This document shows positions 1 to 64,000 of a stretch of DNA of 64,000 nucleotides, piece by piece (positions within the stretch are counted from its first letter, which is position 1; every line of letters begins with the position of its first letter). The notes beneath the pieces are model-generated. The model was not told the DNA's origin. It did not search any database and saw nothing but the letters and a program-made list of their open reading frames with translations. Position numbers and translations under genes: made by a program. The stretch covers positions 62,001-126,000 of IMG/VR virus record IMGVR_UViG_3300049929_000026, one strand, 5' to 3'. This DNA comes from a virus.

Positions 1-794
1 GCCGCAGTCGCCGAGAAGGATCGATTCACGACGCTGGTGGTCTTCTTAACCGGATGAATGCCGGTGATGTCCGTACGGTCCTCTAGATCGAGGACTGCGG
101 TCTGCAGCCGGCGCGCTTGCTGGCGCGTCGGGGCGAGGTTCGGGTCTTTCAGGCGGTCGATCGTCGCAACACTCTTCTCGAGGCGGAACGAATAGTCGGC
201 GAGAGCGCTCGTCACCTTCCCGCCTGCCACTTCGAGTTGGCCACCGATGCCGCTGATGAAGTCTAGCGGGCTAACCGTAGCTTTTGGCGGCGGCTCCTGC
301 TTCCAGTCGATCTTCTTGATGTCCGCATCGAAACGACGCGCGTCATCGGCTGCACCCTGCAGCGTCTTGATCTGCGTCGTTAGGTCTTGCGCAAGCTCCG
401 ACTCAAGCGGCGCGACGATCCACTCGCATTCGACGTCGATGCCGTCGCGCTTGTTGACGTCGAGATCCTCAGAGAGCGAGACGCATTTGACGTTGATGTC
501 CCCATGGACTGGGTCCGAAAGAATGCCGCGCGTGCGGTCTAGGCAGGCGTTTAGAAATTCCGGGTAGACTTCGGTGAATAGGTGCCGATACGGCCCCTTC
601 GAGATGTCCTCACGGAAAGGGATCGTATAGCGATAGGTCGGGTTCTCTGCACCGAGCGATTCGATCAGCTGCTGGTCACGAAATATGTACCGATGCTTCG
701 CCTGCTCCTGCTGGAAGCCGTACTTGCGCGACGTGATCGGAAACTCGATGAAGCGCCAGCCGCAGCGCTGCATCCGCACAAGAACGTCGGTCAT
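1..794 (-). CDS. DNA circularization (Mu N-like) protein, N-terminal part; runs off left edge
   Basis: Reading leftward from ATG at 794 gives an open frame to base 1, so the 3' part is missing. The first ~120 residues (GWRFIEFPI, then RYIFRDQ, then an FLNACLD stretch) resemble the N-terminal domain of the phage DNA circulation family, whose Mu member N is a tail/baseplate-associated protein injected with or bound to DNA. It lies directly downstream of the tape measure gene, the order seen in Mu-like tails (tape measure, N, baseplate). The family call rests on sequence pattern and position; the C-terminal half cannot be checked. Confidence 0.7.
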   Translation of the reverse strand, partial: MTDVLVRMQRCGWRFIEFPITSRKYGFQQEQAKHRYIFRDQQLIESLGAENPTYRYTIPFREDISKGPYRHLFTEVYPEFLNACLDRTRGILSDPVHGDINVKCVSLSEDLDVNKRDGIDVECEWIVAPLESELAQDLTTQIKTLQGAADDARRFDADIKKIDWKQEPPPKATVSPLDFISGIGGQLEVAGGKVTSALADYSFRLEKSVATIDRLKDPNLAPTRQQARRLQTAVLDLEDRTDITGIHPVKKTTSVVNRSFSATA

Positions 795-853
795 TTTTCG
801 TGGTTTCGCCGCGAGCGTTTGACGTGGTCAGCGTTCACGACGAGCCTCAGCCG

Positions 854-964
854 ATGCGCAAACGTTGGTTTTGTACGGCAAAGAGAGTGGCGTTCTGGAT
901 ATTACTGGTCTACGCCGCCGTCTTCGTGCCCTGGTTCGTCTACAAAGTTTGGATGATTGGATGA
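854..964 (+). CDS. possible small single-span membrane protein
   Basis: A 36-codon plus-strand frame starts MRKRWFCTAKR and runs into a strongly hydrophobic stretch (VAFWILLVYAAVFVPWFVY), giving a basic N-terminus followed by one transmembrane segment. It fills the 171-bp gap between two minus-strand tail genes, where no minus frame is open. No convincing ribosome binding site is seen. It could be a small membrane toxin, exclusion or lysis-related protein, or chance; no function is assigned. Confidence 0.35.
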   Translation: MRKRWFCTAKRVAFWILLVYAAVFVPWFVYKVWMIG

Positions 965-965
965 C

Positions 966-3134
966 TCAGGATGGAGGACGCCCAACGATCGGCGTCGTTC
1001 GCGCCGGATCGCTTGTCCCCATACGGAACTTACCGCTCGCGTCAGCGATCTTGTCTGCGGCAAGGTTTAGCTTAGCGGCTGCTGCGTCGAGCAACGCCGA
1101 CGTCGCGTCAAGAGCCTTGGAGTTTTCTTCGCCGCGCTTATGGTCGACGGTATTGGTGACCGTCTGTTCGTTAAATGCCGTAGGCCCGGTTAACCCGAAG
1201 GTGAAGTCATTCAGCAACTCCCGCGGGGCGCTTACGCCTTTGAGAGGATCGTTGAACTGCTTCCCGCCGATGCGCCGTTCCTCTTGCTCCTTGACAGCCA
1301 CGAGCCTGGCTTTCGTCTCGGGAGAGAGCCTACCCGTATTGTCTAGCTCGGCTCGTGCGGTCTCGCGGATATCGGCTTCGTTCTTGTCCATCGCGTTCAG
1401 GCGTTTGTTCGCATCCATCTCTCTGGATGCCATGATCATTTCGAGAGCCATGACGGTCATCACCGCCGAACCAATGATCAGGCCACCTTGCATGCCTAGA
1501 CTTGTCGCCATGGCCTTCTTCACGCCTTCACCGATCGCGGCCTGCGCCAGGTCAGCAGTGATCTTGCCTGCGATGATGGCGCCAATCCCGGCATACGGGT
1601 TCTCTGAAAGGAACTGAACGAAAGCCACGAGTTGCGCCGTCATGTCGGCTACCGTCGGGACGAGCGCTGTGAACTGTGGAATCAACTTCGTCAGGACCGG
1701 CATCAAGTCGGTACCGATCGCCACGTTGAACGCTTTAGCAGCCTCTTTGATCTGCAGATCGGGATCGTCCAGCCGAAGCTTGGCGCGCTTGTCCAGTTCT
1801 GCATCGTCCATGCTGGCGCCAGTAAACTCACCTAAAGCCAGTCCTATCGCTGTACGCCCAGCGGCTTTCCCGGTGCCCTTCTTCGTTTTCTCCGCTTCGT
1901 TGAAGGCGTCCATGTATGCCGGAGAAACGCCCGAAAGCGCCTTCATCCCGCGCATACCGAACATGCCGCCAATCTTGGTCAGATCGCCGCCTGTCTTGTC
2001 CATGATGTCGGCAATGATGTCGGCCGGATCGCGGAGTTTGGTATTCGTCTTGTCGGTGAAAACGTCGAGGCCTGGTTTACCCTTCTTAGTGCGCCCATCC
2101 TTGATCAGATCGTCAGTGAATCGCATCACCGAAGTCGCCGCTTCTGCGGCGTCGGTCGCGCCGCCCTTTTTGACGGCCAACTGAGTGAGCGCGCCCATCA
2201 TCTTCAGCGAGCTGCCGCTGTCGCCGCCGAAGCGGCGGGAAGCAGCCGCGAGCTTCGGAAGCTCCGCCGCAAAGTCGCGCATTTCTACAGAACCGATGTT
2301 GCCCTGCACCGCCAGGGTCTCCATCACATCCTTCAGAATTTTTAGCCGTTCGATCGGGTCTTTGGTTCCCTGCGCGATCGAGTTGTAGGCGCTTCCGGCA
2401 GCATTGCCGACTTCTGTGATATCCGAGCTCGTAGCGAGGCTGACCTTGCCGATCATCTGCCAGGCGTCCACACCTGCTTTCAGGTCGCCACTCTTCTGAA
2501 CGAACTGGTCTAATGCGCTCAGCGCTTCTTCGCCGGTGAAGCCGGCAAGCCCTTGCGCCTGCGTGGCAAGCTGGCCCTTCATGTCCGGCCGTTGCCCCTG
2601 ATTGGCTACGCGGCTAGCATAGGCCTGTACCTGCATCTGGTCGTGCAGCGCCGAGCCGATCGCTAGACCGCCGGCGAGAGTCGCCGCGCCCATGCCGAAC
2701 CGCGCCATCCCGCCGATTGAACCCGACACCGTTCGTCCGGCTCCATTACCCACCGACTGAATGAGCTTCGAGCGTTCCTTCGCTTCCTTCTCCGCCGCCC
2801 TCAGCCGCTTGTTGGCCACGTCCTCATAGGCGCGGACTTCGATCTGCGCGAAGCGACGCACGTTGCGTTCTTTCTCCGCCCACACTCGCTTGTCCTCGCG
2901 GATTTGCGCTAGCGATGATGCCTTCGCTGCGCGCTCCGCGTCCTTCGTCGCTGAACTGACAGCACCGCCTGCACCGAGTGCGCGCGGGCGTCCTCCTCCG
3001 GCGCCTCCAGATCCCGTGCCCCGGATGGCCGAAGTCATCCGTTTGTTCGAGGAAAGAATCTCCTGCTCGACGCCACGGATCACCGCACGGATCTGCTGCT
3101 GGCCTACTGCGGTGATATCGTATCGAAGTTCCAC
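966..3134 (-). CDS. tail tape measure protein
   Basis: 722 residues. The region around residues 130-330 (Ala/Gly-rich, then a segment with MRDFAAELPKL and GALTQLAVKKGG) matches the TP901-type tape measure core, which sets tail length and is ejected during infection. A long charged helix occupies residues ~80-120, and hydrophobic, membrane-like stretches lie near residues 150-165 and 500-560. The length would suit a fairly short contractile tail. It sits between the tail assembly chaperone-like gene and the N-like gene, as expected for its role. Confidence 0.9.
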   Translation of the reverse strand: MELRYDITAVGQQQIRAVIRGVEQEILSSNKRMTSAIRGTGSGGAGGGRPRALGAGGAVSSATKDAERAAKASSLAQIREDKRVWAEKERNVRRFAQIEVRAYEDVANKRLRAAEKEAKERSKLIQSVGNGAGRTVSGSIGGMARFGMGAATLAGGLAIGSALHDQMQVQAYASRVANQGQRPDMKGQLATQAQGLAGFTGEEALSALDQFVQKSGDLKAGVDAWQMIGKVSLATSSDITEVGNAAGSAYNSIAQGTKDPIERLKILKDVMETLAVQGNIGSVEMRDFAAELPKLAAASRRFGGDSGSSLKMMGALTQLAVKKGGATDAAEAATSVMRFTDDLIKDGRTKKGKPGLDVFTDKTNTKLRDPADIIADIMDKTGGDLTKIGGMFGMRGMKALSGVSPAYMDAFNEAEKTKKGTGKAAGRTAIGLALGEFTGASMDDAELDKRAKLRLDDPDLQIKEAAKAFNVAIGTDLMPVLTKLIPQFTALVPTVADMTAQLVAFVQFLSENPYAGIGAIIAGKITADLAQAAIGEGVKKAMATSLGMQGGLIIGSAVMTVMALEMIMASREMDANKRLNAMDKNEADIRETARAELDNTGRLSPETKARLVAVKEQEERRIGGKQFNDPLKGVSAPRELLNDFTFGLTGPTAFNEQTVTNTVDHKRGEENSKALDATSALLDAAAAKLNLAADKIADASGKFRMGTSDPARTTPIVGRPPS

Positions 3135-3140
3135 TGGGCT

Positions 3141-3953
3141 CTATTTCTTCGGTTTCGTTACCCTACTGACGCGCTGTCGTGCTTCGTCTCGCGTTAGGAT
3201 TGCGCCAGCCTCAATCGGCATAGCGTCATCTACCGAAGATGCGGAGGGCCGCGGAGAGGAGACGCCAATGAGCGAGGTAGAGCTCGGTTGGGCGGATGCC
3301 GAGATATCGGCCGAGATCAACAGCGGACGTCCCAGCTCTAAGCGGAGAGCTGCGTTTTGCTTCGCTAGATGAAAGATCTGCCCTGGCCAGTGAAGCGAGT
3401 CCAATCGCGACAGCCAAAAAGGGCCTCTGAGCTCATCACTCAGCCTCGCAGTCCAGGTGTCGGAGTCATGTTCGTCGAGCGTCTCGAGCGCGCCGTATTC
3501 GCTCTTGACGATCTGGTAGCAGTTCAACAGCACCGACATCTCAACTTCGTTGAAGGAGGCGCGGAGCTGTCGCGAATCAGTGAACAGCGGCGGGTAGTAC
3601 TCGGTACCGTCCGGCCGCGTGTGTTTGTCGATATGACAGAGCGCTAGCGTCAGAACCTCGACAGCTTGTGCCTCGCGGTAGATGTCGCCGTAGCCTTCGA
3701 GCTCGCCGCCATGCTTCGCATATGCCTGGGAGGCGCGGATCGCGTTGTGATTCTCCTCGATGCGCAGCACGCGCAGTCGGATCTTCGTGATCGTCCGTTC
3801 GCCGCTCGGTTGCACCTTCACGAAGTCGAAGACCTTCGTCGGCGCACCATCCAGCAGCGATCGGAGCAGCTCCGACGCTGGAATTTCCCTCATATCACCC
3901 TCAAAACGGCGAAAGCCTCCGCTCCCCACACGGGAGATCGGAGGCTTGGTCAA
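3141..3953 (-). CDS. tail assembly chaperone-like protein
   Basis: 270 residues, located immediately upstream of the tape measure gene and downstream of tube and sheath, the position of tail assembly chaperones (G/GT in lambda, gp41 region in Mu). No strong motif was recognised. A heptamer C CCT TTT in the correct phase lies at 3423-3417 (minus). A -1 slip there would switch to a frame open down to 3226 and replace the last ~94 residues by a different ~64-residue tail. Such frameshifts are typical of this gene family, but the zero frame is itself open to 3141, so the frameshift is only a possibility. Confidence 0.6.
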   Translation of the reverse strand: MTKPPISRVGSGGFRRFEGDMREIPASELLRSLLDGAPTKVFDFVKVQPSGERTITKIRLRVLRIEENHNAIRASQAYAKHGGELEGYGDIYREAQAVEVLTLALCHIDKHTRPDGTEYYPPLFTDSRQLRASFNEVEMSVLLNCYQIVKSEYGALETLDEHDSDTWTARLSDELRGPFWLSRLDSLHWPGQIFHLAKQNAALRLELGRPLLISADISASAQPSSTSLIGVSSPRPSASSVDDAMPIEAGAILTRDEARQRVSRVTKPKK

Positions 3954-4025
3954 AATCAGTTCGCAACCCGGTCCGCCTCAAAACGCGGGCTGCTCACAGT
4001 CAGCGGAACTAGCCCGCCGCTTAGG

Positions 4026-4388
4026 TCATTTCGGTTTCGAGAATTCGCCGATCCAATCGAACTTGAACTCGGTGGACTGGTTCGTCGACTGACCGATGTC
4101 AGCGGTTTGAAACCAGCCGTTGCCGATGTACGACTTGACGCCGAATGGTACCTGCATCGAGTGGTAGGAGCCCTCTTGGCAGGCGGTGAAGAAGTCGAAC
4201 TCGGGGCCGCCAAGCGGGACGGCGCAGGTGCCAGTGATCTTGCACTGACCAGAACCTGGCGTCTTGCCCGCGAGGCCTTCGAGGGTGTCGACGACTTGGG
4301 CTTGCGAGTCTAACGCAACTTGGATCGATGACGGCTTCACTTGGAAGACGCCGTCGATCAAGAGCTTCAAACGGAGATGGTCGCTCAA
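4026..4388 (-). CDS. tail tube protein
   Basis: 120 residues, beginning MSDHLRLKLLIDGVFQVKP. Size, composition and position directly downstream of the sheath gene match contractile-tail tube proteins (Mu M / P2 FII-like), which polymerise into the inner tail tube. The sequence is too divergent for a motif call, so the assignment depends mainly on synteny: sheath, tube, chaperone, tape measure. An 82-bp gap to the sheath gene (4389-4470) holds nothing recognisable. Confidence 0.7.
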   Translation of the reverse strand: MSDHLRLKLLIDGVFQVKPSSIQVALDSQAQVVDTLEGLAGKTPGSGQCKITGTCAVPLGGPEFDFFTACQEGSYHSMQVPFGVKSYIGNGWFQTADIGQSTNQSTEFKFDWIGEFSKPK

Positions 4389-4470
4389 TTGCGGAATGGG
4401 CGTGCGCTTTCGTTATGCCGCCTTGGCGACAATGAATGGCTAGGACGCAGGTAGACGGCGAGCGGCGCGC

Positions 4471-6033
4471 TCAACCGGGTGTGGTTTCACTCAGCTGAAT
4501 TCCGGTCTGATGCCGGATGTCGATCGTCCTGCCGCTGGCAGTGACGACGAGTCGACTGATGTTGTTCGGATCGATCGAGCAGATGAGCGAGTTGAGCCAC
4601 GTTGGCGCGCCCTGGATCTCGCCGTTGTCCGCGGCCTCTTGGATCTGTGCAGCCGCAAATGGCTTGTAGAGCGACGGCGTCAGTGTGAATGGGGCCACCC
4701 GCTGATTGAAATTGATCGAGCCGTCCGGCATCAGCTGATCGGGCTGCAGCTTGAAACCGACGCCATACTGGACAGCGTCCCGAATCAGCCAGCGGTCGCC
4801 CACTGCGTCGAGGAAGCTGATCCGGTGCGTCTCGGTGGCGCGGAAGTCCGAGATCGTTCCGCCGGAGTCACGTGAGCGCGTAGTGACCGACATCACCATG
4901 AACGAGCCGTATTGGTCGGACGCGACCTCAATCACTCCGTCGGTGACAGCCTGATTGATTTGCGTCGATGTTGGCCAGTCCGCGTTGGAGAACGCCGCCG
5001 GGCACATCCAGTCCTTGCCGCGGTAATTGTCAGGAACGAAGTCGCCCGTCCCTGCTTCCTGGCTCTGATGGATCGCGATGGCGTTGCCGACTAGGTCGGC
5101 CATGTCCCATTCGCCGTTCGTCTGATGGACGATGTGTTGCCGCTCGAAGTTGACCGCGATGCTCAGCGCCGAGACAGCCGAGCCGGTCCCCGTATATGCC
5201 GTGAATGCGCGGCAGCGAAGCCCGGGGTTCGCCTGGCTCTTGGCGCTGACGTGTGTCGCGATGACAGCAAGTGCCGCCGCGGTCCACATCGTGAAACCGT
5301 TGTAGTAGTAGCGAGTATTCGTGAGCGTCGCGAGCGCGGCCGTCATGTTGACCAGCTCGGTCGTGGTGCCATCGACGCCAACCGTGCCGGTGCCCAACCC
5401 CAGTGCCGCACCAGACGAAGTGGAGATGACGTTCTTGCCAGCGTCCGCAATGGTGCGCACACGAATCACGCCTACTGTGCCGTCACCCTGAGATGCGCCC
5501 GCGATCTTAGCCGTGATGGTCACGACTCCAATAGAGCTCGTGGCGGTGACCGGAAGCCAGACCTTCGCGTTGATGCCCAGCACGATGTTTGCGGCGATCG
5601 TCGTCGCCGTGTCAGCGGTGTTGAAGCCCGTGGTGATGACTTCGCCCGCGACGTAGGTCGTAACCTGGCCGGTCGCTGTCGGGTTCGACCCGGAGGTGAA
5701 TGTGATCGTGATCGTGCCAGCCGCCGAGACTGGGCTGCCGCCAGAACTCGCCGCGTAGCAAATACCGATGAGCGTGCCAAGCGTGCTCGCCAGCAGGTGC
5801 CTGCGTAACGCGCGGTGCACCGGGGAACCAACGCCGAACAGCGTGATCGCGTCTGCTTCGCTCGTGATCGGGTACGCCTGATTGACGTTCGCGGTGCCCG
5901 CCGTCGTCTTGGGGCCCATGTACATCGCAGAGCGCGGCCCAGCTGGGGCATTGCTCGGCCCTTGGCCAAAGAGCAATTGCATGGCAGTGAAGGGCGCGCG
6001 GTAGCTGCTCGGATAGCCGACGAAATTGGTCAT
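4471..6033 (-). CDS. contractile tail sheath protein
   Basis: 520 residues. The N-terminus (MTNFVGYPSSYRAPFTAMQL, then an ITSEADAITLFGVGSPVHR segment) is typical of Mu gpL/P2 FI-type sheath subunits. The middle is a Thr/Gly/Ala-rich insertion domain (residues ~95-210), as in other sheaths. The C-terminal ~120 residues contain the conserved pattern of sheath-to-tube docking domains. Presence of this gene makes the phage a contractile-tail (myovirus) type. It lies in the tail operon upstream of the tube gene. Confidence 0.88.
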   Translation of the reverse strand: MTNFVGYPSSYRAPFTAMQLLFGQGPSNAPAGPRSAMYMGPKTTAGTANVNQAYPITSEADAITLFGVGSPVHRALRRHLLASTLGTLIGICYAASSGGSPVSAAGTITITFTSGSNPTATGQVTTYVAGEVITTGFNTADTATTIAANIVLGINAKVWLPVTATSSIGVVTITAKIAGASQGDGTVGVIRVRTIADAGKNVISTSSGAALGLGTGTVGVDGTTTELVNMTAALATLTNTRYYYNGFTMWTAAALAVIATHVSAKSQANPGLRCRAFTAYTGTGSAVSALSIAVNFERQHIVHQTNGEWDMADLVGNAIAIHQSQEAGTGDFVPDNYRGKDWMCPAAFSNADWPTSTQINQAVTDGVIEVASDQYGSFMVMSVTTRSRDSGGTISDFRATETHRISFLDAVGDRWLIRDAVQYGVGFKLQPDQLMPDGSINFNQRVAPFTLTPSLYKPFAAAQIQEAADNGEIQGAPTWLNSLICSIDPNNISRLVVTASGRTIDIRHQTGIQLSETTPG

Positions 6034-6038
6034 TCAGA

Positions 6039-6413
6039 TCACTCCGACTTGGTGGGCGACGGCTTCGTCTGCGTCGCGATTGCCGCGATGCTCGGCACGA
6101 ATTCCAGAGCTTGATCGTCGTATTTGACTGCAACGAACGCGCAGCCACACGCGGTCGCGGTCTCCGCGTTGGCTGGCCAGAGCCCGCCGCAACGCGCCTC
6201 ATGCATCATGTCGCGGCCCTCGGCGGTCTCCGAGTCGATCTCGAAGCCATCCTTCAGAGCGATGTTTTTGCCCATGACGCGAGTGGACTGAGCGAGCTTG
6301 TCGTCAGGTTCGAGCACGAACTGGCGGCCCACATAGTTGTGGATTTGCCCGGCCATCTTCGGTCCCGGGAAGTGCACGACGTGCCCGTCTCGGGCGTAGA
6401 ATTTCAATTTCAT
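6039..6413 (-). CDS. small tail-operon protein of unknown function
   Basis: 124 residues starting MKLKFYARDGHVVHFPGPKM; the stop lies 5 bp before the sheath start. The position matches the small gene preceding the sheath in Mu-like phages (gp38 position), but the sequence was not recognised. It has three cysteines around residues 75-90 and a Pro/Thr-rich C-terminus. No membrane segment or signal is seen. Likely a virion or assembly protein by context only. The 81 bp upstream (6414-6494) hold no gene. Confidence 0.6.
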   Translation of the reverse strand: MKLKFYARDGHVVHFPGPKMAGQIHNYVGRQFVLEPDDKLAQSTRVMGKNIALKDGFEIDSETAEGRDMMHEARCGGLWPANAETATACGCAFVAVKYDDQALEFVPSIAAIATQTKPSPTKSE

Positions 6414-6494
6414 GAATGGTCCCTCGCGTGCGCCGCGCGCCGCTCGAAAGTCCGCATGCGCAAGAAGCGCTCCGACCTGCGGCGGCCGAATGAA

Positions 6495-6947
6495 TCAGAA
6501 GCGCTTGGCGAGGTCCGCCATGCCATGAGCCAGGACTTGGCCGAGTACGCGGCGCGCGGAGTCCGCTGCGTTGTATAGAAACTTGTAGGGGCGAGTGCCC
6601 GGGTGCCAGACACGGCGGCGGAAGACCATCACGCCAGAGCGGCCCATGAAGGCGAGGACGCCGCCGTTCTTGGCTACGATCTCATGCGCCTTCGATCCGG
6701 TATCGATTGCCTTGGCGTAGGGCATCGGATTGACGATGCGCAGGATGCGGCCACCGGCAGTCTTGACGAGCCGGTAGCTCGTCTTGTCCTGCAGCTTGCC
6801 GGTGCGCCGCTTGAACTCGGAATGCTGCTGTACGTAGACCTCAGCGTGTCTGCCTGCGAGGTTCGCAGCGTCGACCAGTAGCCGCTCATTGCCGGCCAGA
6901 AAGTGCTCGTGCCCGCGTCGGATCTCATCGAAGTTCGTGATGATCAT
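6495..6947 (-). CDS. HK97 gp10-like head-tail/neck protein
   Basis: 150 residues with the pattern of the HK97 gp10 family of minor tail/neck proteins: an N-terminal helix, a basic FKRRTGKLQDKTSYRL segment, then NPMPYAKAIDTGSKAHEI and the terminal RPYKFLYNA-like motif. Members act at the tail completion or head-tail interface. It sits in the connector group between capsid and sheath genes, which supports the call. Confidence 0.75.
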   Translation of the reverse strand: MIITNFDEIRRGHEHFLAGNERLLVDAANLAGRHAEVYVQQHSEFKRRTGKLQDKTSYRLVKTAGGRILRIVNPMPYAKAIDTGSKAHEIVAKNGGVLAFMGRSGVMVFRRRVWHPGTRPYKFLYNAADSARRVLGQVLAHGMADLAKRF

Positions 6948-6970
6948 CGGCGGCTTGGGGGGAGTAGGAT

Positions 6971-7705
6971 TTAGCCAGGCTGGAGCGGGACAGCGGTATC
7001 GATCGATAGGACTGGCCCGCCGTCGATGGTGGCTGCTTGTCCCGTGTACGGGACGCCTTCATCCGCAATCGAGTCGAGTTCCGTAGTCTGCAGCGTCATG
7101 GTCAGAGCGTGATACTTCGGGCCGCCTGCCGAGATCGCTGCGGCGCCTTGGATATAGCTCGTGATCCCAACGGTCGAGAAGCTGCAGAGACCGACGCCGG
7201 GGCCGAAAACTTGTTTGGCGGTGACGGTGTTCACCGGGCCCGCGGAAGTCGCAAAAGCCTTGTGCCCGCCAGCGCGAATGGTGCCGGCGATAACCTTGCC
7301 AGCGGCAGTGAGCGCATCGCAGAGCTTCAGTTGATCGCCAATCTCGAGCGGGCCGAGGACGTAGTCGATCGTCCACTTGCTCGTGATGCGGTTCTGCCAG
7401 AGTGTGAATTCGTCCTCGGTTTGTGGGTCCGTAGACCGAGAAACCGCGAGCATTGGGAACGTCGCGCCGCGTTGGCGCATCGTATCCAGGTCGTCGAGAG
7501 CGGGGAGCACGCTTGCCACCGGAACCGCCAGGTCGGTGCCTGCCGAGGCCACCGTCCAGGCCGGCGTCAGCTCGTAGGTTATTGCGGCGGAGAGCAGCGC
7601 CAATAGGATATCGCGTGCCGGGTCAAGCGCGGTGAGATCCCCGCTGACGCCGACGGGAATAGGGAACGAGAGCGCGCCCCATGTATTGTCGAGCGACGTA
7701 CTCAT
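6971..7705 (-). CDS. virion connector-region protein, unknown
   Basis: 244 residues. The start overlaps the stop of the gene upstream (7702-7705, ATGA), so the two are translationally coupled. Short aromatic motifs such as TLWQNRITSKW and YVLGPLEIGDQ suggest a folded beta-rich protein; no known family was recognised. In contractile phages this position usually codes for a tail terminator or neck component; that is inference from order. Confidence 0.6.
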   Translation of the reverse strand: MSTSLDNTWGALSFPIPVGVSGDLTALDPARDILLALLSAAITYELTPAWTVASAGTDLAVPVASVLPALDDLDTMRQRGATFPMLAVSRSTDPQTEDEFTLWQNRITSKWTIDYVLGPLEIGDQLKLCDALTAAGKVIAGTIRAGGHKAFATSAGPVNTVTAKQVFGPGVGLCSFSTVGITSYIQGAAAISAGGPKYHALTMTLQTTELDSIADEGVPYTGQAATIDGGPVLSIDTAVPLQPG

Positions 7706-8151
7706 GTGGCTTCAGCGACTGGAGAGATGACCAACGTCTCGTGCAGAGCGTGGTCAGCGTTCCAGGACTTGACCAGGAACAGCGCGCCCGGGTCGGGTAG
7801 GTCCGGACCGATGATCTTGATGTGCAGCGTCTGCCCGGTTGAGACTTCGGCTTTCGCCGCCGCCCATGGGTTTCCGCCGCCAGCGAATGGCGCCGTGATG
7901 GGTCCGATCTTCATCGAACCTTTACCGAGTCCGCTCAGGGCGAGCTCCTCGGTGTTCATCACGCGGATCTTCGGAGATTGCCCGTTGGCCTCGAGGATAG
8001 GGATCAGGTCCTGCGCGCGCGCGCCGCGTCCGGTGTTGTCACCGTTCCACGTGCCAATAACGATCCAAGCTTGATACGGGCGCAGACCCATCTGTCCTGG
8101 AATTGCTCTGGCTGCAAAACAGATGGCCTTGAAGCCGTCGGCGGCGCTCAT
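7702..8151 (-). CDS. virion connector-region protein, unknown
   Basis: 149 residues, starting MSAADGFKAICFAARAIPGQ. Coupled by a 4-bp overlap to the following gene. Beta-rich appearance (PYQAWIVIGTWNG, QTLHIKIIGPDL), no cysteine cluster, no membrane segment. Unrecognised. Its place between a putative connector gene (8158-8568) and the 244-residue gene suggests a head completion or tail terminator component. Confidence 0.6.
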   Translation of the reverse strand: MSAADGFKAICFAARAIPGQMGLRPYQAWIVIGTWNGDNTGRGARAQDLIPILEANGQSPKIRVMNTEELALSGLGKGSMKIGPITAPFAGGGNPWAAAKAEVSTGQTLHIKIIGPDLPDPGALFLVKSWNADHALHETLVISPVAEAT

Positions 8152-8157
8152 GGCGAC

Positions 8158-8568
8158 CTATCCCATCCTGAGGCTGAAGCTGTTCGAGCGCGTTCCGCTA
8201 CCGAAGTAGTCAGATTGGATCATGTCGCCTTCGCGATCTCCAAGCGCTACCGCTAGCCGTTTGATGAGCATCCTGCCACGCTGGACGGCGCCTGGCGCGA
8301 TGTAGCCAGCGGACTCGGTCGCATTGTAAAACTGCACCTCATCGACCTGTTTGAGCATTCCGGTCGCCGCGGCTGAGCTACCGGCTGATGCCAATACGGA
8401 GTCAATCGTCGCCAACTCAGTGAGGATGCCTTCGACCTTTGCCTGCTCGCTCGGTGACACGCCGACCTTGTCCATCATGGACTCGAGCGGCGTGTTGTAC
8501 TGGTAGTACCCGAGTGCGTATCCGAGATAGCCCCGGATATCGTTCTTCTGTGCGTCGGTGAAGGCCAT
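8158..8568 (-). CDS. putative head-tail connector protein
   Basis: 136 residues, helical, beginning MAFTDAQKNDIRGYLGYAL. The length, mostly helical pattern and Arg-rich end (MLIKRLAVALGDREGDM) are like gp6/gp15-type head-completion adaptors that bind below the portal. The family match is weak; the call is made from size, secondary-structure pattern and position between the capsid block and the tail genes. Confidence 0.5.
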   Translation of the reverse strand: MAFTDAQKNDIRGYLGYALGYYQYNTPLESMMDKVGVSPSEQAKVEGILTELATIDSVLASAGSSAAATGMLKQVDEVQFYNATESAGYIAPGAVQRGRMLIKRLAVALGDREGDMIQSDYFGSGTRSNSFSLRMG

Positions 8569-8578
8569 TCAGCCTCTC

Positions 8579-9175
8579 TCAGCTCGCGGGTTCTGCGCTC
8601 GCCTTGGGTTGGTCAGGCTTCGCTTTCGGCTGGTCTGGCTTCGCCTTGGGATCTTCCGCCTTGGGCTTCGGCTTCTCGTTTTTGGCGTTCTCGAGCAGCG
8701 CTTCTGCGAGCAAGGCATCCGAGCGGATGGCCCGCTCCTCGTGACCGGCCGCCTGCTTGCCGGCCTCTTCGAGCAACGCCTCGATAACTGCCTTTTCGGC
8801 AATCGCTCGAGTGAGTTGGTCTTTGAGGGCGGCTGCCGCCGCCATGCTCTCTCGAAGCTGAACGCGCACAGCGTCCAGCTCGAGGCGCACAGCGTCGAGC
8901 GTCAGCTTCGCGGCCTGCTCCGCTGCTTTGGCTTCGCTCGCCGCATTTCGCAACGCATGGAGCGGAGCGTCACGGTTGGCGTTCTGCTCGTCGGCAATCC
9001 GCACTTGCGCGCGGAGTTCCGGCAAGACAGCGACGCTATCGAGCGGCACGCCTCGGGACTTGATCGCCGCCACGAGCTCGTCCGGGACATCCACTGGACC
9101 CCACGGCTCGCACTCATAGCGGATCTCGCCCATCGACCAGGACAGGGCTTTCTTGCTCTGGTTGTAGAGGCGCAT
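8579..9175 (-). CDS. coiled-coil virion-region protein with Lys-Pro tail
   Basis: 198 residues. The N-terminal ~60 residues (LSWSMGEIRYECEPWGP) look globular. Residues ~65-150 form a long Ala/Glu/Arg coiled coil. The C-terminus is a low-complexity Lys/Pro/Ala/Asp tail with two copies of KPDQPKA. The gene start shares a base with the stop of the gene upstream. Function unknown; a structural or assembly role is inferred from the head cluster. Confidence 0.6.
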   Translation of the reverse strand: MRLYNQSKKALSWSMGEIRYECEPWGPVDVPDELVAAIKSRGVPLDSVAVLPELRAQVRIADEQNANRDAPLHALRNAASEAKAAEQAAKLTLDAVRLELDAVRVQLRESMAAAAALKDQLTRAIAEKAVIEALLEEAGKQAAGHEERAIRSDALLAEALLENAKNEKPKPKAEDPKAKPDQPKAKPDQPKASAEPAS

Positions 9176-9705
9176 CAGGCGTCCACGATTTGGATCATTG
9201 CCCCAGTGGGCGCACTGATGATGTGGGCGTTGACGGCCGTCTTCATGGCATTCGCGAGCGCGTTAGCCGTGGTCTGGTCCGTTGCATCGGCGGTCGCGAT
9301 TGTGTTCGTCCCGTCATTGGTCCAATGAACATTGGATGCCGTGTAATGGGTGTTCAGCTTCGCCTTCAGAGCGTTCAGAAGCGCTTCGCAGGTCGTGAGG
9401 TCGATGGCTTTCGCCGTCGCATCCTTAGCAGTTACCGCAGTCTTGTGGGCATAGCTGTCCTGCCAGTGGATGTTCAGGTAGGTTTGCAGCTGGTTCGCCA
9501 GAACCAACGACGTTGCCAGGTCGGTCGCGTTGGCCGCGGTAATTTGCAGGTTGGTCACGATCGGATTGCGGTAATCCGAGGAGTTCGTGGTCTGCGTGGT
9601 GTCGGAGTGAAAGAAAGAGGCGACAGCCGACTCTTGCTTGAGATTGTGCTGGGTAACGAACGCATTGAGGATCGCGTCCGTTTGCCGGCGTACTCGATAT
9701 GCCAT
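9175..9705 (-). CDS. virion-region protein with three internal repeats
   Basis: 176 residues just downstream of the capsid gene. Residues ~55-165 contain three degenerate units about 43 residues long, each with a pattern like DxTT(x)xxLANxLxxxLNxH followed by a Ser/Asn-His segment. This suggests tandem small helical domains, perhaps a decoration or adaptor protein on the capsid. No known family was recognised. A distant resemblance in composition to the 75-residue gene at 11759-11986 is noted. Confidence 0.6.
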   Translation of the reverse strand: MAYRVRRQTDAILNAFVTQHNLKQESAVASFFHSDTTQTTNSSDYRNPIVTNLQITAANATDLATSLVLANQLQTYLNIHWQDSYAHKTAVTAKDATAKAIDLTTCEALLNALKAKLNTHYTASNVHWTNDGTNTIATADATDQTTANALANAMKTAVNAHIISAPTGAMIQIVDA

Positions 9706-9732
9706 CTGTTTTTCCTCGGCTTAGCCTGAAGA

Positions 9733-10737
9733 TCAGGTCTGGATGTTGAGGCGCGCACCGCAGGCGTTGGGCTTGTCGACAACGAGTTGCACGCTGCAGA
9801 GCGACTCGCCTTTGCTCGACGGTCCGGTCTTCGCCAGAGGCTCGAAGCACATATCGAGCGGAACGGAGCCGTAGCCGTCGTCCGGCGAGGTGGCGTCCAA
9901 GATTTCTTGGGGCACACGCGCGTCCGGCAGCGTCTCGATGTGGACGTGGTTCGAGTTCAGGTAGTACAGCGAGTTGGCCGTCGCGTCCTTGGACTTGACG
10001 AACATGCAGCCGTCGATTTCGAGGCCTTCGAAGCCGGCGTCCAGCGTGATCTTGCCGCGCGCCGTGTTGACCACCGTCCAACGACGGTTCGGGTCGAACA
10101 AGTTGGCTATCGCGTTGAACACGTCCGTCGAGCAGATACCGAGATCCGGCTGCTCACCGCACTGGTTGTAGATCTTGCCCAAGTCGCTGCGGATGAGCGC
10201 GAAGCTCGGCGAAGTCAGCGTGCCGGGGTCAACGACCGTCGGCTTCCAGAACGTCTTCGACGTGCGCAAGAGACCGGCGTAGGTGTTGGTGTCCTGAGCC
10301 ACGGCTACATCGAGACCCGCGATCAGGGTGCCAGTGCCAGCGCCACTGAACATGTCCTTTTCGACCAGCGCAGCGAGAGCGGCAGCCGAGTTGACGATGT
10401 TGCGCGCCCAAAGAGCTTGGTTGCCCATCGGGGTGGACGTCGATCGTGCTGCGTCCATCGAGAGCTTGGAAACGTGGATCGGGGCGCGGTAGAGACCCCA
10501 CGACAGCGTGGCCGGGTCCTGAGCGTCCGAACCGAAGTTCGCGGTGTCTGCGCCTTCTGAATAGTTCTCCGCGACCTGGCCGCCGGACTCAGCAACCCAT
10601 GCCACGTTCTTGCCAGAACCGCGGATGATCGGCAGCAGCTTGAGCAGCACAACGCGACGGTTGATCTGTCGAACGATGTCACCCCGGTATTCCTGGGCGA
10701 GCGTGATGAGGGAAAGAATTTGCGGGGTATCAGACAT
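9733..10737 (-). CDS. major capsid protein, HK97 fold
   Basis: 334 residues. The N-terminal helix-rich segment (LITLAQEYRGDIVRQINRR), the ESGGQVAENYSEGAD turn and the WGLYRAPIHVSKLSMDA strand are typical of phage HK97-fold capsid proteins lacking a long prohead peptide. A scaffold-like gene lies just upstream. The palindrome at 10795-10810 sits in the 85-bp gap before it, so capsid translation or transcription may have its own control point. Confidence 0.8.
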   Translation of the reverse strand: MSDTPQILSLITLAQEYRGDIVRQINRRVVLLKLLPIIRGSGKNVAWVAESGGQVAENYSEGADTANFGSDAQDPATLSWGLYRAPIHVSKLSMDAARSTSTPMGNQALWARNIVNSAAALAALVEKDMFSGAGTGTLIAGLDVAVAQDTNTYAGLLRTSKTFWKPTVVDPGTLTSPSFALIRSDLGKIYNQCGEQPDLGICSTDVFNAIANLFDPNRRWTVVNTARGKITLDAGFEGLEIDGCMFVKSKDATANSLYYLNSNHVHIETLPDARVPQEILDATSPDDGYGSVPLDMCFEPLAKTGPSSKGESLCSVQLVVDKPNACGARLNIQT

Positions 10738-10794
10738 GGTTCAACCTTTCGTTCCCGCGGCGCGCGGGTACGTTCTGTGTTCGGAGTTGGCGCC

Positions 10795-10810
10795 GCGGTC
10801 ACTTGACAAC
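10795..10810. promoter_or_regulatory. palindromic site (GTGGTCAnnTGACCAC family)
   Basis: GCGGTCACTTGACAAC, in the gap between capsid and scaffold genes. It is the only copy inside the structural region and differs from the consensus at two positions. Confidence 0.5.
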
Positions 10811-10822
10811 GCGCGGCAGTGA

Positions 10823-11638
10823 TTAGAGGCCGGGGTACTTGCTAGCGAGTGCAGCTGCGCGCTCGTTTGCGCGCCGAACTTTTTCATCGTCGGTGGTCGC
10901 CGGACCTTCGTAGGTCGGCAGGCCATCGCGTCCCGTCGTGATGTGTCGGCCTGGAGCCCCACCGCCACGTTTCGGGTCACCCACGGGGGCAGGAACGAAG
11001 ATCTTGCCCTGCTCGGTACCCAGCCAATGCTTGAGGCCGTCGGCGAGAGGGAGCTGCAGATCTTCCTCGGGCGCGCCCGGATAGGGAGCCTTGCGCACGG
11101 TCACGAGCAGGTTCCCCTGGTCGTCGAACGTGACTCGCTTGTCTGCGTAGAACAGGATCTTTGCGGCGCTATCGGCCGCGCCCTTGATCACTTGGCCATC
11201 CAGCGCGGATGTCAGTGTTCGGAAGGCTGCGTCATCCCGGGATTTCTGCTCGGCCCTTTCGCGGCCAGAACGCTCTTGCGCATGCTTCTGCTCGAGCTCG
11301 GCGTATTTGGCTTCGAGAGCAGACAGGCGGGGATCCGGCTTTGGCGGCGCCAATGGATCGTGATCCGGTTTCGGCGGAGGAGGCGGGGGCGCGAGCTTCG
11401 CGATCACAGGGCTCAGCGTCTCTTCCCAATTCATCGCCTTCAGCGCGTCAGCAATGCTCGGCTGACGCTTCGAATGGCTCGTGATCGCGGCATTGACGGT
11501 CTTGCCGATCGCGTCCATCTGCTCCGCAGAGAACGCGGTAGCCGGAGGAGTGGGCAGCGCGGCCGGCGGATTGCCTGGCGCGGGAGGATCGTCGTGCTCA
11601 GCGAATAGCTGTGACCGATTGCCGAATAGTAGTGCCAT
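10823..11638 (-). CDS. capsid scaffold-like protein
   Basis: 271 residues, highly charged. A Pro-rich linker (six prolines in a row near residue 85) precedes a coiled-coil segment (residues ~105-140, LEAKYAELEQKHAQERSGRE), and the C-terminus is basic. This composition and the location directly upstream of the capsid gene are typical of head scaffolds. No protease triad is visible, so it is not an obvious protease-scaffold fusion. The start is preceded by GAGGT. Confidence 0.6.
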   Translation of the reverse strand: MALLFGNRSQLFAEHDDPPAPGNPPAALPTPPATAFSAEQMDAIGKTVNAAITSHSKRQPSIADALKAMNWEETLSPVIAKLAPPPPPPKPDHDPLAPPKPDPRLSALEAKYAELEQKHAQERSGRERAEQKSRDDAAFRTLTSALDGQVIKGAADSAAKILFYADKRVTFDDQGNLLVTVRKAPYPGAPEEDLQLPLADGLKHWLGTEQGKIFVPAPVGDPKRGGGAPGRHITTGRDGLPTYEGPATTDDEKVRRANERAAALASKYPGL

Positions 11639-11758
11639 GTGCGTACCTCAGCCCTGACGGGCTGTTCACCGATTAGCGAGTGGTGAACTCGTGCTGGCCG
11701 TTGTCGGGTGGCCGGTATCCCGTGCACGCCGGAATGGCGTGTGAGTTTTGGTTTGGCG
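11639..11758. other. gene-free stretch with three short hairpins
   Basis: 120 bp without a supported gene. It contains CAGCCC/GGGCTG with a 4-base loop (11651-11666), GTTCACC/GGTGAAC (about 11665-11690) and ACGCC/GGCGT followed by GAGTTTTGG on the plus strand (about 11727-11757). These may be RNA processing or weak termination structures between scaffold and the small gene upstream. Confidence 0.35.
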
Positions 11759-11986
11759 TCAGTTCGCCGCGATATCGGCGATCAGCGTGGTGACGGCCGT
11801 CGCTGCAGTAGCGTTCGGCGTTCCGCCTGCGTCGACTGGCAAGATTGCCAGAACGAAATCGCGATTCGCAGTGCTCAGCGCACGGCGCGCTGCTTCAGCG
11901 AGGCGCTCGCAGGTCTTCGTGTCCGTAGCGGTCAGCAATGCCAGAACGGCGTTAAGCTGCGACTTCGATGTAGCGGTGAGCGCCAT
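11759..11986 (-). CDS. small head-region protein, unknown
   Basis: 75 residues: MALTATSKSQLNAVLALLTA, an Arg-rich helix, then a Gly/Asn-Ala-Thr-rich C-terminus. Possibly a small capsid decoration or head protein by position. No known motif. It is followed by hairpins toward the scaffold gene and preceded by a 313-bp gap in the minus-strand operon. Confidence 0.5.
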   Translation of the reverse strand: MALTATSKSQLNAVLALLTATDTKTCERLAEAARRALSTANRDFVLAILPVDAGGTPNATAATAVTTLIADIAAN

Positions 11987-12049
11987 TGACTTGTTTTCCT
12001 ACGGAAGTTTTTGGTGACGAATGCGCCGAAGGCGAGCTAGCCTTTGCTG

Positions 12050-12298
12050 ATGAGAAAACCGAAAGACATGAGTGCCATCGATTGTCTCAATGAACGCCCA
12101 CTGCTGGCTTATGCGATAAGCGGCGCAGGCATTGTAACTGCCAGCGAAGTGCTCAGTCGCGAGTCAGCGCTTGACTGGATCAAGTGTGAGAGAGCGATTG
12201 AGCGCGAGTCAGCGCGCTGTAACTTCCGCAAGCCAAACAAGATGACATTGCTGGCGGTGGAATATCGCGTCGCGAGAGTTCACGTGCTCAAGGCGTGA
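12050..12298 (+). CDS. possible plus-strand small gene in the head operon gap
   Basis: An 82-residue frame from ATG 12050, fully within a gap between minus-strand head genes and ending 2 bp from the convergent gene end at 12300. Base composition is visibly less GC-rich than the neighbours. The sequence (DMSAIDCLNERPLLAYAISG, then an Arg/Glu-rich C-terminus) was not recognised. It contains two copies of CGCGAGTCAGCGC about 43 bp apart. It may be a moron-type insertion; RBS is weak and coding status is uncertain. Confidence 0.4.
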   Translation: MRKPKDMSAIDCLNERPLLAYAISGAGIVTASEVLSRESALDWIKCERAIERESARCNFRKPNKMTLLAVEYRVARVHVLKA

Positions 12299-12299
12299 G

Positions 12300-12737
12300 T
12301 TACGCCGACTTCTCTCCGAAGCCAGTCACGTACAATTCGACTGCCGCACCGGCGCTTGTGCTTGAGCCGGCGACGTAAACCAATCGGAAGCCTTCGCCTG
12401 GATGCCCACCGAGGAACGTCGCGGCGGACAGTCCGACAGCGGGGGCGGCGTCCGTGCCTGCGTTCGCAGCGACGATCGTTGTCGAGTCCGCCATTGAGCA
12501 CTTGAGCGAATACCTCACTGCTGCGCCGCCTGCTGCGATCTGTACGAAGTGACACCAGTCGGCCCACACGTTCGCGGCGACCAAGCGTTGTAGGTAGATA
12601 TCGAGCACTCCACCCGTCGCGCCGACAAGCAGCGCGTCGATTCGCAAAGAGGTGAAGCGACCGAGCCCACGCAGTCCAGCACCGACAACGGTGCTGGCGG
12701 CGGCCGGGCTCGTATCTGTGACGTGGAAAACTTGCAT
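12300..12737 (-). CDS. head-region protein of unknown function
   Basis: 145 residues from ATG 12737 (MQVFHVTDTSPAAAS), chosen because it falls 4 bp after the end of the kinase-like gene. Rich in Ala, Gly, Ser and Val with alternating hydrophobic strands, which suggests a beta-sandwich virion protein (decoration or fibre-like). Not recognised. Ends against the convergent plus-strand ORF. Confidence 0.55.
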   Translation of the reverse strand: MQVFHVTDTSPAAASTVVGAGLRGLGRFTSLRIDALLVGATGGVLDIYLQRLVAANVWADWCHFVQIAAGGAAVRYSLKCSMADSTTIVAANAGTDAAPAVGLSAATFLGGHPGEGFRLVYVAGSSTSAGAAVELYVTGFGEKSA

Positions 12738-12741
12738 GGGT

Positions 12742-13113
12742 TCAGCTATTCGCTTCCAAAATCTTCGCACCCCGACGCCGAAGCTCCGGAGCGATCTCAC
12801 GCCAGACGGTCACGCAGCCCTTAGCCATGGTGGCTTGCCCGGCAGTGCGCTCGACAACAGGCGTATCGAGATGAATGATCAGATCGGCAGGGACGCCGTT
12901 CGGGTTACGAAGCAACCACTTCCGCAGCGCTCGCCCCATCGCAACGTTCTCGCAGATCCAAGGCCCCGGAGCGTCGAGCCAAGAGGATGCTCGGAGGGAA
13001 CCCTCCGACCACTCGGTACCGACCAGCTCTTCGCCGTCGTGCACCTTGTAACCCTGGAGTTCAAGCTTGCCGGCTAGGGTTGTTTTGCCCGACCGCGGCG
13101 CTCCGGCTATCAC
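12742..13113 (-). CDS. P-loop NTPase/kinase-like protein
   Basis: About 123 residues from GTG 13113, overlapping the portal gene by ~50 bp; a longer start (13215) is possible. The N-terminus carries a Walker A motif GAPRSGKTT directly after a hydrophobic beta strand, followed by helices and an HLDTP segment after a strand, like small nucleoside- or adenylate-kinase folds. A P-loop kinase between portal and head genes is unusual. Substrate unknown. Confidence 0.6.
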   Translation of the reverse strand: MIAGAPRSGKTTLAGKLELQGYKVHDGEELVGTEWSEGSLRASSWLDAPGPWICENVAMGRALRKWLLRNPNGVPADLIIHLDTPVVERTAGQATMAKGCVTVWREIAPELRRRGAKILEANS

Positions 13114-14653
13114 GATTCGCTCGTGTCGCTGGTGGCGCAACAGGCTGGCCAGGCCGTTCAGTGCCAGTCTGTGGTGCAAATAGAGCTGCTGCAGCTGCTC
13201 GCTCGGCTGCGGCATCGACTGCGGGATCGGTGGTTCCAGCTTCAATCTCCGTCTGGACCTTTGCCTTCGTGGCTTGGTCCATGTCGGGCAAGAGGCCCTC
13301 GGCGAGCTTGTTGAACATCTGCACGCGGAAGGTCCGGCTGGGGATGCTCCCAAACGTCTGGACCTTCACCATGGTATCAACGAGACCGATCAGGTCGGCG
13401 GAGGCGAAGTCGTCCAAGCCCTCGACTGACCACTTGAACCTGTCGCCACGAAGGGCTTCGAGCATGTCGTAAACGCGCTCGATCGTCTCTTTGACGACCC
13501 GCGCATATGCAAGCAGGATCACGCGGGTGGACTGTGCGTCCTCGCTCTTGCTCTCAGCGGTGCGCCCAATGGCTGCAGCGTTGTTCTCGACGCCAAGTGC
13601 CATCTGGTGGGCAAGACGAAAAATCTCGTCCTTCTGTGACGCGATGTTTACGTCGAGCGCCGAAAAATGCGCGGATGGTGGCGCTTGCCAGCCTGCTTTT
13701 TCTTCAGTCCCTAGAACAATTCCGCGGCCAGCTCCGACGGTCTCTTTCACGAACTCCTCGGGCGAAGTTACGTTGTAGACCATCATCGCGTAGCACGATG
13801 TGGCTAGGCTCCAGCTCTGCGCGTTTGAGGCGCGGAAGTGCGAGAGCTGTGGCGTCTTCAATCGGCTTGCGGCCCAAAGCCCACGCGGGAGGTCGATGCA
13901 GACTAGCGGGACCCGGCCGAAACCGTGATCGCGCGTGCCAACGAGTGGAACGACCGTTTCAGGCGGTGGCGGGCGGTCTCGCTCATAGGTCAGGGCGTAG
14001 CTGTCGACACGGTCTGGTAGGTAGTGTTCCCACGTAACAGTGACTTGGTTTCGCTTTGCCGATAGGCCGGCGCGTCGCGCGTCGCAGCTATGAACAATTG
14101 CCCACGCAAGGCGGCCCTGGTCGTCCGACTCCCAGTCAAGGACTTGATTGAACGATAGCGGGCGAAGCCAGCACTCACCTAGTTTTAGGTTATCGAACTC
14201 TGCGCGATTGGCCGGTGGCGTTTGGCCTTCGAGCGGAACTGGTTGTTCGACCGACAGCCACGAAGTGCGGTGGACCATCGCATCGGTCAGGCGGTCCTTG
14301 AAGAAGGCGTCGAGATCAGTTCCGGCCCGATCGCAGTCCTCGCGAAATGCCGAGTAGAAGTCCCCAGGGTCCGGGTTGACTTCTTGCGTCTTGTCGTCCC
14401 GCGCGACGACATTCGGCTTGCTCGTGAATAGCAACGCCGCAAAGTAGTCGATGATCGCGCCGAGGTAGTTGCGGTAGAAGGCCGTACGCTTCCGGAGCTC
14501 GTAGCGAGGCCCCGTTTCTTGCTCCCACTGCGGCAAAAAACGGGTTACCCGCTGCTCAAACAGCTCATCGCCCTCATACAGCGCCTCCAGATCGCGCATC
14601 CGCTCGATATTGCACGAGGGGTGGCGTTGGTTAAGGTCTTGGATGGTGGGCAT
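13061..14653 (-). CDS. portal protein (DUF4055-like)
   Basis: 530 residues, starting MPTIQDLNQRHPSC. Contains the RTAFYRNYLGAIIDYFAALLF helix, WLSVEQP, and a long C-terminal segment typical of DUF4055-type portals. Size and placement directly downstream of the large terminase fit. The portal dodecamer is the DNA entry/exit channel of the capsid. The C-terminus ends in a low-complexity Pro/Ala/Arg stretch. Confidence 0.8.
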   Translation of the reverse strand: MPTIQDLNQRHPSCNIERMRDLEALYEGDELFEQRVTRFLPQWEQETGPRYELRKRTAFYRNYLGAIIDYFAALLFTSKPNVVARDDKTQEVNPDPGDFYSAFREDCDRAGTDLDAFFKDRLTDAMVHRTSWLSVEQPVPLEGQTPPANRAEFDNLKLGECWLRPLSFNQVLDWESDDQGRLAWAIVHSCDARRAGLSAKRNQVTVTWEHYLPDRVDSYALTYERDRPPPPETVVPLVGTRDHGFGRVPLVCIDLPRGLWAASRLKTPQLSHFRASNAQSWSLATSCYAMMVYNVTSPEEFVKETVGAGRGIVLGTEEKAGWQAPPSAHFSALDVNIASQKDEIFRLAHQMALGVENNAAAIGRTAESKSEDAQSTRVILLAYARVVKETIERVYDMLEALRGDRFKWSVEGLDDFASADLIGLVDTMVKVQTFGSIPSRTFRVQMFNKLAEGLLPDMDQATKAKVQTEIEAGTTDPAVDAAAERAAAAALFAPQTGTERPGQPVAPPATRANRDSRSAAVGQNNPSRQA

Positions 14654-14656
14654 CGA

Positions 14657-15985
14657 TCATTGCAGCATTGCGTAACTCGCCGTGCGGCCGAGCATGAGGG
14701 CACTCAGTGCCCACACGAGAGCGTCCATCCGGTCTGGGCTCTTTGAGGCGAGAGCTGGGTCCCAGCTCACCATCTGGTCTTCGAGTTTTGGGAAACATCC
14801 AATGTGGTGGACCTTCCCCTGCTCATAGAGTGCAGCGATCGGCTCTGCTCGAATGGCCTTACCGCGGCTAGCATGGACCTTGGAGACGGGAATGTTTGAC
14901 GCCGCGGTGCGTAGATTGGCTTCGACCAAATCACCACCGTTGTTGACCTCAGCCACCACACGGTCCGCCTTGTGTCTCTTGTAGATGGCGACTACCTGCT
15001 GCGCCCATTGGTTCGGGGTCGCCATGGAAAGCGACCCGTCTTCAATGACGTAGGCGTGCTTGTCGTGCCCAAGTCCAACGCAGATGATGCCGGTCTCGTC
15101 GCTATCTTCGTTTACGCTGACCGCTGGATCAACCGCGACTACGACGCGCCGGAACTCAGGAGCGTCCTTTGGCGCAACACGCAATTGCTCAATACGCCCG
15201 CGCTTCCAAAGCGCTCCCGGGGCGTCGTCTAAAACCTCTCCGTCAAGCTCCTGACGGCCTAGCCGGGTGCCCTCATACTTGCGCACGATCTGCGCAAGGA
15301 AGGTGGGAGCTAGGTTCGCCTGGTTGTCGCGCGTTCGACCGCGCGTCACCACAACGTCTGTGCCCTCACGCGAAAGCAACGAACGGATGATATCCGTCGG
15401 GCGAGGGGTAGTCGCGACGACTGCTCGGGGGCGGCGGCCCAGCCGTAGACCCAGCATTGCCTGGTCCCAAGCCTCTGGGTACCGCCAAGCCGCGAGTTCG
15501 TCCGCTACGAAAAAATCATGTTGTGGCCCACGGAACCGGTCGGGCTCATCCGCCGAGAACAGCGTCGCGCGGGCGCCAGTGCTGGGCCATGTCAGCCGGC
15601 GTTTGCTCGGCTCATAGACGGGCCGGTTCCAAGGCGGAGACTTGGCCAAGAAGCCACTCTCGCCTTCGATCAAGATGTCGCGGACGTCAGCCGACGTCGC
15701 ACCGGCGATCCCGATCCGGCCAGCCCGCTTGGCAGCGACCTCTTCCTGAACGCATTCGACGATCGATCGTGTCTTGCCGAATCCGCGACCAGCGAGGATC
15801 AGCCAGATGAACCAGTTGTCCCCGCCTGGGGTGAACTGTCCGGGCCGGCCCCAAAACCGCCACTCATGGACAAGGGCTTGGCTCTCAGCCTCCGTCAGGC
15901 TTTTGAGGATCCGATCCCGCTCCAGTTGCGGAAGCTGCGCCAGCGACGAGGCCAGCGAGACGTTCGAGAAGTTGGCTTCGGGCAT
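14657..15985 (-). CDS. terminase large subunit
   Basis: 442 residues. ATPase domain: Walker A AGRGFGKT at residues 65-72, Walker B FFVADE at 158-163 and the ATTPRP coupling segment near 191. Nuclease domain: a strand ending in VAVDPA (Asp286) and downstream acidic residues of an RNase H-like fold. Together they pump and cut DNA during packaging. Its start lies within the 3' end of the small terminase gene (101-bp overlap). Confidence 0.93.
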   Translation of the reverse strand: MPEANFSNVSLASSLAQLPQLERDRILKSLTEAESQALVHEWRFWGRPGQFTPGGDNWFIWLILAGRGFGKTRSIVECVQEEVAAKRAGRIGIAGATSADVRDILIEGESGFLAKSPPWNRPVYEPSKRRLTWPSTGARATLFSADEPDRFRGPQHDFFVADELAAWRYPEAWDQAMLGLRLGRRPRAVVATTPRPTDIIRSLLSREGTDVVVTRGRTRDNQANLAPTFLAQIVRKYEGTRLGRQELDGEVLDDAPGALWKRGRIEQLRVAPKDAPEFRRVVVAVDPAVSVNEDSDETGIICVGLGHDKHAYVIEDGSLSMATPNQWAQQVVAIYKRHKADRVVAEVNNGGDLVEANLRTAASNIPVSKVHASRGKAIRAEPIAALYEQGKVHHIGCFPKLEDQMVSWDPALASKSPDRMDALVWALSALMLGRTASYAMLQ

Positions 15986-16421
15986 CGATCGGGATCGGAT
16001 CTCCGTCGGGTCCGCTCAGTTCCTGCTTGGTGGGCGCGTCGAAGCCGAGCGTCTTGGCGCGGCGCTGCTCGATCCGCACCAGACGGTCAACCGCGTCGAA
16101 ATCCCCCGTCACCACGGAAGGCCAAATCCCCTTCATGGCGGTATCCAGGCGTTCCAGGCTGATGGCCTTTTGCTGCTCAACGAACCCGTCAGCGGTGCTT
16201 CTTGTTCTAGCTAGAACGGCGTCTAGGTCGCGCTGAACGGTGGCCAATCCAACCTTCAGGTGCCCGGCTATCTCCCGGACGGTCCACCCCGCAACCCGGA
16301 GCTTGGTCGTCTGCTCCCGACGTTGCTCGATGGCCATCTCCGCGGCCTTCTGCTTCGTCGTTCGCTTCTTGCGGGGCTTTTTGGCTGGCTTCTTCGGCCT
16401 TGGGTCTTGTTCCGTGTCCAT
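15885..16421 (-). CDS. terminase small subunit
   Basis: 178 residues. A very basic N-terminus (KKPAKKPRKKRTTKQKAAE) is followed by a helix-turn-helix (residues ~45-70, WTVREIAGHLKVGLATVQRD) and a central helical oligomerisation region. This is the usual architecture of small terminases, which recognise the packaging site. It is the first gene of the leftward late operon; an inverted repeat lies ~55 bp upstream. Confidence 0.8.
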   Translation of the reverse strand: MDTEQDPRPKKPAKKPRKKRTTKQKAAEMAIEQRREQTTKLRVAGWTVREIAGHLKVGLATVQRDLDAVLARTRSTADGFVEQQKAISLERLDTAMKGIWPSVVTGDFDAVDRLVRIEQRRAKTLGFDAPTKQELSGPDGDPIPIDARSQLLERLAGLVAGAASATGAGSDPQKPDGG

Positions 16422-16474
16422 GGGTGTTCCACGTTTAGCGGCTAGCCCTGGACGATCGATACGGTTTATTGAGT

Positions 16475-16491
16475 CGCAGACGATGTCTGCG
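16475..16491. promoter_or_regulatory. inverted repeat upstream of the late operon
   Basis: CGCAGAC-GAT-GTCTGCG, perfect 7-bp arms with a 3-bp spacer, in the 129-bp gap between the sigma-like gene and the small terminase gene. Candidate operator for late gene expression. It is unrelated to the more common 16-bp palindrome. Confidence 0.4.
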
Positions 16492-16550
16492 TCCAGTCAG
16501 CCGTGCTCATCCCGTGGCTTAAACGATGATGAAAGAATCAACGCCGCGCC

Positions 16551-16934
16551 TTAGTTTCTGAGCGCTTCGTTCACCGCTACCCGCACGCTGGCCCGCCTCG
16601 CGAGCTTCCGCAGCGCATCAAACTCAACCTGGCGAATCCGCTCCCGGCTGACGCCGCCGATTTCGCCGATCTGCTCGAGCGTCATCTCGACGCCTGGCTT
16701 CACTCGATAGGCCATGATGGCTTTCCAATCGATTCCGCCGGCTCGGGATGGTATGCAGCCCAATCCGAGGTGCGCGGTTGATCCGCAGCGGCGGCAGTAC
16801 ATCGGCGCTTTCTCGGGCGTTCGTGCCGGTATTGCCTGCAAGGACGGAGGCGATGCTGGGCGGCTTTTGCCCGCCTTCTGCTCGGCTGCTTGCCGAGAGC
16901 GCTCCCGCCTCAATTCCCTGCCTGACTTCTTCAC
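16551..16934 (-). CDS. sigma-70 region 4-like protein with zinc knuckle
   Basis: 127 residues from GTG 16934, which overlaps the stop of the gene upstream. Basic N-terminus, a CRRCGSTAHLGLGC knuckle near residues 47-60, then a C-terminal helix-turn-helix (EQIGEIGGVSRERIRQVEF, then ALRKLAR) that closely matches region 4 of sigma-70 factors, the -35 recognising part. Placed next to the late operon start, it could be a late transcription regulator. No region 2 is present. Confidence 0.65.
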   Translation of the reverse strand: MKKSGRELRRERSRQAAEQKAGKSRPASPPSLQAIPARTPEKAPMYCRRCGSTAHLGLGCIPSRAGGIDWKAIMAYRVKPGVEMTLEQIGEIGGVSRERIRQVEFDALRKLARRASVRVAVNEALRN

Positions 16935-17200
16935 CGAGTCGCCCGGTCCTCGGCATCGTTCCGGCGCATCTGCCGGGCAATCCCGAATTCCCCAATCTTC
17001 GCCTTGAGCGTGGGCCATCCCATCGCTGGGGTGGGTTCTGGGCGGTGCTGGCCGGGGGTGTGTTGGTCGGCGTAGAGGGTTCGTTGGCGGCGCTGTTGCG
17101 GCTTCTGTGGGCTCATGCTCGTGGCTTGAGGGGTGAGGCAGGGTGGGTAGGGGTGGTCAGGTGACCGCTTGGCCTGGCGCTTGCTTATGCCGTCCCTCAT
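16931..17200 (-). CDS. small unknown protein
   Basis: 89 residues, ATG 17200 overlapping the stop of the upstream gene. Basic, Pro/Gln/Arg-rich N-terminal half; the C-terminal 30 residues (MGWPTLKAKIGEFGIARQMR) look folded. The palindrome at 17153-17168 lies inside its 5' end, so the true start could be the ATG at 17119 or 17023. Not recognised. Confidence 0.4.
   Translation of the reverse strand: MRDGISKRQAKRSPDHPYPPCLTPQATSMSPQKPQQRRQRTLYADQHTPGQHRPEPTPAMGWPTLKAKIGEFGIARQMRRNDAEDRATR
17153..17168. promoter_or_regulatory. palindromic site (GTGGTCAnnTGACCAC family)
   Basis: GTGGTCAGGTGACCGC, one mismatch to the full palindrome. Located near the 5' end of the short gene upstream of the sigma-like gene. 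Confidence 0.55.
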
Positions 17201-17556
17201 GAGGGAAACAACGAAGGCTCGACCGTTGGCTGATTTCTACACGCAGCACCTGGGGACTCCGACGGCTGGAGCAGGGACTGCGGAGCATCTGACCTACGTC
17301 CGCATGCGGCGCGTCCAGATGGCGTCAGGAGCTTGGGGCTGGGCTCAGCGCTCGGTGCCTGGACAGAACCGGCGAAGCGCTGGGGCTGGGGTGCGGCAGC
17401 TCCGATAGCTGGGGGCGCCCAGGTGATTGGGGCTTCCTGTCGCCGTACCGAGTTCCCGATGCGCATCCCCAGGAAGAGCGGGGCTCCGTGCGACCCGCTT
17501 TCTATAGACGTGCAGCAAAACCGTGGGCGATCACGTCCCAGTTGCGTCTCGATCAA
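17197..17556 (-). CDS. small unknown protein, Pro/Ser-rich
   Basis: 119 residues from a TTG at 17556, overlapping the previous gene by 26 bp and the following one by 4 bp. Composition is dominated by Pro, Ala, Ser and Arg with no recognisable domain. The 4-bp ATGA junction with the next gene supports translation, but base composition is ambiguous. Confidence 0.35.
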   Translation of the reverse strand: MIETQLGRDRPRFCCTSIESGSHGAPLFLGMRIGNSVRRQEAPITWAPPAIGAAAPQPQRFAGSVQAPSAEPSPKLLTPSGRAACGRRSDAPQSLLQPSESPGAACRNQPTVEPSLFPS

Positions 17557-17935
17557 GCTCCGCCATCTGGGCTATGAATGTGGCGGTAAGCTTCTGTTTC
17601 TGTTCGAGAATCCGAATGCGTGAACCATGGTCATTCACTCGGCGGCGGAGGTCCTTGCATTCCAGGCCGATTTCGATCGTGTTCTTCTCCAGGTCGTCGA
17701 TCGCTTTGAGCGTCTCTTGTGGCAACAGATCCTCCAGTGCGCGCTTGCTCACGTAGAGGGCGCGCCCCACGCGCTTAGCGTAAGTGGTGGCGTTCCTGCG
17801 CTCAAGCGACCGTAGGAGGCGGTAGACGTACTTGCGGCGCGTCGCGCGCGTCATGCTGGCGAGCTTCGGGTGGCTGGGCTCGAGGATTTTGGCGAGCTCC
17901 ACGAGCAGGAACCATCGGTCGCGGCGGGGCCTCAC
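17531..17935 (-). CDS. coiled-coil protein, paralog of 18441-18815
   Basis: 134 residues from GTG 17935 (MRPRRDRWFLLVELAKI), overlapping the HNH gene by 4 bp. An N-terminal ~75-residue domain with a helix-turn-helix look (MTRATRRKYVYRLLRSLERR then TYAKRVG, LYVSKRALEDLL) precedes a C-terminal coiled coil. The gene at 18441-18815 has the same start MRPRRxRW and layout. They bracket the HNH gene. A DNA-binding role is inferred only from shape. Confidence 0.55.
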   Translation of the reverse strand: MRPRRDRWFLLVELAKILEPSHPKLASMTRATRRKYVYRLLRSLERRNATTYAKRVGRALYVSKRALEDLLPQETLKAIDDLEKNTIEIGLECKDLRRRVNDHGSRIRILEQKQKLTATFIAQMAELDRDATGT

Positions 17936-18444
17936 GGGTCGAGTCCTGGCAACGGGATATCGCCGCGCGCTTCGAGCCATCGGCGGCGGATATCCACCTC
18001 ACTCAGATCGGGGCGCCGGGCCAGCCAACGCGGGAGCGTCAGGTCGGTCTTGTTGCTATTGCAGGGCTGGCAGGCCGGAGCGAGATTCCCCTCATCGTGT
18101 CGACCGCCGCGCACGAAGGCGACGATGTGGTCGAGCACGAGCAGATCGGCCCGTGTTCCACAATACAAGCAGGAGTAGCCGTGAAGGCGTTCAAGACGCC
18201 AGCGCAGTCCGACTGGGTGAGGCGAGCGACGGGCCGCGATTGCGCTAAGCGGCTGCCGCAGTGATTCCGTGATCGTCAGGTCCTCATCCGGCGCCTGGCC
18301 CCACCGGCCGAATGCACGTTCCTTGGCCAGCCGAAGCGCTCCCAAGCCACCACCATCCGCATCCAAGCTCGACTCGAAAATTAGACGCTTGAAAGCCTCC
18401 TCGAACCGCTCCCCGTCATAGGCGGTACCGCGTCGGCGCGTCAC
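17932..18444 (-). CDS. HNH endonuclease
   Basis: 170 residues. C-terminal HNH domain: CLYCG (first zinc pair), VLDHIVAFVRGGRHDEGNL (catalytic His) and ACQPCNSNKTD (second zinc pair and final Asn). The N-terminal half is helical and unrecognised. Could be a homing or packaging-associated HNH nuclease; no large-terminase gene is adjacent, so the former or a host-directed role is as likely. Confidence 0.85.
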   Translation of the reverse strand: MTRRRGTAYDGERFEEAFKRLIFESSLDADGGGLGALRLAKERAFGRWGQAPDEDLTITESLRQPLSAIAARRSPHPVGLRWRLERLHGYSCLYCGTRADLLVLDHIVAFVRGGRHDEGNLAPACQPCNSNKTDLTLPRWLARRPDLSEVDIRRRWLEARGDIPLPGLDP

Positions 18445-18815
18445 GGCAGCAACTTCCGTTCGATTTCCGCGAGGCGTAGCGCCTGGCCACGGATGAGCGC
18501 TCCCTGCGCCTTTATCGTCGCTCTCAGCCTTTTTAGTTCCGCCTCCAGAAACTCCACCCCCGGATCGCGCTGCCCGTGTTCTTTGGCGCTAGCCAACAGC
18601 GGCAGGCAGACCCTTTTGACGAAGATGTCTCCACCGGCTCGCTTCGTGTATGCCGCCGAATCGCGACGCTCAGCGCTGCCAACGAGCCGGCGAACCGCTT
18701 CGCGTTGGCGTTTCCTGTCCTTGTCGGCGATCTTCGTCCAGAACGCCGGGTGGTGTTCAGGTAACGCACCGAGAACCTCCGGCATGGAGAGCCAGCGTTG
18801 GCGACGAGGTCTCAT
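18441..18815 (-). CDS. coiled-coil protein, paralog of 17531-17935
   Basis: 124 residues from ATG 18815 (MRPRRQRWLSMPEVLGAL), chosen because it overlaps the upstream stop as ATGA. N-terminal compact domain with AYTKRAGGDIFVKR aligned to AYTKR-like TTYAKRVGRALYVSK of its paralog, then a C-terminal coiled coil (LEAELKRLRATIKAQGAL). Function unknown. Confidence 0.55.
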   Translation of the reverse strand: MRPRRQRWLSMPEVLGALPEHHPAFWTKIADKDRKRQREAVRRLVGSAERRDSAAYTKRAGGDIFVKRVCLPLLASAKEHGQRDPGVEFLEAELKRLRATIKAQGALIRGQALRLAEIERKLLP

Positions 18816-19168
18816 CCTGGCCAGCTCGGTAGCAACGAGTCGACGCCATCGGGGCATTTGCATCTTCCCGGACGCTTATGGCACTCGGCGCAGAGATCTA
18901 ACTCCGCATGCTCGGCGAAAGCCTCGTCCCCCACCGCCATCCGTATCTGTTGCTCTATCAGAGCTCGACCGCGAGCCTTCACATCGATCGCGTCACGGAG
19001 CCTCTCGTTGATTACGGCTCGATTGGATTTCTGGCGTTTGGTCGGTTGAGTACTCGGGGCATCGGATGCAGCGAGTACTCGTTCGGCGGCGGCTGGGGTG
19101 AGCCACCGCCTTATTTGACCTCGTTCGGCGTCACTTAGGCGCGCCTTCCCGGTCTCCCCCCCCCTCAC
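18812..19168 (-). CDS. unknown protein with Cys/His cluster
   Basis: 118 residues from GTG 19168, overlapping the upstream stop. Helical N-terminus; the C-terminus has CAECHKRPGRCKC, a likely zinc-binding knuckle. The start region contains a run of nine G on the coding strand (19156-19164), a place where sequencing or slippage errors are likely. Not recognised. Confidence 0.5.
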   Translation of the reverse strand: MRGGETGKARLSDAERGQIRRWLTPAAAERVLAASDAPSTQPTKRQKSNRAVINERLRDAIDVKARGRALIEQQIRMAVGDEAFAEHAELDLCAECHKRPGRCKCPDGVDSLLPSWPG

Positions 19169-19623
19169 GACTCACTCACCGGAAAACAGATGTCGCGCTT
19201 CCAGAGCTCGAAAGCGTACAAGGCGTCCGACTTCTGCAGCCGCCCGGCCGAAGTCGCCTGCCAGTTCTGCCCGTCGTCGATCACGCAGGTCAGGCACAAG
19301 AGCTCGCCGCGCTTGGCCCGCTCGAGCAGGACTTCGAGGTGCTGGATGATGACCGCCGAGTACTCTGACCGGCTGGTGTCGATGGCGCGGAGGTTTGTGG
19401 GCGCTCGGCCGGACTCTCTGACCTCGACCGGCTGTCCCAGGACGTCCGTGGCGGCTAGGTCCGGCGGCTCGGTCTCGCGCGCTACCAGCTCGGTCGGCGT
19501 CTCACCGCAGATCACGCACGGAAACTCGAATCCCGGCACCTGCCCGATGCTTTTCTCCTCGCAGCCCGGCTTCCGGTGCTTCTCGCAGCGCCAGTTCCGG
19601 CGGACGAGCTTGATCTCGGTCAT
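19165..19623 (-). CDS. unknown protein with N-terminal zinc-binding Cys
   Basis: 152 residues. N-terminal CEKHRKPGC and CVICG suggest one zinc site; the C-terminal half (VIIQHLEVLLERAKRGELL then LTCVIDDGQNW) resembles the small phage/bacterial proteins that contain an ELLxLxxV pattern. Coupled to the upstream gene by a 4-bp overlap. No function assigned. Confidence 0.55.
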   Translation of the reverse strand: MTEIKLVRRNWRCEKHRKPGCEEKSIGQVPGFEFPCVICGETPTELVARETEPPDLAATDVLGQPVEVRESGRAPTNLRAIDTSRSEYSAVIIQHLEVLLERAKRGELLCLTCVIDDGQNWQATSAGRLQKSDALYAFELWKRDICFPVSES

Positions 19624-20555
19624 TCCGCCGCCTGGGCCGCCGCCAGACCGCGTTCCATCGCCTCAGCGAAGGCAGCCTCGCTCATCCGCATCAGCACCCC
19701 GCCACGCCGCCCCTGGCCGCCCTGGCGCGGCTCAGTGGTCAACTGACAACGTGCGCGTCCGGTGCGGTCCTGAAAGCTCCTGAGGCCCGGCACGGCGCGC
19801 TTGGTCGCGAACCAGATGTCGTGCGCCTCGGCGTCCGCGGCGTGCGCTCGGTTCAGCGCCTCCCGAACTAGCTTCGCCCGGCGCGCCTGCTCGGACCGGT
19901 TGATCTTCCCCTTCCGGACTGGGGCGGGCTCGACGCAGGCGACGAACAGCTGGGCCGCGTCGTCGCAGAGTTCAAAGGCCAGCGCCGCGTAAACTCCGAG
20001 CCCCTCGTTGGTGTTCGTATTGCTACCCGTCCGAGTTGGGTCGTGTTGGCCCACGCGGCCGTCTGAGCCCTCAACATACCGATCCTTGGCTCCGAAGCCT
20101 TGGTCAGCCCGATACTGTGCTCTAGGGGCGCTGTAGCGCTTGCAGAGGGTGTTCTGGGTGGCGGCCGGCACAAGTCGCCAGGCTGCCATCAGGTGCCGAT
20201 GCAGCTCGATCTCGCCGATTCCGAGTACGCCTACGCCTAGCTGCATATCGGTAAAATGGTGCTTGTAGCTCCCTGCGCCGTCGAGATTGCCGGTCCCCCC
20301 AACCGAGCCGCGCTCAATTTGAGAGACCACGCCGGCCAGGGTGCCGCTTGCGCCCATCGCGGCGTCACCGCAAAGCAGAAACCACGCGAGTTGGTCGTCG
20401 TAAGACCCGTCTCGGGCTGGCCGAGGTCGGCGGTCTTTTGGAAGCTCGCGCGGCGACTCGACGGCCACGCGCGGCACGAGGGTCAATGTAGGCGCTAGGA
20501 CAACCGACTCACTGGTTACCGGGATCAACTCGGTAACCGCTTGCAATTCGGACAT
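19620..20555 (-). CDS. unknown 311-residue protein
   Basis: Begins MSELQAVTELIPVTSESV. A central segment (residues ~95-150) with GVGVLGIGEIELHRHLMAAW and a Lys/Arg-rich segment around residues 215-235 are visible. No family was recognised. The C-terminus is Gly/Arg/Gln-rich. A palindrome copy at 19735-19750 lies inside its coding region, one of only two clearly intragenic copies. First gene of the leftward cluster below the Cas12-like operon. Confidence 0.6.
   Translation of the reverse strand: MSELQAVTELIPVTSESVVLAPTLTLVPRVAVESPRELPKDRRPRPARDGSYDDQLAWFLLCGDAAMGASGTLAGVVSQIERGSVGGTGNLDGAGSYKHHFTDMQLGVGVLGIGEIELHRHLMAAWRLVPAATQNTLCKRYSAPRAQYRADQGFGAKDRYVEGSDGRVGQHDPTRTGSNTNTNEGLGVYAALAFELCDDAAQLFVACVEPAPVRKGKINRSEQARRAKLVREALNRAHAADAEAHDIWFATKRAVPGLRSFQDRTGRARCQLTTEPRQGGQGRRGGVLMRMSEAAFAEAMERGLAAAQAAE
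19735..19750. promoter_or_regulatory. palindromic site, intragenic
   Basis: GTGGTCAACTGACAAC inside the 311-residue gene, encoding CQLTT on the minus strand. Its intragenic position resembles an internal regulatory or transcription-stopping site more than a promoter operator. Confidence 0.5.
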
Positions 20556-20602
20556 ATTTGAGACACTCCTTGGGGGGTCAGGGCGGTTCCAGGAGTGCTG
20601 AG

Positions 20603-20646
20603 ACCCCGAGGCGAGCTGTGGCGGCTGGCTTCGGGGTTTTGTTCGT
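20603..20646 (+). terminator. possible rightward terminator
   Basis: ACCCCGA (20603-20609) pairs with TCGGGGT (20631-20637) and is followed by TTTGTTCGTT on the plus strand. The 91-bp gap it lies in separates two minus-strand genes, so it would stop rightward, antisense transcription. The loop is long (21 nt), so support is moderate. Confidence 0.35.
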
Positions 20647-20919
20647 TCAACTGCTAAGCAAACTCTCCTGCTCAGCGGCCCGCAGTTGTCTGAGCTGCGC
20701 TTCGATCCGCTGAGAATCCACGGTTGGGACGCCGTCGCGCGCCCAAATGCTCCAGATCCTCTCTGCTTGGCAGAGGCTCTCGCTGTCGCCGGTCGCAGCC
20801 ATTACGCAGCACCTATCGATGACCCAGAGCACGTCGTTCGGCTCTAACCCGCCTATGTCAGAATCAGTGCCAGCTTGCGACATTGTCTTCAGAAACATCC
20901 CGCGGATCCTTTCCGTCAT
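20647..20919 (-). CDS. small unknown protein in the Cas12-like operon
   Basis: 90 residues, MTERIRGMFLKTMSQAGTDS. Acidic, with a DVLWVIDRCCVMAATG segment and a C-terminal helix. Not recognised. It is preceded by a free-standing 16-nt piece of the CRISPR-like repeat (20951-20966) and a palindrome copy (20986-21001), so its expression is likely controlled separately from the gene upstream. Confidence 0.55.
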   Translation of the reverse strand: MTERIRGMFLKTMSQAGTDSDIGGLEPNDVLWVIDRCCVMAATGDSESLCQAERIWSIWARDGVPTVDSQRIEAQLRQLRAAEQESLLSS

Positions 20920-20950
20920 CAGTACAGCGCCTAGTACAACGCCTTCCCGA

Positions 20951-20966
20951 CTCTCAACACCTGACT
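20951..20966 (-). repeat. isolated 3' end of the CRISPR-like repeat
   Basis: On the minus strand AGTCAGGTGTTGAGAG, identical to the last 16 nt (sense) of the two 36-nt repeats at 21644-21750. The remaining 20 nt of the repeat are absent. It lies 31 bp upstream of the start codon of the 90-residue gene. Confidence 0.65.
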
Positions 20967-20985
20967 CTTTTTCTCTTCGTCAGCG

Positions 20986-21001
20986 GTGGTCACGTGACAA
21001 C
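20986..21001. promoter_or_regulatory. palindromic site (GTGGTCAnnTGACCAC family)
   Basis: GTGGTCACGTGACAAC in the 138-bp gap between the 90-residue and the coiled-coil genes, upstream of the former. Confidence 0.6.
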
Positions 21002-21057
21002 ACGTTACACTGCCTTGCGGCGGTTTGCCACTGTGAGGCGCTGGCGAGCGCCACAAA

Positions 21058-21633
21058 TCAAGCGGCTTTTGCTTTTCCAACCTGCTTCTGCAGCCGGGCG
21101 TTCTCCCGCTTCAGCGCCGTCACCTCCTTCGTGAGCGCCGCCACCTCGGTCTTTAGCCGGGCATTTTCCAGCTCTAAGCTGCCCTGCCGCTGGACGGCCC
21201 GGGTTGACGGAGCCAATGGGGCTTTCTTCTCGATCACGCCGTTGACGATACGTCGCACCTCCTTGGGGCTCGGCGCGCAGTGGTTTGCGTTGATGAACTG
21301 ATCGAGCGACGCCTCGACGAGCTGAACATTCGCCGTGTCAGCGGTGGCGCCTGGCGCCAGAAGGGCATGGCAAGACTCCACTCCAAGCGCCCGCACGCGA
21401 TCCACGCCGTAGATCTCGATCGCCTGGATCACGTTCCCATAACGGTTGAGCCCCATCGCGTTTGGGAACTCCCGCTGCAGGAAGTCACTGAACATCGGCG
21501 TCTCTGGCGTCTTCCAGATGCCCTGCGTCTCTACTGCTCGAAGCTCGAGGAAGAGATCAACTCCGCTCTCCAGCCAGTTAGCTAGGAGCGTACGGATTTT
21601 GGATACGGCTTGTTCATATGCTTGATTGCTCAT
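21058..21633 (-). CDS. coiled-coil protein downstream of the repeat array
   Basis: 191 residues from ATG 21633, preceded by GGAG at a good distance; the array's last repeat ends 10 bp before the start. Residues 1-130 are mixed helical (LLANWLESGVDLFLELRAVE, a VRALGVESCHALL segment), and residues ~150-190 form a Lys/Glu/Leu leucine-zipper-like coil (ELENARLKTEVAALTKEV). Family not recognised. Lying between a full and a partial repeat copy, it may have been inserted into or evolved with the array. Confidence 0.65.
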   Translation of the reverse strand: MSNQAYEQAVSKIRTLLANWLESGVDLFLELRAVETQGIWKTPETPMFSDFLQREFPNAMGLNRYGNVIQAIEIYGVDRVRALGVESCHALLAPGATADTANVQLVEASLDQFINANHCAPSPKEVRRIVNGVIEKKAPLAPSTRAVQRQGSLELENARLKTEVAALTKEVTALKRENARLQKQVGKAKAA

Positions 21634-21643
21634 TTTAACTCCA

Positions 21644-21750
21644 CTCTCAACACCTGACTTTTCTCTGATCCGTTCCGAGAGCTGGATTCGCACAGCTGAG
21701 GACGGGTGCCCAACCTCTCAACACCTGACTTCTCTCTGATCCGTTCCGAG
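21644..21750 (-). CRISPR. mini-array: two 36-nt repeats, one 35-nt spacer
   Basis: Repeats at 21644-21679 and 21715-21750 differ at one base; on the plus strand each begins CTCTCAACACCTGACTT and ends TCTGATCCGTTCCGAG. The spacer is 21680-21714 (35 nt). Repeat length, spacer length and position 54 nt downstream of a Cas12-like gene in the same transcriptional direction fit a type V array. The sense repeat begins CTCGGAACG, much like known phage Cas12j repeats that begin GTCGGAACG. With only two repeats, a simple tandem duplication cannot be ruled out. Confidence 0.65.
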
Positions 21751-21804
21751 CGGTCATCAAGACCGCCAGCAAATTCGCGCTCTTGCCGTCCGCTTTGCGA
21801 GCGG
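21751..21804 (-). ncRNA. hairpin-rich segment between effector and array
   Basis: Two perfect short hairpins: CGGTC-ATCAA-GACCG (21751-21765), abutting the first repeat, and CCGCT-TTGCG-AGCGG (21790-21804), next to the effector stop codon. GACCGC and GCGGTC (21761-21766, 21801-21806) could also pair over a longer distance. Could be a guide-RNA scaffold (tracr/scout-like or omega-RNA-like) or a processing or termination element. No T-tract follows. Confidence 0.4.
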
Positions 21805-23430
21805 TCACTCCGCGGCCCCTGCTTCTGGGGCCAGAGAATCCGAACCGCTCGCAGTCTTGACGCCCTTCTTCCCGAGTCCGCGCTTCTTCGCGCCGGCCTC
21901 CTGCATCTTCGCTAGCGCGTGTTTCTTGCCCACATCGAGTAGATGATTCGCGCATGCGATACCATCCACCGATGCCTTCAATTGGCATTGCTCGCAACGA
22001 AACCAGGCCGGCACTCGCACAACCCGTTTCCAGACCTCGCCGTCGATGCGTTTGAACTCAACGACGTTGTCGCGGTGCTCAACGTTCGCTTCCGATGTGT
22101 GCGAGCAAGCCGGACATCGCTGCGAGACGAAGCGCGCGTTCTTGTAGTGCGTCCGGATCCCCACCTTGGTGAGCGCCCGATCGATCGTCTGCTGGCTTTC
22201 GTAGTAAGGCCACTGATGGATCAGTCGCTTCAGCTCGCTGTGGGCCTGTCCCTCGGTCTGCTTCTCGAAGTTCTCCCGGATCCCGGTCATGTTCTCCATA
22301 AACACGTCGCTAACTCCATGAAGCGTGCACCAGCGAGCGAAGTCCGCCGCGCGCTGCCGGATCCGGTCCTTGACTCGCCGCGCTTCTCGATCGCCGATGG
22401 CAGTCAGCGGGAGTTCGCGACGCTTCACGCCGCGTCCGCGGGACCCGCTGCCATGGGCACGCATTCCCTTTGCGATGCGGCGTCTCTGCGCGGCATATTG
22501 CTCACGCATCGCGATGATGTCAGTCCCCGGATCTTCCCACGTTGTGCCGTCCTCGGACATCGCCAGCATGAACACGTTGATCCCGAAGTTGCAGGCTACC
22601 GCATTGCCTGCCTTGTAGCCTTCGGCTCGGTGCTGAGACCACGAGATGAGCGCGAACCATTTACGCTTTCGCTCGTCGAACTTGATCCCGACCTTTCCAA
22701 GCTTGATCGACGCCTTCTCTTCGAGTTCGAACAGAGCTCGGTCCCTAGCCGCGCGCGCTGCCTTCATTACCTTGTCAGTGGCGTCTTTCGGGAGCGGTTT
22801 CTTGGCGGATCGCTCGAGCTCCACCACGCCTGCTCGGTTGCCCGCTCCACCCACCAGTTGCCTCCAAAGAACCACGGCGTTGCCGCCGCAAGGTGCAACA
22901 ACGAGAGACGTTGCACCTTTGCCGGTGCCAAAGAAAGGGAAGGTGAGCCGGGCATCGTCAGGTGTCCCTGAGACTTCGCAGTTGCGTCCCTCCGAGAAGA
23001 AGGACTTGCCGGACCCTTCGAACGTCGGCACGCCCGCGCGACCAGCCAGCAGATCCTTGAGATGCTGCCCAGCGAAGCGCGAAAGTATGTGGTCCGAGGT
23101 TTCGCTACACAGAACGTCCCCGGGCGGGACGTGAGCCGCTGCGTAGTCTTTGCCTGACTTCTTCAGCATGTACGCGCATCGTCGCTCCATGCCGCGAGCC
23201 CAATGGAATCGCAGCCGCTTACGGACATCGTTCTGCCAGGTCGTGCTTGGTTTCTGCTTCTCCGATATCGCCTCGAGTTGGGAAATGGCGCCAGGGTATA
23301 CGTCACGTAGCGAGAGATTCAGCGCCATCGGCAGTGTCTCGCGAAGGGCTCGCATTCGCGCTCCGAGTTCGCTCCAGCTACCATTTGCTGGCTTGACGAT
23401 CTCAACCTTGAGCGTCCCTGCCAGCTTCAT
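21805..23430 (-). CDS. compact Cas12-like (type V) effector, RuvC-I Asp replaced by Asn
   Basis: 541 residues. N-terminal segment VEIVKPANGSWSELGARMRA resembles the wedge start of compact Cas12 proteins, not the RLYPT start of TnpB. Wedge/REC region to ~265. RuvC-I strand AVACNFGINVF places Asn281 where D of (G)IDxG is expected. A bridge-like Arg-rich helix with GSGSRGRGVKRREL follows. RuvC-II has FMEN (Glu379). Zinc ribbon C439-C442/C479-C482. RuvC-III has VDGIACAN (Asp489). The C-terminus is Lys-rich. The Asn suggests a binding-only enzyme. It is coupled to a 63-residue gene upstream and followed by a repeat-spacer-repeat unit. A TnpB-derived protein that has become a regulator is the main alternative. 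Confidence 0.75.
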   Translation of the reverse strand: MKLAGTLKVEIVKPANGSWSELGARMRALRETLPMALNLSLRDVYPGAISQLEAISEKQKPSTTWQNDVRKRLRFHWARGMERRCAYMLKKSGKDYAAAHVPPGDVLCSETSDHILSRFAGQHLKDLLAGRAGVPTFEGSGKSFFSEGRNCEVSGTPDDARLTFPFFGTGKGATSLVVAPCGGNAVVLWRQLVGGAGNRAGVVELERSAKKPLPKDATDKVMKAARAARDRALFELEEKASIKLGKVGIKFDERKRKWFALISWSQHRAEGYKAGNAVACNFGINVFMLAMSEDGTTWEDPGTDIIAMREQYAAQRRRIAKGMRAHGSGSRGRGVKRRELPLTAIGDREARRVKDRIRQRAADFARWCTLHGVSDVFMENMTGIRENFEKQTEGQAHSELKRLIHQWPYYESQQTIDRALTKVGIRTHYKNARFVSQRCPACSHTSEANVEHRDNVVEFKRIDGEVWKRVVRVPAWFRCEQCQLKASVDGIACANHLLDVGKKHALAKMQEAGAKKRGLGKKGVKTASGSDSLAPEAGAAE

Positions 23431-23618
23431 TGAAAATCCTCCAAGTGATTCAAGGCAACCATCGACCGGCTAGTCAGGTGTTGACCATGCGACAAGCGCG
23501 TGGTCCTGCGGCCGAAGCCACTCAGCGAGTACGAAGACTCGCTATCTCGACGGTAGATCGCCGGTATTACCGGTCGTTGGCTGCCTTCAATCACTGTTCC
23601 AAAATAGAACCGACTCAT
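23427..23618 (-). CDS. small protein translationally coupled to the Cas12-like effector
   Basis: 63 residues from ATG 23618 (MSRFYFGTVIEGSQRPVI), preceded by AGGAG at 9 nt; its TGA overlaps the effector ATG (ATGA). Small, basic, Arg/Ser-rich. No known domain. Because of the coupling it is likely made in proportion to the effector and may be a partner or regulator. A GTG at 23696 would give 89 residues but lacks a good RBS. An inverted 13-nt piece of the array repeat lies inside it. Confidence 0.6.
   Translation of the reverse strand: MSRFYFGTVIEGSQRPVIPAIYRRDSESSYSLSGFGRRTTRLSHGQHLTSRSMVALNHLEDFQ
23472..23484 (+). repeat. inverted 13-nt copy of repeat end
   Basis: AGTCAGGTGTTGA on the plus strand equals the first 13 of the 16 nt that end the sense repeat, here in the opposite orientation. 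With the copies at 20951 and 21644-21750 it brackets the effector gene. Confidence 0.45.
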
Positions 23619-23707
23619 GTAGACCTGCTCCTGTCCGTTTACGCGGACCATGCCCGCGGTCGTGTGATAGCGACGCGCGGGCAACTTCAATCGCACCCCC
23701 CGGGCTG

Positions 23708-23723
23708 GCTGTCAAGTGACCAC
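23708..23723. promoter_or_regulatory. palindromic site upstream of the Cas12-like operon
   Basis: GCTGTCAAGTGACCAC; one half is perfect. It lies 90 bp before the start of the 63-residue gene, so it is a candidate operator for the effector operon. Confidence 0.55.
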
Positions 23724-23934
23724 CAAAGCCCGGCGCCTCTCGTTCCTGCTTGTCGCTACTGACGTGATTCCAGTGATTACGCGTCTTTGCGGCGTCCCGG
23801 TCGCTCTCCGGGCGCCCCGGAGTTGCCTGGGCGCAATGTTCGCTTTAGCCTAAACAACAGGTCCAAGCACGTCGGCGCAAGCCGAAGGACGCCTCCGCCA
23901 CGGGGTAACGCTGCCTAGCCCGGTAGGGCACGCA
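23724..23934. other. divergent intergenic region
   Basis: 211 bp between the leftward Cas12-like operon and a rightward gene. It must contain promoter(s) for both directions, but no clear -35/-10 pair was identified. CGCAATGTTC followed by C/A-rich CTTAG occurs twice (about 23835 and 23931, the second overlapping the start codon of the plus-strand gene). CCGGGCGCCCCGG near 23807 is a short inverted repeat. Confidence 0.4.
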
Positions 23935-24513
23935 ATGTTCAACTTAGACAAATTCGCCAATGCGGTGCTGCTCGTGTTGAACGAGAGTCCGTCGCCGCCT
24001 GGGTTGACGGTGCTTCTGAAGGTGCTGTTTCGGTCGGACTTCGCACACTATCAGGAGCATTTGCGTTCGATCACCGGAGTGGAGTACGTGGCACTCGAGC
24101 GCGGACCTGTTCCCCACGACTACCGCTCGCTTCTTCAGAAGCTAGCAAGCCGGGGCGACGTTGTGGCCGAACGTGTCGACGTTGCCTCGGGCTACAAGCC
24201 CATGGAGTGCTACCGCGCGCTCCGCCGTCCGGATCTCGCGGCCTTCGATCCGAGCGAACTTGCGGTGCTACGCGCGGTCATTGCGGCGGACGCGGGCAAA
24301 ACGGGAAAGCAGCTGAGCGACGAGACACATGCCGAACTCCCTTGGCGGGCTGTCTGGCGCGACGGGGAAGGCGAATCCGCCCAGATCCCCTATGCCCTCT
24401 CTCGCTGGGAAGAGAACCGTTGCAATGCGGCGGACCTCACTCAAGCCGCAAACGAGCTGCAGCGAACCGATGTGCAGGCGGTGATTGCGCAACTTGTTCG
24501 ACCAACTGGCTAG
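23935..24513 (+). CDS. Panacea-domain (DUF4065) antitoxin-like protein
   Basis: 192 residues. The order LLKVLFRSDFAHYQEHLRSI, then TGVEYVALERGPVPHDYRSL is the hallmark of the DUF4065/Panacea domain (SocA/GepA-like), found as the antitoxin of many unrelated toxins and in phages. The C-terminal half carries a second helical part (TGKQLSDETHAELPW). On the plus strand, against the general direction. No classical toxin is adjacent: an IS fragment and two small ORFs follow. Confidence 0.75.
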   Translation: MFNLDKFANAVLLVLNESPSPPGLTVLLKVLFRSDFAHYQEHLRSITGVEYVALERGPVPHDYRSLLQKLASRGDVVAERVDVASGYKPMECYRALRRPDLAAFDPSELAVLRAVIAADAGKTGKQLSDETHAELPWRAVWRDGEGESAQIPYALSRWEENRCNAADLTQAANELQRTDVQAVIAQLVRPTG

Positions 24514-24596
24514 CCAGCAGCCGTGCCGAGACACATGCCACTGGTGCGGCGCTCCGTGCCGTTCGAATCGGATGTTGCCGCGCTGCGAATGCGATA

Positions 24597-24881
24597 TGCG
24601 GCGACCCGGCGATTGCCGAGGCGCACCTGCCGCTGATTCACTTGGTGTTCTCGAATTTCAAGGCGTGGCTGCAAGGGACTCACCATTCTGTTTCTCCGAA
24701 GCATTTGCAGGCCTATGCCAACGAATACGTGTTCCGGTTCAATCGGCGGTTCTACCCGCTCAACGGGTTCCGATCGCTGTTGGGGCTCGGCGCGCTGCGC
24801 GAGGCGCCGACGTACGATGAGCTGTACTCGGATGCGTGCGTACATCCCGTCGCAGTTGGTCCGTGGGAGCTAACCGGATGA
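24597..24881 (+). pseudogene. IS1595-family transposase remnant (C-terminal part)
   Basis: About 94 codons whose translation (HLPLIHLVFSNFKAWLQGTH, then SPKHLQAYANEYVFRFNRRF) matches the C-terminal catalytic end of ISXO2/IS1595 transposases, including the conserved HxxVSPKHLQxYxxEYxFRFNRR region. The upstream part of the transposase is missing and the frame before ~24590 shows no homology, so this is a truncated leftover. It suggests that the plus-strand island arrived with, or was reached by, a mobile element. Confidence 0.7.
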
Positions 24882-25004
24882 GCATGGAAATAACATCGGT
24901 CTGCGGCTTGCCGTTGTCACCGGCAGAGTCAGCGCGGACTTCGAGCTCCACGGGGAGCAGCATGAGACGCTACAGGATACGCTGCCGAGAAAAGTGAGAA
25001 GGAA

Positions 25005-25238
25005 ATGCTAGCTTCAGGATTCCTATTAATCGTGTTCGGATTCTTCTGCCTGATCTTCATGACGATCGAAAAGGTCGGCAGGAACGCTAGACGTCGCCTG
25101 ATGCTTGCCGAGCACGAGCGGCGGAAGGCAATGCTCTATCTGGAACATGGCCGACAAGTCCGTGCCTTGTACGAGAGCCACCGAAAGCGCGCGCCGGAAA
25201 AGTTCCACGCTCCGCCATATGACGTGGAAGAATCATGA
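25005..25238 (+). CDS. small membrane-anchored protein
   Basis: 77 residues, ATG preceded by GAAGGAA. N-terminal hydrophobic helix (ASGFLLIVFGFFCLIFMTI) followed by a basic, helical cytoplasmic tail (RNARRRLMLAEHERRKAML). Not recognised. Its stop overlaps the start of the next small gene (ATGA). Could be a toxin-like or exclusion protein by shape; this is only a suggestion. Confidence 0.6.
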   Translation: MLASGFLLIVFGFFCLIFMTIEKVGRNARRRLMLAEHERRKAMLYLEHGRQVRALYESHRKRAPEKFHAPPYDVEES

Positions 25239-25402
25239 GCCGCGCGCGACGTCAGCAGAAGCGCCGTGCCCGCGCTTGGCAGCTCGAGGTGAGGGACACC
25301 GTGTACGGGTGGCGCGCCGCGTGGTTGATGGGTGATCGAGAGCGCTTCAAGGTGCATTGCTACTCGCGGGTTGAAAGGCGGTTCGATCGAGTGGTCACGT
25401 GA
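25235..25402 (+). CDS. small basic protein
   Basis: 55 residues, starting MSRARRQQKRRARAWQLEV; ATG overlaps the previous stop. Very basic N-terminus, then aromatic residues (VYGWRAAWLMGDRERF). Its TGA stop lies within the palindrome at 25391-25406, which also holds the stop of the convergent HNH-AP2 gene. Function unknown. Confidence 0.55.
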   Translation: MSRARRQQKRRARAWQLEVRDTVYGWRAAWLMGDRERFKVHCYSRVERRFDRVVT

Positions 25403-25406
25403 CCAC
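25391..25406. promoter_or_regulatory. perfect palindromic site between convergent genes
   Basis: GTGGTCACGTGACCAC, perfectly symmetric. The plus-strand gene ends at TGA 25400-25402 and the minus-strand gene ends at TGA (25397-25395), both inside the site. A position between two 3' ends does not fit a simple promoter operator. Confidence 0.65.
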
Positions 25407-25964
25407 CTTGATCCCGTTCGTCGCCGCTTGCGATCTGTCTATCGGCAGCCGCCCATGGCACGAGTTTTCTCCGGGCCTTGGGAAGTTCAACGCCGCAAAC
25501 TCGCCGAAATACTCGCGAGCCGCCGCGTCGTATGCCCGGGCAGCGTCCTCCTCATCCGTGAAGTACCCAAGGTGTTTTGGGACGTGTGTTTTCTGGTAGT
25601 ACTGGCCGCCAGAGATCATGGCTCGCCATTTCTTGCCGCGCTTGTACCAAGCAACACCTTTGAATCTAGACGTGCCAGTTGTACGAGCGCGCATATTGAA
25701 GTGATTTTTGGCAGTCGTCGTCGCTCGCAGATTTGTGCGGCGATTATTCAGCCCATCGCCGTCTCGGTGATCTACCTCCTCTGCGTCGGACAGGATCACT
25801 CGATGCATTAGCAACAGCTTCTGTTCACCGTTTTCGCAATGAAGCCTGCGGGCGTACCAAGTGTTCCGATGCTGCCAAGCGTGCCAAGTCTTTCCCGCAA
25901 AGAGGTGCGCGTCAGCCTCGTCTACGATCGCCTTCATTCCGTTGCTAAGAATGATCTCCGTCAT
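25395..25964 (-). CDS. HNH endonuclease with AP2 DNA-binding domain
   Basis: 189 residues. HNH part: LLLMHRVILSDAEEVDHRDG, then GLNNRRTNLRATT and NHFNMR. AP2-like part: SRFKGVAWYKRGKKWRAMIS, then GYFTDEEDAARAYDAAAREY. This is the standard design of phage free-standing homing endonucleases. It lies immediately downstream of the intein-bearing helicase, but the intein carries its own LAGLIDADG motifs, so the two are probably separate invaders. Confidence 0.85.
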   Translation of the reverse strand: MTEIILSNGMKAIVDEADAHLFAGKTWHAWQHRNTWYARRLHCENGEQKLLLMHRVILSDAEEVDHRDGDGLNNRRTNLRATTTAKNHFNMRARTTGTSRFKGVAWYKRGKKWRAMISGGQYYQKTHVPKHLGYFTDEEDAARAYDAAAREYFGEFAALNFPRPGENSCHGRLPIDRSQAATNGIKVVT

Positions 25965-25986
25965 GAATTGTTAGTATACGACAGCG

Positions 25987-26002
25987 GTGGTCAACTGACC
26001 AC
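25987..26002. promoter_or_regulatory. perfect palindromic site
   Basis: GTGGTCAACTGACCAC in the 37-bp gap between the helicase stop and the HNH-AP2 start; candidate operator for the latter. Confidence 0.65.
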
Positions 26003-28812
26003 TAAGCGGACCGACGAATCGACTTCTTGTCGAGGTATGCCTGCGCGATTTTCTTCATTCGGTCCAGGTCGACTTCTTGAGGCAGATCGTTGCCGACTTT
26101 CAGATCTCGTACGCCTTCAAGCTGCGCGCGCTTGATTCCCAAAATGTCGCTGATCACCGGATCGGATCCCTCGTCGGCGAGTAGGAAATAGGAGAACACG
26201 GGAAGCAGCTGGCCATCGCGGTGAATCCTGGTGTCGTTCTGCTCATGGATCCCAGGGCTATAGTCGAGCTCAGCGGACACGACGTTATTGCAGACGTGCT
26301 GAAGCCCGTCGAGCCCCTCACCGGAACGCAGGCTCATGATCAGGATCTTGGTTTCGCCTGCGATAAAGCGCCGCTTGGACTCCTCCTTCTCTTTGACCGA
26401 TTCGAGTCCCGTGTAGAAAGCGGGAGCGAAGTCCTTCAGCTTATCGCGCAGCACGTCATACACGGCGTGATGCCACGCGAAGCACACAACTGACTCGCCG
26501 CCCTCCACCAGCATCCTCAGGAACTCCGCCACATACGGCGCCTTCGCCAGCCCCGTAGATTGGCGCAACAGATTGTCGAGCTTGCCTGCGGCCTGCATGC
26601 GCGCACCCTTCGACATCTCACCCTTCGCGAGAATCGTGCGCGCCAAAGCCGTGGCTTGACCATCGACAGCATCGAGCACCTTTTGATCGAAATCGATGTA
26701 GTGCGGGATCCGCGTAAGCGCGGGCAACTGACGTCCGACGTCTTCCTTCGTGCGCCGAATCATCAATCCGGAATCGCGCAGGTACGAGCCCATCGCCTCA
26801 GGTGATTTGAGTTTCAGTTTGCCGGGCTTGTCGGCGTCTCCGGTGCAGTGCTCCTGCTTGAATTCGCTGAGCAGTCCGAGCGCGCCAGGGCGAATGAATT
26901 CCATCACGTTCCAGAGCTCGCCGCCGAGATTTAGAAATGGAGTTCCGGAGAGGCCGATTCGGAACTGAACCCGGCGGGATATTTTCATCGCGGCCTTGCC
27001 CTTATTGGTGTCCTCGCCATTTCTAAATTCGTGAACCTCGTCATAGACGACGCTCCCTAACTTCACGAGTTGTGCCTGTCCGGCGAGCTTTTCGTTTCCA
27101 GAGAGATAGTCGCCCCATCCTGGGATCTTCGAATAGCTCGTGATGATCACATCAGGCAGAACGCCGCCGCATTGTTTCGCGATGTCATATGGACGCGTTC
27201 CTCTCAAAATGTGCGTCGACATGCGCGGCAAGAACTTGCGAAGCTCCGCTTGCCACTGCGATGGCAGGGCAGTCTTCGTCACCACGAGCGCGGGGCGTGT
27301 TCGCGGGTCGGTCAAAGCACAGGCGGCAGAGATCGTGTTGTGCGTCGCGAGATACCCGTCTGTCAGATATAGATGACGTTTTGAGCTGACCCGGATACAT
27401 TGGACTGGTTTAATCCCCGCAGGTTCGACTGTTTTGATAGCGCGGGCCATCAACGGCATACGCCATCGCTCAGCCTTGCGTTTGAGAGCGAATGGGCAAA
27501 TCGGTATACGGATATGTACCGTATATGAGAGACGCCCCTGACGGCGCTCCCCAAGATGTTCGTAATTAGTGTGTCGGCTGTACAACGACGCGAACCCACC
27601 TAATGTACCAACAAGATCTTGTACGCCCTCCGCCAATGGCAAAGAGGTCGATGTGAACGTGACGGTACCGCTCGTTCCACATGTGCCATCCGTGTCCATC
27701 AGCCCCTTGAGTAGAGCCAAACGATCGCTCACTGCGGCGCACAGGTACTCATGCGGGATAGTCTTTTCCCACGAGCGCTTCCCAGCCAGCCCTAACGCGC
27801 GCAACGCTTCTATCAGCGCGTTTTTTTGTCCACCGCGATTCCCGCTGGTAATGTTGTAGTCGAAATTGGACCCGCAAACGGGATGTAGCCATAGCCCGGG
27901 CGGAAGCGCAGATATCACATGATCAAGAATTTCTTGATCAGCAGATGATATTGCAACTCCTGCCTGCTTTAGATGCCCATCTCCCAAGAGAACCCCGAGC
28001 AGATACGCTGGTATCGGCAATGGGGGCGCCGGGGCAAACGTGACCGGCTTGGATATTGGCAGGAAGTACTTCGAGTTGACCCTCCCTTTGCCCATGTCGG
28101 TATTCAAGGACTTGCGGATCTCTGAGAGCGGCAATGTCCTGCTCTTACCGGTATATCGGTCTTGCGCAGTGTGGACGGTCCATAGATGCTCATCGCAGCA
28201 TTCTGCGGATGCTCCGTCGGCTGTTGTAACACGAAACACGGGGCGATCTCCTTGTGGAAATATCGCTTCGACGAATGCCGTGCCGCCGTCCGGATCGCTG
28301 ATTTCATCGCCCACGGCGAGCTCGCCCATTTTCCTCCAACCATATGGAGTGAGAACCACTGCGTCTAATGGCTGAGCCTTGCCCAGGCCCATCTGGTCGC
28401 CGATGAGCACCCCACCTGTCCGCAGCGCGAGCTCCGCTGCCACCTTCTGGTAGTCGCGTGGCGGCAACGCGAGTTTGAATTCTTGCGGTTTACGCGCTGG
28501 GTCCCCGATAATTTGGTGGACCGCAAATTCCGCTTCGCGGTGTTCATTCGCGCGTCGCGCAAGCCGGATCTCGCTCTCCTTATCGACGTAGTCGAACGGG
28601 AACCGTGATTGAAACCACTCGATGTCCCGTGACACCTCAGGCGTGTCCATGATGCAGATGATCTCGCGCGTCTTTCCCGCTTGGTATCGCGGCTTCGACA
28701 TTCGCGGGAACACGCGACGCATGCGCAATAACACGTGTGGATCGCACTCAATGATCCAAGAACCATGGTGGTACTTTAGCGTCCCGTAGGTTTTGATCTC
28801 TTCTTTGCTCAC
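26002..28812 (-). CDS. SNF2-family DNA helicase interrupted by an intein
   Basis: 936 residues before splicing; about 589 after removal of residues 146-492. N-terminal ~100 residues resemble the small domain found before SMARCAL1/HARP-like phage helicases. Motif I GDQMGLGK is split from its Thr by the intein. Motif II is YDEVHEF, motif III SGTPF, motif V/VI MSLRSGEGLDGLQ and NDTRIHRDGQ. Probably a DNA translocase in replication or recombination. The start codon overlaps the stop of the nuclease gene upstream. Confidence 0.88.
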   Translation of the reverse strand: MSKEEIKTYGTLKYHHGSWIIECDPHVLLRMRRVFPRMSKPRYQAGKTREIICIMDTPEVSRDIEWFQSRFPFDYVDKESEIRLARRANEHREAEFAVHQIIGDPARKPQEFKLALPPRDYQKVAAELALRTGGVLIGDQMGLGKAQPLDAVVLTPYGWRKMGELAVGDEISDPDGGTAFVEAIFPQGDRPVFRVTTADGASAECCDEHLWTVHTAQDRYTGKSRTLPLSEIRKSLNTDMGKGRVNSKYFLPISKPVTFAPAPPLPIPAYLLGVLLGDGHLKQAGVAISSADQEILDHVISALPPGLWLHPVCGSNFDYNITSGNRGGQKNALIEALRALGLAGKRSWEKTIPHEYLCAAVSDRLALLKGLMDTDGTCGTSGTVTFTSTSLPLAEGVQDLVGTLGGFASLYSRHTNYEHLGERRQGRLSYTVHIRIPICPFALKRKAERWRMPLMARAIKTVEPAGIKPVQCIRVSSKRHLYLTDGYLATHNTISAACALTDPRTRPALVVTKTALPSQWQAELRKFLPRMSTHILRGTRPYDIAKQCGGVLPDVIITSYSKIPGWGDYLSGNEKLAGQAQLVKLGSVVYDEVHEFRNGEDTNKGKAAMKISRRVQFRIGLSGTPFLNLGGELWNVMEFIRPGALGLLSEFKQEHCTGDADKPGKLKLKSPEAMGSYLRDSGLMIRRTKEDVGRQLPALTRIPHYIDFDQKVLDAVDGQATALARTILAKGEMSKGARMQAAGKLDNLLRQSTGLAKAPYVAEFLRMLVEGGESVVCFAWHHAVYDVLRDKLKDFAPAFYTGLESVKEKEESKRRFIAGETKILIMSLRSGEGLDGLQHVCNNVVSAELDYSPGIHEQNDTRIHRDGQLLPVFSYFLLADEGSDPVISDILGIKRAQLEGVRDLKVGNDLPQEVDLDRMKKIAQAYLDKKSIRRSA
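27337..28377 (-). mobile_element. intein with class 3 (WCT) features and LAGLIDADG endonuclease
   Basis: 347 residues inserted in the Walker A motif between K145 and T493 of the host protein. Residue 1 is Ala (AQPLDAVVLTPYGW), not Cys or Ser. Block B contains DEHLW, block F contains PVQCIRV, and the C-terminus is ATHN followed by Thr. The combination of non-nucleophilic residue 1, Trp in B, Cys in F and Thr before HN is that of class 3 inteins. Homing endonuclease motifs: YLLGVLLGDGHL and LLKGLMDTDGTC. It should excise itself and can spread into intein-free alleles. Confidence 0.85.
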
Positions 28813-29174
28813 ACGATACCCGGAAGGATGACGGCCGCCCGCAACGGCTTTCCGTTCAGCTCGAGCGGCACTCTGGCCAGCGTACTTTTGGTAGTAACGA
28901 GTACGAGCGCTGAGATCCGCTCGTGCTTGGCATAACGCTCAAGCTGCCGAATCACGGCGCCGACCCCGCCCGCTACCTTTACTTCAATGCCAACGGCGCC
29001 GACAAGGAAGTCGATGCGGTCCTTTGGCGAAAGCGTGACCTCCCGCAGGTGCTCGACCCCCTCGCGCTTCAGCAGAGCCTCGATCGCCGCCTGCACGCGA
29101 TACTCCTCACCGAGTCCGCGCAGCGACCGCTCGAACAGTAGGCAGAGTTCGTGAGCTGCCGGTGCCGCACTCAC
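28809..29174 (-). CDS. small PD-(D/E)xK-like nuclease
   Basis: 121 residues. DRIDFLVGAVGIEVKV gives the D...(E)xK core of the restriction-endonuclease fold, followed by a helix with QLERYA. This resembles VRR-NUC/Holliday-type phage nucleases that often accompany SNF2-type helicases. The stop overlaps the helicase start, which implies joint production. Catalytic activity is inferred from the motif. Confidence 0.65.
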   Translation of the reverse strand: MSAAPAAHELCLLFERSLRGLGEEYRVQAAIEALLKREGVEHLREVTLSPKDRIDFLVGAVGIEVKVAGGVGAVIRQLERYAKHERISALVLVTTKSTLARVPLELNGKPLRAAVILPGIV

Positions 29175-29386
29175 TTCGCGTTCCCATTTCCATCACACGC
29201 CGGGCACTTGGCACAATGGGCGTGGTTCACCGCCAATATTTCCGCGTCGAGTGCCGCATAGGCCTCGCTCAGTTCTTTCACCGCCGCGAAGACGCGATGA
29301 CGCGCCTGCATCAGCCGCCAATCGCGGCCGTGAATCTGCTCCTGGAGCTCGTCGCTAAACTTAATCGGTGGGCCGAAACGCTCCAT
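29171..29386 (-). CDS. small protein with zinc knuckle
   Basis: 71 residues. Helical N-terminus, then CAKCPACDGNGN at the C-terminus (DnaJ-like CxxCxxC element). Coupled by a 4-bp overlap to the nuclease gene. Function unknown. Confidence 0.55.
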   Translation of the reverse strand: MERFGPPIKFSDELQEQIHGRDWRLMQARHRVFAAVKELSEAYAALDAEILAVNHAHCAKCPACDGNGNAK

Positions 29387-29611
29387 CTAGATCCCTTTCT
29401 CAAAAGTTCGCTTCACCATCCGCCAGCGCCGCATCCTCAGAATCTCCACTCCGCCCAGCGTGGCCCGCGCGGCCGTATGCAGGCCCAACAGCTCGGCCAG
29501 GTGGTGCTGGACGTCGTCCTCCGGGGTCTCGGGTTTCAGGCGGCCATGACGTGCCCAGGGTGGGTTGCCGCCTCCGAGTGGCCTGGGGCCCGGCACTTCA
29601 ACGATCCACAT
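29387..29611 (-). CDS. small unknown protein
   Basis: 74 residues, MWIVEVPGPRPLGGGNPPWA. An EDDVQHHLAELLGLHTAARA helix is the only regular feature; basic C-terminus. Not recognised. Overlaps the next gene upstream by 14 bp. Confidence 0.5.
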   Translation of the reverse strand: MWIVEVPGPRPLGGGNPPWARHGRLKPETPEDDVQHHLAELLGLHTAARATLGGVEILRMRRWRMVKRTFEKGI

Positions 29612-29768
29612 TGATGTTCCTCCGCTTCGCTTCCTCGATCACCTCAAGCGCAGCGGCCTCGTATTCGTCGCGTCGACGCTGAGGGAGAGAGCGCCACAGG
29701 TCGTAGCTCGGCTCGCGTTCAATCTCACCGGCGCGGAGCTGTCGGAACAAGTGCTCACCGAGAGTCAT
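29598..29768 (-). CDS. small acidic helical protein
   Basis: 56 residues: MTLGEHLFRQLRAGEIEREP, then an Arg/Glu/Ala helix. ATG overlaps the upstream stop by one base (TGATG). Looks like a genuine small soluble protein; family unknown. Confidence 0.5.
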   Translation of the reverse strand: MTLGEHLFRQLRAGEIEREPSYDLWRSLPQRRRDEYEAAALEVIEEAKRRNINVDR

Positions 29769-30106
29769 CAATCTGTGAACTCCCAGGCAATTTCGTCCTC
29801 GCGCCGCGCCGTGCGCCGCCGTTCTTCCCGCGCTTTGTCGGCCGCGTCTTCAGCCACCCTGAAGGCCAGCCAACTCGCGTGTTCCTCCGTCTTCTCGGCT
29901 TCGTACGGGGCGCGGATCTCAGCTTCAAGATCGGCGAATGCTTGCGCCAGTCTAACACCTGATTCGGCGGAGAGCACGTTGGTCCATTCGCCAGTCGCGA
30001 CCCAGAGCCTGACGTGCTGCGGCGTGTGAATATCATCCCAATCCAACCCGAACGAGAGGTGCTTCCAGGCGCGAGCCCGGTGCCGTTGTTCAACTGAAGT
30101 GGTCAA
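29768..30106 (-). CDS. unknown helical protein
   Basis: 112 residues if started from TTG 30106, which lies inside the palindrome at 30099-30114, parallel to other genes here. The frame stays open to ATG-less 30148. A WKHLSFGLDWDDIHTPQHVR segment and a long charged helix are visible. Not recognised; the start is uncertain. Confidence 0.45.
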   Translation of the reverse strand: MTTSVEQRHRARAWKHLSFGLDWDDIHTPQHVRLWVATGEWTNVLSAESGVRLAQAFADLEAEIRAPYEAEKTEEHASWLAFRVAEDAADKAREERRRTARREDEIAWEFTD

Positions 30107-30114
30107 TTGACCGC
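30099..30114. promoter_or_regulatory. palindromic site (GTGGTCAnnTGACCAC family)
   Basis: GTGGTCAATTGACCGC directly beside the end of the small membrane-protein gene and over a possible TTG start of the next gene. Confidence 0.6.
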
Positions 30115-30372
30115 CTATTTCTCCACCCGACACTGTGGGCAGTCGCACACAGTGTCAATCTCGACCGCTGCGGATGCCGCGCGAAGGCCGATTTGATAAC
30201 CGCTCTGGAAGGCAACGCGCTCGGGCTCTCGGCCAGCGGCGTCTCGCTCGCGCAATGCACGGCGAAGTTCCGAGCACATCTCACGCGCGGCAAGCAGCCT
30301 TCGGCGATAACCTGCAGCGCCGAGAGCGCACGCCGTGCCGTAGAGGACGAAGAACCAATCAGCCGCGGTCAA
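30115..30372 (-). CDS. small membrane protein with C-terminal Cys motif
   Basis: 85 residues. N-terminal transmembrane helix (DWFFVLYGTACALGAAGY), a basic stretch, a coiled helix and a terminal CDCPQC. One membrane span with the C-terminus probably in the cytoplasm. Unknown function. Overlaps the Tat-signal gene by 4 bp. Confidence 0.55.
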   Translation of the reverse strand: MTAADWFFVLYGTACALGAAGYRRRLLAAREMCSELRRALRERDAAGREPERVAFQSGYQIGLRAASAAVEIDTVCDCPQCRVEK

Positions 30373-30650
30373 AACGCCACCGGTACCACTAGTGTCCGCT
30401 TTAGCGGCAAATACTGGATGTGCTCGTCGTTGCTCAGTCCCGTAAAAGTCGCAGCCAAAAGGACAGGACCGTCGATATATATCTTACTGACGCAGTCGGC
30501 CCACTGAGTTGGCGGAGCGAGGTTCACGATCCTGATGTTCAGAAAACTGAGTGACGCGCCTGGGCCAAGGAACGAGTACGCCACGCTGGTCACTGCCATC
30601 GCAGGGACGAACAGCGCTCCAAGCCTGAGAAAGTCGCGGCGGGTAGTCAT
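30369..30650 (-). CDS. small protein with a twin-arginine export signal
   Basis: 93 residues from ATG 30650. N-terminus MTTRRDFLRLGALFVPAM contains the twin-arginine consensus (S/T)RRxFLxL followed by a hydrophobic stretch, typical of Tat substrates. The mature part (LNIRIVNLAPPTQWADCVSK) is ~65 residues and unrecognised, with Cys and Asp residues. A Tat-exported phage protein is rare; it may act in the periplasm or at the inner membrane. Confidence 0.6.
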   Translation of the reverse strand: MTTRRDFLRLGALFVPAMAVTSVAYSFLGPGASLSFLNIRIVNLAPPTQWADCVSKIYIDGPVLLAATFTGLSNDEHIQYLPLKRTLVVPVAF

Positions 30651-31048
30651 TCGTTTTTCCAGTCCAGTTTGGTCCATCGCCAAGTGCCATCCGGCAGCAG
30701 CACGCCCTCTGCCCTTGCGCCTGACGCCGTGACGAACTTCCCGGTCGTGACCGGTACGCCTGGTAGCACGTGGAGCTTCGGTCCGAGTGGCGATCCGTGC
30801 TTCACCCAGTCGGCATGCGCGGCTTCATAGTCGGCTCGCAATGCTCGCATCTCTTCGGCGGAGCGGTCGATGTAGTCGCCATTCTCGTCGCAGTACCAAT
30901 CCTCCGGAGGCATCGGCTCTCGTTCGTAGAACTCGCAGAGGGTGTTGCCGCTGTCGGTGTCGATCTCAAACTTCGGCAGGAATGCTTCGCCCGTTTCGGG
31001 GTGAGGCTGCTTCGGTAGGTGCCGATCAATCATGGACTGGATGCTCAT
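30647..31048 (-). CDS. unknown protein, acidic
   Basis: 133 residues. Asp/Glu-rich centre with CEFYEREPMPPEDWYC, then a C-terminal module DGTWRWTKLDW that resembles the end of the 74-residue protein at 31365-31589. Not recognised. Member of the 30-35 kb group of small modular proteins. Confidence 0.5.
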   Translation of the reverse strand: MSIQSMIDRHLPKQPHPETGEAFLPKFEIDTDSGNTLCEFYEREPMPPEDWYCDENGDYIDRSAEEMRALRADYEAAHADWVKHGSPLGPKLHVLPGVPVTTGKFVTASGARAEGVLLPDGTWRWTKLDWKNE

Positions 31049-31368
31049 TTTGTCGCCTCGACAGGTATCGATTTCGCCATCCGCATCGCCCTAACAGCCG
31101 CATCGGCGTGGCCGGCTGCCCACTGCCGAAGCGGCTCCTCATCCCATACGAACGTTGCCTGCGTCAGCAATAGGTAGGCGTTGGCGAACGCTGCCGCCCA
31201 AACAGCTCGCTCGGTCTCACCATCTCGTAGGTCCGGTGTCCCGCGGCGCTCCGCATCTCGAATGGCATCAGCGAGCGCAGCCGTCATCTCGTTTTTGTTG
31301 AACCCGTCCCATGCCCGCATGAGACATGTCGCGCGCTCGTACCATGTTGGCGAGTTGGGATTGCTCAT
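31045..31368 (-). CDS. unknown helical protein
   Basis: 107 residues from ATG 31368 (MSNPNSPTWYERATCLMRAW), selected by its overlap with the upstream stop. Contains MTAALADAIRDAERRG and a Trp-rich C-terminal helix. No family recognised. Confidence 0.5.
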   Translation of the reverse strand: MSNPNSPTWYERATCLMRAWDGFNKNEMTAALADAIRDAERRGTPDLRDGETERAVWAAAFANAYLLLTQATFVWDEEPLRQWAAGHADAAVRAMRMAKSIPVEATK

Positions 31369-31589
31369 TCGTTGATCTTCCCGATCCGCACGCCATATTT
31401 GCTCCAGTCGAGCTTCACGAGTCTCCGCACGCCATCGTGGTTTTCCACGACCGTATAGCCAGGAGGCGGAGTGAGCTCGAACTTGCCGGCTACTAGTTTC
31501 GCCGTCCAGCCAGCTACACCTGACGCCTGGTCGTATTGTGCCGCGACCTGCGCCTCCGTGATTACGCCAAACTCCGGGCGCATCGTCAT
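31365..31589 (-). CDS. small modular protein
   Basis: 74 residues. Module GVAGWTAKLVAGKFELTPPP matches GVAGWAVQLV...MPPPGW of the gene at 33113-33520, followed by VKLDWSKYGVRIG. A small beta domain shared by neighbours; role unknown. Confidence 0.5.
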   Translation of the reverse strand: MTMRPEFGVITEAQVAAQYDQASGVAGWTAKLVAGKFELTPPPGYTVVENHDGVRRLVKLDWSKYGVRIGKINE

Positions 31590-31828
31590 TCGGTCCCCGC
31601 ATCTGGTTCGCGATCGTACTTGCTCGGCCCGGGATCGGCGATTGGAACGGCTACTCCCGCGCGATCAAAACCGACCGCGTGACGAACTTCGGCGAGCCGC
31701 TCTTCAACGCTCACCTGCCACTCTTCGAATGCCTGAAGTGCGTCATCCACCTCGACCCTATAGAAGTCCATTTGGTTGGCTTTCGCTCGTTCGCTAGCCA
31801 GCCGGTGGGCTCGTTCGCTGATTTTCAC
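31586..31828 (-). CDS. small unknown helical protein
   Basis: 80 residues, MKISERAHRLASERAKANQM. A basic helix, then an acidic helix (DDALQAFEEWQVSVEERL). Coupled to neighbours by 4-bp overlaps on both sides. No function assigned. Confidence 0.5.
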   Translation of the reverse strand: MKISERAHRLASERAKANQMDFYRVEVDDALQAFEEWQVSVEERLAEVRHAVGFDRAGVAVPIADPGPSKYDREPDAGTE

Positions 31829-32745
31829 GGCTCATCCTCTCCACTGCACTCCCAGGGGTGCGCCCTCGCCAGCTCTCGACTCGAAGCTGTGCTTCTCGGC
31901 CTCTCCCTCGCGTCAGCGCGGAGCATGCGGGCGCGGGCTTCGGCTTGTCCGCGCTGATTGTCGGTAAGGCGTCGAACATCGTCCTCGCTCAGCCCGTATT
32001 CACGGTGCGCACAGTAGGCGCAGCAGTCGAGCGGGCCAGGAGCCGTTGGGCTTGAGCAATCTCGGCAGGTCGGCGAATCAAGCCGCGCTTCCTTCAAAAG
32101 GCCACCGACAACACCGGCTAGCGTCGACCCTTCGCCCCACGCCTTGTCCGCGTCAGCCTGCGTGTGGATTGGTGTGATGTCAGCCCCTTCCTGGATCGGC
32201 ACGGTGCTCCAGTCGATATCGGAAGCGAACGTGACCTGCACATAACCGGCACGGTCGCTCCACCACTCACCCAGATACACTGGGCGCCCATCAATCGTTC
32301 TTGACAGCACGGCCTGGTGATTCAATGCACAATAGCCAGCTGCCATGACTCCCGCCGGCAGCGTCTCCGGCAACACCGCAGGCTGGGATCCATAGAACTT
32401 AGGGCTACGCGCAACGGTCGGAGCGGCGTTCGACTTGATCACCGCTGCGACGTTGCATGCAATCGCTCCCGGAGAATCGCCCGCGCAGATTGCGACTCGA
32501 ATTTTTGATCCCGATGGTGTAAGCGGCGTGTCAATCCAGCCGAATCGGTTTCCTCGGTGTTGTGCCTCATGATGACCATCGTGCCCTGTGCTACGGCAAC
32601 AGCGCTCGCCATCTAGCGTGCTCCGGCAGCCAGCAATGGCCTCGCCATCGCCGATGCGCAGCTCTTTGTTGACGTCGGACGTATCCATTGCCTCGATACG
32701 GCGCCCGCCAACGTAGAGCTCGAAGTTTCTTGGGTTGATGCTCAT
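31825..32745 (-). CDS. modular protein, shuffled paralog of 34106-35266
   Basis: 306 residues. Modules in order: MSINPRNFELYVGGRRIE; a Cys/His segment CCRSTGHDGHHEAQHRGNR followed by TPSGSKIRVAICAGDSP; FYGSQPAVLPETLPAGVM; a WSTVPIQ segment; CRDCSSPT...CCAYCAH zinc knuckle; HPWE near the C-terminus. The gene at 34106-35266 has the same modules in a different order. No known family; perhaps scaffold-like binding proteins. Confidence 0.55.
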   Translation of the reverse strand: MSINPRNFELYVGGRRIEAMDTSDVNKELRIGDGEAIAGCRSTLDGERCCRSTGHDGHHEAQHRGNRFGWIDTPLTPSGSKIRVAICAGDSPGAIACNVAAVIKSNAAPTVARSPKFYGSQPAVLPETLPAGVMAAGYCALNHQAVLSRTIDGRPVYLGEWWSDRAGYVQVTFASDIDWSTVPIQEGADITPIHTQADADKAWGEGSTLAGVVGGLLKEARLDSPTCRDCSSPTAPGPLDCCAYCAHREYGLSEDDVRRLTDNQRGQAEARARMLRADARERPRSTASSRELARAHPWECSGEDEP

Positions 32746-33116
32746 CGAAGACTCCTAGGTATGCGCACGCCGTACGCCGAGTAAATGATCTTCATCGTGT
32801 CAGTTATGCTACGACATGCAGGCCTGTCCGCGAGGCCCGCACACCGCACAAGATGCCGCCGTAATTCTTTACGCCAGCGAGCTCCGCCCTTCTTCTGCCG
32901 GCGTGTATGGCGCGACAGCTGGTCTAACAGCTTTTGCATTGCCCCCATGTCTTCTGCGGTGAATTGAACGGGGACCGTGAAGGTGATTGGCTTCGCCGAA
33001 AGAATCCCGTACTTCCCGAGCGGCTTTAGGCCTTCAGTTCCGATTTGGAAATTCGCGGCCGGAATGCGCTCGCCGTTGAAGTAGAGCGCCATGTCGCCCG
33101 GTTGATAGATGCTCAT
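32742..33116 (-). CDS. unknown small protein
   Basis: 124 residues from ATG 33116 (MSIYQPGDMALYFNGERIPA), overlapping the upstream stop. N-terminal MSIxxxxxLYxxGxRI also starts its neighbour (31825-32745). The C-terminal half is very basic (RRQKKGGARWRKELRRH). Not recognised. Confidence 0.5.
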   Translation of the reverse strand: MSIYQPGDMALYFNGERIPAANFQIGTEGLKPLGKYGILSAKPITFTVPVQFTAEDMGAMQKLLDQLSRHTRRQKKGGARWRKELRRHLVRCAGLADRPACRSITDTMKIIYSAYGVRIPRSLR

Positions 33117-33520
33117 CGTCGGGTCTCGTTGACTTGGATGCCTATCTGATGTCGCAGCTTTAGCCATCCGGCTGGCGGCCTAAGTACCCAATCAGCGCCG
33201 TCGATCTCCACGTCCCAACCGGGCGGCGGCATGATGCGCATCTGGTTTTGGACCAACTGCACCGCCCATCCTGCGACACCGGTCCGGCGAACAAGGAAAG
33301 CCTCAACCAGTGACGGGTAAGCGAAGCCCGCTGGGGGCGCTGCGGCGCCAGGCTTGGGATTTTCGCAGACGCGCGGGTGATTGCGTTCAAAGTCCCCGAA
33401 GATGCTCGCCATGCTTGTGCGGATCAATTCTTCGCGCTCGGCGCGCTCTGCGATTTCTCCGTCGGCTAAGCCGCCGCTTTTCCCGCATGCCGCATCGAGC
33501 AAGTCACCTATGGTCTTCAT
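33113..33520 (-). CDS. unknown modular protein
   Basis: 135 residues from ATG 33520 (ATGA with the upstream stop). Helical N-terminus, Pro/Ala linker, then module GVAGWAVQLVQNQMRIMPPP and WVLRPPAGWLKL also found at 31365-31589. No function assigned. Confidence 0.5.
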   Translation of the reverse strand: MKTIGDLLDAACGKSGGLADGEIAERAEREELIRTSMASIFGDFERNHPRVCENPKPGAAAPPAGFAYPSLVEAFLVRRTGVAGWAVQLVQNQMRIMPPPGWDVEIDGADWVLRPPAGWLKLRHQIGIQVNETRR

Positions 33521-33750
33521 GCGCACGTCTCCAGCACGATTCGGATCGTTCCAGGCGGGACGTCCGTCGCACGTCGGGTTACGATCTCATGCGCGACGCA
33601 GATTGGAAGGCCGTCATGCACAGCGGTTTCGATCATGTAGGCGACGTGTGCAGCGGAACCGCCGGTGTCGTAGTAGGGACTGCGCTGAATTGGACGAGCC
33701 GTCCGCCAGAGTGTGAAGCGGTGCCATTGCTTTCGCAGCCAGCGAATCAC
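33517..33750 (-). CDS. small unknown protein
   Basis: 77 residues from GTG 33750. Basic N-terminus MIRWLRKQWHRFTLWRTARP, then HVAYMIETAVHDGLPICVAH. Coupled to the upstream gene by GTGA. Not recognised. Confidence 0.45.
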   Translation of the reverse strand: MIRWLRKQWHRFTLWRTARPIQRSPYYDTGGSAAHVAYMIETAVHDGLPICVAHEIVTRRATDVPPGTIRIVLETCA

Positions 33751-34109
33751 GTGGCCTCCGAGGCGGTGAGTTGCGCAGCCGCCAAGCGCTGGCGCCGGCT
33801 GCTGTCTCCGCCGTTGTCAGGCCGCGCCGCAGCGACCTGCCTGAGCATACTGCCTCGCTCCTCGTCACTGGCGGCCTTCACAAGCCGGCAGTGCGTGGCT
33901 TTCGCTGTCGTCTCTGGCCATCCTGCGGGCAGGACGTCGTTCCCCCGCTGGTCGCAAGCCAGCATCTCTCCCGATGGTGCATGTAGGATGTGATCACCTG
34001 CGCGGAAGGTCTGAAACAGGGCTGCGGCTTCGCAGTTTCGGAGGTCCTCTAAGGCGCTCTCTAGCCGGTGCTCAAGTAGTTCACGGTCAGTGAGTGGCTC
34101 GATGCTCAT
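33747..34109 (-). CDS. unknown protein
   Basis: 120 residues from ATG 34109 (MSIEPLTDRELLEHRLESAL), overlapping the upstream stop. After a helix comes FRAGDHILHAPSGEMLACDQ, and the C-terminal third is Ala/Arg-rich. The MSI start is shared with several genes in this block. Confidence 0.5.
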   Translation of the reverse strand: MSIEPLTDRELLEHRLESALEDLRNCEAAALFQTFRAGDHILHAPSGEMLACDQRGNDVLPAGWPETTAKATHCRLVKAASDEERGSMLRQVAAARPDNGGDSSRRQRLAAAQLTASEAT

Positions 34110-35266
34110 GAATCGGCTCCAGGTACAGACCACGCTTCCCACGGATGGGGGAGCGCCGCTTCGCGAGACGACTTCGTTGCTCTTGGCTTCTCGGCTGCCA
34201 GCGCTGCCTCATTGCGGGCGCGGGCTGCAACCTGTCCCGGCTTCTCGTCTGTTCGCTGGCGCGCCATCTCGTCGATATTCTCATCCTCTCCGTCTCGATT
34301 GAAGCAGTAGGCGCACCATGCCGATTTTGTCGCTGGGCTACTACAGCCACGGCAGGGCACTCCCTTCGTCGGCTTGTCCTCAACCTTGGTGACCGTGAAG
34401 CCGATCTCTCCACTGCCGGCTGGTCGAAGTACCCGCACGAACGCAGCGCCGCGAAAGAATGCTTCCCTGTATGGATTAGAGAACGTTTTGCCGAATTGAG
34501 CGACGAGTTCGTCATAGCTGTAGAACGTCAGGATGTCCGCTGCCTGCGTGGTGCGCACACCTTGCGCCGAATAGTCTGGCAGGCTTGGCAGCGCGGGTAG
34601 AGCCAGCGCCATCGGTGGATATCGGGGCGACACGGGAACAGGGATGCCTCCCAGGGTAATTCGATCGGCGAGATATTCCCTCGAGGGGACGTCGCTCGGT
34701 TTGACAGCAACGCCCATCAGTCTCGCGCCCTCAGCAGGTGCCGCGCCGATTTGCTTGGACAACGGCGGAACGGCATCCAGGTCTGGGCGAACGGCGCGAA
34801 TGCACGCAGCGAAGCTGTCCGCGATCGTTTTCGGCGTGTCGCCCGCGCGGATCGCAACCATGATCTGACTCCCACTCGGGGTGCGAGTGTCGCTCCAGCC
34901 GAGCCGATTGCCTGTCGATTGGGACTCGTGCTGGCCAGCGTGGCCGGCGTCGTGACAGCACAGCGACCCGTCGTCATGCCGACTCGGACAGGCGCGCTGC
35001 TTCGCACTCGGGACCAGCACAGTACCCCAGTCCACGCTTTCGGCATCAGCTCCCCATGTGTGCGCTGGAGTGTGCGCTCCTGGAGCCCCTGACTCCGTTG
35101 TACAGTTCAGGATGTCGAACGTCGCAACGTGATCATAGCGGCCCTGCCCCGTTGCGTGGGCGCGCGCCGGCTCAAGCAGCCTATAGCGGCCCCTGTACAT
35201 GCTCCCAGCCGGCAGCACGCCAGGGAGAACCTTGGGGCGCGTTCCGTAAAATCTTTCTTGGGCCAT
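34106..35266 (-). CDS. modular protein, shuffled paralog of 31825-32745
   Basis: 386 residues. Modules in order: FYGTRPKVLPGVLPAGSM; WGTVLVPS; CCHDAGHAGQHESQSTGNR with TPSGSQIMVAIRAGDTP; a Pro-rich central stretch; an IGFTVTK strand; CRGCSSPA...WCAYCF zinc knuckle; HPWE at the C-terminus. Compared with 31825-32745, the FYG and Cys/His modules are swapped. Unknown function. Confidence 0.55.
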   Translation of the reverse strand: MAQERFYGTRPKVLPGVLPAGSMYRGRYRLLEPARAHATGQGRYDHVATFDILNCTTESGAPGAHTPAHTWGADAESVDWGTVLVPSAKQRACPSRHDDGSLCCHDAGHAGQHESQSTGNRLGWSDTRTPSGSQIMVAIRAGDTPKTIADSFAACIRAVRPDLDAVPPLSKQIGAAPAEGARLMGVAVKPSDVPSREYLADRITLGGIPVPVSPRYPPMALALPALPSLPDYSAQGVRTTQAADILTFYSYDELVAQFGKTFSNPYREAFFRGAAFVRVLRPAGSGEIGFTVTKVEDKPTKGVPCRGCSSPATKSAWCAYCFNRDGEDENIDEMARQRTDEKPGQVAARARNEAALAAEKPRATKSSREAALPHPWEAWSVPGADS

Positions 35267-35269
35267 GTT

Positions 35270-35419
35270 CTATTCCTTCTTGCTCCACAGCGCGTCACTG
35301 GTCTTGGATGCTTCGACGCGAATATGGCAGCCGTTGGAGCAGACGGCGGACATATTCGGCATTCCAGCCGTGAACCCGACGGCTCCGCTGGTTAGCCATT
35401 TTATGTTGATGTCGTCCAT
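35270..35419 (-). CDS. very small unknown protein
   Basis: 49 residues, MDDINIKWLTSGAVGFTAGM, with two Cys; start preceded by AGAAAG. Fills the gap between two supported genes. No function assigned. Confidence 0.45.
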   Translation of the reverse strand: MDDINIKWLTSGAVGFTAGMPNMSAVCSNGCHIRVEASKTSDALWSKKE

Positions 35420-35440
35420 TTGGTTCAACTTTCTTTTGTT

Positions 35441-35674
35441 TCAGGGGAGAGGTTCGCCTGCAATCGTCTCGTCTGTGTAGGTGAAGCGCTGCCCACAAGA
35501 GACGCAGCGGTCATCACGAGTGAGCCACATCGTCTTCTGGTCTCGGCGCACCAGCAGCAGCCCATCGGGACAGGCCGGGCACCGCGCCTTATAGGCGCTT
35601 TCCGATGACCACTTGCTGAGCGAGGCGTGAGAGACCCGGATCGGTTCTCGGTCGATGTTGGTTGGGAGCGGCAT
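35441..35674 (-). CDS. small zinc-ribbon protein
   Basis: 77 residues from ATG 35674, sharing one base with the methyltransferase stop (TGATG). CPACPDG and CVSCGQRF form a four-cysteine zinc ribbon, flanked by strands. Possibly nucleic-acid or protein binding; no specific function. Confidence 0.6.
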   Translation of the reverse strand: MPLPTNIDREPIRVSHASLSKWSSESAYKARCPACPDGLLLVRRDQKTMWLTRDDRCVSCGQRFTYTDETIAGEPLP

Positions 35675-37116
35675 CAGAATAGACTCCTCTGCGCCGGCTC
35701 GTCGCCGGTCAAGCGCGCTGGGTCGGCGTCCGTCGATGTCGGCCGATAGCCACCGCCAATCACCCAAGCAATGCGTTTGCGCGCAACGCGAACGAATGGC
35801 TCGCCCTTTGAGTTATTCAACTCGATCCCAAAATATCGGAAGCCCTCCAGAACAGCCGCCACGCCACCGCTCCCTGAGCCGCAGAATGGATCAAGCACGA
35901 TGCCATGCCGTACTGGCGTGACCAGTCTCGTCAGATAGCGCAACAGGGCCACAGGCTTCGGTGTTGGATGCGGGTTCTTGCCGTCAAGCCCCGCGTTCTT
36001 CTCCGCCTTGCTGGCCTTCGTCTCGAACCGAAAACGAGCTACGTCATCCAATTCAGTCCATTCGGACTGGTGAAAAAACCGCGAAGCCGTGCCGGAGTCT
36101 CCGTAGGTTGCGCTTGTGATGGTCCGCGGAAAGGCGCCCCCGTAGCCGCCATCGGTCGAACGCTCCGTCCCCGCGGGCATCAGGACTGATGCCCGGTCGC
36201 CGCTCTGCATGTCCAGCTCACGCACAGGGCACCCGTCCTGACAGTCGTATTCCGCGACGACTTCCTCTGCGTGTCGGACCTGCGACACCGCTGCGCCTGT
36301 AAACGCACTGGGCTCCGTGTCTCGATTCGGCGTGTCCCAAGTTGGATTGGCTTTTACAGTCTTTGTGCCTACGGGTCGACAGCCCGGGGCGTGAGTCAGT
36401 AGCGTGTTCGCTGGCCATCGGCCACCGGCGTGAACGTCATTCGCTCCGCTCAAATCTGAGCTGTTCTTCCAACTCGCGTCCATGGATCCGCCACGCGCTT
36501 TGACAGCTTTCACCTGCGCCTCATGCGCGGCCAGATCGGCTGGCGATGCATGAGCGATGCGGCTGTCGTCGATGTTCAGGCCACCTGTGCCCCACTTGGC
36601 ATGGTTCGCCGTCGTGGTGCCTTCGGGCTTCTTGCGCGCCACGATGATCGGCTCGAAGGAAGGCTTGAGTCCAGTCCCGATCCCGCCGCCAAAATTGCGG
36701 CTCTTGGGCATTCCAGAGGCGTAGTGCCAAGCGAGTCCGTCGCGGATCTCGAATCCGGCGTCTTCGATCGCGCAGCCGATACGGTGTGCTGTTCTCGACC
36801 CACCGAACGCAAGCAGGTACGCGCCTGGCTTCAATACACGCAACACGGCCGCCCATGTCTCCGGTCGAAATGCGATGTCTCCGCCGTCCCAGACACGCCC
36901 CATGAAACCCTTGGAACCGATGGCGTGCCGGCCAAACGGCGACTCTGGATTGTTCGTGCGCGCGGATCCGCCGCGACTCGCGCTCGTCAGATGATAAGGC
37001 GGATCACACACACACGAATCGCATGAACTATCTGGAAGAAGCGGGAGCACGTCGAGCATCGATCCATGCTCGATCGCCCAACGTTCCGCACCACTGAGAA
37101 CCTTTTTCCAGCCCAT
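35674..37116 (-). CDS. DNA (N4/N6-adenine or cytosine) methyltransferase
   Basis: 480 residues. Motif IV DPPY at residues 38-41, motif I-like LDPFCGSGS near residue 418, and TPKPVALLRYLTRL before it: the permuted order (IV before I) of beta-class N4/N6 methyltransferases. A large middle part (residues ~150-380) contains the target recognition region. Probably protects phage DNA from restriction. A palindrome copy lies 19-34 bp upstream of the start, inside the preceding gene. Confidence 0.85.
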   Translation of the reverse strand: MGWKKVLSGAERWAIEHGSMLDVLPLLPDSSCDSCVCDPPYHLTSASRGGSARTNNPESPFGRHAIGSKGFMGRVWDGGDIAFRPETWAAVLRVLKPGAYLLAFGGSRTAHRIGCAIEDAGFEIRDGLAWHYASGMPKSRNFGGGIGTGLKPSFEPIIVARKKPEGTTTANHAKWGTGGLNIDDSRIAHASPADLAAHEAQVKAVKARGGSMDASWKNSSDLSGANDVHAGGRWPANTLLTHAPGCRPVGTKTVKANPTWDTPNRDTEPSAFTGAAVSQVRHAEEVVAEYDCQDGCPVRELDMQSGDRASVLMPAGTERSTDGGYGGAFPRTITSATYGDSGTASRFFHQSEWTELDDVARFRFETKASKAEKNAGLDGKNPHPTPKPVALLRYLTRLVTPVRHGIVLDPFCGSGSGGVAAVLEGFRYFGIELNNSKGEPFVRVARKRIAWVIGGGYRPTSTDADPARLTGDEPAQRSLF

Positions 37117-38051
37117 CAGCCTACCGCCTTCTCAGCGGTCACTTGACCACTATGCAGCCCTAGTTCCTCATCAAGCCAGCGTAAGAAGTCTCGCGGTGTC
37201 CGCTCCAGCGCGACCTTCCGCACCTCGCCAAGAATCTGCAGCCGGTACTCCGCGCGCTCGGACTGCAGCCGAGTGGCGCGCGTCACCTGGGCGTCGGGGG
37301 CGGGTACGTTCTGGCCGGCTTTGAGCGCCTTGTTGGTTGCAGCTCGGGCACGGTCCCCGGCAAGGCAGGTGTTGCAGCGGCGCCCAGGCTTCCTGTCCTG
37401 CTTCCTGCCGCACCATGGGCAGCAGCCCTCGCTGGTCATCTTGGCCCGGTGGCGAGCCTGCGCCAGCCGGCAGTAAGCGTTCCACGCTAGCCGCCCGGCT
37501 TCCTTTTGGTCGTAGGCCTCGACGTACAGAAACTGGCGCTCGCCAGCCTCGCCTCGGTGCTCCACCGCCGTGCAGCTGAGCACGCTGCCCTTGGCGTCGA
37601 GTTCGAGCCGCCACCAGCGGAGAACCCGGCTCACGTAGACCTGGACAGGCTCAGGGACGACGCGCAGCACCGGCGCTGGCTCCGCGTGCTCTGGCGCGAT
37701 GGGGTAGGCCTTCAGGTTCGGGTTCGGCTTTCCGATCCGCTCCAACTTTCGCTTCGCTTTGCAGTCGTCGCATGACGCTGTGTATCCGCGCTTTTCTTTC
37801 TCGCGGAGGACAACACCGAAATCCACGAAGCGTTCGCCGCATGCACAGATGCACCGCCAGCGGGCGTTACCGTCACCGTTCGGCTCTCTGGCTTCAACCA
37901 TGCAGCCAGCAACGGTGGTGCCCGACATGTCGACCAGATTGGCGCGCCTGGTGGTAGGGATGGTCTCCGGGTCTTTCTTCACCGTTGGCTTGCCGTGGCA
38001 GCCCCCTGGGCACAGGACGGAGGCAGGTTCGAAGCCGTGTTCGCATCTCAT
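37116..38051 (-). CDS. Cys-rich zinc-binding protein, paralog of 38048-38488
   Basis: 311 residues. A VDMSGTTVAGCMVE module followed by WRCICACGERF and CDDCKAKRKLERIG forms one zinc domain, also found in the upstream gene. A second zinc site is CCPWCGRKQ...CNTC near residues 205-225. The first and last of these are like the nuclease-associated or DNA-binding zinc fingers common in phage hypothetical proteins. Function unknown. Confidence 0.6.
   Translation of the reverse strand: MRCEHGFEPASVLCPGGCHGKPTVKKDPETIPTTRRANLVDMSGTTVAGCMVEAREPNGDGNARWRCICACGERFVDFGVVLREKEKRGYTASCDDCKAKRKLERIGKPNPNLKAYPIAPEHAEPAPVLRVVPEPVQVYVSRVLRWWRLELDAKGSVLSCTAVEHRGEAGERQFLYVEAYDQKEAGRLAWNAYCRLAQARHRAKMTSEGCCPWCGRKQDRKPGRRCNTCLAGDRARAATNKALKAGQNVPAPDAQVTRATRLQSERAEYRLQILGEVRKVALERTPRDFLRWLDEELGLHSGQVTAEKAVG
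37135..37150. promoter_or_regulatory. palindromic site, inside a gene end
   Basis: GCGGTCACTTGACCAC within the last codons of the Cys-rich gene and 19-34 bp before the methyltransferase start. Confidence 0.55.
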
Positions 38052-38488
38052 CGCGCGTTGCCCTTCTCGAGCTTCGCTAGCCGCTTTGCCTCGCGCAGGG
38101 CTTTCCCGTTCGCCTTAGAGCATGGCTTACAACAGAGTACCTGACCTGCGCGCGCCGCTGACATCAGCATCGTGCCGTCGACAATCTGCGGGTGCCCACA
38201 CGACATCACGCAATGAAAACGCGAGTTCGCTGTCGCATCCGCCGCCATCCTGTCAACAGCGCAGCCTGCGACCGTTTTCCCCGCGAGGTCGAGTGTCCGT
38301 GACGGTTTCTGAATGCCGAGCGAAGCATTCGACGTATGGGCGCGTGCGGTCGCTGCGGACTGCTCTGGATTCGCTGATTCGCCCTGGAGAGCTCGGATCG
38401 CTTCTGGGTTGCAGAACGGGCAGGGGGTCGATGCTCCTTCGAGCCTCCAGCCGTGGCGGCAGTTCAGTATTTTCGGCGATGCGCTCAC
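38048..38488 (-). CDS. Cys-rich zinc-binding protein, paralog of 37116-38051
   Basis: 146 residues from GTG 38488. N-terminal CRHGW...CPFCN, then LDLAGKTVAGCAVD and FHCVMSCGHPQIVDG, CCKPCSKANGK: the same zinc domain as the next gene. The two probably arose by duplication. Lies immediately downstream of the ABC-transporter ATPase, separated by a palindrome copy. Confidence 0.55.
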   Translation of the reverse strand: MSASPKILNCRHGWRLEGASTPCPFCNPEAIRALQGESANPEQSAATARAHTSNASLGIQKPSRTLDLAGKTVAGCAVDRMAADATANSRFHCVMSCGHPQIVDGTMLMSAARAGQVLCCKPCSKANGKALREAKRLAKLEKGNAR

Positions 38489-38515
38489 GGTCGGGAGTCT
38501 TTCATGGTGGCTAGG

Positions 38516-38531
38516 GCGGTCAACTGACAAC
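38516..38531. promoter_or_regulatory. palindromic site after the ABC ATPase gene
   Basis: GCGGTCAACTGACAAC between the ATPase stop and the Cys-rich gene start; marks the downstream end of the transporter module. Confidence 0.6.
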
Positions 38532-38532
38532 T

Positions 38533-39372
38533 TTACAAGGTACGAAATCGATCTTTGACCTCGGCAACGAAGTTGTTGAACTCGCGCGTCGCGGTCAGGT
38601 CGGGCTGCCAAGCAAGCCCTTGCTCAATGAGGTTGTAGGTGGCCTTGATCGTCGCCCCTGGGATGGGCGCCCCACTCGCGTCTCGGTCGCGCCCGAACAG
38701 CCACAGCGTGTCCGAGATTGCTACCAGGCTAGCGATGTCGTGGGCAACCACGAAGATGGTGTTTCGCTCGTCAAGGTTCGCCACCTGTACGATGAGCTCG
38801 CAGACTTTGTCCTTCATCAGCGGGTCGAGCCCTGTGAACGGCTCGTCCATCACCACGAAGTGCTCGGAGCAGAGCAGCTCCTGGATGATGCTCACGCGCT
38901 GTCGCTGCCCGCCGGAAAGCTGCGCCGGGTAGAGGGCGGCCTTGTCCGTCAGTCCGAAGCGTTCGAGATACTCGCTCACCTTGGCTGGGCGCCCCGCCTT
39001 GGGTTGGTGCTCAAGAGCGACCAGCAGATTGCCGCGCACCGTGCGGTGCTCGAAGAGCGGATAGTTCTGAGCCACCATTCCCACGACGCCGGCGCGCACC
39101 GGCTTTTGAACGCGCTTGCCGCTCTCCTCTACCTCGACGGAAACCGTCCCCGTCGTCGGCTGCTGCAGCCCGCACAGGATCCGGCTGAACAAAGTCTTGC
39201 CCACCCCGCTCGGTCCCAAGATCCCAACGATCTGACCCTGGCAAACGCCGGGGCGCACGATGTCGCGCACTTCGGCCGTAATCGGTTTGAGGATGGTCGT
39301 GTCGCCGAGCTTCAGCGAGACGTTGCTGACGCTGACCAGTACCTCTTTTCGCTCATAGGGTAGAGGGATCAC
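38533..39372 (-). CDS. ABC transporter ATP-binding protein
   Basis: 279 residues from GTG 39372 (GTGA with the permease stop). Walker A GPSGVGKT, Q-loop in VAQNYPLF, signature LSGGQRQR, Walker B FVVMDEP, and switch HD in VVAHDIAS are all present, so it should be an active ATPase. Similar in type to NitT/TauT ATPases (SsuB/TauB). The C-terminal ~50 residues extend beyond the usual ATPase. Partners are the two genes upstream. Confidence 0.92.
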   Translation of the reverse strand: MIPLPYERKEVLVSVSNVSLKLGDTTILKPITAEVRDIVRPGVCQGQIVGILGPSGVGKTLFSRILCGLQQPTTGTVSVEVEESGKRVQKPVRAGVVGMVAQNYPLFEHRTVRGNLLVALEHQPKAGRPAKVSEYLERFGLTDKAALYPAQLSGGQRQRVSIIQELLCSEHFVVMDEPFTGLDPLMKDKVCELIVQVANLDERNTIFVVAHDIASLVAISDTLWLFGRDRDASGAPIPGATIKATYNLIEQGLAWQPDLTATREFNNFVAEVKDRFRTL

Positions 39373-40154
39373 GATCGCTCCAGCGTCAGTCGCGAATATG
39401 GGCACACGAATCCCTGCAGCATAGAGATCGCAGCGTCCTGAAGCGTCCCGACGACGGAGACGACAAGCAGGGCAGCGAACACCGCGTCGAGCTGGAAGTG
39501 TTTCCCATAGTCGATCATCAGCACGCCGACGCCGCCGCCGGATCGCACGAGCCCCTCGACCATCGTCAACATTGCCCAGCCCATTGCAGCGTTCTGCCGC
39601 GTCACCTCGAAAGCATCCGACGCCCTGCCCAAGATGACGACCTCCCAGACAGCCCGCCAGTCGCCCATGCGCAGCGAGCGTGCCTGATCAAACGCCGACC
39701 TCGGGATCGAGGCCACGATAGAAGCCATCGACGTAACCTGAAACACGGTCATCCCGAAGGTGAGCAGCGCGATCTTCAGTGGGTCACCGCCACCGAACGC
39801 GATGGTGAAGACCACGATGAGCCCAGGCAGGCTCAGAAAACGGGCTTTCCCCACGACGACAGCCAGCGGGCGCAGCGCGGCGACGACCGTCAGGTAGGAC
39901 AACGCGAGCGAGATCAGTGTCGACAGCAGTAGAGCTTCGAGGTTCACCCGCATGCTATGGAACACGAGCTCATAGAGCAGCCCATCGTCCCGACACAGCC
40001 GGGCGAGCGCGGACAAGATCTGAAGCGGCGAAGGGAGCAGGATCGCTGAGCCGAGGGTCCAGGCGGCGAGAGCGAATAGCGCCCAGGCTGCCCAGATCAT
40101 CGTCAGCGCGGTCCCCGTCACCGATCGATTCGGTCTCAGGGCATCGAGCATCAC
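39369..40154 (-). CDS. ABC transporter permease, NitT/TauT type
   Basis: 261 residues with five to six hydrophobic spans (e.g. LTMIWAAWALFALAAW, LISLALSYLTVVAAL, FLSLPGLIVVFTIAFGG). The loop RSLRMGDWRAVWEVVILGRA corresponds to the EAA coupling loop of SsuC/TauC-type permeases. Overlaps both neighbouring genes by 4 bp. Forms the membrane pore or, given the neighbours, may act in signalling or envelope remodelling rather than nutrient uptake. Confidence 0.85.
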   Translation of the reverse strand: MMLDALRPNRSVTGTALTMIWAAWALFALAAWTLGSAILLPSPLQILSALARLCRDDGLLYELVFHSMRVNLEALLLSTLISLALSYLTVVAALRPLAVVVGKARFLSLPGLIVVFTIAFGGGDPLKIALLTFGMTVFQVTSMASIVASIPRSAFDQARSLRMGDWRAVWEVVILGRASDAFEVTRQNAAMGWAMLTMVEGLVRSGGGVGVLMIDYGKHFQLDAVFAALLVVSVVGTLQDAAISMLQGFVCPYSRLTLERS

Positions 40155-41980
40155 GTACCGAGCACAATCTCGACCCGGCGATTCAGCGCTCGGCTTGCCT
40201 CATCATTCGCGCTGCCAGGAAGGGGCTTGGTGTCCCCGAAGCCGTCGACCGCAACGAAGCGGCGCGCCGGGAAGTGCGAGGTCGACTGGTTCATCAGCCA
40301 TGCCTTCACCGCTTCGGCCCGAGCCTTTGACAGCACGAGATTGTTCGCCGGATCGCCGGTGTTGTCCGTGTGTCCGTCGATCTCCACGGAGAGTTCATCC
40401 GCAATGAGCAGGCCGTCACGGAGCTCACGAAGCTGCTTCATGGAATCCGGCGTGAACGAGGCCTTGCCGGTTTCGAAGTTGATGCTCCACGAACGCTTCG
40501 ACACCACGTTTTTGATGTCGGTTTCGACCTGATAGACCGGCATGTCGGCCGTGGTCTTCGACTCGGAAGTCCTCGCCACGTCCTGCACGAACGACGTGTT
40601 CAGAACCTCGGAAACAGCCGGGTAGCTCGGGACGAGCTTCGGATATTGCTGGTGAACGATGTCGCCGAATACCGTGTAGGTCGCGGCGAACACATTGGCC
40701 GAGCCCGGCGCGAGCCCGAAGAGTTGCAGCGTGTCCTGCAGGTTGTTGATCGCCGAGCCGCCGAGCTCCACCATGACCCCGGTCTTGTCCGCCTCGGTCG
40801 CGCCCTTGTAGTACTTCAGCCAATACTCGGGCGACTCCTCCTTGTTGTAGACGAGCCACGATGCCTTGGCAGCGCGCTGCTGAGCTTCCGGAAAGCTCTT
40901 GATCTGATCGGCCGCCTCGTAGACCGCGGAGAGGAAGCCGTCGATCTCCTTGCGGTTGTCCTCGTCCCACTTCTTGATCCCGATCATGACAGCGGGCATC
41001 TGGCTTCGATATTCCTTAGTGGAGACGATCTTGACGAGCCCGCCCTTCTTCATGGCTACGTTCACGTCTACCGGCGTCCAGGATGATACGGCGTTGACGC
41101 ACACATGCTTGGTCTCGCCGTTCCGCTTTCCGTCGATGACCACCGGGCGGTCCTCGCACACGCCATTGATGTACGCCTCGCCTGCCTTCACGAAATCATC
41201 TGCCGCGTAGAAGTTGATCGCCGACGGGTCCCAGGTCTTCTCGTTCGGGTTGACCTTGATCTGGTTGTCACTTGCCCACTTCATCGGGATGTTCCAGTCG
41301 CCGCTGCGGAGCGCGACGGATAGCAAGCAACCTCGCGCGGCCTTCGGATTCGTAAGCCATTCGGCAGGTCCCTGGAGCTTGTCCTCGCCGCGGGAGTACC
41401 CGAACGCCGCGATGATCTCGCCATGGTATTGGGGCCCGAGTTTCAGCTTGTCGATCAGGCTGTTGATGTTGGCGAGGATCACTGCCGTGCCGTCACCCAT
41501 GTCGGTCATGAAATGGTAGCCCTCGGTCGGCTGCGCCTCGCCCTTGGCGAGCGCCGTAGCGAAGTCCACGAGCGACGTCTGCATCTTCCCGTCGTCGTCC
41601 TCACGAATGAGCTTCAGGTTCACCCCGTGCTTCTCCATGAGGCTGCCTCGGGTCGTCAGCGGTCCGCCGTTGGCGTACGGCAGAGCGAACTGCGCGTTCC
41701 ACGCCATATGGGCGGAGCGGATCTGAGGCGCCGCTACGACCGTCACGGCTTCGCTCGGTTGTGGTAGCGGCTTCACGTTTGCCGCATGCACAGCTTCGGG
41801 TGCTGACGGCAGATCGGGCAGGGCAGCTACTTGCGGAACGGCAGCGACTACCGATTCATTCGGCCCGAGCGCGTAGCCGTGGTCGTGCGCCCATTTGAGA
41901 CCAAATACACCGGCGACGATTGCACCGATAAGACCGATCATAACGAGTCGGTCTTTCTTCATTCTGAATTGAGTTGCCAT
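40151..41980 (-). CDS. membrane-anchored substrate-binding protein fused to an OmpA domain
   Basis: 609 residues. Residues ~12-30 form one membrane span (LVMIGLIGAIVAGVFGLKW) with no cleavage site, so the protein is anchored with the rest outside. Residues ~85-480 look like a periplasmic solute-binding domain (NitT/TauT type). Residues ~497-609 are an OmpA/MotB peptidoglycan-binding domain: INFETGKASFTPDS, IDGHTDNTGDPANN, SKARAEAVKAWL, RRVEI. It would link the transporter to the cell wall. Overlaps the permease gene. Confidence 0.85.
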   Translation of the reverse strand: MATQFRMKKDRLVMIGLIGAIVAGVFGLKWAHDHGYALGPNESVVAAVPQVAALPDLPSAPEAVHAANVKPLPQPSEAVTVVAAPQIRSAHMAWNAQFALPYANGGPLTTRGSLMEKHGVNLKLIREDDDGKMQTSLVDFATALAKGEAQPTEGYHFMTDMGDGTAVILANINSLIDKLKLGPQYHGEIIAAFGYSRGEDKLQGPAEWLTNPKAARGCLLSVALRSGDWNIPMKWASDNQIKVNPNEKTWDPSAINFYAADDFVKAGEAYINGVCEDRPVVIDGKRNGETKHVCVNAVSSWTPVDVNVAMKKGGLVKIVSTKEYRSQMPAVMIGIKKWDEDNRKEIDGFLSAVYEAADQIKSFPEAQQRAAKASWLVYNKEESPEYWLKYYKGATEADKTGVMVELGGSAINNLQDTLQLFGLAPGSANVFAATYTVFGDIVHQQYPKLVPSYPAVSEVLNTSFVQDVARTSESKTTADMPVYQVETDIKNVVSKRSWSINFETGKASFTPDSMKQLRELRDGLLIADELSVEIDGHTDNTGDPANNLVLSKARAEAVKAWLMNQSTSHFPARRFVAVDGFGDTKPLPGSANDEASRALNRRVEIVLGT

Positions 41981-42012
41981 TCTATTTTCCTTACCTTGTG
42001 TTGGTTGGGCGC

Positions 42013-43035
42013 TCAGAGCTTGTCGAACAAATTGCCGAACGACTGGGTTTTCTTTTCGGCGGCCGGAACAGCGTCGTCTTCGTCTGGCTGCAACGATGAA
42101 TCCGAGCCGATACGGAACTTGGTTTTACCGGTACCGCCTTCGAGCAGATTGCTCGCGCGCTTGTCCCAGGCTTCGAGCTTGGCCATTGCATCCAAGTCCG
42201 CAACCCCGTTCTCGAGATCCATCGTGTTGATGAAGTCCCGAGAGTCCTCCATGAATTGGTCGATCTCGCCGAGCTTGTTGAAGTAGTCGTTCTGCGTGCT
42301 GCTGAGCGCGAGATCGAATGCCTCGCGGTCCTTGTCAGCCTGAAGGATTGCCTTCGAAGCAGCCATCGCTCGGTAGCTCGCGCGAATCGTGGCTCGCTTC
42401 TCGGTCTCGTCTTCGACGGTGTCCTCGATGTCGGCGATCATGTACTTGGACGCTTCCTGCACCTTCTCCATGAGAGCGATGTGGGCCTTCACCTTGTTGC
42501 GCACCCCTTGATAGGTGAGCGTCGTTTTCTCCAGTCGACCGGCCTTCCGTGCCTGTAGCGAAAACTGCGTCTTCATGCCCTGCTCAGCACCGTGATCTCG
42601 CGCCTGCTTGGCGAGGTTCATACTGCGCTCATAGTCGGCCGTTTTGGTCGCGATGAGCTGGTCCAGCTTCCGAAGCTGAGCGCGAAGCTCGCCCAGCGCA
42701 TCGGCGATGCCCGCGTACTTCTTCTTGAGCTCCTCGACGTAGCCCTTGAGAATCGAAATCGGGTCGATATCGATCACGACCTGCGTCAGAGCCCGCGTCG
42801 CCATCTTGTAGCCCATCCAGAACAACCGATGCAGGTCCTTGCTGACGACAACCCACCCGACGATCGCAACGGCAGCGGCGAGAGCCGACGTGTAGAGCAG
42901 GTTTTCAAGCACCCGCTCGAGCAATGGCAAAATCAGGTCGACGCTCTTCAGCGCGAAGAATCCGCCCACTCCGATCCCGAGCCACGCGACCCAGTTCTCA
43001 GGGCGCTGCCAGGGTTTCTTTTGAGCTTCTTCCAT
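42013..43035 (-). CDS. membrane-associated coiled-coil (PspA-like) protein
   Basis: 340 residues. Two hydrophobic spans at ~15-32 and ~47-66 (LGIGVGGFFALKSV, ALAAAVAIVGWVVVS), then a long helical region (residues ~95-270) with the charged heptads of PspA/IM30-like proteins, and an acidic C-terminus. Probably binds the inner membrane and shapes or protects it. Lies directly upstream of the substrate-binding/OmpA gene. Confidence 0.65.
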   Translation of the reverse strand: MEEAQKKPWQRPENWVAWLGIGVGGFFALKSVDLILPLLERVLENLLYTSALAAAVAIVGWVVVSKDLHRLFWMGYKMATRALTQVVIDIDPISILKGYVEELKKKYAGIADALGELRAQLRKLDQLIATKTADYERSMNLAKQARDHGAEQGMKTQFSLQARKAGRLEKTTLTYQGVRNKVKAHIALMEKVQEASKYMIADIEDTVEDETEKRATIRASYRAMAASKAILQADKDREAFDLALSSTQNDYFNKLGEIDQFMEDSRDFINTMDLENGVADLDAMAKLEAWDKRASNLLEGGTGKTKFRIGSDSSLQPDEDDAVPAAEKKTQSFGNLFDKL

Positions 43036-43701
43036 TTAGAGGGCCTTCCCGTGTTCGGCTACTTGGGCCTTTTGCTGGTCGATGTGAGTCCGCGCCGCGT
43101 CGTATTGGAGCTTGAAACGCTGCTGAACGAGATCGAGTTTGTGCTGCGCCTCGGCGAGCGCTGACAGGTCTCCGGCACGCTTGTCGTTCAGGCCAATGAC
43201 CTGCTGCTCCAGGCTCGCGATCTGCGCCTTCGCAGCCGCGATCTGCGTGTCGTAGTCCTGCACGGCGTTGCGCTTGCTGCCGACGCGCGCGTTGAACTGG
43301 TCCTGTAGTTCCTTGGAGAAGACGCGGCTCTTCTCCTCCAGCGCCCCGATGTAGACGTCGTACTCGGACAGAACAGCCGAGATTGGCGTGCCTTTGGCGG
43401 CGAATATCTTGAGCGCAGTCTGAAAGCGCAGGGCTTCGACGGGGATCGCCGCTTCCAGCGTCGAGAGTAGCGATTGGAGCTCGGGGATCAGCTGCACGTT
43501 TGCGACCTTCAGCGCTTCTTGCAGAGCCGCCTTGGCCGACTCGTCATACTTGGCGATCCGCTCGGCATCGTCATTGGGCGCGGCTGCCGGCGCTGGCGCT
43601 ACAGCCGTCACAACGGGCACGGACGCCGCTCCAGTCTCCGCGACCTCTACGCTCTCGGCTAGACCGAGCGACGCCATGCCTTTTTTTAGGTTTTCGAACA
43701 T
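43036..43701 (-). CDS. coiled-coil PspA-like protein
   Basis: 221 residues. N-terminal amphipathic helix MFENLKKGMASLGLAE, an Ala/Pro/Val-rich linker, then long helices to the end (QDYDTQIAAAKAQIASLEQQ). Lacks membrane spans. The amphipathic start plus long coil resembles the PspA/IM30 plan. Stop and next start are adjacent (43036/43035), so it is likely co-translated with the 340-residue protein. Confidence 0.6.
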   Translation of the reverse strand: MFENLKKGMASLGLAESVEVAETGAASVPVVTAVAPAPAAAPNDDAERIAKYDESAKAALQEALKVANVQLIPELQSLLSTLEAAIPVEALRFQTALKIFAAKGTPISAVLSEYDVYIGALEEKSRVFSKELQDQFNARVGSKRNAVQDYDTQIAAAKAQIASLEQQVIGLNDKRAGDLSALAEAQHKLDLVQQRFKLQYDAARTHIDQQKAQVAEHGKAL

Positions 43702-44489
43702 GCTTTTTCCTTCGCTAAATCAAGGACCATCTCGACACACGGCGCTCCGTATTCGGCAAACCCAGTGCGCACTGTCAGGTTCGGCGATGGCTGGAACGTC
43801 GCGCGGCCATGCGTGTGCCCGCAAAGCACCTCGATCTCACGGTCTTGGTTCTTGCGCGCCCATTCGAGAAGAGCATCGCCGAGCGCCTTGTTTGTGAACC
43901 ACGGCAGCCAGTTCGCGTCGCTCTGTTTGCCGTTATAGACGCTCGACTCCGCGAACGGCGGGACGTGCGTCGCGAAGATGATGCGCTTCGCTGTGGTGCG
44001 CGAGAGAGTCTCCAGCGTCTTTTGGTGGAAGTGGTCGCCGATCATGCGCAGCGCTGGGATCAACGTTCCTGACTGCACGCACTCACGAAGGTCTTGAATC
44101 TCCGACCAATCGTTCAGCTGAACGCTGCTAGTTTCGGGTGACCCAAACCGAGCGTCGTACCAGCCATCTACCCCGCAGAGATCTGCATCGGGAGTAAGGT
44201 GGAATACCGCACCGGAATCCAGATACGAGCAGCCGAATGCCTTTCGGACCGAGCGCGCAACGCTGGCAAACTCGCCGCCGTAGAAGTCGTGGTTGCCGAG
44301 TACGAAACAAACTGGCTTTCGGTAGTTGCGCTGAAAGACTTCGAGCAATCGAATGACCGTGCGCGCCGTACCTATGTCTCCAGTGATGACGCAGGCATCC
44401 GACACGCCGGCCGTCTTCGACGCAAGGTCGATTGTTTTACCGTGCCCTGCATGATCGAAATGTGGATCGGTTATCCAGGCGAGCCTCAT
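43686..44489 (-). CDS. calcineurin-like metallophosphoesterase
   Basis: 267 residues. All metal motifs are visible: DPHFDH (D8, H10), GDIG, GNHDF, HVPPF and GHTHGR. So it should be a two-metal phosphoesterase. Its 3' end overlaps the coiled-coil gene by 16 bp. First gene of the transporter/coiled-coil module. Substrate unknown (nucleotide, phospholipid or phosphoprotein possible). Confidence 0.88.
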   Translation of the reverse strand: MRLAWITDPHFDHAGHGKTIDLASKTAGVSDACVITGDIGTARTVIRLLEVFQRNYRKPVCFVLGNHDFYGGEFASVARSVRKAFGCSYLDSGAVFHLTPDADLCGVDGWYDARFGSPETSSVQLNDWSEIQDLRECVQSGTLIPALRMIGDHFHQKTLETLSRTTAKRIIFATHVPPFAESSVYNGKQSDANWLPWFTNKALGDALLEWARKNQDREIEVLCGHTHGRATFQPSPNLTVRTGFAEYGAPCVEMVLDLAKEKACSKT

Positions 44490-44634
44490 GGTGTGGTGGT
44501 CTCACCAGGTTGAGGAGCCAGGTAGCCTCTAGCGAGAGCCCAATCCAAAGGCACCGGGCCTAGTGCCGTAGGCAGGCAGCTCGCGCAGAGACCGAGCCCA
44601 ACGCGCGGCGCCAATCTGGAAGCAGTGACACGTG
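44490..44634 (-). ncRNA. possible omega-RNA region downstream of tnpB
   Basis: 145 bp between the metallophosphoesterase start and the TnpB stop, on the strand that reads through from tnpB. In IS605/IS607-type elements the guide RNA scaffold covers the tnpB 3' end and this downstream stretch. No element end could be fixed, so limits are uncertain. Confidence 0.3.
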
Positions 44635-45792
44635 TCATGGCGCTGCGCCGTGACTTCTCGGATCGCCGGCGAGCTCTTGAGCAGCTGCACCTCCCCGACG
44701 GCTCTGCCCGAGCCGTTTGATATTATTTGCGGCGTTGACGTCGCGGTCCTCGACCAATCCGCAGTGCGGACAATCGTGAACGCGCGTGCCGAGGTCCTTT
44801 CGAACCACCGTATCGCAGCCGCTACACCTTTGCGATGTCCCACGTGGATCCACTTCGAAGAAATCTCGCCCGGCGCTTTCAGCCTTGGCTTTGAGGATCG
44901 TAGTGAACTGAGACCACGAGGCATCAAGAACTTGTTTTGCGAGGCGACCACGAGCGAGGCCGGCCACGTTGAGTTTTTCTACGGCGATCGAATCGAAGCG
45001 CTGCGCGAGTCCGAGCGCGACCTTGTGCTGGAAATCGAGGCGCGTCCGGCGGATCTTGTCGTACCGCTTCGCGAGAAGCTCGACGGCTTTACGGCGACGA
45101 CGCGATCCGCGTTTCCGACGCGCAACACGTCGCTGAGCGATAACGATCTCTCGCTGGGCGGTCTCGAAGAAGCGCGGATTAGCGACCATCTCCCCGTTAC
45201 TGAGCGCAGCGAACGTCGCGATCCCGACATCGATCCCAACGCTCTGCCCCGTCGAAGCCGCTGGCTTCGACGGCACATTGTCGCACGCAAATGCGATATA
45301 CCAGTGCCCATCACCAGAGAGAGTGACCGACGCGGTCTTGATGCGGCCCTCGATCGGTCGGTGGATCCTGATCTTGACATTACCGATGCCGTGGATGCGC
45401 ACACGTTTCCCGCCCGCACAAAGCACCGCCCCACCCTTGCCGGCTTGAGGAAAGGTGAATGTACGGTAGCGGCCGGGTCCCTTGAATCGCGGGAACCCCG
45501 CCTTTTTCTTAGCCTTTACCCTTCGAAAAAACGCGCGATAGGACTTCTCCAGTCTTTTGAGGACGTCCTGAAGCACTTGCGCGTAAATATTCGCGAACTC
45601 CGGACGCATCGCCTTGACCTCCGGTAGGTCGCCCATCTGCGAATAACAAGTGACCTTTACTCCTGCTCGGTACGCCGCGATGCGTTCTTGCAGGCTCGCG
45701 TTGTAAAGCTCACGCAGCAACTCGAGCGTGCCCCGCATCGTCGCCTCTTGAGCGCGAGTTGGATAAAGGCGATAGCGGAAAACACGAATCAC
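44635..45792 (-). CDS. tnpB: TnpB, IS605/IS607-type RNA-guided nuclease
   Basis: 385 residues from GTG 45792 (MIRVFRYRLYPTRAQEATMR after the start codon), preceded by AGG. RuvC-I VGIDVGIATFAALS has the catalytic Asp, RuvC-II VEKLNVAG the Glu, RuvC-III EDRDVNAANNI the Asp. Zinc ribbon CSGC...CPHC. All catalytic residues are intact, unlike the Cas12-like protein at 21805-23430. No tnpA lies nearby, so the element would need a transposase in trans. It interrupts the transporter and methyltransferase blocks. Confidence 0.9.
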   Translation of the reverse strand: MIRVFRYRLYPTRAQEATMRGTLELLRELYNASLQERIAAYRAGVKVTCYSQMGDLPEVKAMRPEFANIYAQVLQDVLKRLEKSYRAFFRRVKAKKKAGFPRFKGPGRYRTFTFPQAGKGGAVLCAGGKRVRIHGIGNVKIRIHRPIEGRIKTASVTLSGDGHWYIAFACDNVPSKPAASTGQSVGIDVGIATFAALSNGEMVANPRFFETAQREIVIAQRRVARRKRGSRRRRKAVELLAKRYDKIRRTRLDFQHKVALGLAQRFDSIAVEKLNVAGLARGRLAKQVLDASWSQFTTILKAKAESAGRDFFEVDPRGTSQRCSGCDTVVRKDLGTRVHDCPHCGLVEDRDVNAANNIKRLGQSRRGGAAAQELAGDPRSHGAAP

Positions 45793-45882
45793 GTGGTACC
45801 TATTCTGAGCCCGTTGAAAGCGGGCCACGCATCCAGGTCGTGTAGCAGCGACGCTGGATGCTCTTCATTTGTAGCATGGACG

Positions 45883-45898
45883 GTGGTCAGTTGACCAC
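45883..45898. promoter_or_regulatory. perfect palindromic site upstream of tnpB
   Basis: GTGGTCAGTTGACCAC in the gap between the broken methyltransferase and tnpB. Confidence 0.6.
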
Positions 45899-45916
45899 GG
45901 TGAATAAAAACGGTCT

Positions 45917-46937
45917 TCATGCTGCGCTTATTTTCCCTGCTTCAATGAGGATCCGGATGACGTGCCCGGCGACTTCCGCTTGTTGCGGGCTGCACGAATT
46001 GCCGAGCGCGGCGATCCGATCACGGGCTCGGTCCATTCGACTGGAAACCCCATGAACCATTCGCAGAACGCTGGGGACAGGTGACCGCCAGCCTCCCGTG
46101 GCAAATTGCGTCCGCCTTTCGTTTGCTTCGGCGCAGGCTCGCGCTCGTCTCTCGAGCAGAGAGTCGGAAGCATCTCCTGCGACAACAATTCCTGAAGCGA
46201 TGGCCCGCCCTGCGCGTTCTTCCCGCGTGAGGCCTTCCCGCGTGTCGCCGAACTCGCGGTTAGCGTCGGAAGCAGCCTGCGCGCTTCCTCCTGAACCATG
46301 CCCTGAAGCGTTGGGGACTTCACGCCCCGCCTCCGACCGTAGGTTGCGCGACTCGTTGTAAGCGTCGGAAGAAAGACTTTGTTTCGCGAGCGATTGAAGC
46401 GAGTGGCGAGTTGGTCCGGGTTTTGCCCCCCCCCGATTCGATCCGTAGGTTTGCGCGGTCAAGGTGGGCAACAAGGAGGATTCGTCCGCGTCGGTGCGGA
46501 GCTCCGCAATCGCTTGCTGCAATCGGGACCGGTAACGACGCATAACCGCGCCGTTCCATTTCGCTGCGCACAGCGTCGACCCATCGAGAAGCACCCGAAG
46601 CAACGTTCTCGATGACGAGCCATTCGGGTTGAAGCTCGCTAACGACTCGGGCGCACTCGTAGAAAAGGCGGCTCTTAGGACCGTCGAGGCCAGCTCGCTT
46701 GCCAACGGAACTGAGGTCCTGACAGGGACTTCCAAAGCAGATGATATCGACGGGGGCGAGGTTGCTGCTTCCGACTTCGAGGACGTCATTGAACCTTTCA
46801 GCGTTCGGCCAGTGAGCGGCGAGCACCGCGCGGCAATGAGGCTCGAGTTCGACCTGCCAGATAGTTTCGCATCCGAGTGCTCGCTCCAGGCCCAGCTCGA
46901 GTCCGCCTATCCCGCTGCATAGCGAACCGAGCTTCAC
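45917..46937 (-). pseudogene. DNA C5-cytosine methyltransferase, frameshifted
   Basis: First frame (46937 down to 46320): motif I LCSGIGGLELGLE, motif IV FGSPCQDLS, motif VI VIENV, motif VIII APHRRGRILLVA; it then runs to a stop. Typical downstream segments appear in other frames: LPTLTAQTYGSN (third frame), LPTLTASSATRG with SPAFCEWFMGFPVEW (second frame) and ALGNSCSPQQAEV (third frame again). At least one, perhaps three, frame changes are needed. A run of nine C (46426-46434) lies near the first switch. It is a decayed gene or a sequencing artefact. Confidence 0.7.
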
Positions 46938-47410
46938 GCTGCCTCTCCGCCCTGCTCATGCCGTACAGCCTCAAGGGCCTGCTCCAAAGTCCGGCAACGC
47001 TCCGCACCTGGCAGCTCGCTGGAAGCGTTCCATGGCTGGTGAATCAGCACCCCGCGCCCACCGCGATTCACGAACTCTTCGATATTGTGCGGACCGTCGT
47101 CGATCATCACGTCGCCACGGACCAAGTACTTTCGCTTGGCGAAGATGACGTCGTACTTCGAAAACCCGAAGTGCCTCTCCAGCCACCGAAGGCGCTCGAA
47201 AGTCCACAGGCGTGCGGCTGAGTAGGGGCTCGTCACGACGCTGGCGTACTCGTCAAACGGCGCCTGCCTATCCTCGAGCCCGAGCGCCTTTGTCAGGTCC
47301 CATTCCGTGAGCTGTTCGCGCTTATACTGCGGCCCAGCCCAACGCAGAAGCGCGCCGGCAAAGTCAGCGAGGATGCCGTCGACGTCGAGTAAAACAGTGG
47401 GCTTGTTCAT
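46934..47410 (-). CDS. HAD-family phosphatase, 5'(3')-nucleotidase-like
   Basis: 158 residues. N-terminal VLLDVDGILADF gives the DxDGxxAD catalytic motif of HAD enzymes; FAKRKYLVRGDVMIDDGPHN supplies the Lys and second Asp motifs. Resembles phage and bacterial deoxyribonucleotidase-type proteins (NT5C family) that control nucleotide pools. The stop overlaps the methyltransferase start (ATGA). Confidence 0.75.
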   Translation of the reverse strand: MNKPTVLLDVDGILADFAGALLRWAGPQYKREQLTEWDLTKALGLEDRQAPFDEYASVVTSPYSAARLWTFERLRWLERHFGFSKYDVIFAKRKYLVRGDVMIDDGPHNIEEFVNRGGRGVLIHQPWNASSELPGAERCRTLEQALEAVRHEQGGEAA

Positions 47411-47416
47411 CTATTG

Positions 47417-47752
47417 TCAACCAGTCTTAGCGGTTGCACTGCGCAACGTCGCAAGTACGCCAGCCAAGGCCCCAGGCCCGTTGTCGCGGTCATAAAGCCA
47501 TTCACCGACGAGTTTACCTGGCTGGTTGCGATCGTTCTCCTGTCGCTCAGGATCAAAGAATCCGATCTTCATGACGCGACCCTTCAAGTAGTCAAACCGA
47601 CGTTGCTCACGGAGCAAGGATGCCGCTTCGGCTTCATCCATCAAATCAGGCGTGAAGTGCAGTAACCCCAGCCCTTGCGGCCGGGCGCGGTTGTATAGCG
47701 CGGCCAATACGGTTGCTTCGTTCAGATCCGCGATGTCGATCAAGTCGCTCAT
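47417..47752 (-). CDS. unknown phage protein
   Basis: 111 residues from ATG 47752 (MSDLIDIADLNEATVLAALY). Contains RPQGLGLLHFTPDLM and FDYLKGRVMKIGFFD, a pattern common in small phage proteins that process nucleotides or bind DNA, but no family was confirmed. Coupled upstream by ATGA. Confidence 0.5.
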   Translation of the reverse strand: MSDLIDIADLNEATVLAALYNRARPQGLGLLHFTPDLMDEAEAASLLREQRRFDYLKGRVMKIGFFDPERQENDRNQPGKLVGEWLYDRDNGPGALAGVLATLRSATAKTG

Positions 47753-48288
47753 TTTGATGGCTCCTCTCCGGTGTAAATTTCGAGAATGCAAAAACCTTTG
47801 GACTTCAGCGGCGACTTTTCCCAGGACATATGAATGTCCGCGTGCGTCTCGTCGTCATCGACCAGGTAGCCAAGCCGCTTTTCACCGACGAGCAGCCTGT
47901 CGATCGCCATTTTTGCCCAGTCGCTGTGCCTGTCGGGAGCGCGACTTGAGAACCGGATGCACCGGATCATCGGTCGCCCGCGCAATGGCGTCGGCCGAAT
48001 TGTACCGCGCACCTGCTTCAGCAGCACGACGAACAGATTCGTCTTCATCTTCGCGAGCGCCCAGCCGGGCTGATGGCGCGTGCTGTTCGTCGTCGGGCAG
48101 AGATCGATGGGAAGCGCGAAGCGGCGAACCAGCGCTCCTACTGGTGCCACGCGCCGGCTCTTGATTGGATTTTCTGGCGGAAGCTTCAGGACGGCATCCG
48201 CCGCCGCCAGCGCCTCTGCCGCATTGAACGGCGGCGAAGGCACCTTCGGCTTGCGAGCCTTCTTCGCTGGCTTTGCGGCTGCGGTCAA
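47749..48288 (-). CDS. unknown protein; TTG start in palindrome
   Basis: 179 residues if begun at TTG 48288 (MTAAAKPAKKARKPKVPSPP), which overlaps the upstream stop as TTGA and lies in the palindrome. The N-terminus is basic and Pro/Lys-rich; the C-terminal half (ALAKMKTNLFVVLLKQVRGT, then CIRFSSRAPDRHSDWAKM) looks folded. Not recognised. Confidence 0.5.
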   Translation of the reverse strand: MTAAAKPAKKARKPKVPSPPFNAAEALAAADAVLKLPPENPIKSRRVAPVGALVRRFALPIDLCPTTNSTRHQPGWALAKMKTNLFVVLLKQVRGTIRPTPLRGRPMIRCIRFSSRAPDRHSDWAKMAIDRLLVGEKRLGYLVDDDETHADIHMSWEKSPLKSKGFCILEIYTGEEPSK

Positions 48289-48296
48289 GTGACCAC
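48281..48296. promoter_or_regulatory. palindromic site over a stop/start pair
   Basis: GCGGTCAAGTGACCAC. On the minus strand it holds TTG (start of the next gene) and TGA (stop of the previous gene) at its centre. Confidence 0.6.
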
Positions 48297-49052
48297 CGAC
48301 TGCGGTGCCCAATCCACCGACCCGCCGTAACGGCGGCGACTCCTCAGCACCGATTCGACAACAGCAGCCACGGCACCTTCTACGGTAGAGGCTTGATTGC
48401 TCTGGCCATAGACCGCGTCCTGACCACAGTCCCAAGAGTTCTCGCCCTTGCCAGGAAAAGGAATACCGGCCGGAATTTTCACGTCCGCGCCCACGATTCG
48501 CCTGACGAACCATCGCGGGCGTTTCCATGAGCGTTCCTCAATCTTCACCGTCGCGTCGTAGCTACCCTCTGGCATCGCGATCTTGACGGCCTGCTCACTC
48601 AAGACACGCGACGAGTACTTGGCCTTGCCGAGCACGAAGTCGTCGATGTGAAAGGATCCACTCCGCCAATAAGGCACCGTCGAGCTCCAGCTCGAGCTGT
48701 CCCGCCAAACGCTCCACCAAATCGCCCAATCGTGGACGCTCCAGCTGATTTCACGGTCCTCGCAGCCGGCATTTCGGAGCAACCAGCGAGCGAGCGCCGC
48801 GACCGGGCGGAAGCTATCGATCGAGAAGTAGAGTGTGAGTAGCGGCACCGAGAAGCGAAAGCCGAAGCCCAGGCCCTCGTCTTGGCGTGCGGCAAAGCGG
48901 AAGCCCAAGTCGATGCGCCCGAGCAACCACTCCCAGTTGATCGAGCCGCCCAGAATGCGAAGCCAAGCGCGACCATGGCGCAACGGCGAACCAGTGCGCC
49001 CGGCTGGCTTGTCGTTTAGGTTCTGCCAGTGGAAGTGTACGCTATCGGACAT
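48285..49052 (-). CDS. phage hypothetical protein
   Basis: 255 residues. The C-terminal KIPAGIPFPGKGENSWDCGQ segment is a known hallmark of an uncharacterised phage protein family; the Trp-rich centre (VHDWAIWWSVWRD) is also seen there. No signal or membrane span. Location next to replication genes suggests an early role. Family function unknown. Confidence 0.6.
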   Translation of the reverse strand: MSDSVHFHWQNLNDKPAGRTGSPLRHGRAWLRILGGSINWEWLLGRIDLGFRFAARQDEGLGFGFRFSVPLLTLYFSIDSFRPVAALARWLLRNAGCEDREISWSVHDWAIWWSVWRDSSSWSSTVPYWRSGSFHIDDFVLGKAKYSSRVLSEQAVKIAMPEGSYDATVKIEERSWKRPRWFVRRIVGADVKIPAGIPFPGKGENSWDCGQDAVYGQSNQASTVEGAVAAVVESVLRSRRRYGGSVDWAPQSVVT

Positions 49053-49054
49053 GG

Positions 49055-49561
49055 TTAGTGCGCCCGCGTCTCTTCACTCTCGCCCGCGCCAGACTGCGCC
49101 AGGTATTCGTCGAGCGCAGCCTCGCTGTCGGCGTCACCGGCGGGCTCATCATCTTCGCCCGATTCAGCGTCGAGCTTTGGAACTCCGCCATCGAACAGAT
49201 TGCCTTGACGCTCGTCTTCGACGGCTCCGCGCTCGTCAGCAGTCAGCGCGCGCTCGTCCACAATCTCGCCGTTGTCGCAGCGCATCGTCAGCATGATGCC
49301 GCGACGCTCGTCCCGCTCGTGATAGCATTGGATTTCGATCGTGGCCTTCTTGGTCTTCTCGGCCTCCTTCAATGGTTTCTGCTCACGCTTCAGAATATCT
49401 AGCTCCTCCTTGAACACAGCGTTGCTCGCTGACTGCCTTTCCTTGATTGCATCGATCTCCAGGTCGATCTGCATGTTGCGCTTTCGGCCAGCTGCTAGCT
49501 CCTCATCGCTCAGGTCGATTTGGATCTCGTGCCCAAACGTCTCTCGTGTTTCATCGGTCAT
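49055..49561 (-). CDS. acidic coiled-coil protein
   Basis: 168 residues. Helical N-terminus with KRNMQIDLEIDAIKERQSAS, a beta segment CYHERDERRGIMLTMRCDNG, then a very acidic tail (EDDEPAGDADSEAALDE). RBS GAGGAAG precedes ATG 49561. Not recognised; a binding partner of replication proteins is conceivable. Confidence 0.5.
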   Translation of the reverse strand: MTDETRETFGHEIQIDLSDEELAAGRKRNMQIDLEIDAIKERQSASNAVFKEELDILKREQKPLKEAEKTKKATIEIQCYHERDERRGIMLTMRCDNGEIVDERALTADERGAVEDERQGNLFDGGVPKLDAESGEDDEPAGDADSEAALDEYLAQSGAGESEETRAH

Positions 49562-49587
49562 GGTGGTGTTCTTCCTCTGTATCTCGG

Positions 49588-49603
49588 GTGGTCACGTGAC
49601 AAC
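49588..49603. promoter_or_regulatory. palindromic site
   Basis: GTGGTCACGTGACAAC. The stop of the gene on its right (TGA 49594-49592) lies inside it; the next start (49561) is 27 bp away. Confidence 0.6.
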
Positions 49604-49843
49604 GGTGGAGGCTATACGTAAGTGCCTCCGTCCTGCTAGCTCGCATTTGCGTTTTTCAAGTCGTGCAATCGCGGCATCGAGAGCGCGCTGAGCAACCCGG
49701 TAGCGGTCCCGCGCCGCCCAACGTTTCCAACCGTTGCGTGGTTCGTACGTCGAGATCAGCGCTTGCTCGGCGCGATCGAATTCTTGCTCGGCGAGACGCA
49801 GGGCGCGCATCTCTGGGGTGAGTTGGGCGAGCATTCCGATCAC
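49592..49843 (-). CDS. small basic helical protein
   Basis: 83 residues from GTG 49843 (GTGA with the DnaB stop; ATG 49834 is an alternative). Composed of an Arg/Ala/Glu-rich helix (RLAEQEFDRAEQALI) and KRWAARDRYRVAQRALDAAI. No known family. Confidence 0.5.
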   Translation of the reverse strand: MIGMLAQLTPEMRALRLAEQEFDRAEQALISTYEPRNGWKRWAARDRYRVAQRALDAAIARLEKRKCELAGRRHLRIASTVVT

Positions 49844-51282
49844 GCAGGATCTCTCCAATCGTCCCCGTAGACGTTTGCCTCTACCCGCGGGAATAGCTCG
49901 CGACCCAGCGGGTAGAAGGCTGTGAACCGCCCATCAAACTGAAGTTCATGGTGCGAGGCGCCGGAGTTGCGCCCCTTAACGACGTTCAGGTCGGCAAGGT
50001 GGTCGGGTTGCTCGTGCTTCTCTTTGAAGGCGTCATCGCGATGGATCATCAGGATGACGTCCGCGTCGAACTCGAGCGCGCCAGACTCGCGCAGCGCCGA
50101 CATACCCGGCGGTTTCGGCCGAGTCTTCTGCTCTGGCCTGTTCAGTGACGAGAGCCCGATCATGGCGCAGTTGAACTCCCCCGCGATCTTCTTCAGCTCC
50201 TTGCTGATCAGGCCGATCTCCGTCGCCCGGTTTTTGTTAGGCACGTCCGCGCCCATGAGCTGGATATAGTCAACGCAGACCAGACCGAGCTCGGTGTCTT
50301 CGCCATGATCCTCGCGAAGTTTTGCGAGGTGGCGACGCAGCGCGCGACGCATACGGAACGGCGTGAGGTCTCGTCCCTCATCCATTATCATCGCGACATC
50401 GCTTGCAGCTTTCGCCTGCGCGACCAGCGACTCCCACTGGTTCGGTTGCATGCGTCCAATGCGGACGTTTGCGAATGGCACTTCCGCTTTGCGCGACAGC
50501 CCTCGCATCGTCAGCTGCTTATACTTCATCTCCAGCGTGAAGAAGACGACACCGACGCGGGCCCCATTCTTGGTACGCAAAACAGCGACGTTCTCGGCAG
50601 TCTGTTTTACCAGACTGGTTTTGCCGATGCCGGGATAGCCGCCGACGATCCAAAAGTCGCCGCCAGCAAGTCCGCCGACGTGGTTATCAAGTTCCTCGAA
50701 GCCAGTTGGATAGCCAGACATCGTCGCGCCTGTGCGCGCCGACTCAGCGATGTCCTTGTAGGTCTGGCGCGCGGCCTCGCCGTAGGTAGCCCAAGTGATC
50801 TCCTTGTCGCGCGCGTCACGCGCAGCGAGGGCGACGTCCTTCTCAACGCTCTCAAGCCACTCCGAAATATTGCCTACGTCACCGTAACCGTAAGCGGCCG
50901 ACCGTTGACACACAGCAATCATGACGCGCTGTTTCGCTTTCTCTTTCACGCGGATCGCGTGTTGTTCAACATGGGCTACCGCTGGGGTCGCGACTACAAT
51001 CTGTGCAAGGTACGGAGTCCCACCAACTTGGTCTAGCCGGTTGTTGTCCCGTAGCCACCCAGATACCTGGACGGAGTCGATCGTTCTCTGCGAATCCTGT
51101 AGCCCATAGATCGCTTCCAGAATTCGCCTGTTGGCGTCCGCATACATGTCCTCGGGCGCGAGGATGTCTCGCACCGTATCTATCTGTGCCGGATCAAGCA
51201 TGCATGCCGAAAGCACAGCGGCCTCAGCGTCCAAATCTGCCGGTGGAACGCGCCCTGGTTGCGGCTCTAGTTGGTCGCTCAT
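49840..51282 (-). CDS. dnaB: replicative DNA helicase DnaB
   Basis: 480 residues. N-terminal domain (LDAEAAVLSACMLDPAQIDT), linker, and RecA-like C-terminal domain with GGYPGIGKT (214-222), FFTLEMKYKQLTMR, CVDYIQLM and an arginine-finger region. Unwinds phage DNA during replication. Followed upstream by a helicase loader gene; start overlaps its stop. No intein in this helicase. Confidence 0.93.
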   Translation of the reverse strand: MSDQLEPQPGRVPPADLDAEAAVLSACMLDPAQIDTVRDILAPEDMYADANRRILEAIYGLQDSQRTIDSVQVSGWLRDNNRLDQVGGTPYLAQIVVATPAVAHVEQHAIRVKEKAKQRVMIAVCQRSAAYGYGDVGNISEWLESVEKDVALAARDARDKEITWATYGEAARQTYKDIAESARTGATMSGYPTGFEELDNHVGGLAGGDFWIVGGYPGIGKTSLVKQTAENVAVLRTKNGARVGVVFFTLEMKYKQLTMRGLSRKAEVPFANVRIGRMQPNQWESLVAQAKAASDVAMIMDEGRDLTPFRMRRALRRHLAKLREDHGEDTELGLVCVDYIQLMGADVPNKNRATEIGLISKELKKIAGEFNCAMIGLSSLNRPEQKTRPKPPGMSALRESGALEFDADVILMIHRDDAFKEKHEQPDHLADLNVVKGRNSGASHHELQFDGRFTAFYPLGRELFPRVEANVYGDDWRDPA

Positions 51283-52076
51283 CGAGCCTCCGAGTCAGTC
51301 CAGAGGTCGATCACTTTGCCTTTGTTGTTGCCGGCCTCGACCAGGCGGCGAACGACGGCGCTACCGTAGCGGTCGATGAACTTTGGCAGCCGCATGCCGG
51401 TCGTCGCGTAAGTGACCCGTCCAGTGTCGTACCGGGCAGCGATCACCTCAGCCACGGCATCGTCCGCACCGGCGCGCTTCGATTCCCACCCGAGGTCGTC
51501 GAGCACCAGGAACTGCGCGGAGCGTGCCTCGGTGACGAGTTCGGCTTCGCCCGATCCGAACGCCGTCTCGAGAGAGGCCTTGGCGAGCTCAAACGCCCGC
51601 ACCCAGGTGCAGCTCCACTTGATCTCTCCAGTGTCCCAGAGCGCGTTCATGTCGGCCGGTCTCAGCGGGTGCATGCGACGTAGGGCAGCGATGCCGGCCA
51701 CGGACTTCCCGACGCCGGTCGGACCACACACCAGGCGTCCGCCTTCCCGGAACGGGTCGTACGTCGTTGCCTCTGGGCGCAGGGAAGGGGCCACCATGGC
51801 GGCGAGCTCGGGCACCGGACGTAGCGCCAGGGCGCTAGGACCGCCCAGGAGCGCGTCCCGCATGTACCGGTCGACCCGGCGCCCCAGATCCGCCGCGACG
51901 CCAGCAGCAGTCGCCTCGTCGAAGCGTTGCTTGAATCCGGTGACCTTGAGTTCGTCCGCCAGCCGGAGAAGGTCCCAGCCAGCAAAGCGCGCGCGGCGTG
52001 CGAACAGCCTGACGTCGTCCACGAGGCCGGCTTCGCGGCAAGCAAACTCGGTGACGGTCATCTCTCTTTGGCTCAT
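51279..52076 (-). CDS. AAA+ helicase loader (DnaC-like)
   Basis: 265 residues. N-terminal helical part, then Walker A CGPTGVGKS, Walker B FLVLDDLGWE, and a GRVTYATTGMRLPKF segment with the sensor and arginine finger region. The position between initiator and DnaB, in the order of lambda P-type modules, supports a role in loading the helicase at the origin. Confidence 0.85.
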   Translation of the reverse strand: MSQREMTVTEFACREAGLVDDVRLFARRARFAGWDLLRLADELKVTGFKQRFDEATAAGVAADLGRRVDRYMRDALLGGPSALALRPVPELAAMVAPSLRPEATTYDPFREGGRLVCGPTGVGKSVAGIAALRRMHPLRPADMNALWDTGEIKWSCTWVRAFELAKASLETAFGSGEAELVTEARSAQFLVLDDLGWESKRAGADDAVAEVIAARYDTGRVTYATTGMRLPKFIDRYGSAVVRRLVEAGNNKGKVIDLWTDSEAR

Positions 52077-53161
52077 GAGCGCTTCTCCACGGTGGGCTTC
52101 CAGTCGCCCCCTTCGGCCTGCGGTTCACGGGACAGCCCAGCTTTGCGAGGCAGGGCAGTCAGCGCGCAGAACTTGTCGACCTGCGCTTCGTCCCGAAGGA
52201 TTGTGGTCAGCGTCTGGTAGCTCTGGTTCTCCACCATGTAGGTCGCGAACCTCGAACGGCTCACGGCGAGCACCAGCCGTTCAATCGCAACGCCAGCCGC
52301 AATCAGCTTGAGGATGACGAGAGACCTCGGGTCGCCGCTCGTCTTCGGCTTGCCGTCACGTCCCCACGTCTGTTCGAACGCCGTGAAGATGGGCTGTAGC
52401 TCGGGCCAATCCCGTGTTTCGCCGAACTTGTTGGCGAACAGCCCCGGATTGCTCAGCGTCTTCTCGGCCATCGTTCGAACGTCACGTTCGGGACGTTCCG
52501 CGCTCGCGCGTCCGAGATCCTGACAAGTCTCCGGATTATTTTGATCATTTGATCGGGATCTGGATCCGGGATCCGGGAGATCTTGAGAAGATCCTGAAAG
52601 CTCAGATCGGGCGACGTTCGGGGAACGTTCGAACGAATCGTTCGGCGACGTTCGGGGAACGTTCGGGGATTCCGTTCGAACGTCGTTCGAGGCGTTCGAG
52701 GCGTTCGGGGTCTCCGTTCGAACGGTCCGTTCGGGCTGAGCTGAACCGTTCTTCGAACGTCGCGCTTCAGCCGAAGCCTTCCCGGCGACGCGCGCAGCCT
52801 CCGTGCGTGAGCTGGTTAGGTCGGCACCGGTATTCGATTGCGCTACGGGTGCCAAGAACGGCGGGCCGTAGTCGGCGAAGTCGTGGATCATCCAGCCGCC
52901 TTCCACTTCCACCCAGATCCCCGAGTCATGCATGGGCTTGCCTGCGTCGAGGAGTTCGCGAACCAACGCGGCGGCTCCGCGGGGGGAGCGCCGAGCCATG
53001 CCCGCGAGCATGCAGGATGGGACGAATCCGGGGCGCTTCCGAAGGTTTCGATCCTCTCGCGCCCAGCACAGAGCAACGATACCCAGCCGGAAAGCGTCAC
53101 CCGAGAGGGAGCCCCATTTGGCGCTCTGCGGGAGCGCATCATCGAGCTTTGCCCAACTCAC
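52073..53161 (-). CDS. replication initiator-like protein
   Basis: 362 residues from GTG 53161. N-terminal winged-helix-like domain (MSWAKLDDALPQSAKWGSLS, FRLGIVALCWAR, WMIHDFADYGPP), a low-complexity Asn/Ser/Pro/Arg linker (residues ~135-220) and a DnaD-like C-terminal part. The linker DNA holds the repeat block at 52473-52760. It is the first gene of the replication operon, like lambda O. Confidence 0.8.
   Translation of the reverse strand: MSWAKLDDALPQSAKWGSLSGDAFRLGIVALCWAREDRNLRKRPGFVPSCMLAGMARRSPRGAAALVRELLDAGKPMHDSGIWVEVEGGWMIHDFADYGPPFLAPVAQSNTGADLTSSRTEAARVAGKASAEARRSKNGSAQPERTVRTETPNASNASNDVRTESPNVPRTSPNDSFERSPNVARSELSGSSQDLPDPGSRSRSNDQNNPETCQDLGRASAERPERDVRTMAEKTLSNPGLFANKFGETRDWPELQPIFTAFEQTWGRDGKPKTSGDPRSLVILKLIAAGVAIERLVLAVSRSRFATYMVENQSYQTLTTILRDEAQVDKFCALTALPRKAGLSREPQAEGGDWKPTVEKRS
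52473..52760. other. candidate origin of replication inside the initiator gene
   Basis: Thirteen GTTCG units in one orientation (52473, 52486, 52616, 52627, 52640, 52650, 52661, 52674, 52685, 52694, 52703, 52716, 52729), mostly 9-13 bp apart and several extended to the palindrome GTTCGAAC. Beside them, nine GATC sites lie within 52516-52608 next to a short AT-rich stretch (ATTATTTTGATCATTTGATC). The arrangement resembles iterons plus a melting region, as in the lambda origin within gene O. Coding needs may also explain some repetition. Confidence 0.55.
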
Positions 53162-53173
53162 TTAGTGACTCCA

Positions 53174-53189
53174 GTGGTCACGTGACAAC
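53174..53189. promoter_or_regulatory. palindromic site upstream of the replication operon
   Basis: GTGGTCACGTGACAAC, 13 bp before the initiator start. Candidate operator for initiator, loader and DnaB. Confidence 0.65.
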
Positions 53190-53268
53190 CATTGTCACAG
53201 CGTCGAAAAGTGTAGCGAAATCGACTCGTCACTGGTATTTACCTTCTGTGCCGCTGAAGACGGCGCTT

Positions 53269-53313
53269 GGCCGCGCGCTCGAGTCGAACCGAGCAGCGCG
53301 GCCGTTTTCATTT
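53269..53313 (+). terminator. strong rightward terminator
   Basis: GGCCGCGCGCTCG (53269-53281) pairs with CGAGCAGCGCGGCC (53290-53303) with one bulged base and an 8-nt loop, followed by GTTTTCATTT on the plus strand. It would stop rightward transcription, although both neighbours are minus-strand genes. It implies a short plus-strand transcript from the 53190-53268 stretch or nearby. Confidence 0.65.
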
Positions 53314-53323
53314 ATCAGATCGC

Positions 53324-53339
53324 GTTGTCAGCTGACAAC
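53324..53339. promoter_or_regulatory. palindromic site, symmetric variant
   Basis: GTTGTCAGCTGACAAC, fully symmetric with both outer halves in the GTTGTCA form. With the copy 135 bp to the left it brackets the 205-bp intergenic region. Confidence 0.6.
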
Positions 53340-53366
53340 CGTTCCGATCCAAAATCGCCACGGGCG

Positions 53367-53894
53367 TCAATGCCGCCCCGAAATCTGCTGAAGCAGGTCA
53401 GCAACCCGGTGCCGGGCGTCGCCGTCCGGCAGCTCCATGTCGTAAATCTCGGCACCGTTCTTGCCGATTCGGATCCAGATGCTCAGCCCGGCGACCGAGA
53501 CAAAGCAAGACCGACGGTCCATCATTTCGGCGTGGAGCCAATCGTCGACCACCACCTCGTCGAAACGGCCGGCGGCGGCTGTCTCCCCGCGGTCCTCGAT
53601 GGCGAGCGTCCCTTCGGTCTGGAATCGCCACTTGGCACCCGGGTGGCGGGCGAGATCACGGGAGCGGGCTGCGCGGTCTAAGGCAGGTTTCGGGTTTGGA
53701 GAAGGCAACCGACCGGCTAGTTCGAGGCAGCGCGGGCAGGTCGGGTGGGTTCCTAGTGGTGCAACCGACAGTGGCGCAGCGCGAGGCTTTGGTCGACGGG
53801 GCGCCTGTCCGACATAAAGGTGTGTTCGGTGCTTCCCGCAGACCGTGTAGTGACCGGATGAGGTGAGGTGGGTGGTGGTTCCGGCGCGGTTCAA
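53367..53894 (-). CDS. unknown protein with Cys/His N-terminus
   Basis: 175 residues. N-terminal HYTVCGKHRTHLYVGQ and THPTCPRCLELAG suggest a zinc site typical of phage proteins resembling HNH-associated fingers. The C-terminal half (WIRIGKNGAEIYDMELPDGD) is beta-rich. Function unknown. The first gene on the right side of the replication block; stop adjoins the intergenic terminator. Confidence 0.5.
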   Translation of the reverse strand: MNRAGTTTHLTSSGHYTVCGKHRTHLYVGQAPRRPKPRAAPLSVAPLGTHPTCPRCLELAGRLPSPNPKPALDRAARSRDLARHPGAKWRFQTEGTLAIEDRGETAAAGRFDEVVVDDWLHAEMMDRRSCFVSVAGLSIWIRIGKNGAEIYDMELPDGDARHRVADLLQQISGRH

Positions 53895-53930
53895 GTAGTC
53901 ACCTCATCGGTCCGAACGCCTTGGTAGGTT

Positions 53931-54293
53931 TCAATCTCCGCCGATTCGAAATATCGGCGCAGGGCATTGCACTGCACGCGCGGGCGCTCCGGGTCTTTTA
54001 CCTTTCACGCGCGGCTCGCCGGGAAGCAATGGCGGGTGCACCTCCATGTGCGCTTCGTACGTCTCTCCACAGTACAGACAGTGCCCCTCTTTCCATGTTC
54101 GCTCGTGCGTTTCGATTAGCGATGCCGCGCGCTTGGCTTCGATCACGATCCGCTTGAGGCGAGCCTTGTATTCGCCGAGCTTGGCGGGCTTGGGCTCGTC
54201 TTCAATCTGCTCGGCCTCCTCGCGAATCTGCGTGACCTTGTCGTAGAGCAAGGTCATCACCTCGGCACGTGAGAGCTGGGTGACCGAGCTCAC
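53931..54293 (-). CDS. unknown protein with zinc knuckle
   Basis: 120 residues from GTG 54293 (GTGA). A helical region (VTQIREEAEQIEDEPKPAKL, KRIVIEAKRAASLIETHE) is followed by HCLYCGETYEAHMEVHPP, a CxxC/HxxxH zinc-like motif. Coupled to its neighbour. Not recognised. Confidence 0.5.
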   Translation of the reverse strand: MSSVTQLSRAEVMTLLYDKVTQIREEAEQIEDEPKPAKLGEYKARLKRIVIEAKRAASLIETHERTWKEGHCLYCGETYEAHMEVHPPLLPGEPRVKGKRPGAPARAVQCPAPIFRIGGD

Positions 54294-54736
54294 GGCCGCT
54301 CCGACTTCGAGCGCGAAGGCACCAGCCCCGCCATCCAATTTGCCGTCGCCTCGACCGTTCCGCTCGCAAGGAGCTGCTCCCGGTACTCGCCCGGTACCAA
54401 TGCCTCGCTCTCATTGGTGAGTTCGGTAAACGCGCCTTCTGGAAAGGTATCCGGGGGCAGACGCCCCATTCGCGACAACGAATCTTCCAGATCCGATAAA
54501 GCCTCCGGGGCGTCAGCCTGGAACTGGGCTATCACCTCAGAAAGCGGTGCAAATTTGGGGAGCACGTCCTCCACCATCGCCAGTACGCCATCAATGCGAA
54601 GAGCGAGGCCTTTCACGTGGGAGTGAACGAGTTGCAGCTTGGCTTCGGCGGCCTCGGCTCGCTTCTTCCAGGCTTTTGACTCGTCGCACCCGCAAACTGG
54701 TTCAGTCACGGGAGCACCACTCTGGCAGTAGGTCAT
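54290..54736 (-). CDS. unknown helical protein
   Basis: 148 residues from ATG 54736 (a GTG at 54709 would reduce the overlap with the next gene). Starts with a CGCDESKAWKKRAEAAEAKL helix, then VLAMVEDVLPKFAPLSEVIA. Acidic C-terminal part. Function unknown. Confidence 0.5.
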   Translation of the reverse strand: MTYCQSGAPVTEPVCGCDESKAWKKRAEAAEAKLQLVHSHVKGLALRIDGVLAMVEDVLPKFAPLSEVIAQFQADAPEALSDLEDSLSRMGRLPPDTFPEGAFTELTNESEALVPGEYREQLLASGTVEATANWMAGLVPSRSKSERP

Positions 54737-55139
54737 TGCGGATCAACTTAGCGACGCTCGTGCGCTCAGCGTTTGATACGTAGGCGTACGACGCAGAGTC
54801 GCCCAGCAGTGCGATGAACCCGAGCCCGGGCAGTGCATCCTTCACATCCTCGGCAAGCTGCCGAATCATGTATGAGTCGACGCCATCTGGAGAGAAGCGC
54901 GGCGCGCGACCTAGCCAGCCTTCAAGCAGTGCCGAGAAGGCATCCGCGAGCGCTGGCATCGTGAGCGATGTTTTGAACGCCACGTTGTCGTACGTCTGGT
55001 TGCCGAAGTCGAAAGCGACCAGTGTAAACGGGTATCGGGTTATCTTGCCCTTGTAGAGCTTACGGAAGGTGTCGGCGCATCGCTGCTCGAGCACGAGACG
55101 AACCTGCGTTTGTGTGTTTGATTCAGGTTCAGTGGTCAT
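54702..55139 (-). CDS. unknown protein; start inside palindrome
   Basis: 145 residues from ATG 55139 (MTTEPESNTQTQVRLVLEQR), which lies in the palindrome and overlaps the upstream stop (ATGA). Beta/helix mix: FTLVAFDFGNQTYDNVAFKT, ALPGLGFIALLGDSASYAYV. Unrecognised. Confidence 0.5.
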   Translation of the reverse strand: MTTEPESNTQTQVRLVLEQRCADTFRKLYKGKITRYPFTLVAFDFGNQTYDNVAFKTSLTMPALADAFSALLEGWLGRAPRFSPDGVDSYMIRQLAEDVKDALPGLGFIALLGDSASYAYVSNAERTSVAKLIRNDLLPEWCSRD

Positions 55140-55147
55140 TTGACAAC
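55132..55147. promoter_or_regulatory. palindromic site over a stop/start pair
   Basis: GTGGTCATTTGACAAC; on the minus strand its centre ATGA contains the start of one gene and the stop of the previous one. Confidence 0.6.
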
Positions 55148-55399
55148 CTTCGAGCATTCGTAGCAGGTCCTGGTGTTCAGGAAGTGGCTCACGCCGCACG
55201 GACACTTCCTTTCCTGGGTAACGCTGCCCACGAAGCCGTGGGCGGTCTGGAGATAGAGCGGACGCAGGGTATCGGTGATGATTTCCGTGATCCTCGGCAA
55301 TGGGCGTCTCGCCTTGCGCACGCCTCGCTTGGCCTTGCTCGGTGGCTTGTCTTGCACCTCGAAGGCCATGTCCTTGTTCGAGTAGCGGATACCCATCAC
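55136..55399 (-). CDS. small zinc-binding protein
   Basis: 87 residues. Basic N-terminal half (KPPSKAKRGVRKARRPLPRI), then CPCGVSHFLNTRTCYECSKV, a four-cysteine zinc site. Possibly nucleic-acid binding. A half-matching palindrome lies at its start. Confidence 0.55.
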   Translation of the reverse strand: MMGIRYSNKDMAFEVQDKPPSKAKRGVRKARRPLPRITEIITDTLRPLYLQTAHGFVGSVTQERKCPCGVSHFLNTRTCYECSKVVK

Positions 55400-55707
55400 G
55401 TGACCACCTTAGGCCACAGTGCCATCAGCTCGGTAGCAAGCTTGGCCCATTCGCTTGCGGCATCAAGGTCGTTCGACGCTGCCCAGCCTTGGGGGTTCGC
55501 CCCGCTGATCATGTCGTGAAGGTCTTCGATGTGCTGCGCCGCAAAGAAGCACCCAGCGCACGAACCGATGTGCTTGTTCTGACCATATGCTTTGGTGTGG
55601 AGCTCAAGCAGCCGCTCCACCACGCGATCGAAAGCCTCCCGGGCGCCGGTGTCGTCCGCCAGTAGGGCGCGCCTCACGACTTCGATTGCCTGTCCGGTAG
55701 CGCTCAT
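55396..55707 (-). CDS. small helical protein with Cys pair
   Basis: 103 residues. Helical throughout (EVVRRALLADDTGAREAFDR), with CAGCFFAAQHIEDLHDMISG in the middle. Unknown. Coupled by 4-bp overlaps on both sides. Confidence 0.5.
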   Translation of the reverse strand: MSATGQAIEVVRRALLADDTGAREAFDRVVERLLELHTKAYGQNKHIGSCAGCFFAAQHIEDLHDMISGANPQGWAASNDLDAASEWAKLATELMALWPKVVT

Positions 55708-55982
55708 CGGTTGCCTTTCAGAAATGATTCTTCGCGTTCGCAGTCCGCCCTGACCACGTCGACGTTATCCAGCGCGAACGAAAGCGCATCGAGCACCTTG
55801 GCCGGCCCGAGCTGCGGATAGCGTTTGGCGAGTTTCTCGAACGAGGCGCCCGCTTGGTAGAGCGCGTAGATGCGGCGCACCGGAACGCGGGAGCCGACCA
55901 CGTACGGGCTTCCTCCAAGCACGTTGGCGTCGACCCTGACGTGCGGGTGGGGAACGAGGGCAATGGGAAGTGGTTGGTTCAT
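55704..55982 (-). CDS. DUF433-family antitoxin-like protein
   Basis: 92 residues from ATG 55982 (MNQPLPIALVPHPHVRVDAN). Contains VLGGSPYVVGSRVPVRRIYA, then QAGASFEKLAKRYPQLGPAK and LSFALDN, the pattern of DUF433 proteins, usually antitoxins of PIN-like or other toxins. No toxin was identified next to it; the upstream neighbour is a membrane protein. Confidence 0.75.
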   Translation of the reverse strand: MNQPLPIALVPHPHVRVDANVLGGSPYVVGSRVPVRRIYALYQAGASFEKLAKRYPQLGPAKVLDALSFALDNVDVVRADCEREESFLKGNR

Positions 55983-56326
55983 TGAAAGGCCTCCGACTGC
56001 TGACGTTGGAACGTGGCCTTTGCCACTTCGGTCATGCTCGAAAGCTTCGAGCCTAGCTTCTTCTTGAAGTCGTCCCACGGTGGCAGGTGCTTCCCGAACA
56101 AACACCACGCGAGATAGAGCAGATTTGGCAGGAGCATCGCCTCATCACGAACGACCGTGTTTAGTATCTGAAGTGCGAGGAATATCTGGAAGTTCCTCGT
56201 CCAGAGCGGGAGGCGAAAACCGAACAGGAAAACGAGGAACTCGTTAGCGACGAACATGCCGGCAACCGTTGCGACGTGGAATAGCAGGTTGCCGATGGTC
56301 GGTATACGAAGGATGTGATCGATCAC
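55979..56326 (-). CDS. membrane protein, two spans
   Basis: 115 residues from GTG 56326. Two hydrophobic segments (LLFHVATVAGMFVANEFLVF and NFQIFLALQILNTVV) and a helical basic C-terminus. The start overlaps the upstream stop. Next to the DUF433 gene, a toxin role is imaginable but unsupported. Confidence 0.5.
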   Translation of the reverse strand: MIDHILRIPTIGNLLFHVATVAGMFVANEFLVFLFGFRLPLWTRNFQIFLALQILNTVVRDEAMLLPNLLYLAWCLFGKHLPPWDDFKKKLGSKLSSMTEVAKATFQRQQSEAFQ

Positions 56327-56688
56327 TGTGTCACCATCCAGCGTGTTGCCATCGAACAGGAGCGACGGCGCGGGCGCACGTCGCGCAGCACGAACGACTC
56401 GCGCAATCGGCGAGCGAAGAACTCCGCTCGGCGCACAGCTCGAGACATGCAGGCCCAACGGGAGAAGGTATCGAGGTAGCGCTGCAACTCTTCGCCAAAC
56501 TCGCGAACCAGGCGCTGGGTCTCGGTTTCCTGCGCAATAGAGTGCGAATGGCTGAAGTTGGCGCTGGTCCAGCTGCTATCGTGGGACAGCACTCCACTTG
56601 TGCCGTAGACCGTTACACCATGGCTAGTCGTGATGGTTATCGTCCATATGGGCGATGTGGAGACGGTGGTTGTGTAGTCGGGAGTCAA
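56323..56688 (-). CDS. unknown protein; TTG start in palindrome
   Basis: 121 residues from TTG 56688. Thr/Ser-rich N-terminal half, then a helical RLVREFGEELQRYLDTFSRW and an Arg-rich end. Coding evidence is weaker than for neighbours. Confidence 0.4.
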   Translation of the reverse strand: MTPDYTTTVSTSPIWTITITTSHGVTVYGTSGVLSHDSSWTSANFSHSHSIAQETETQRLVREFGEELQRYLDTFSRWACMSRAVRRAEFFARRLRESFVLRDVRPRRRSCSMATRWMVTQ

Positions 56689-56696
56689 GTGACCAC
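56681..56696. promoter_or_regulatory. palindromic site, imperfect
   Basis: GGAGTCAAGTGACCAC, two mismatches, over a possible TTG start. Confidence 0.45.
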
Positions 56697-56719
56697 TCCG
56701 TTGGAGACCCCCTGGAGGA

Positions 56720-57055
56720 TCATGGTTTGGCACCCGTCATTAGCAAATAACCAGCACACACGAGCTTCGGTTCACCGTCCGCATCGAGTGCCTTGTGGCA
56801 GTAGAATTCGTCCCGCTCGGCCATGCATTTGACAGCGTTCATGAGCGTTGATGGACACTGGTTCGGTACCGTCCCTAGCCGGAACGCGCAGTCGTCGCAG
56901 CGTTTCCGCGCACCGGCGTCCGCCAGTGACTCGGCCCCGTCGCAGAGACGTGCAAGCTCGCGCCCGAGCTCCGCGCCTTCGGGGCTTGGAATGTTCCGAA
57001 TAGCCGGCGCGCCCGGTGCGGGCGGCTCGCTGTATGGCCAGGGAGCGCTAAGCAC
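56720..57055 (-). CDS. unknown Cys-rich protein
   Basis: 111 residues. Four to five cysteines (ARKRCDDCAFRLGTVPNQCP, VKCMAERDEFYCHK) suggest zinc or iron-sulfur binding. Common phage accessory protein type; not identified. Overlaps the next gene by 8 bp. Confidence 0.5.
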   Translation of the reverse strand: MLSAPWPYSEPPAPGAPAIRNIPSPEGAELGRELARLCDGAESLADAGARKRCDDCAFRLGTVPNQCPSTLMNAVKCMAERDEFYCHKALDADGEPKLVCAGYLLMTGAKP

Positions 57056-57803
57056 GACGGCGCCCCGATGATGCGTTCCGCGCGACTTCTAGTTCTCGAT
57101 CGAATTGAGAAGGGAGTAGCTCGCACTCCATTCCGTTCCAGTTGAAGTTGGTTTCTCCGCGGAGGTGCGCTTGCACAAGCTCCGGATCCGATGCGGGTCG
57201 TTTCGACCGCCAGTGGGACCGTACCCAGTTGCGTAGCGCAGTTCGCCGACTCCTGCCCTCCGGCAAGTCTCGGAGCTTGAATGCTTCCCGCGCCCCAACG
57301 GGGTCGGTGGGAATGGTCGCTGATAATTGTCCCGGCGCCGCTCTGAATCGAACCCTCCACTCATATCGATCCGCCAGCATATTTGCGATCAAATCGATCA
57401 TCAGAGGCTCCTCGCTGCGCCCCCTGGCGCGAGTGAGCTCATGCCCATCAAGCATGCTGAAGACGCTTCGTCCTCTGGCGACAGCCGGCGAGTGAATGGC
57501 TTCCACAATCTTGCCGCGCACGACATCTGCGACTGCAACCTCGAGAGTCCTGCCGGGGTAGAATCGCTTCGCCCCCAGCGCGCGGGCTTGCGCTTTGCTT
57601 ATCTCACGGATCAACGTCAGCTCATTCGAGCTAGAGTTAAATTGGCGATAGCAGATTCGGTGCGCCCAGTCCTGTTCGGACGCATCGTAGTGCAGCGGCA
57701 TCGTGCTGCCCGGCATCTGGACGATCGCGCCGTCCCAAAGCGTCGAGCGGGGAAGGCTCAGAATAGAATCTATTCGCTCGACCTGATCATCAATGTCGCT
57801 CAT
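57048..57803 (-). CDS. phage hypothetical protein
   Basis: 251 residues. LRDLPEGRSRRTALRNWVRS-HWR near residue 190 is a pattern seen in an uncharacterised phage protein family (RRxALxxWVxxHWR). The N-terminal half has SILSLPRSTLWDGAIVQMPG. No catalytic motif was identified. Coupled upstream by 4 bp. Confidence 0.55.
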   Translation of the reverse strand: MSDIDDQVERIDSILSLPRSTLWDGAIVQMPGSTMPLHYDASEQDWAHRICYRQFNSSSNELTLIREISKAQARALGAKRFYPGRTLEVAVADVVRGKIVEAIHSPAVARGRSVFSMLDGHELTRARGRSEEPLMIDLIANMLADRYEWRVRFRAAPGQLSATIPTDPVGAREAFKLRDLPEGRSRRTALRNWVRSHWRSKRPASDPELVQAHLRGETNFNWNGMECELLPSQFDRELEVARNASSGRRRA

Positions 57804-58435
57804 TGTTGTTCCTCACAATTGCTCACCATGAGCTCGTAACAAGCGCCGCCCCATGCGTGCCCGCAAGGGAGTGTTTCGGCGAAGACCGCAAGCTGCTCAC
57901 GGCTGAACTTGGCCTTACAGAATTCACAGAAGCTCCCGCCGATGATCTTCTGTGGAGGCAAGGCGCGCGGCGCCGGCGGGGCCGGGTCGTGCTTGTGGGC
58001 CTCGTGCCACTCGTAGGCAGCGCGATTGCCCCGGAGCGTTATTTGCGTCTTCACGCCCGAAGCGCGACCAACCTCGGAAGCTAGCCACCCGGCGCAATAT
58101 CGGAGCAAGCCATCGTCTTCGTTGCGAATCAGTTCATGGACCGAGATCGTGCGAACCAGGCGCTGCATAGCGCCCATGGCTGACCACTCGAACCAGCAAA
58201 CGACCTCGTCGCGGTCGAAACCCTTCCAGTCGAGTCCGAGCCAAAGTTCCGGCGGGCCGCCATCAATCACGAGTTTGGCGCGCAGGAACGCGAGCGGCTC
58301 GTGACTGCGGAAGCGCTGCCAGTCCGCCATCCCGTGATGGGCCGCGAGCATCTCCATGGCGAGGTATTCGAGTGACCGCCGCCGCTTGCGCTCGAATTCG
58401 GCGTCTTCTGTTTGCCGCTTTTCGAGAGGGGTCAT
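57800..58435 (-). CDS. unknown protein with RING-like Cys/His C-terminus
   Basis: 211 residues from ATG 58435. Helical and acidic, with WLGLDWKGFDRDEVVCWFEW. C-terminus: FCEFCKAKFSREQL...LPCGHAWGGACYELMVSNC, with the spacing of a treble-clef/RING-like zinc domain. Function unknown. Confidence 0.5.
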   Translation of the reverse strand: MTPLEKRQTEDAEFERKRRRSLEYLAMEMLAAHHGMADWQRFRSHEPLAFLRAKLVIDGGPPELWLGLDWKGFDRDEVVCWFEWSAMGAMQRLVRTISVHELIRNEDDGLLRYCAGWLASEVGRASGVKTQITLRGNRAAYEWHEAHKHDPAPPAPRALPPQKIIGGSFCEFCKAKFSREQLAVFAETLPCGHAWGGACYELMVSNCEEQQ

Positions 58436-58782
58436 CGGAAACGCTCCGCTGCAGAAGCTGCACTTCGCCACGCAGCCAGCCCGCGATCGGTCAGGCGGTA
58501 CAGTCGCCGTTGGACGCCGATGTAGCTCGGTGTGACTGGCTCCGAGCGGCTCGCTACCAACCCCTCTTCCTCCATCCGACCAAGCGTGACGTACACCGCT
58601 CCGCGCTTCAGCCGACCGCCGGATCTGCGGACTAAATCAAGCCCATACGACTCATGGCTGCTTGCCAGCAGCTCCAGCACCACGGAAGTTTGCAGCCGAT
58701 ACGCCACTCGCTCGCAATACACGAATACGCCGACCACGAAGCCGACGAGCACAAGACCGGCTACTGCGCCGATGAAACTCAT
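58432..58782 (-). CDS. PadR-like winged-helix protein with N-terminal membrane anchor
   Basis: 116 residues. Residues ~5-24 (GAVAGLVLVGFVVGVFVYCE) form a transmembrane helix. Residues ~33-115 match the PadR winged helix: LELLASSHESYGLDLVRRSG, GAVYVTLGRMEEEGLV, RRLYRLTDRGLAAW. A membrane-tethered transcription regulator of this family is unusual and could sense envelope state. Overlaps both neighbours by 4 bp. Confidence 0.7.
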   Translation of the reverse strand: MSFIGAVAGLVLVGFVVGVFVYCERVAYRLQTSVVLELLASSHESYGLDLVRRSGGRLKRGAVYVTLGRMEEEGLVASRSEPVTPSYIGVQRRLYRLTDRGLAAWRSAASAAERFR

Positions 58783-59156
58783 TTGCGCACCATCTTCGAG
58801 ATGATTTTAACCGGTATGCCCTGCTTTACGGCTTGGATGATCATGTCGAGAGTCCCTCTACTGACGCCATCCCAAAATGCGAGGCATAGATCGGCGCCAG
58901 CTTTGGCCATCTCTGCATTGCGAATAGGGCCGGCCGCTTTGCCGTTTTTTAGCCAGTCAGCTGGGTGTGCCTCGACGGTCACGTCATCAAGAAGGTTGAG
59001 AGCCCAGACGCGGGCAATCTCATCGGCGCCGGTCGGGCACGCGCCGTGAACCAGCGTGAATTTATCCTCGCGGTCGAACACTTCATCGAGCTCTCGGTCG
59101 ACGGCAAATTCGTCTGTCCAATCCCTGCAACCGGTGACGATAACTCGGGAGGTCAC
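58779..59156 (-). CDS. SLOG-family (DUF2493/YspA-like) protein
   Basis: 125 residues from GTG 59156. Rossmann-like pattern: VIVTGCRDWTDEFAVDRELD, LVHGACPTGADEIARVWALN, AGPIRNAEMAKAGADLCLAF. This matches the YspA/DUF2493 branch of SLOG proteins, which bind nucleotides or their derivatives and occur in many phages. Start lies in the palindrome at 59149-59164. Confidence 0.8.
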   Translation of the reverse strand: MTSRVIVTGCRDWTDEFAVDRELDEVFDREDKFTLVHGACPTGADEIARVWALNLLDDVTVEAHPADWLKNGKAAGPIRNAEMAKAGADLCLAFWDGVSRGTLDMIIQAVKQGIPVKIISKMVRK

Positions 59157-59164
59157 TTGACCCG
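59149..59164. promoter_or_regulatory. palindromic site over a stop/start pair, imperfect
   Basis: GAGGTCACTTGACCCG. On the minus strand its centre GTGA holds the SLOG gene start and the stop of the gene before it. Confidence 0.45.
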
Positions 59165-59623
59165 TCCAATCAGCCCATTCGCCCTGGCTCGAGAGAGGCG
59201 GTTACGGGTGCGGCGGTCACCGGTGGCCTCGTCGGAGGCAAGCGTATCGCGCCACCGTAGCCATCGGGCCAGTCGCTTACGCAGCACGGCGAAGCCGACC
59301 CCACCATGGTAGCGGCAAAGGCCCTCGTCTTCCGGTCCGCACAACGGTATCGCATCGCACAACGAGCAGCCGGACGGGAATCCTTTAGCGTCCAAGCCCG
59401 TTGCGAGATCGTTGCGCTTCACGAAGATCAAGCGCATTGCCGCCATGCGGTACGCCACGGGAGCGCTGTTCACATGGCGGACGACGGCCTTGCGAACTGG
59501 CTCGCTTTCAAATGGCTCATCCTCGGATCCATATCCTGAGCTGATGCCGTCGTACTCCCACTCAAGCCGATATTGAACGCGCACAACGCGCCGAATAGCT
59601 CCCAATTTGCCGAGAACGGTCAT
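59153..59623 (-). CDS. unknown protein with Cys pair
   Basis: 156 residues from ATG 59623 (MTVLGKLGAIRRVVRVQYRL), overlapping the upstream stop. Beta-rich N-terminus, then CSLCDAIPLCGPEDEGLCRY, a Cys cluster, and a basic C-terminus. Not recognised. Confidence 0.5.
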   Translation of the reverse strand: MTVLGKLGAIRRVVRVQYRLEWEYDGISSGYGSEDEPFESEPVRKAVVRHVNSAPVAYRMAAMRLIFVKRNDLATGLDAKGFPSGCSLCDAIPLCGPEDEGLCRYHGGVGFAVLRKRLARWLRWRDTLASDEATGDRRTRNRLSRARANGLIGRVK

Positions 59624-60132
59624 TGGTATCCTCCCCACGTCTTGAGCGTGGCCGTCTTCGGTAGGTACAACGGATGTCCAGGGTGCCCGCCCTGTGTTTG
59701 CTTCAGGCAAAACAACCGGTCATTCTGAAAGAGCGTCTGCACATCGCGAGCGCGATCCCGTGCCATCGGATGCGAGCCCCATGCGCAGACGATCGGGCAA
59801 GCTGGGAGTGTAATCAGCGCCGAATCGTTGTCGGCCCCCACCGGGTTTGAGAACTTGCAGAGCAACTTGGAGTCCGTCTCGCGGACGGCGAACAAGTTGA
59901 CGACAATCAGATCGGTGTGGCCCCAGTCCTGGGCGAATCCGATACAGCGGCGTACGGTCGGGTCATTCACGAATGCACTGGCGGTGCTTGGGTTGAGCAT
60001 GCAAAACACGATTGGGTTCACGGGTGGGCTCTCGACGCTCCCGGCGAAACAGCGGCGCAGCTTGTACCGGTACCGCCGGTCATCGCTGAAGTCGGCGCGG
60101 CTGGTGCGCGTCAGGTCGTACTCGGTGATCAT
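59620..60132 (-). CDS. DUF1643 family protein
   Basis: 170 residues. FCMLNPSTASAFVNDPTVRR followed by CIGFAQDWGHTDLIVVNLFA and AWGSHPMARDR are characteristic of DUF1643. Found in phages and bacteria; biochemical role unknown. Coupled to both neighbours. Confidence 0.85.
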   Translation of the reverse strand: MITEYDLTRTSRADFSDDRRYRYKLRRCFAGSVESPPVNPIVFCMLNPSTASAFVNDPTVRRCIGFAQDWGHTDLIVVNLFAVRETDSKLLCKFSNPVGADNDSALITLPACPIVCAWGSHPMARDRARDVQTLFQNDRLFCLKQTQGGHPGHPLYLPKTATLKTWGGYQ

Positions 60133-60425
60133 TTGCCACCTCCCGGAAACGCATGGTCCGCCGGCTCGCGGCTGGCCTTCCGCTCGCCACAGCCGGCACA
60201 GCCGGCACAGCGTGGGCAGCAGGCGGCGCCGATGCCCTCGACGGCCATGGCGCCTTTGCCCTTGCAGGCTGGGCAGGTGTGGTTTCGTTCCGAGCTACCG
60301 AGCGCGCCTGAGCTCAGAGCGCGCGCGTTGACCGGGAGTTCGACCCGCAGGCAGTCGCAGAAAGCGGAATCGGTGGTGTGCCTGCTCCACGCGCGCAGAC
60401 ACATACGGAGCCGGTGATCGTTCAC
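60129..60425 (-). CDS. small DnaJ-type zinc-finger protein
   Basis: 98 residues from GTG 60425. CPACKGKGAMAVEGIGAACC followed by PRCAGCAGCGE gives CxxCxGxG-like zinc motifs. Possibly nucleic-acid or protein binding. Coupled to the membrane micro-protein upstream by GTGA. Confidence 0.55.
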   Translation of the reverse strand: MNDHRLRMCLRAWSRHTTDSAFCDCLRVELPVNARALSSGALGSSERNHTCPACKGKGAMAVEGIGAACCPRCAGCAGCGERKASREPADHAFPGGGK

Positions 60426-60559
60426 GACGCCCGCCCGTCTGCTCGACCGAGCAGGTAAGCGTTCGCCGCCAACACCAGGCCGCAAATCACGTCGGCCATG
60501 TGCGAGCCGGGGACGAGCAAACCGATGGCGGAGATAACGAGCCATGGCCATTGGTTCAT
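60422..60559 (-). CDS. small membrane protein
   Basis: 45 residues, MNQWPWLVISAIGLLVPGSH, then a second hydrophobic stretch (VICGLVLAANAYLLG). Both ends overlap neighbouring genes by 4 bp, which supports translation. Two short spans or one hairpin. Function unknown. Confidence 0.55.
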   Translation of the reverse strand: MNQWPWLVISAIGLLVPGSHMADVICGLVLAANAYLLGRADGRAS

Positions 60560-60867
60560 CGGGTCTGCTCCTGGATAGCGATGGCGAGATCAAACAGCTC
60601 AAGGACATCAAAGCGCGTTCGGCCAGGAGCATCGTTCCAGTCACCGATACCGGTGCTGATGCCGGCCACCTTTCGGAGCAAGCAAACAGCCTCGTTAGCG
60701 GCGTCGAATTCGATGACAGCGAGACATGCTCCAGCTGCGCACCAGCAAACGGCGCACCGACTGTCGGATGGCACAGACTCGCCGTCTTGGTCGATAGCAG
60801 CGGCGCCCTGGCACCACCCGGACTCCACCTTGGCTCGTGCCGCTTTGAGGATTTCGAGAGCAGTCAC
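60556..60867 (-). CDS. DUF6197-like protein
   Basis: 103 residues from GTG 60867. ALEILKAARAKVESGWCQGA, then WCAAGACLAVIE and the C-terminal RFDVLELFDLAIAIQE fit the DUF6197 family pattern, common in actinobacterial and phage genomes. Function unknown. Coupled on both sides. Confidence 0.7.
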   Translation of the reverse strand: MTALEILKAARAKVESGWCQGAAAIDQDGESVPSDSRCAVCWCAAGACLAVIEFDAANEAVCLLRKVAGISTGIGDWNDAPGRTRFDVLELFDLAIAIQEQTR

Positions 60868-61616
60868 TTGCCACCTCCCGCTTCCGGCCACTCTTTGGCT
60901 GCGCCTATTCCCGCGATGAACAGCGCCGGAAGCTCACTGACAGACAGCTCACGCATCGGCATGATCACAATCCGCCACTCGCGCGAGTCGTCCTCCAGAA
61001 CCACCGGCTCGAGCTGACTCGAATAGCCGATCGCGATTTGCTCTGGCCGGAGTTGGCCTAGCGCCCGCTTGAGCAGATTGCGGTCGACAGCAACGCCGGG
61101 CGCGACCTGCCCAGGTTTCGGCTCCGGCCGATTCGTTTTGTCGCCCTCGCAGCCAATGCAGCCGCCCAGGGAACCGTTACCCGAACAATCCGGGCAGTCC
61201 TTCTTGTGCCCACATTCGCCGCACTCGACCTGCCCATGTCCGGCACATCGCTCGCACTTGGTCGGCTCCGGGGCGGCCCCGTTGCACCTTCGGCAAACGA
61301 CCGACAGTTCGGCGGTTGCGTCCGCAAGGAAGGCGTCGACGCTGGCCCTGGGCGCAATCAGCCGATGGGGCGGCCCCATGGTCAAGTAGGCCGCCACCTG
61401 GGGCGACACGTCGGCTGGCGTCACGAGTCCCGGCTCCGCGCCCTTGAGCGCCAGGATGGCCGTCCCGTCAGTGGCACAGGACCAAGTGTCGCCGTCGATC
61501 TCCAACAGGAACGGGCGCATCATCCATTCGGACCGATATGCGTCCGGCTGAGGAGCGCAGGAGCGAAGCCACTCCAGGCGAGTGGTGACGTGGGGAAGCG
61601 ACGGCTGGGCGCTCAT
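60864..61616 (-). CDS. unknown protein with DnaJ-like zinc fingers
   Basis: 250 residues. A globular N-terminal domain (WMMRPFLLEIDGDTWSCATD) is followed by CRRCNGAAPEPTKCERCAGHG and CGECGHKKDCPDCSGNG, two DnaJ-like CxxCxGxG zinc units. The C-terminal part IAIGYSSQLEPVVLEDDSRE is beta-rich. Might bind DNA or a chaperone partner; not identified. Confidence 0.55.
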   Translation of the reverse strand: MSAQPSLPHVTTRLEWLRSCAPQPDAYRSEWMMRPFLLEIDGDTWSCATDGTAILALKGAEPGLVTPADVSPQVAAYLTMGPPHRLIAPRASVDAFLADATAELSVVCRRCNGAAPEPTKCERCAGHGQVECGECGHKKDCPDCSGNGSLGGCIGCEGDKTNRPEPKPGQVAPGVAVDRNLLKRALGQLRPEQIAIGYSSQLEPVVLEDDSREWRIVIMPMRELSVSELPALFIAGIGAAKEWPEAGGGK

Positions 61617-61705
61617 GACGCCCCTCCGGTGGAGAGCGTGAGGGCGGTGGCTAGGTCGGAGGAATCGACGCCTTGTCCCTCAGACGCCTCGCCCGCCATC
61701 TGCAT
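61613..61705 (-). CDS. possible 30-residue leader peptide
   Basis: ATG 61705 to TGA 61613, whose stop overlaps the next gene's ATG (ATGA). MQMAGEASEGQGVDSSDLAT; no RBS is obvious. A longer frame exists upstream but crosses the GTTCCCACAAA repeats, so it is doubtful. May only be a translational leader. Confidence 0.25.
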   Translation of the reverse strand: MQMAGEASEGQGVDSSDLATALTLSTGGAS

Positions 61706-61740
61706 GGCGGGCCCGCCTGGCTCCGTTCCAACGAATTGCC

Positions 61741-61926
61741 GTTCCCACAAACGTTCCCACAAATGGGGGCCACCTGACGCATTTCCTCGCGCTTCGTCGC
61801 GTTGTTCATCGATAAAAACGCCAATGATCCCCGACACGCCGCTGGGTTGAGGTGCTGCTGGAGAGACCACTAAACCTCGGTAAAACACATCGTTCCCACA
61901 AACGATTTGGGCTCGTTCCCACAAAT
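61741..61926. repeat. four direct repeats near attP, likely integrase arm sites
   Basis: GTTCCCACAAA(C/T) at 61741-61752, 61753-61764, 61892-61903 and 61915-61926, as two pairs in the same orientation, in an otherwise gene-poor stretch (61706-61944) next to the tRNA and integrase. Short direct repeats around a core are typical of arm-type sites for tyrosine recombinases. Confidence 0.6.
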
Positions 61927-61944
61927 GGCTTTTCGTAGACTCTC

Positions 61945-62028
61945 GCTCAGGTGGCGGAACTGGCAGACGCACCGCCTTGAGGTGGCGGCGCCGTAACTGG
62001 CGTGGAGGTTCAAATCCTCTCCTGAGCA
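61945..62028 (+). tRNA. tRNA-Leu (anticodon GAG)
   Basis: GCTCAGG and CCTGAGC form a perfect acceptor stem (61945-61951, 62021-62027) with discriminator A. Anticodon stem CCGCC/GGCGG encloses the loop TTGAGGT, so the anticodon is GAG. A long variable arm and GTTCAAATC T-loop are present, as in tRNA-Leu. The CCA end is not encoded. Its 3' half lies beside the integrase and is the probable attachment core. Confidence 0.9.
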
Positions 62029-62031
62029 CTG

Positions 62032-62060
62032 CCCCGGCGGTCCACTGACGACCGCTGGGG
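62032..62060. terminator. hairpin between convergent tRNA and integrase genes
   Basis: CCCCGGCGGTC (62032-62042) pairs with GACCGCTGGGG (62050-62060) around a 7-nt loop, 11 pairs including one G-T. No U-tract follows, so it may be a factor-dependent terminator or part of attP. Confidence 0.45.
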
Positions 62061-62067
62061 CGACGAA

Positions 62068-63237
62068 CTACTCCGTCGGCCCATCGGCAGGCCTGCCTTG
62101 CAGCTGTGGCGGACCCGGCGCAGGCGGCAGCTTGGCCACCCGATCGGACTCGAGCAGGTCCACCGCCGCCCGCTTCGACGGCTTCACGTACCGTGCCGTG
62201 GTCGACATCAGCTTGTGCCCCGCCATGTGCTGGGCCCCCGCAATGTTCTTCGTGTTCTCCAGCCAGTGGGTGATCCGCGCCGACCGCAGGTGGGCTCCCG
62301 CAAACAGGTCGGCCCGGTGCTTGGGCAGGGCATCCAGGACCGCTTTCTTCAGCTGCCCCCGGTAGTCGTGATGGCCGAAAATCACCCCCTGCTTGGGACA
62401 CACGCTGTCCAGTGCCGCCCGCGCCGCCCCCGTCAGCGGAACCTCGCGCTGATAGCGGCTCTTGTCGATGACGACCTCGATCACAATCTCCTGCCGCCCC
62501 TTGCCGTAGTGCTCCGGTACGCTCAGCAAGTCGAGCGTCTCGGGTCGCAAGCTGGTCTCGTAGGCCACGATGAACCGTGCCTGCACCGGGAACGGAGCCA
62601 CCTTCTTGGACTCGCTCCACTCGGGCAGCTTCGCCAAGATCGCCCGCACCTCGTCCGGGCTGATCTCGATGGCCGCCGATCGGCGACGCTTCTCGAAGCG
62701 AGTCCCGGGCACCCGCTTGGGGATCCCTTCGATCGCCATCTTGGTCGGCAGGTACCCCTGGCCCGGCCGAGCCGCCCCGTCGGGGCCGAAGTCGTACAGC
62801 CACGCCGCGAACGAGCGTAGCGCCGAGAGCTCCTTCCTGACCGTGACCGCCAGCACGGCTCTGAGCCGGAGGTTCCGGTACTCGACCGCCGTCTGGTCGT
62901 TGAGGTCGTGAAGCCCCTTGAAAAAGTTCAGCCAGTGGCTCTCGGCGTAGCCCTTCCAGGTCTTGATCGTCGAGAAGTCGTGGGTCGCGGTGAGGAAATA
63001 AAGCCATTGTTCGATCAGGCCTTCAAGAGCTTCGACGTGCTTGGTTGGCTTGGGCTGGGGCTTTGCGACTCGCGAGACGACCTCGGCGTAGAGTCGCGCC
63101 GCTTCACGCGGAGCCAGCTCGGGATCGCTGGTTTCGGTGTTGATGTCGTACTTCTTGCCGGCCCACGTGAAGCGGACCCAGAAGGAGTGGCCTTCTTTGC
63201 GTTGCTTGCACTTCCAACCGCTTGCTGGTCTACCCAT
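62068..63237 (-). CDS. int: tyrosine-type integrase
   Basis: 389 residues. N-terminal arm-binding region (FWVRFTWAGKKYDINTETSD), SAM-like core-binding domain (LEGLIEQWLYFLTATHDFST), catalytic domain with Arg in YETSLRPETLDLL, HLRSARITHWLEN (H-x-x-R), HMAGHKLMSTTARY (His and nucleophilic Tyr). Adjacent tRNA-Leu and direct repeats indicate integration at tRNA-Leu. Overlaps the excisionase gene by 223 bp. Confidence 0.9.
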   Translation of the reverse strand: MGRPASGWKCKQRKEGHSFWVRFTWAGKKYDINTETSDPELAPREAARLYAEVVSRVAKPQPKPTKHVEALEGLIEQWLYFLTATHDFSTIKTWKGYAESHWLNFFKGLHDLNDQTAVEYRNLRLRAVLAVTVRKELSALRSFAAWLYDFGPDGAARPGQGYLPTKMAIEGIPKRVPGTRFEKRRRSAAIEISPDEVRAILAKLPEWSESKKVAPFPVQARFIVAYETSLRPETLDLLSVPEHYGKGRQEIVIEVVIDKSRYQREVPLTGAARAALDSVCPKQGVIFGHHDYRGQLKKAVLDALPKHRADLFAGAHLRSARITHWLENTKNIAGAQHMAGHKLMSTTARYVKPSKRAAVDLLESDRVAKLPPAPGPPQLQGRPADGPTE

Positions 63238-63383
63238 TGCTCGATTTCCTCGATTCGGAAAAGGAGCCGCCGACCAATGCGAACCGGCGTCAAGCTTGGA
63301 CGCACATGAGCGTCAAACGTGCGGGCGCCAATACGGAGGCGGGTCGCTGCTTCTTCGCGCGTGACGAGAGCGACACTGCTCAC
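63015..63383 (-). CDS. excisionase-like (MerR/AlpA HTH) protein
   Basis: 122 residues from GTG 63383. N-terminal winged helix-turn-helix: LVTREEAATRLRIGARTFDA, then VRIGRRLLFRIEEIEQWVDQ. The remaining ~65 residues are Ser/Pro-rich and overlap the integrase start, so the functional part may be the first ~55 residues. Position before int fits a Xis/AlpA role. Confidence 0.7.
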   Translation of the reverse strand: MSSVALVTREEAATRLRIGARTFDAHVRPSLTPVRIGRRLLFRIEEIEQWVDQQAVGSASNAKKATPSGSASRGPARSTTSTPKPAIPSWLRVKRRDSTPRSSRESQSPSPSQPSTSKLLKA

Positions 63384-63670
63384 TTGCCCACCTTGCAATC
63401 TTCTGGATACGGATTTTCCGTCGCAGGCTCGTTCTCGGCGTGGCCGCCCCGGGCATCTAACTTGCCGGCCCGGTAGCCACTCTCCCAAGCCCGGTGCGCC
63501 GCCTTTGCTTCGATATCCGCCAGCGCCTGAGCCACTCGCTTCATGCGCTCGTCACCCGCGCCGACTCCACCGCCTTCGTCAATCCAGCGCTGCTCGTGGG
63601 GGCGGGGCCTATCACTCCACACGCATGCGAAGGCAAGGGACCGATGATGCTTTAGGACGGGGGCGCTCAT
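63380..63670 (-). CDS. small unknown protein
   Basis: 96 residues. Gly-rich hinge, a VAQALADIEAKAAHRAWESG helix, acidic C-terminus. The stop overlaps the excisionase GTG. Not recognised; may be an early regulator. Confidence 0.5.
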   Translation of the reverse strand: MSAPVLKHHRSLAFACVWSDRPRPHEQRWIDEGGGVGAGDERMKRVAQALADIEAKAAHRAWESGYRAGKLDARGGHAENEPATENPYPEDCKVGK

Positions 63671-64000
63671 CTACAGTCCCCCATCTTTCGCTCGGAAGTC
63701 AGGTAGCGGGTCTCGGTCGAGCGGGGAGTAGAAATGCAGGCAGTGTTTCGCGAAGTTGTAGTGCTCGTGACGAGCTGGGAGCACCATGACAGCCTTCCGA
63801 TCAACACCAACGAAGGTGTCTTTCACGCGCTGCATGTCAAAGTAGTTCGGGTCCCGATCGCGACGGCTGAACGACACATGAAGCCAGAGAGCATCGTCGA
63901 TGAACTCGACTTCGACGGCTACCTTCAACCCGTCAGTGCTGAGCATCCAGCGGCAATTGTAATAGTCGTTCTCTGCTCCCCATGGGAGCCATCCGGCGGG
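63671..64000 (-). CDS. DUF7694-like protein, 5' end beyond right edge
   Basis: Open frame to base 64000; an in-frame ATG exists at 63946, but upstream codons (WLPWGAENDYYNCRW) continue the conserved sequence, so the start is outside the window. LWLHVSFSRRDRDPNYFDMQ, then TFVGVDRKAVMVLPARHEHY and HCLHFY match a small phage family of unknown function. Confidence 0.65.
   Translation of the reverse strand, partial: PAGWLPWGAENDYYNCRWMLSTDGLKVAVEVEFIDDALWLHVSFSRRDRDPNYFDMQRVKDTFVGVDRKAVMVLPARHEHYNFAKHCLHFYSPLDRDPLPDFRAKDGGL

Follow-up and report, generated by a model that had tools for sequence, protein, structure and literature searches.

Bacterial operons in which PspA or a TM-Snf7 protein is encoded together with an AAA+ ATPase, an ABC ATPase, a permease and a PBPB–OmpA fusion protein have been predicted by Ravi et al. 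2024 (mSystems, PMC11237479; example OGG56892.1), and it has been proposed there, likewise as a prediction, that membrane remodelling is tied to solute transport. The AAA+ ATPase is not an essential feature of these operons, as its association 'may occur' (PMC11237479). This kind of system is thus already known by prediction, and what is new is its wide carriage by large phages and its compact form that lacks the AAA+ ATPase. No description of a phage-borne form was found in the open-access literature, the nearest case being the pspA-like gene that is paired with terD in the Jug phages (PMC12363816). A PspA-like gene in a huge phage is common to both, but the Jug gene is linked to terD, and no ABC transporter, permease or OmpA is mentioned in that paper.

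The locus considered here lies in a window of 64,000 nucleotides, the whole stretch of DNA that was analysed, which corresponds to bases 62001–126000 of a 137,618-bp IMG/VR virus record. As a tail sheath, a tape measure, a portal, a terminase large subunit, a major head protein and DnaB are all encoded in the window, it comes from a tailed phage with a contractile tail, and the carrier of the module is a genuine myophage. The phage may be temperate, since a tRNA-Leu gene beside a tyrosine recombinase gene makes lysogeny possible; the pair is a possible attachment site, and a pattern search of the phage's own genome at this tRNA-Leu gave an uninformative result. Elsewhere in the window (21805-23430, minus strand), a gene encodes a 541-aa protein that weakly matches Cas12f1-like TNB and OrfB_IS605 and also matches phrog_506 (4e-13); it may be either a divergent form of TnpB or a compact nuclease that resembles Cas12.

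Six open reading frames on the minus strand (44489-38533) had been regarded as six tightly coupled genes in an earlier note on this DNA. The same six were recovered and all are real (Table 1), but the conserved module consists of only five genes, in the order COIL-TMC-SBP-PERM-ATP, where SBP denotes SBP-OmpA. The remaining gene, which overlaps COIL by 16 bp, does encode a metallophosphoesterase, as had been stated, with a Metallophos match, but none of 177 related module loci contains a homologue of it, and it was therefore ruled out as a member of the module. Immediately upstream of it lies an IS605-type TnpB gene (397 aa, 44635-45828, minus strand).

Table 1. Positions of the module genes and of neighbouring features in the window
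Feature	Position	Strand	Evidence
COIL, 221-aa soluble coiled-coil protein, first module gene	43036..43701	-	ORF; conserved first position; no TM
TMC, 340-aa, two N-terminal TM spans followed by a predicted PspA/ESCRT-III-like helical hairpin	42013..43035	-	TM, PF04012 in family, hhalign, Foldseek
SBP-OmpA, 609-aa, NitT/TauT-type solute-binding domain fused to OmpA domain	40151..41980	-	PF00691, AF2 fold, TM prediction
PERM, 261-aa NitT/TauT-type ABC permease	39369..40154	-	profile and NCBIfam matches
ATP, ABC ATPase, up to 290 aa, N-terminus uncertain	38533..39405	-	PF00005 9e-26
Calcineurin-like metallophosphoesterase, neighbour upstream of COIL	43686..44489	-	PF00149 3.9e-10; phrog_1649 9e-18
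tRNA-Leu(GAG) gene	61945-62029	+	adjoins tyrosine recombinase
Tyrosine recombinase	62068-63237	-	PF00589 2e-8

The solute-binding protein, the permease and the ATPase are all homologous to the TauABC/NrtABC set, in case of the solute-binding protein by fold and not by sequence. The latter has one N-terminal TM helix and an OmpA C-terminal domain at residues 502-595 (PF00691, E=1.6e-15), and in its AF2 model (pLDDT 85) the SBP lobe matches TauA (6ssy, TMt 0.72), NrtA (2g29, 0.64) and CmpA (2i48, 0.62) in the PDB, and OmpA-like TagL (7bba, TM 0.90) is a further fold match. The permease matches CmpB (2.5e-10) and NrtB (4e-7) by profile and TauC (2.7e-7) in NCBIfam, and the ATPase, whose gene overlaps that of the permease by 37 bp, has all motifs intact (Walker A GPSGVGKT, LSGGQ, VVMDEP and the H-loop). 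A membrane-anchored solute-binding domain fused to OmpA, a NitT/TauT-type permease and an ATPase with intact motifs had been noticed before from the letters alone, and these three assignments all hold. The module thus has the SBP fold and the permease homology (CmpB, NrtB) in common with the NitT/TauT importers TauABC, SsuABC, NrtABCD and CmpABCD, but it differs from them in that the solute-binding protein is membrane-anchored and joined to an OmpA domain of the peptidoglycan-binding type and that PspA-like proteins are encoded in the operon.

Of the two PspA-like coiled-coil proteins that the earlier note had postulated, only one can be related to PspA. The two membrane spans that had been seen in one of them are present in TMC (residues 21-39 and 46-64) and are followed by long helices. 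PF04012 (PspA_IM30) is matched by 6 of 28 members of the TMC family (best 2.7e-8), whereas the window TMC alone gives no PspA match in Pfam at E<=0.01 and hence lies under the PF04012 gathering threshold. In hhalign, a viral-only TMC profile (A12) could be aligned (P=84%, E=7e-6) with the bona fide PspA that is encoded in an Acidobacteria module; this alignment takes in the N-terminal helix and the long hairpin, with a DP motif placed over the NPE of PspA. VIPP1 was the best Foldseek match of the TMC model in the PDB, but it was weak (E=0.008, with E-values >0.001), and so is the AF2 model itself (pLDDT 68). By these comparisons, the TMC family appears to be related to the PspA/Vipp1 (IM30) family of ESCRT-III proteins, with which it has PF04012 in some members and the hairpin alignment in common, the VIPP1 fold matches being weak, but in sequence the phage TMC is only a distant relative, and its two TM helices precede the PspA-like part. 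COIL is indeed a coiled-coil protein, but no evidence was found that this 221-aa protein is itself a PspA. As to the operons of Ravi et al., the PBPB–OmpA fusion and the adjacent ABC ATPase and permease are present in the window, the PspA or TM-Snf7 component is represented, if remotely, by the two-TM TMC with its predicted PspA-like hairpin, and the AAA+ ATPase is absent. Both forms thus share PspA or a TM-bearing Snf7/PspA relative, an ABC ATPase, a permease and the SBP–OmpA fusion, but the phage form does without the bacterial-type AAA+ ATPase, has a fixed five-gene order and includes an extra soluble coil.

A full transporter of this kind had been thought to be very rare in phages, which was not borne out. 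The window SBP as single query found nothing in IMG/VR, and an alignment with its homologue from LR756500.1, an AT-rich huge phage of 462 kb in GenBank, was needed; with that alignment, a single IMG/VR scan gave 128 relatives, of which the best 80 were kept. In LR756500.1 itself, all five genes recur in this order, with identities of 20–39%, and gene order is retained across the relatives at 20–40% protein identity. All five families are found in order in 70 of 98 viral loci, and 17 further loci lack only a recognisable COIL; these 98 loci are not deduplicated, so that some contigs are counted twice, and many of the incomplete loci end at contig ends. Among the listed contigs, 25 of 87 have at least 200 kb and 46 of 87 at least 100 kb. 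A terminase match was obtained in 28 of 49 large records, and the addition of further terminase families to the search gave few extra matches; a missing match is uninformative, as the IMG/VR copy of the huge phage LR756500.1 (G006) gives none either. The gaps between SBP and PERM (median 356 bp) and between PERM and ATP often hold other genes in phages, and tight co-transcription is therefore not universal. In LR756500-like phages (L011, L012, L015, L151-L153, L155-L157, L159, L161-L164), a protein of some 165 aa with a signal peptide is encoded between SBP and PERM, sometimes in several copies; it gave no match in a Pfam search and is possibly an outer-membrane barrel. In one phage clade, an additional NMT1-like SBP (PF16868 6.5e-26) is encoded right after the module ATPase (L124, 13936-14868, with relatives in L144 and L146).

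When 84,980 species genomes were scanned, 284 relatives were found, the best 80 of which were kept, and the carriers are Acidobacteriota, Armatimonadota, Myxococcota, Bacteroidota, including dozens of Hymenobacter, and one Parcubacteria MAG. A search of gene order in phages and chromosomes, as had been recommended, recovered the five-gene form in both, on bacterial chromosomes in Acidobacteriota, in Bacteroidota and in the Parcubacteria MAG, but at none of the other loci together with the phosphoesterase. Members of the COIL family come first, as in the window, in 70 of the 98 viral loci and in at least 27 of the 80 bacterial loci. In other Acidobacteriota, a genuine PspA (PF04012 3.3e-15) stands in place of TMC, in operons that read COIL–PspA–SBP/OmpA–PERM–ATP, followed by a TM coiled-coil protein and an AAA+ ATPase. 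COIL was also considered as the counterpart of the coil in this PspA/AAA+ form, which was rejected for want of a convincing profile match (P=6%). A homologue of the AAA+ ATPase of the bacterial operon (L028) was found near the module in none of the viral loci, and a bacterial-type AAA+ partner in phages was therefore dropped. A classical AAA+ protein that differs from the bacterial one is encoded at variable positions within about 11 kb of the module in 12 viral loci (e.g., L135, 15908-17284) and is absent from the window; it could be a stand-in for the bacterial partner or an ordinary phage gene.

Copies from phages and from bacteria are intermingled in a tree of 71 viral and 34 bacterial SBP-OmpA proteins (105 in all) that was built by a quick maximum-likelihood method. 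Along this tree, the label changes between viral and bacterial at least nine times, seven of these changes being forced by starred branches. Several large clades contain only phages, and the window copy belongs to a clade of eight phages (SH-aLRT 99). No relatives of the window capsid or terminase could be detected in those phages whose modules are nearest, so that horizontal transfer between phage lineages is the most likely history of the module, and vertical inheritance with the capsid lineage is unsupported. All five genes are under purifying selection, as judged by a comparison of the window with the locus L004 (pN 0.20–0.34, pS 0.67–0.76). About 30 residues of the SBP lobe, among them W94, D128, G198-E199-D200, D228, W301, P303 and D305, are at least 95% identical in phages and bacteria alike, suggesting, at the level of sequence, that both share a ligand. 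In the OmpA domain, D539 and R554, 15 residues apart, are retained in 98–100%, and we take them to be the diaminopimelate-binding pair of OmpA-like domains. The ATPase motifs are conserved across the module, with apparent exceptions that are mainly APSG-GK[ST] variants of Walker A or LSGGM variants; in one clade of phage ATPases, Walker A seemed to be lost, but this was an artefact of the search pattern, as these proteins have APSG-GK[ST]. In L145 (6533-8395), an intein that reads like a LAGLIDADG homing type is inserted exactly inside the Walker A P-loop of the module ATPase, a site that is typical of functional enzymes.

That bacterial DNA has been misassembled into the phage contig, a possibility raised at the outset, is excluded by the even GC content (0.608 in the module block, 0.616 and 0.611 in the flanks), by the hallmark phage genes that flank the block, with sheath, portal, terminase and capsid to one side and DnaB to the opposite side, and by the recurrence of the module in numerous phage contigs that are independent of each other, including LR756500.1, the large records with a terminase match and L101, where the flanking genes encode proteins that read as phage replication proteins. 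Some contigs of the set may be bacterial, such as L109, a 478,840-bp IMG/VR contig that groups with Armatimonadota, has bacterial-type extra coil genes, gives no terminase match and is probably misclassified, but it is hardly conceivable that an artefact by misassembly or misclassification accounts for the module. The genes could also be auxiliary metabolic genes for an ordinary high-affinity importer that feeds the infected cell with a scarce small solute, be it sulfonate, phosphonate, nitrate- or bicarbonate-like, with the coils as accessories. A solute-binding protein and a permease of the TauA/NrtA/CmpA class, the intact ATPase, the strongly conserved SBP-lobe residues in phages and bacteria, and the additional NMT1-like SBP of one phage clade are consistent with this, but no recurring nutrient-utilisation enzymes were seen beside the module in phages or bacteria, where the constant partner is the PspA-like protein, and a fusion with OmpA was not seen in the TauA/NrtA/CmpA relatives that were found, which makes a plain importer rather unlikely.

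Exclusion of other phages had been suggested alongside envelope protection. As a device for superinfection exclusion or anti-defence, a wall-anchored, membrane-stabilising complex could block DNA entry or the depolarisation caused by rival phages or by abortive-infection pores, and PspA-type proteins do counter membrane leakage, as is known from E. coli PspA. The presence of the module in many large phages with unrelated capsids would agree with a horizontal spread of competition genes, but nothing speaks specifically for superinfection exclusion: the PADLOC protein sets gave no match to a defence system beyond generic ABC and MotB/OmpA similarity to parts of MADS and Zorya, and the module is equally a chromosomal operon in ordinary gene neighbourhoods of Hymenobacter and Acidobacteriota, so that we consider such a role improbable. 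Even less is to be expected of an ATP-driven mechanical or sensory complex of the FtsEX/EnvC kind, in which SBP-OmpA would report the state of the wall or of the solute with no net transport. The predicted simultaneous binding of the solute-binding protein to wall and membrane, the PspA-type partner, and a distinctive conserved C-terminus of the ATPases (GLAWQP), which lies beyond the core to which general ABC families match, would fit such a complex, but the permease is by homology a NitT/TauT importer type and not an FtsX or MacB type.

Envelope protection, another suggestion of that note, is favoured by the bacterial grouping of the same PspA, ABC and SBP-OmpA components, there with PspA and AAA+, which Ravi et al. 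2024 read as a link between remodelling and transport. We give about an even chance to the reading that the module is a phage version of this bacterial PspA-ABC-SBP/OmpA operon and serves envelope maintenance, by coupling solute capture at the wall to a PspA-type stabilisation of the membrane. The set and order of the genes, the fold assignments, the conservation of catalytic and wall-binding residues, the purifying selection and the broad occurrence in phages are shown by the sequences; its physical assembly, the direction of transport, the ligand and the benefit for the phage we infer as follows. The N-terminal helix of SBP-OmpA would hold the protein to the inner membrane, and its OmpA domain would hold it to the peptidoglycan; it would catch a small solute, anionic or zwitterionic and of the same class as nitrate, bicarbonate or taurine, and hand this over to the permease, which the ATPase would drive. 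At the permease, the two-TM PspA-like TMC and the soluble COIL may form polymers on the cytoplasmic face of the membrane and stabilise it or change its shape, and the solute flux, or the state of the wall-anchored binding protein, would thereby be coupled to membrane repair. The phage would gain from this a host envelope and a proton-motive force that are kept intact through a long infection or lysogeny.

It is also possible, though we regard this only as a tentative generalisation, that many unrelated lineages of large phages have repeatedly acquired an ESCRT-III-like machine that is wired to a wall-anchored ABC importer, as a phage-encoded 'phage shock' response that holds the envelope of the infected cell together while a long infection or lysogeny lasts. 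Phages do not usually carry anything close to a complete ABC system that spans the envelope and has an ESCRT-III-type partner, and the recurrence of the module in phages with unrelated capsids indicates that it pays for itself. The bacterial operon thereby gains a second, independently selected setting, and its function may perhaps be easier to find in a phage or a lysogen.
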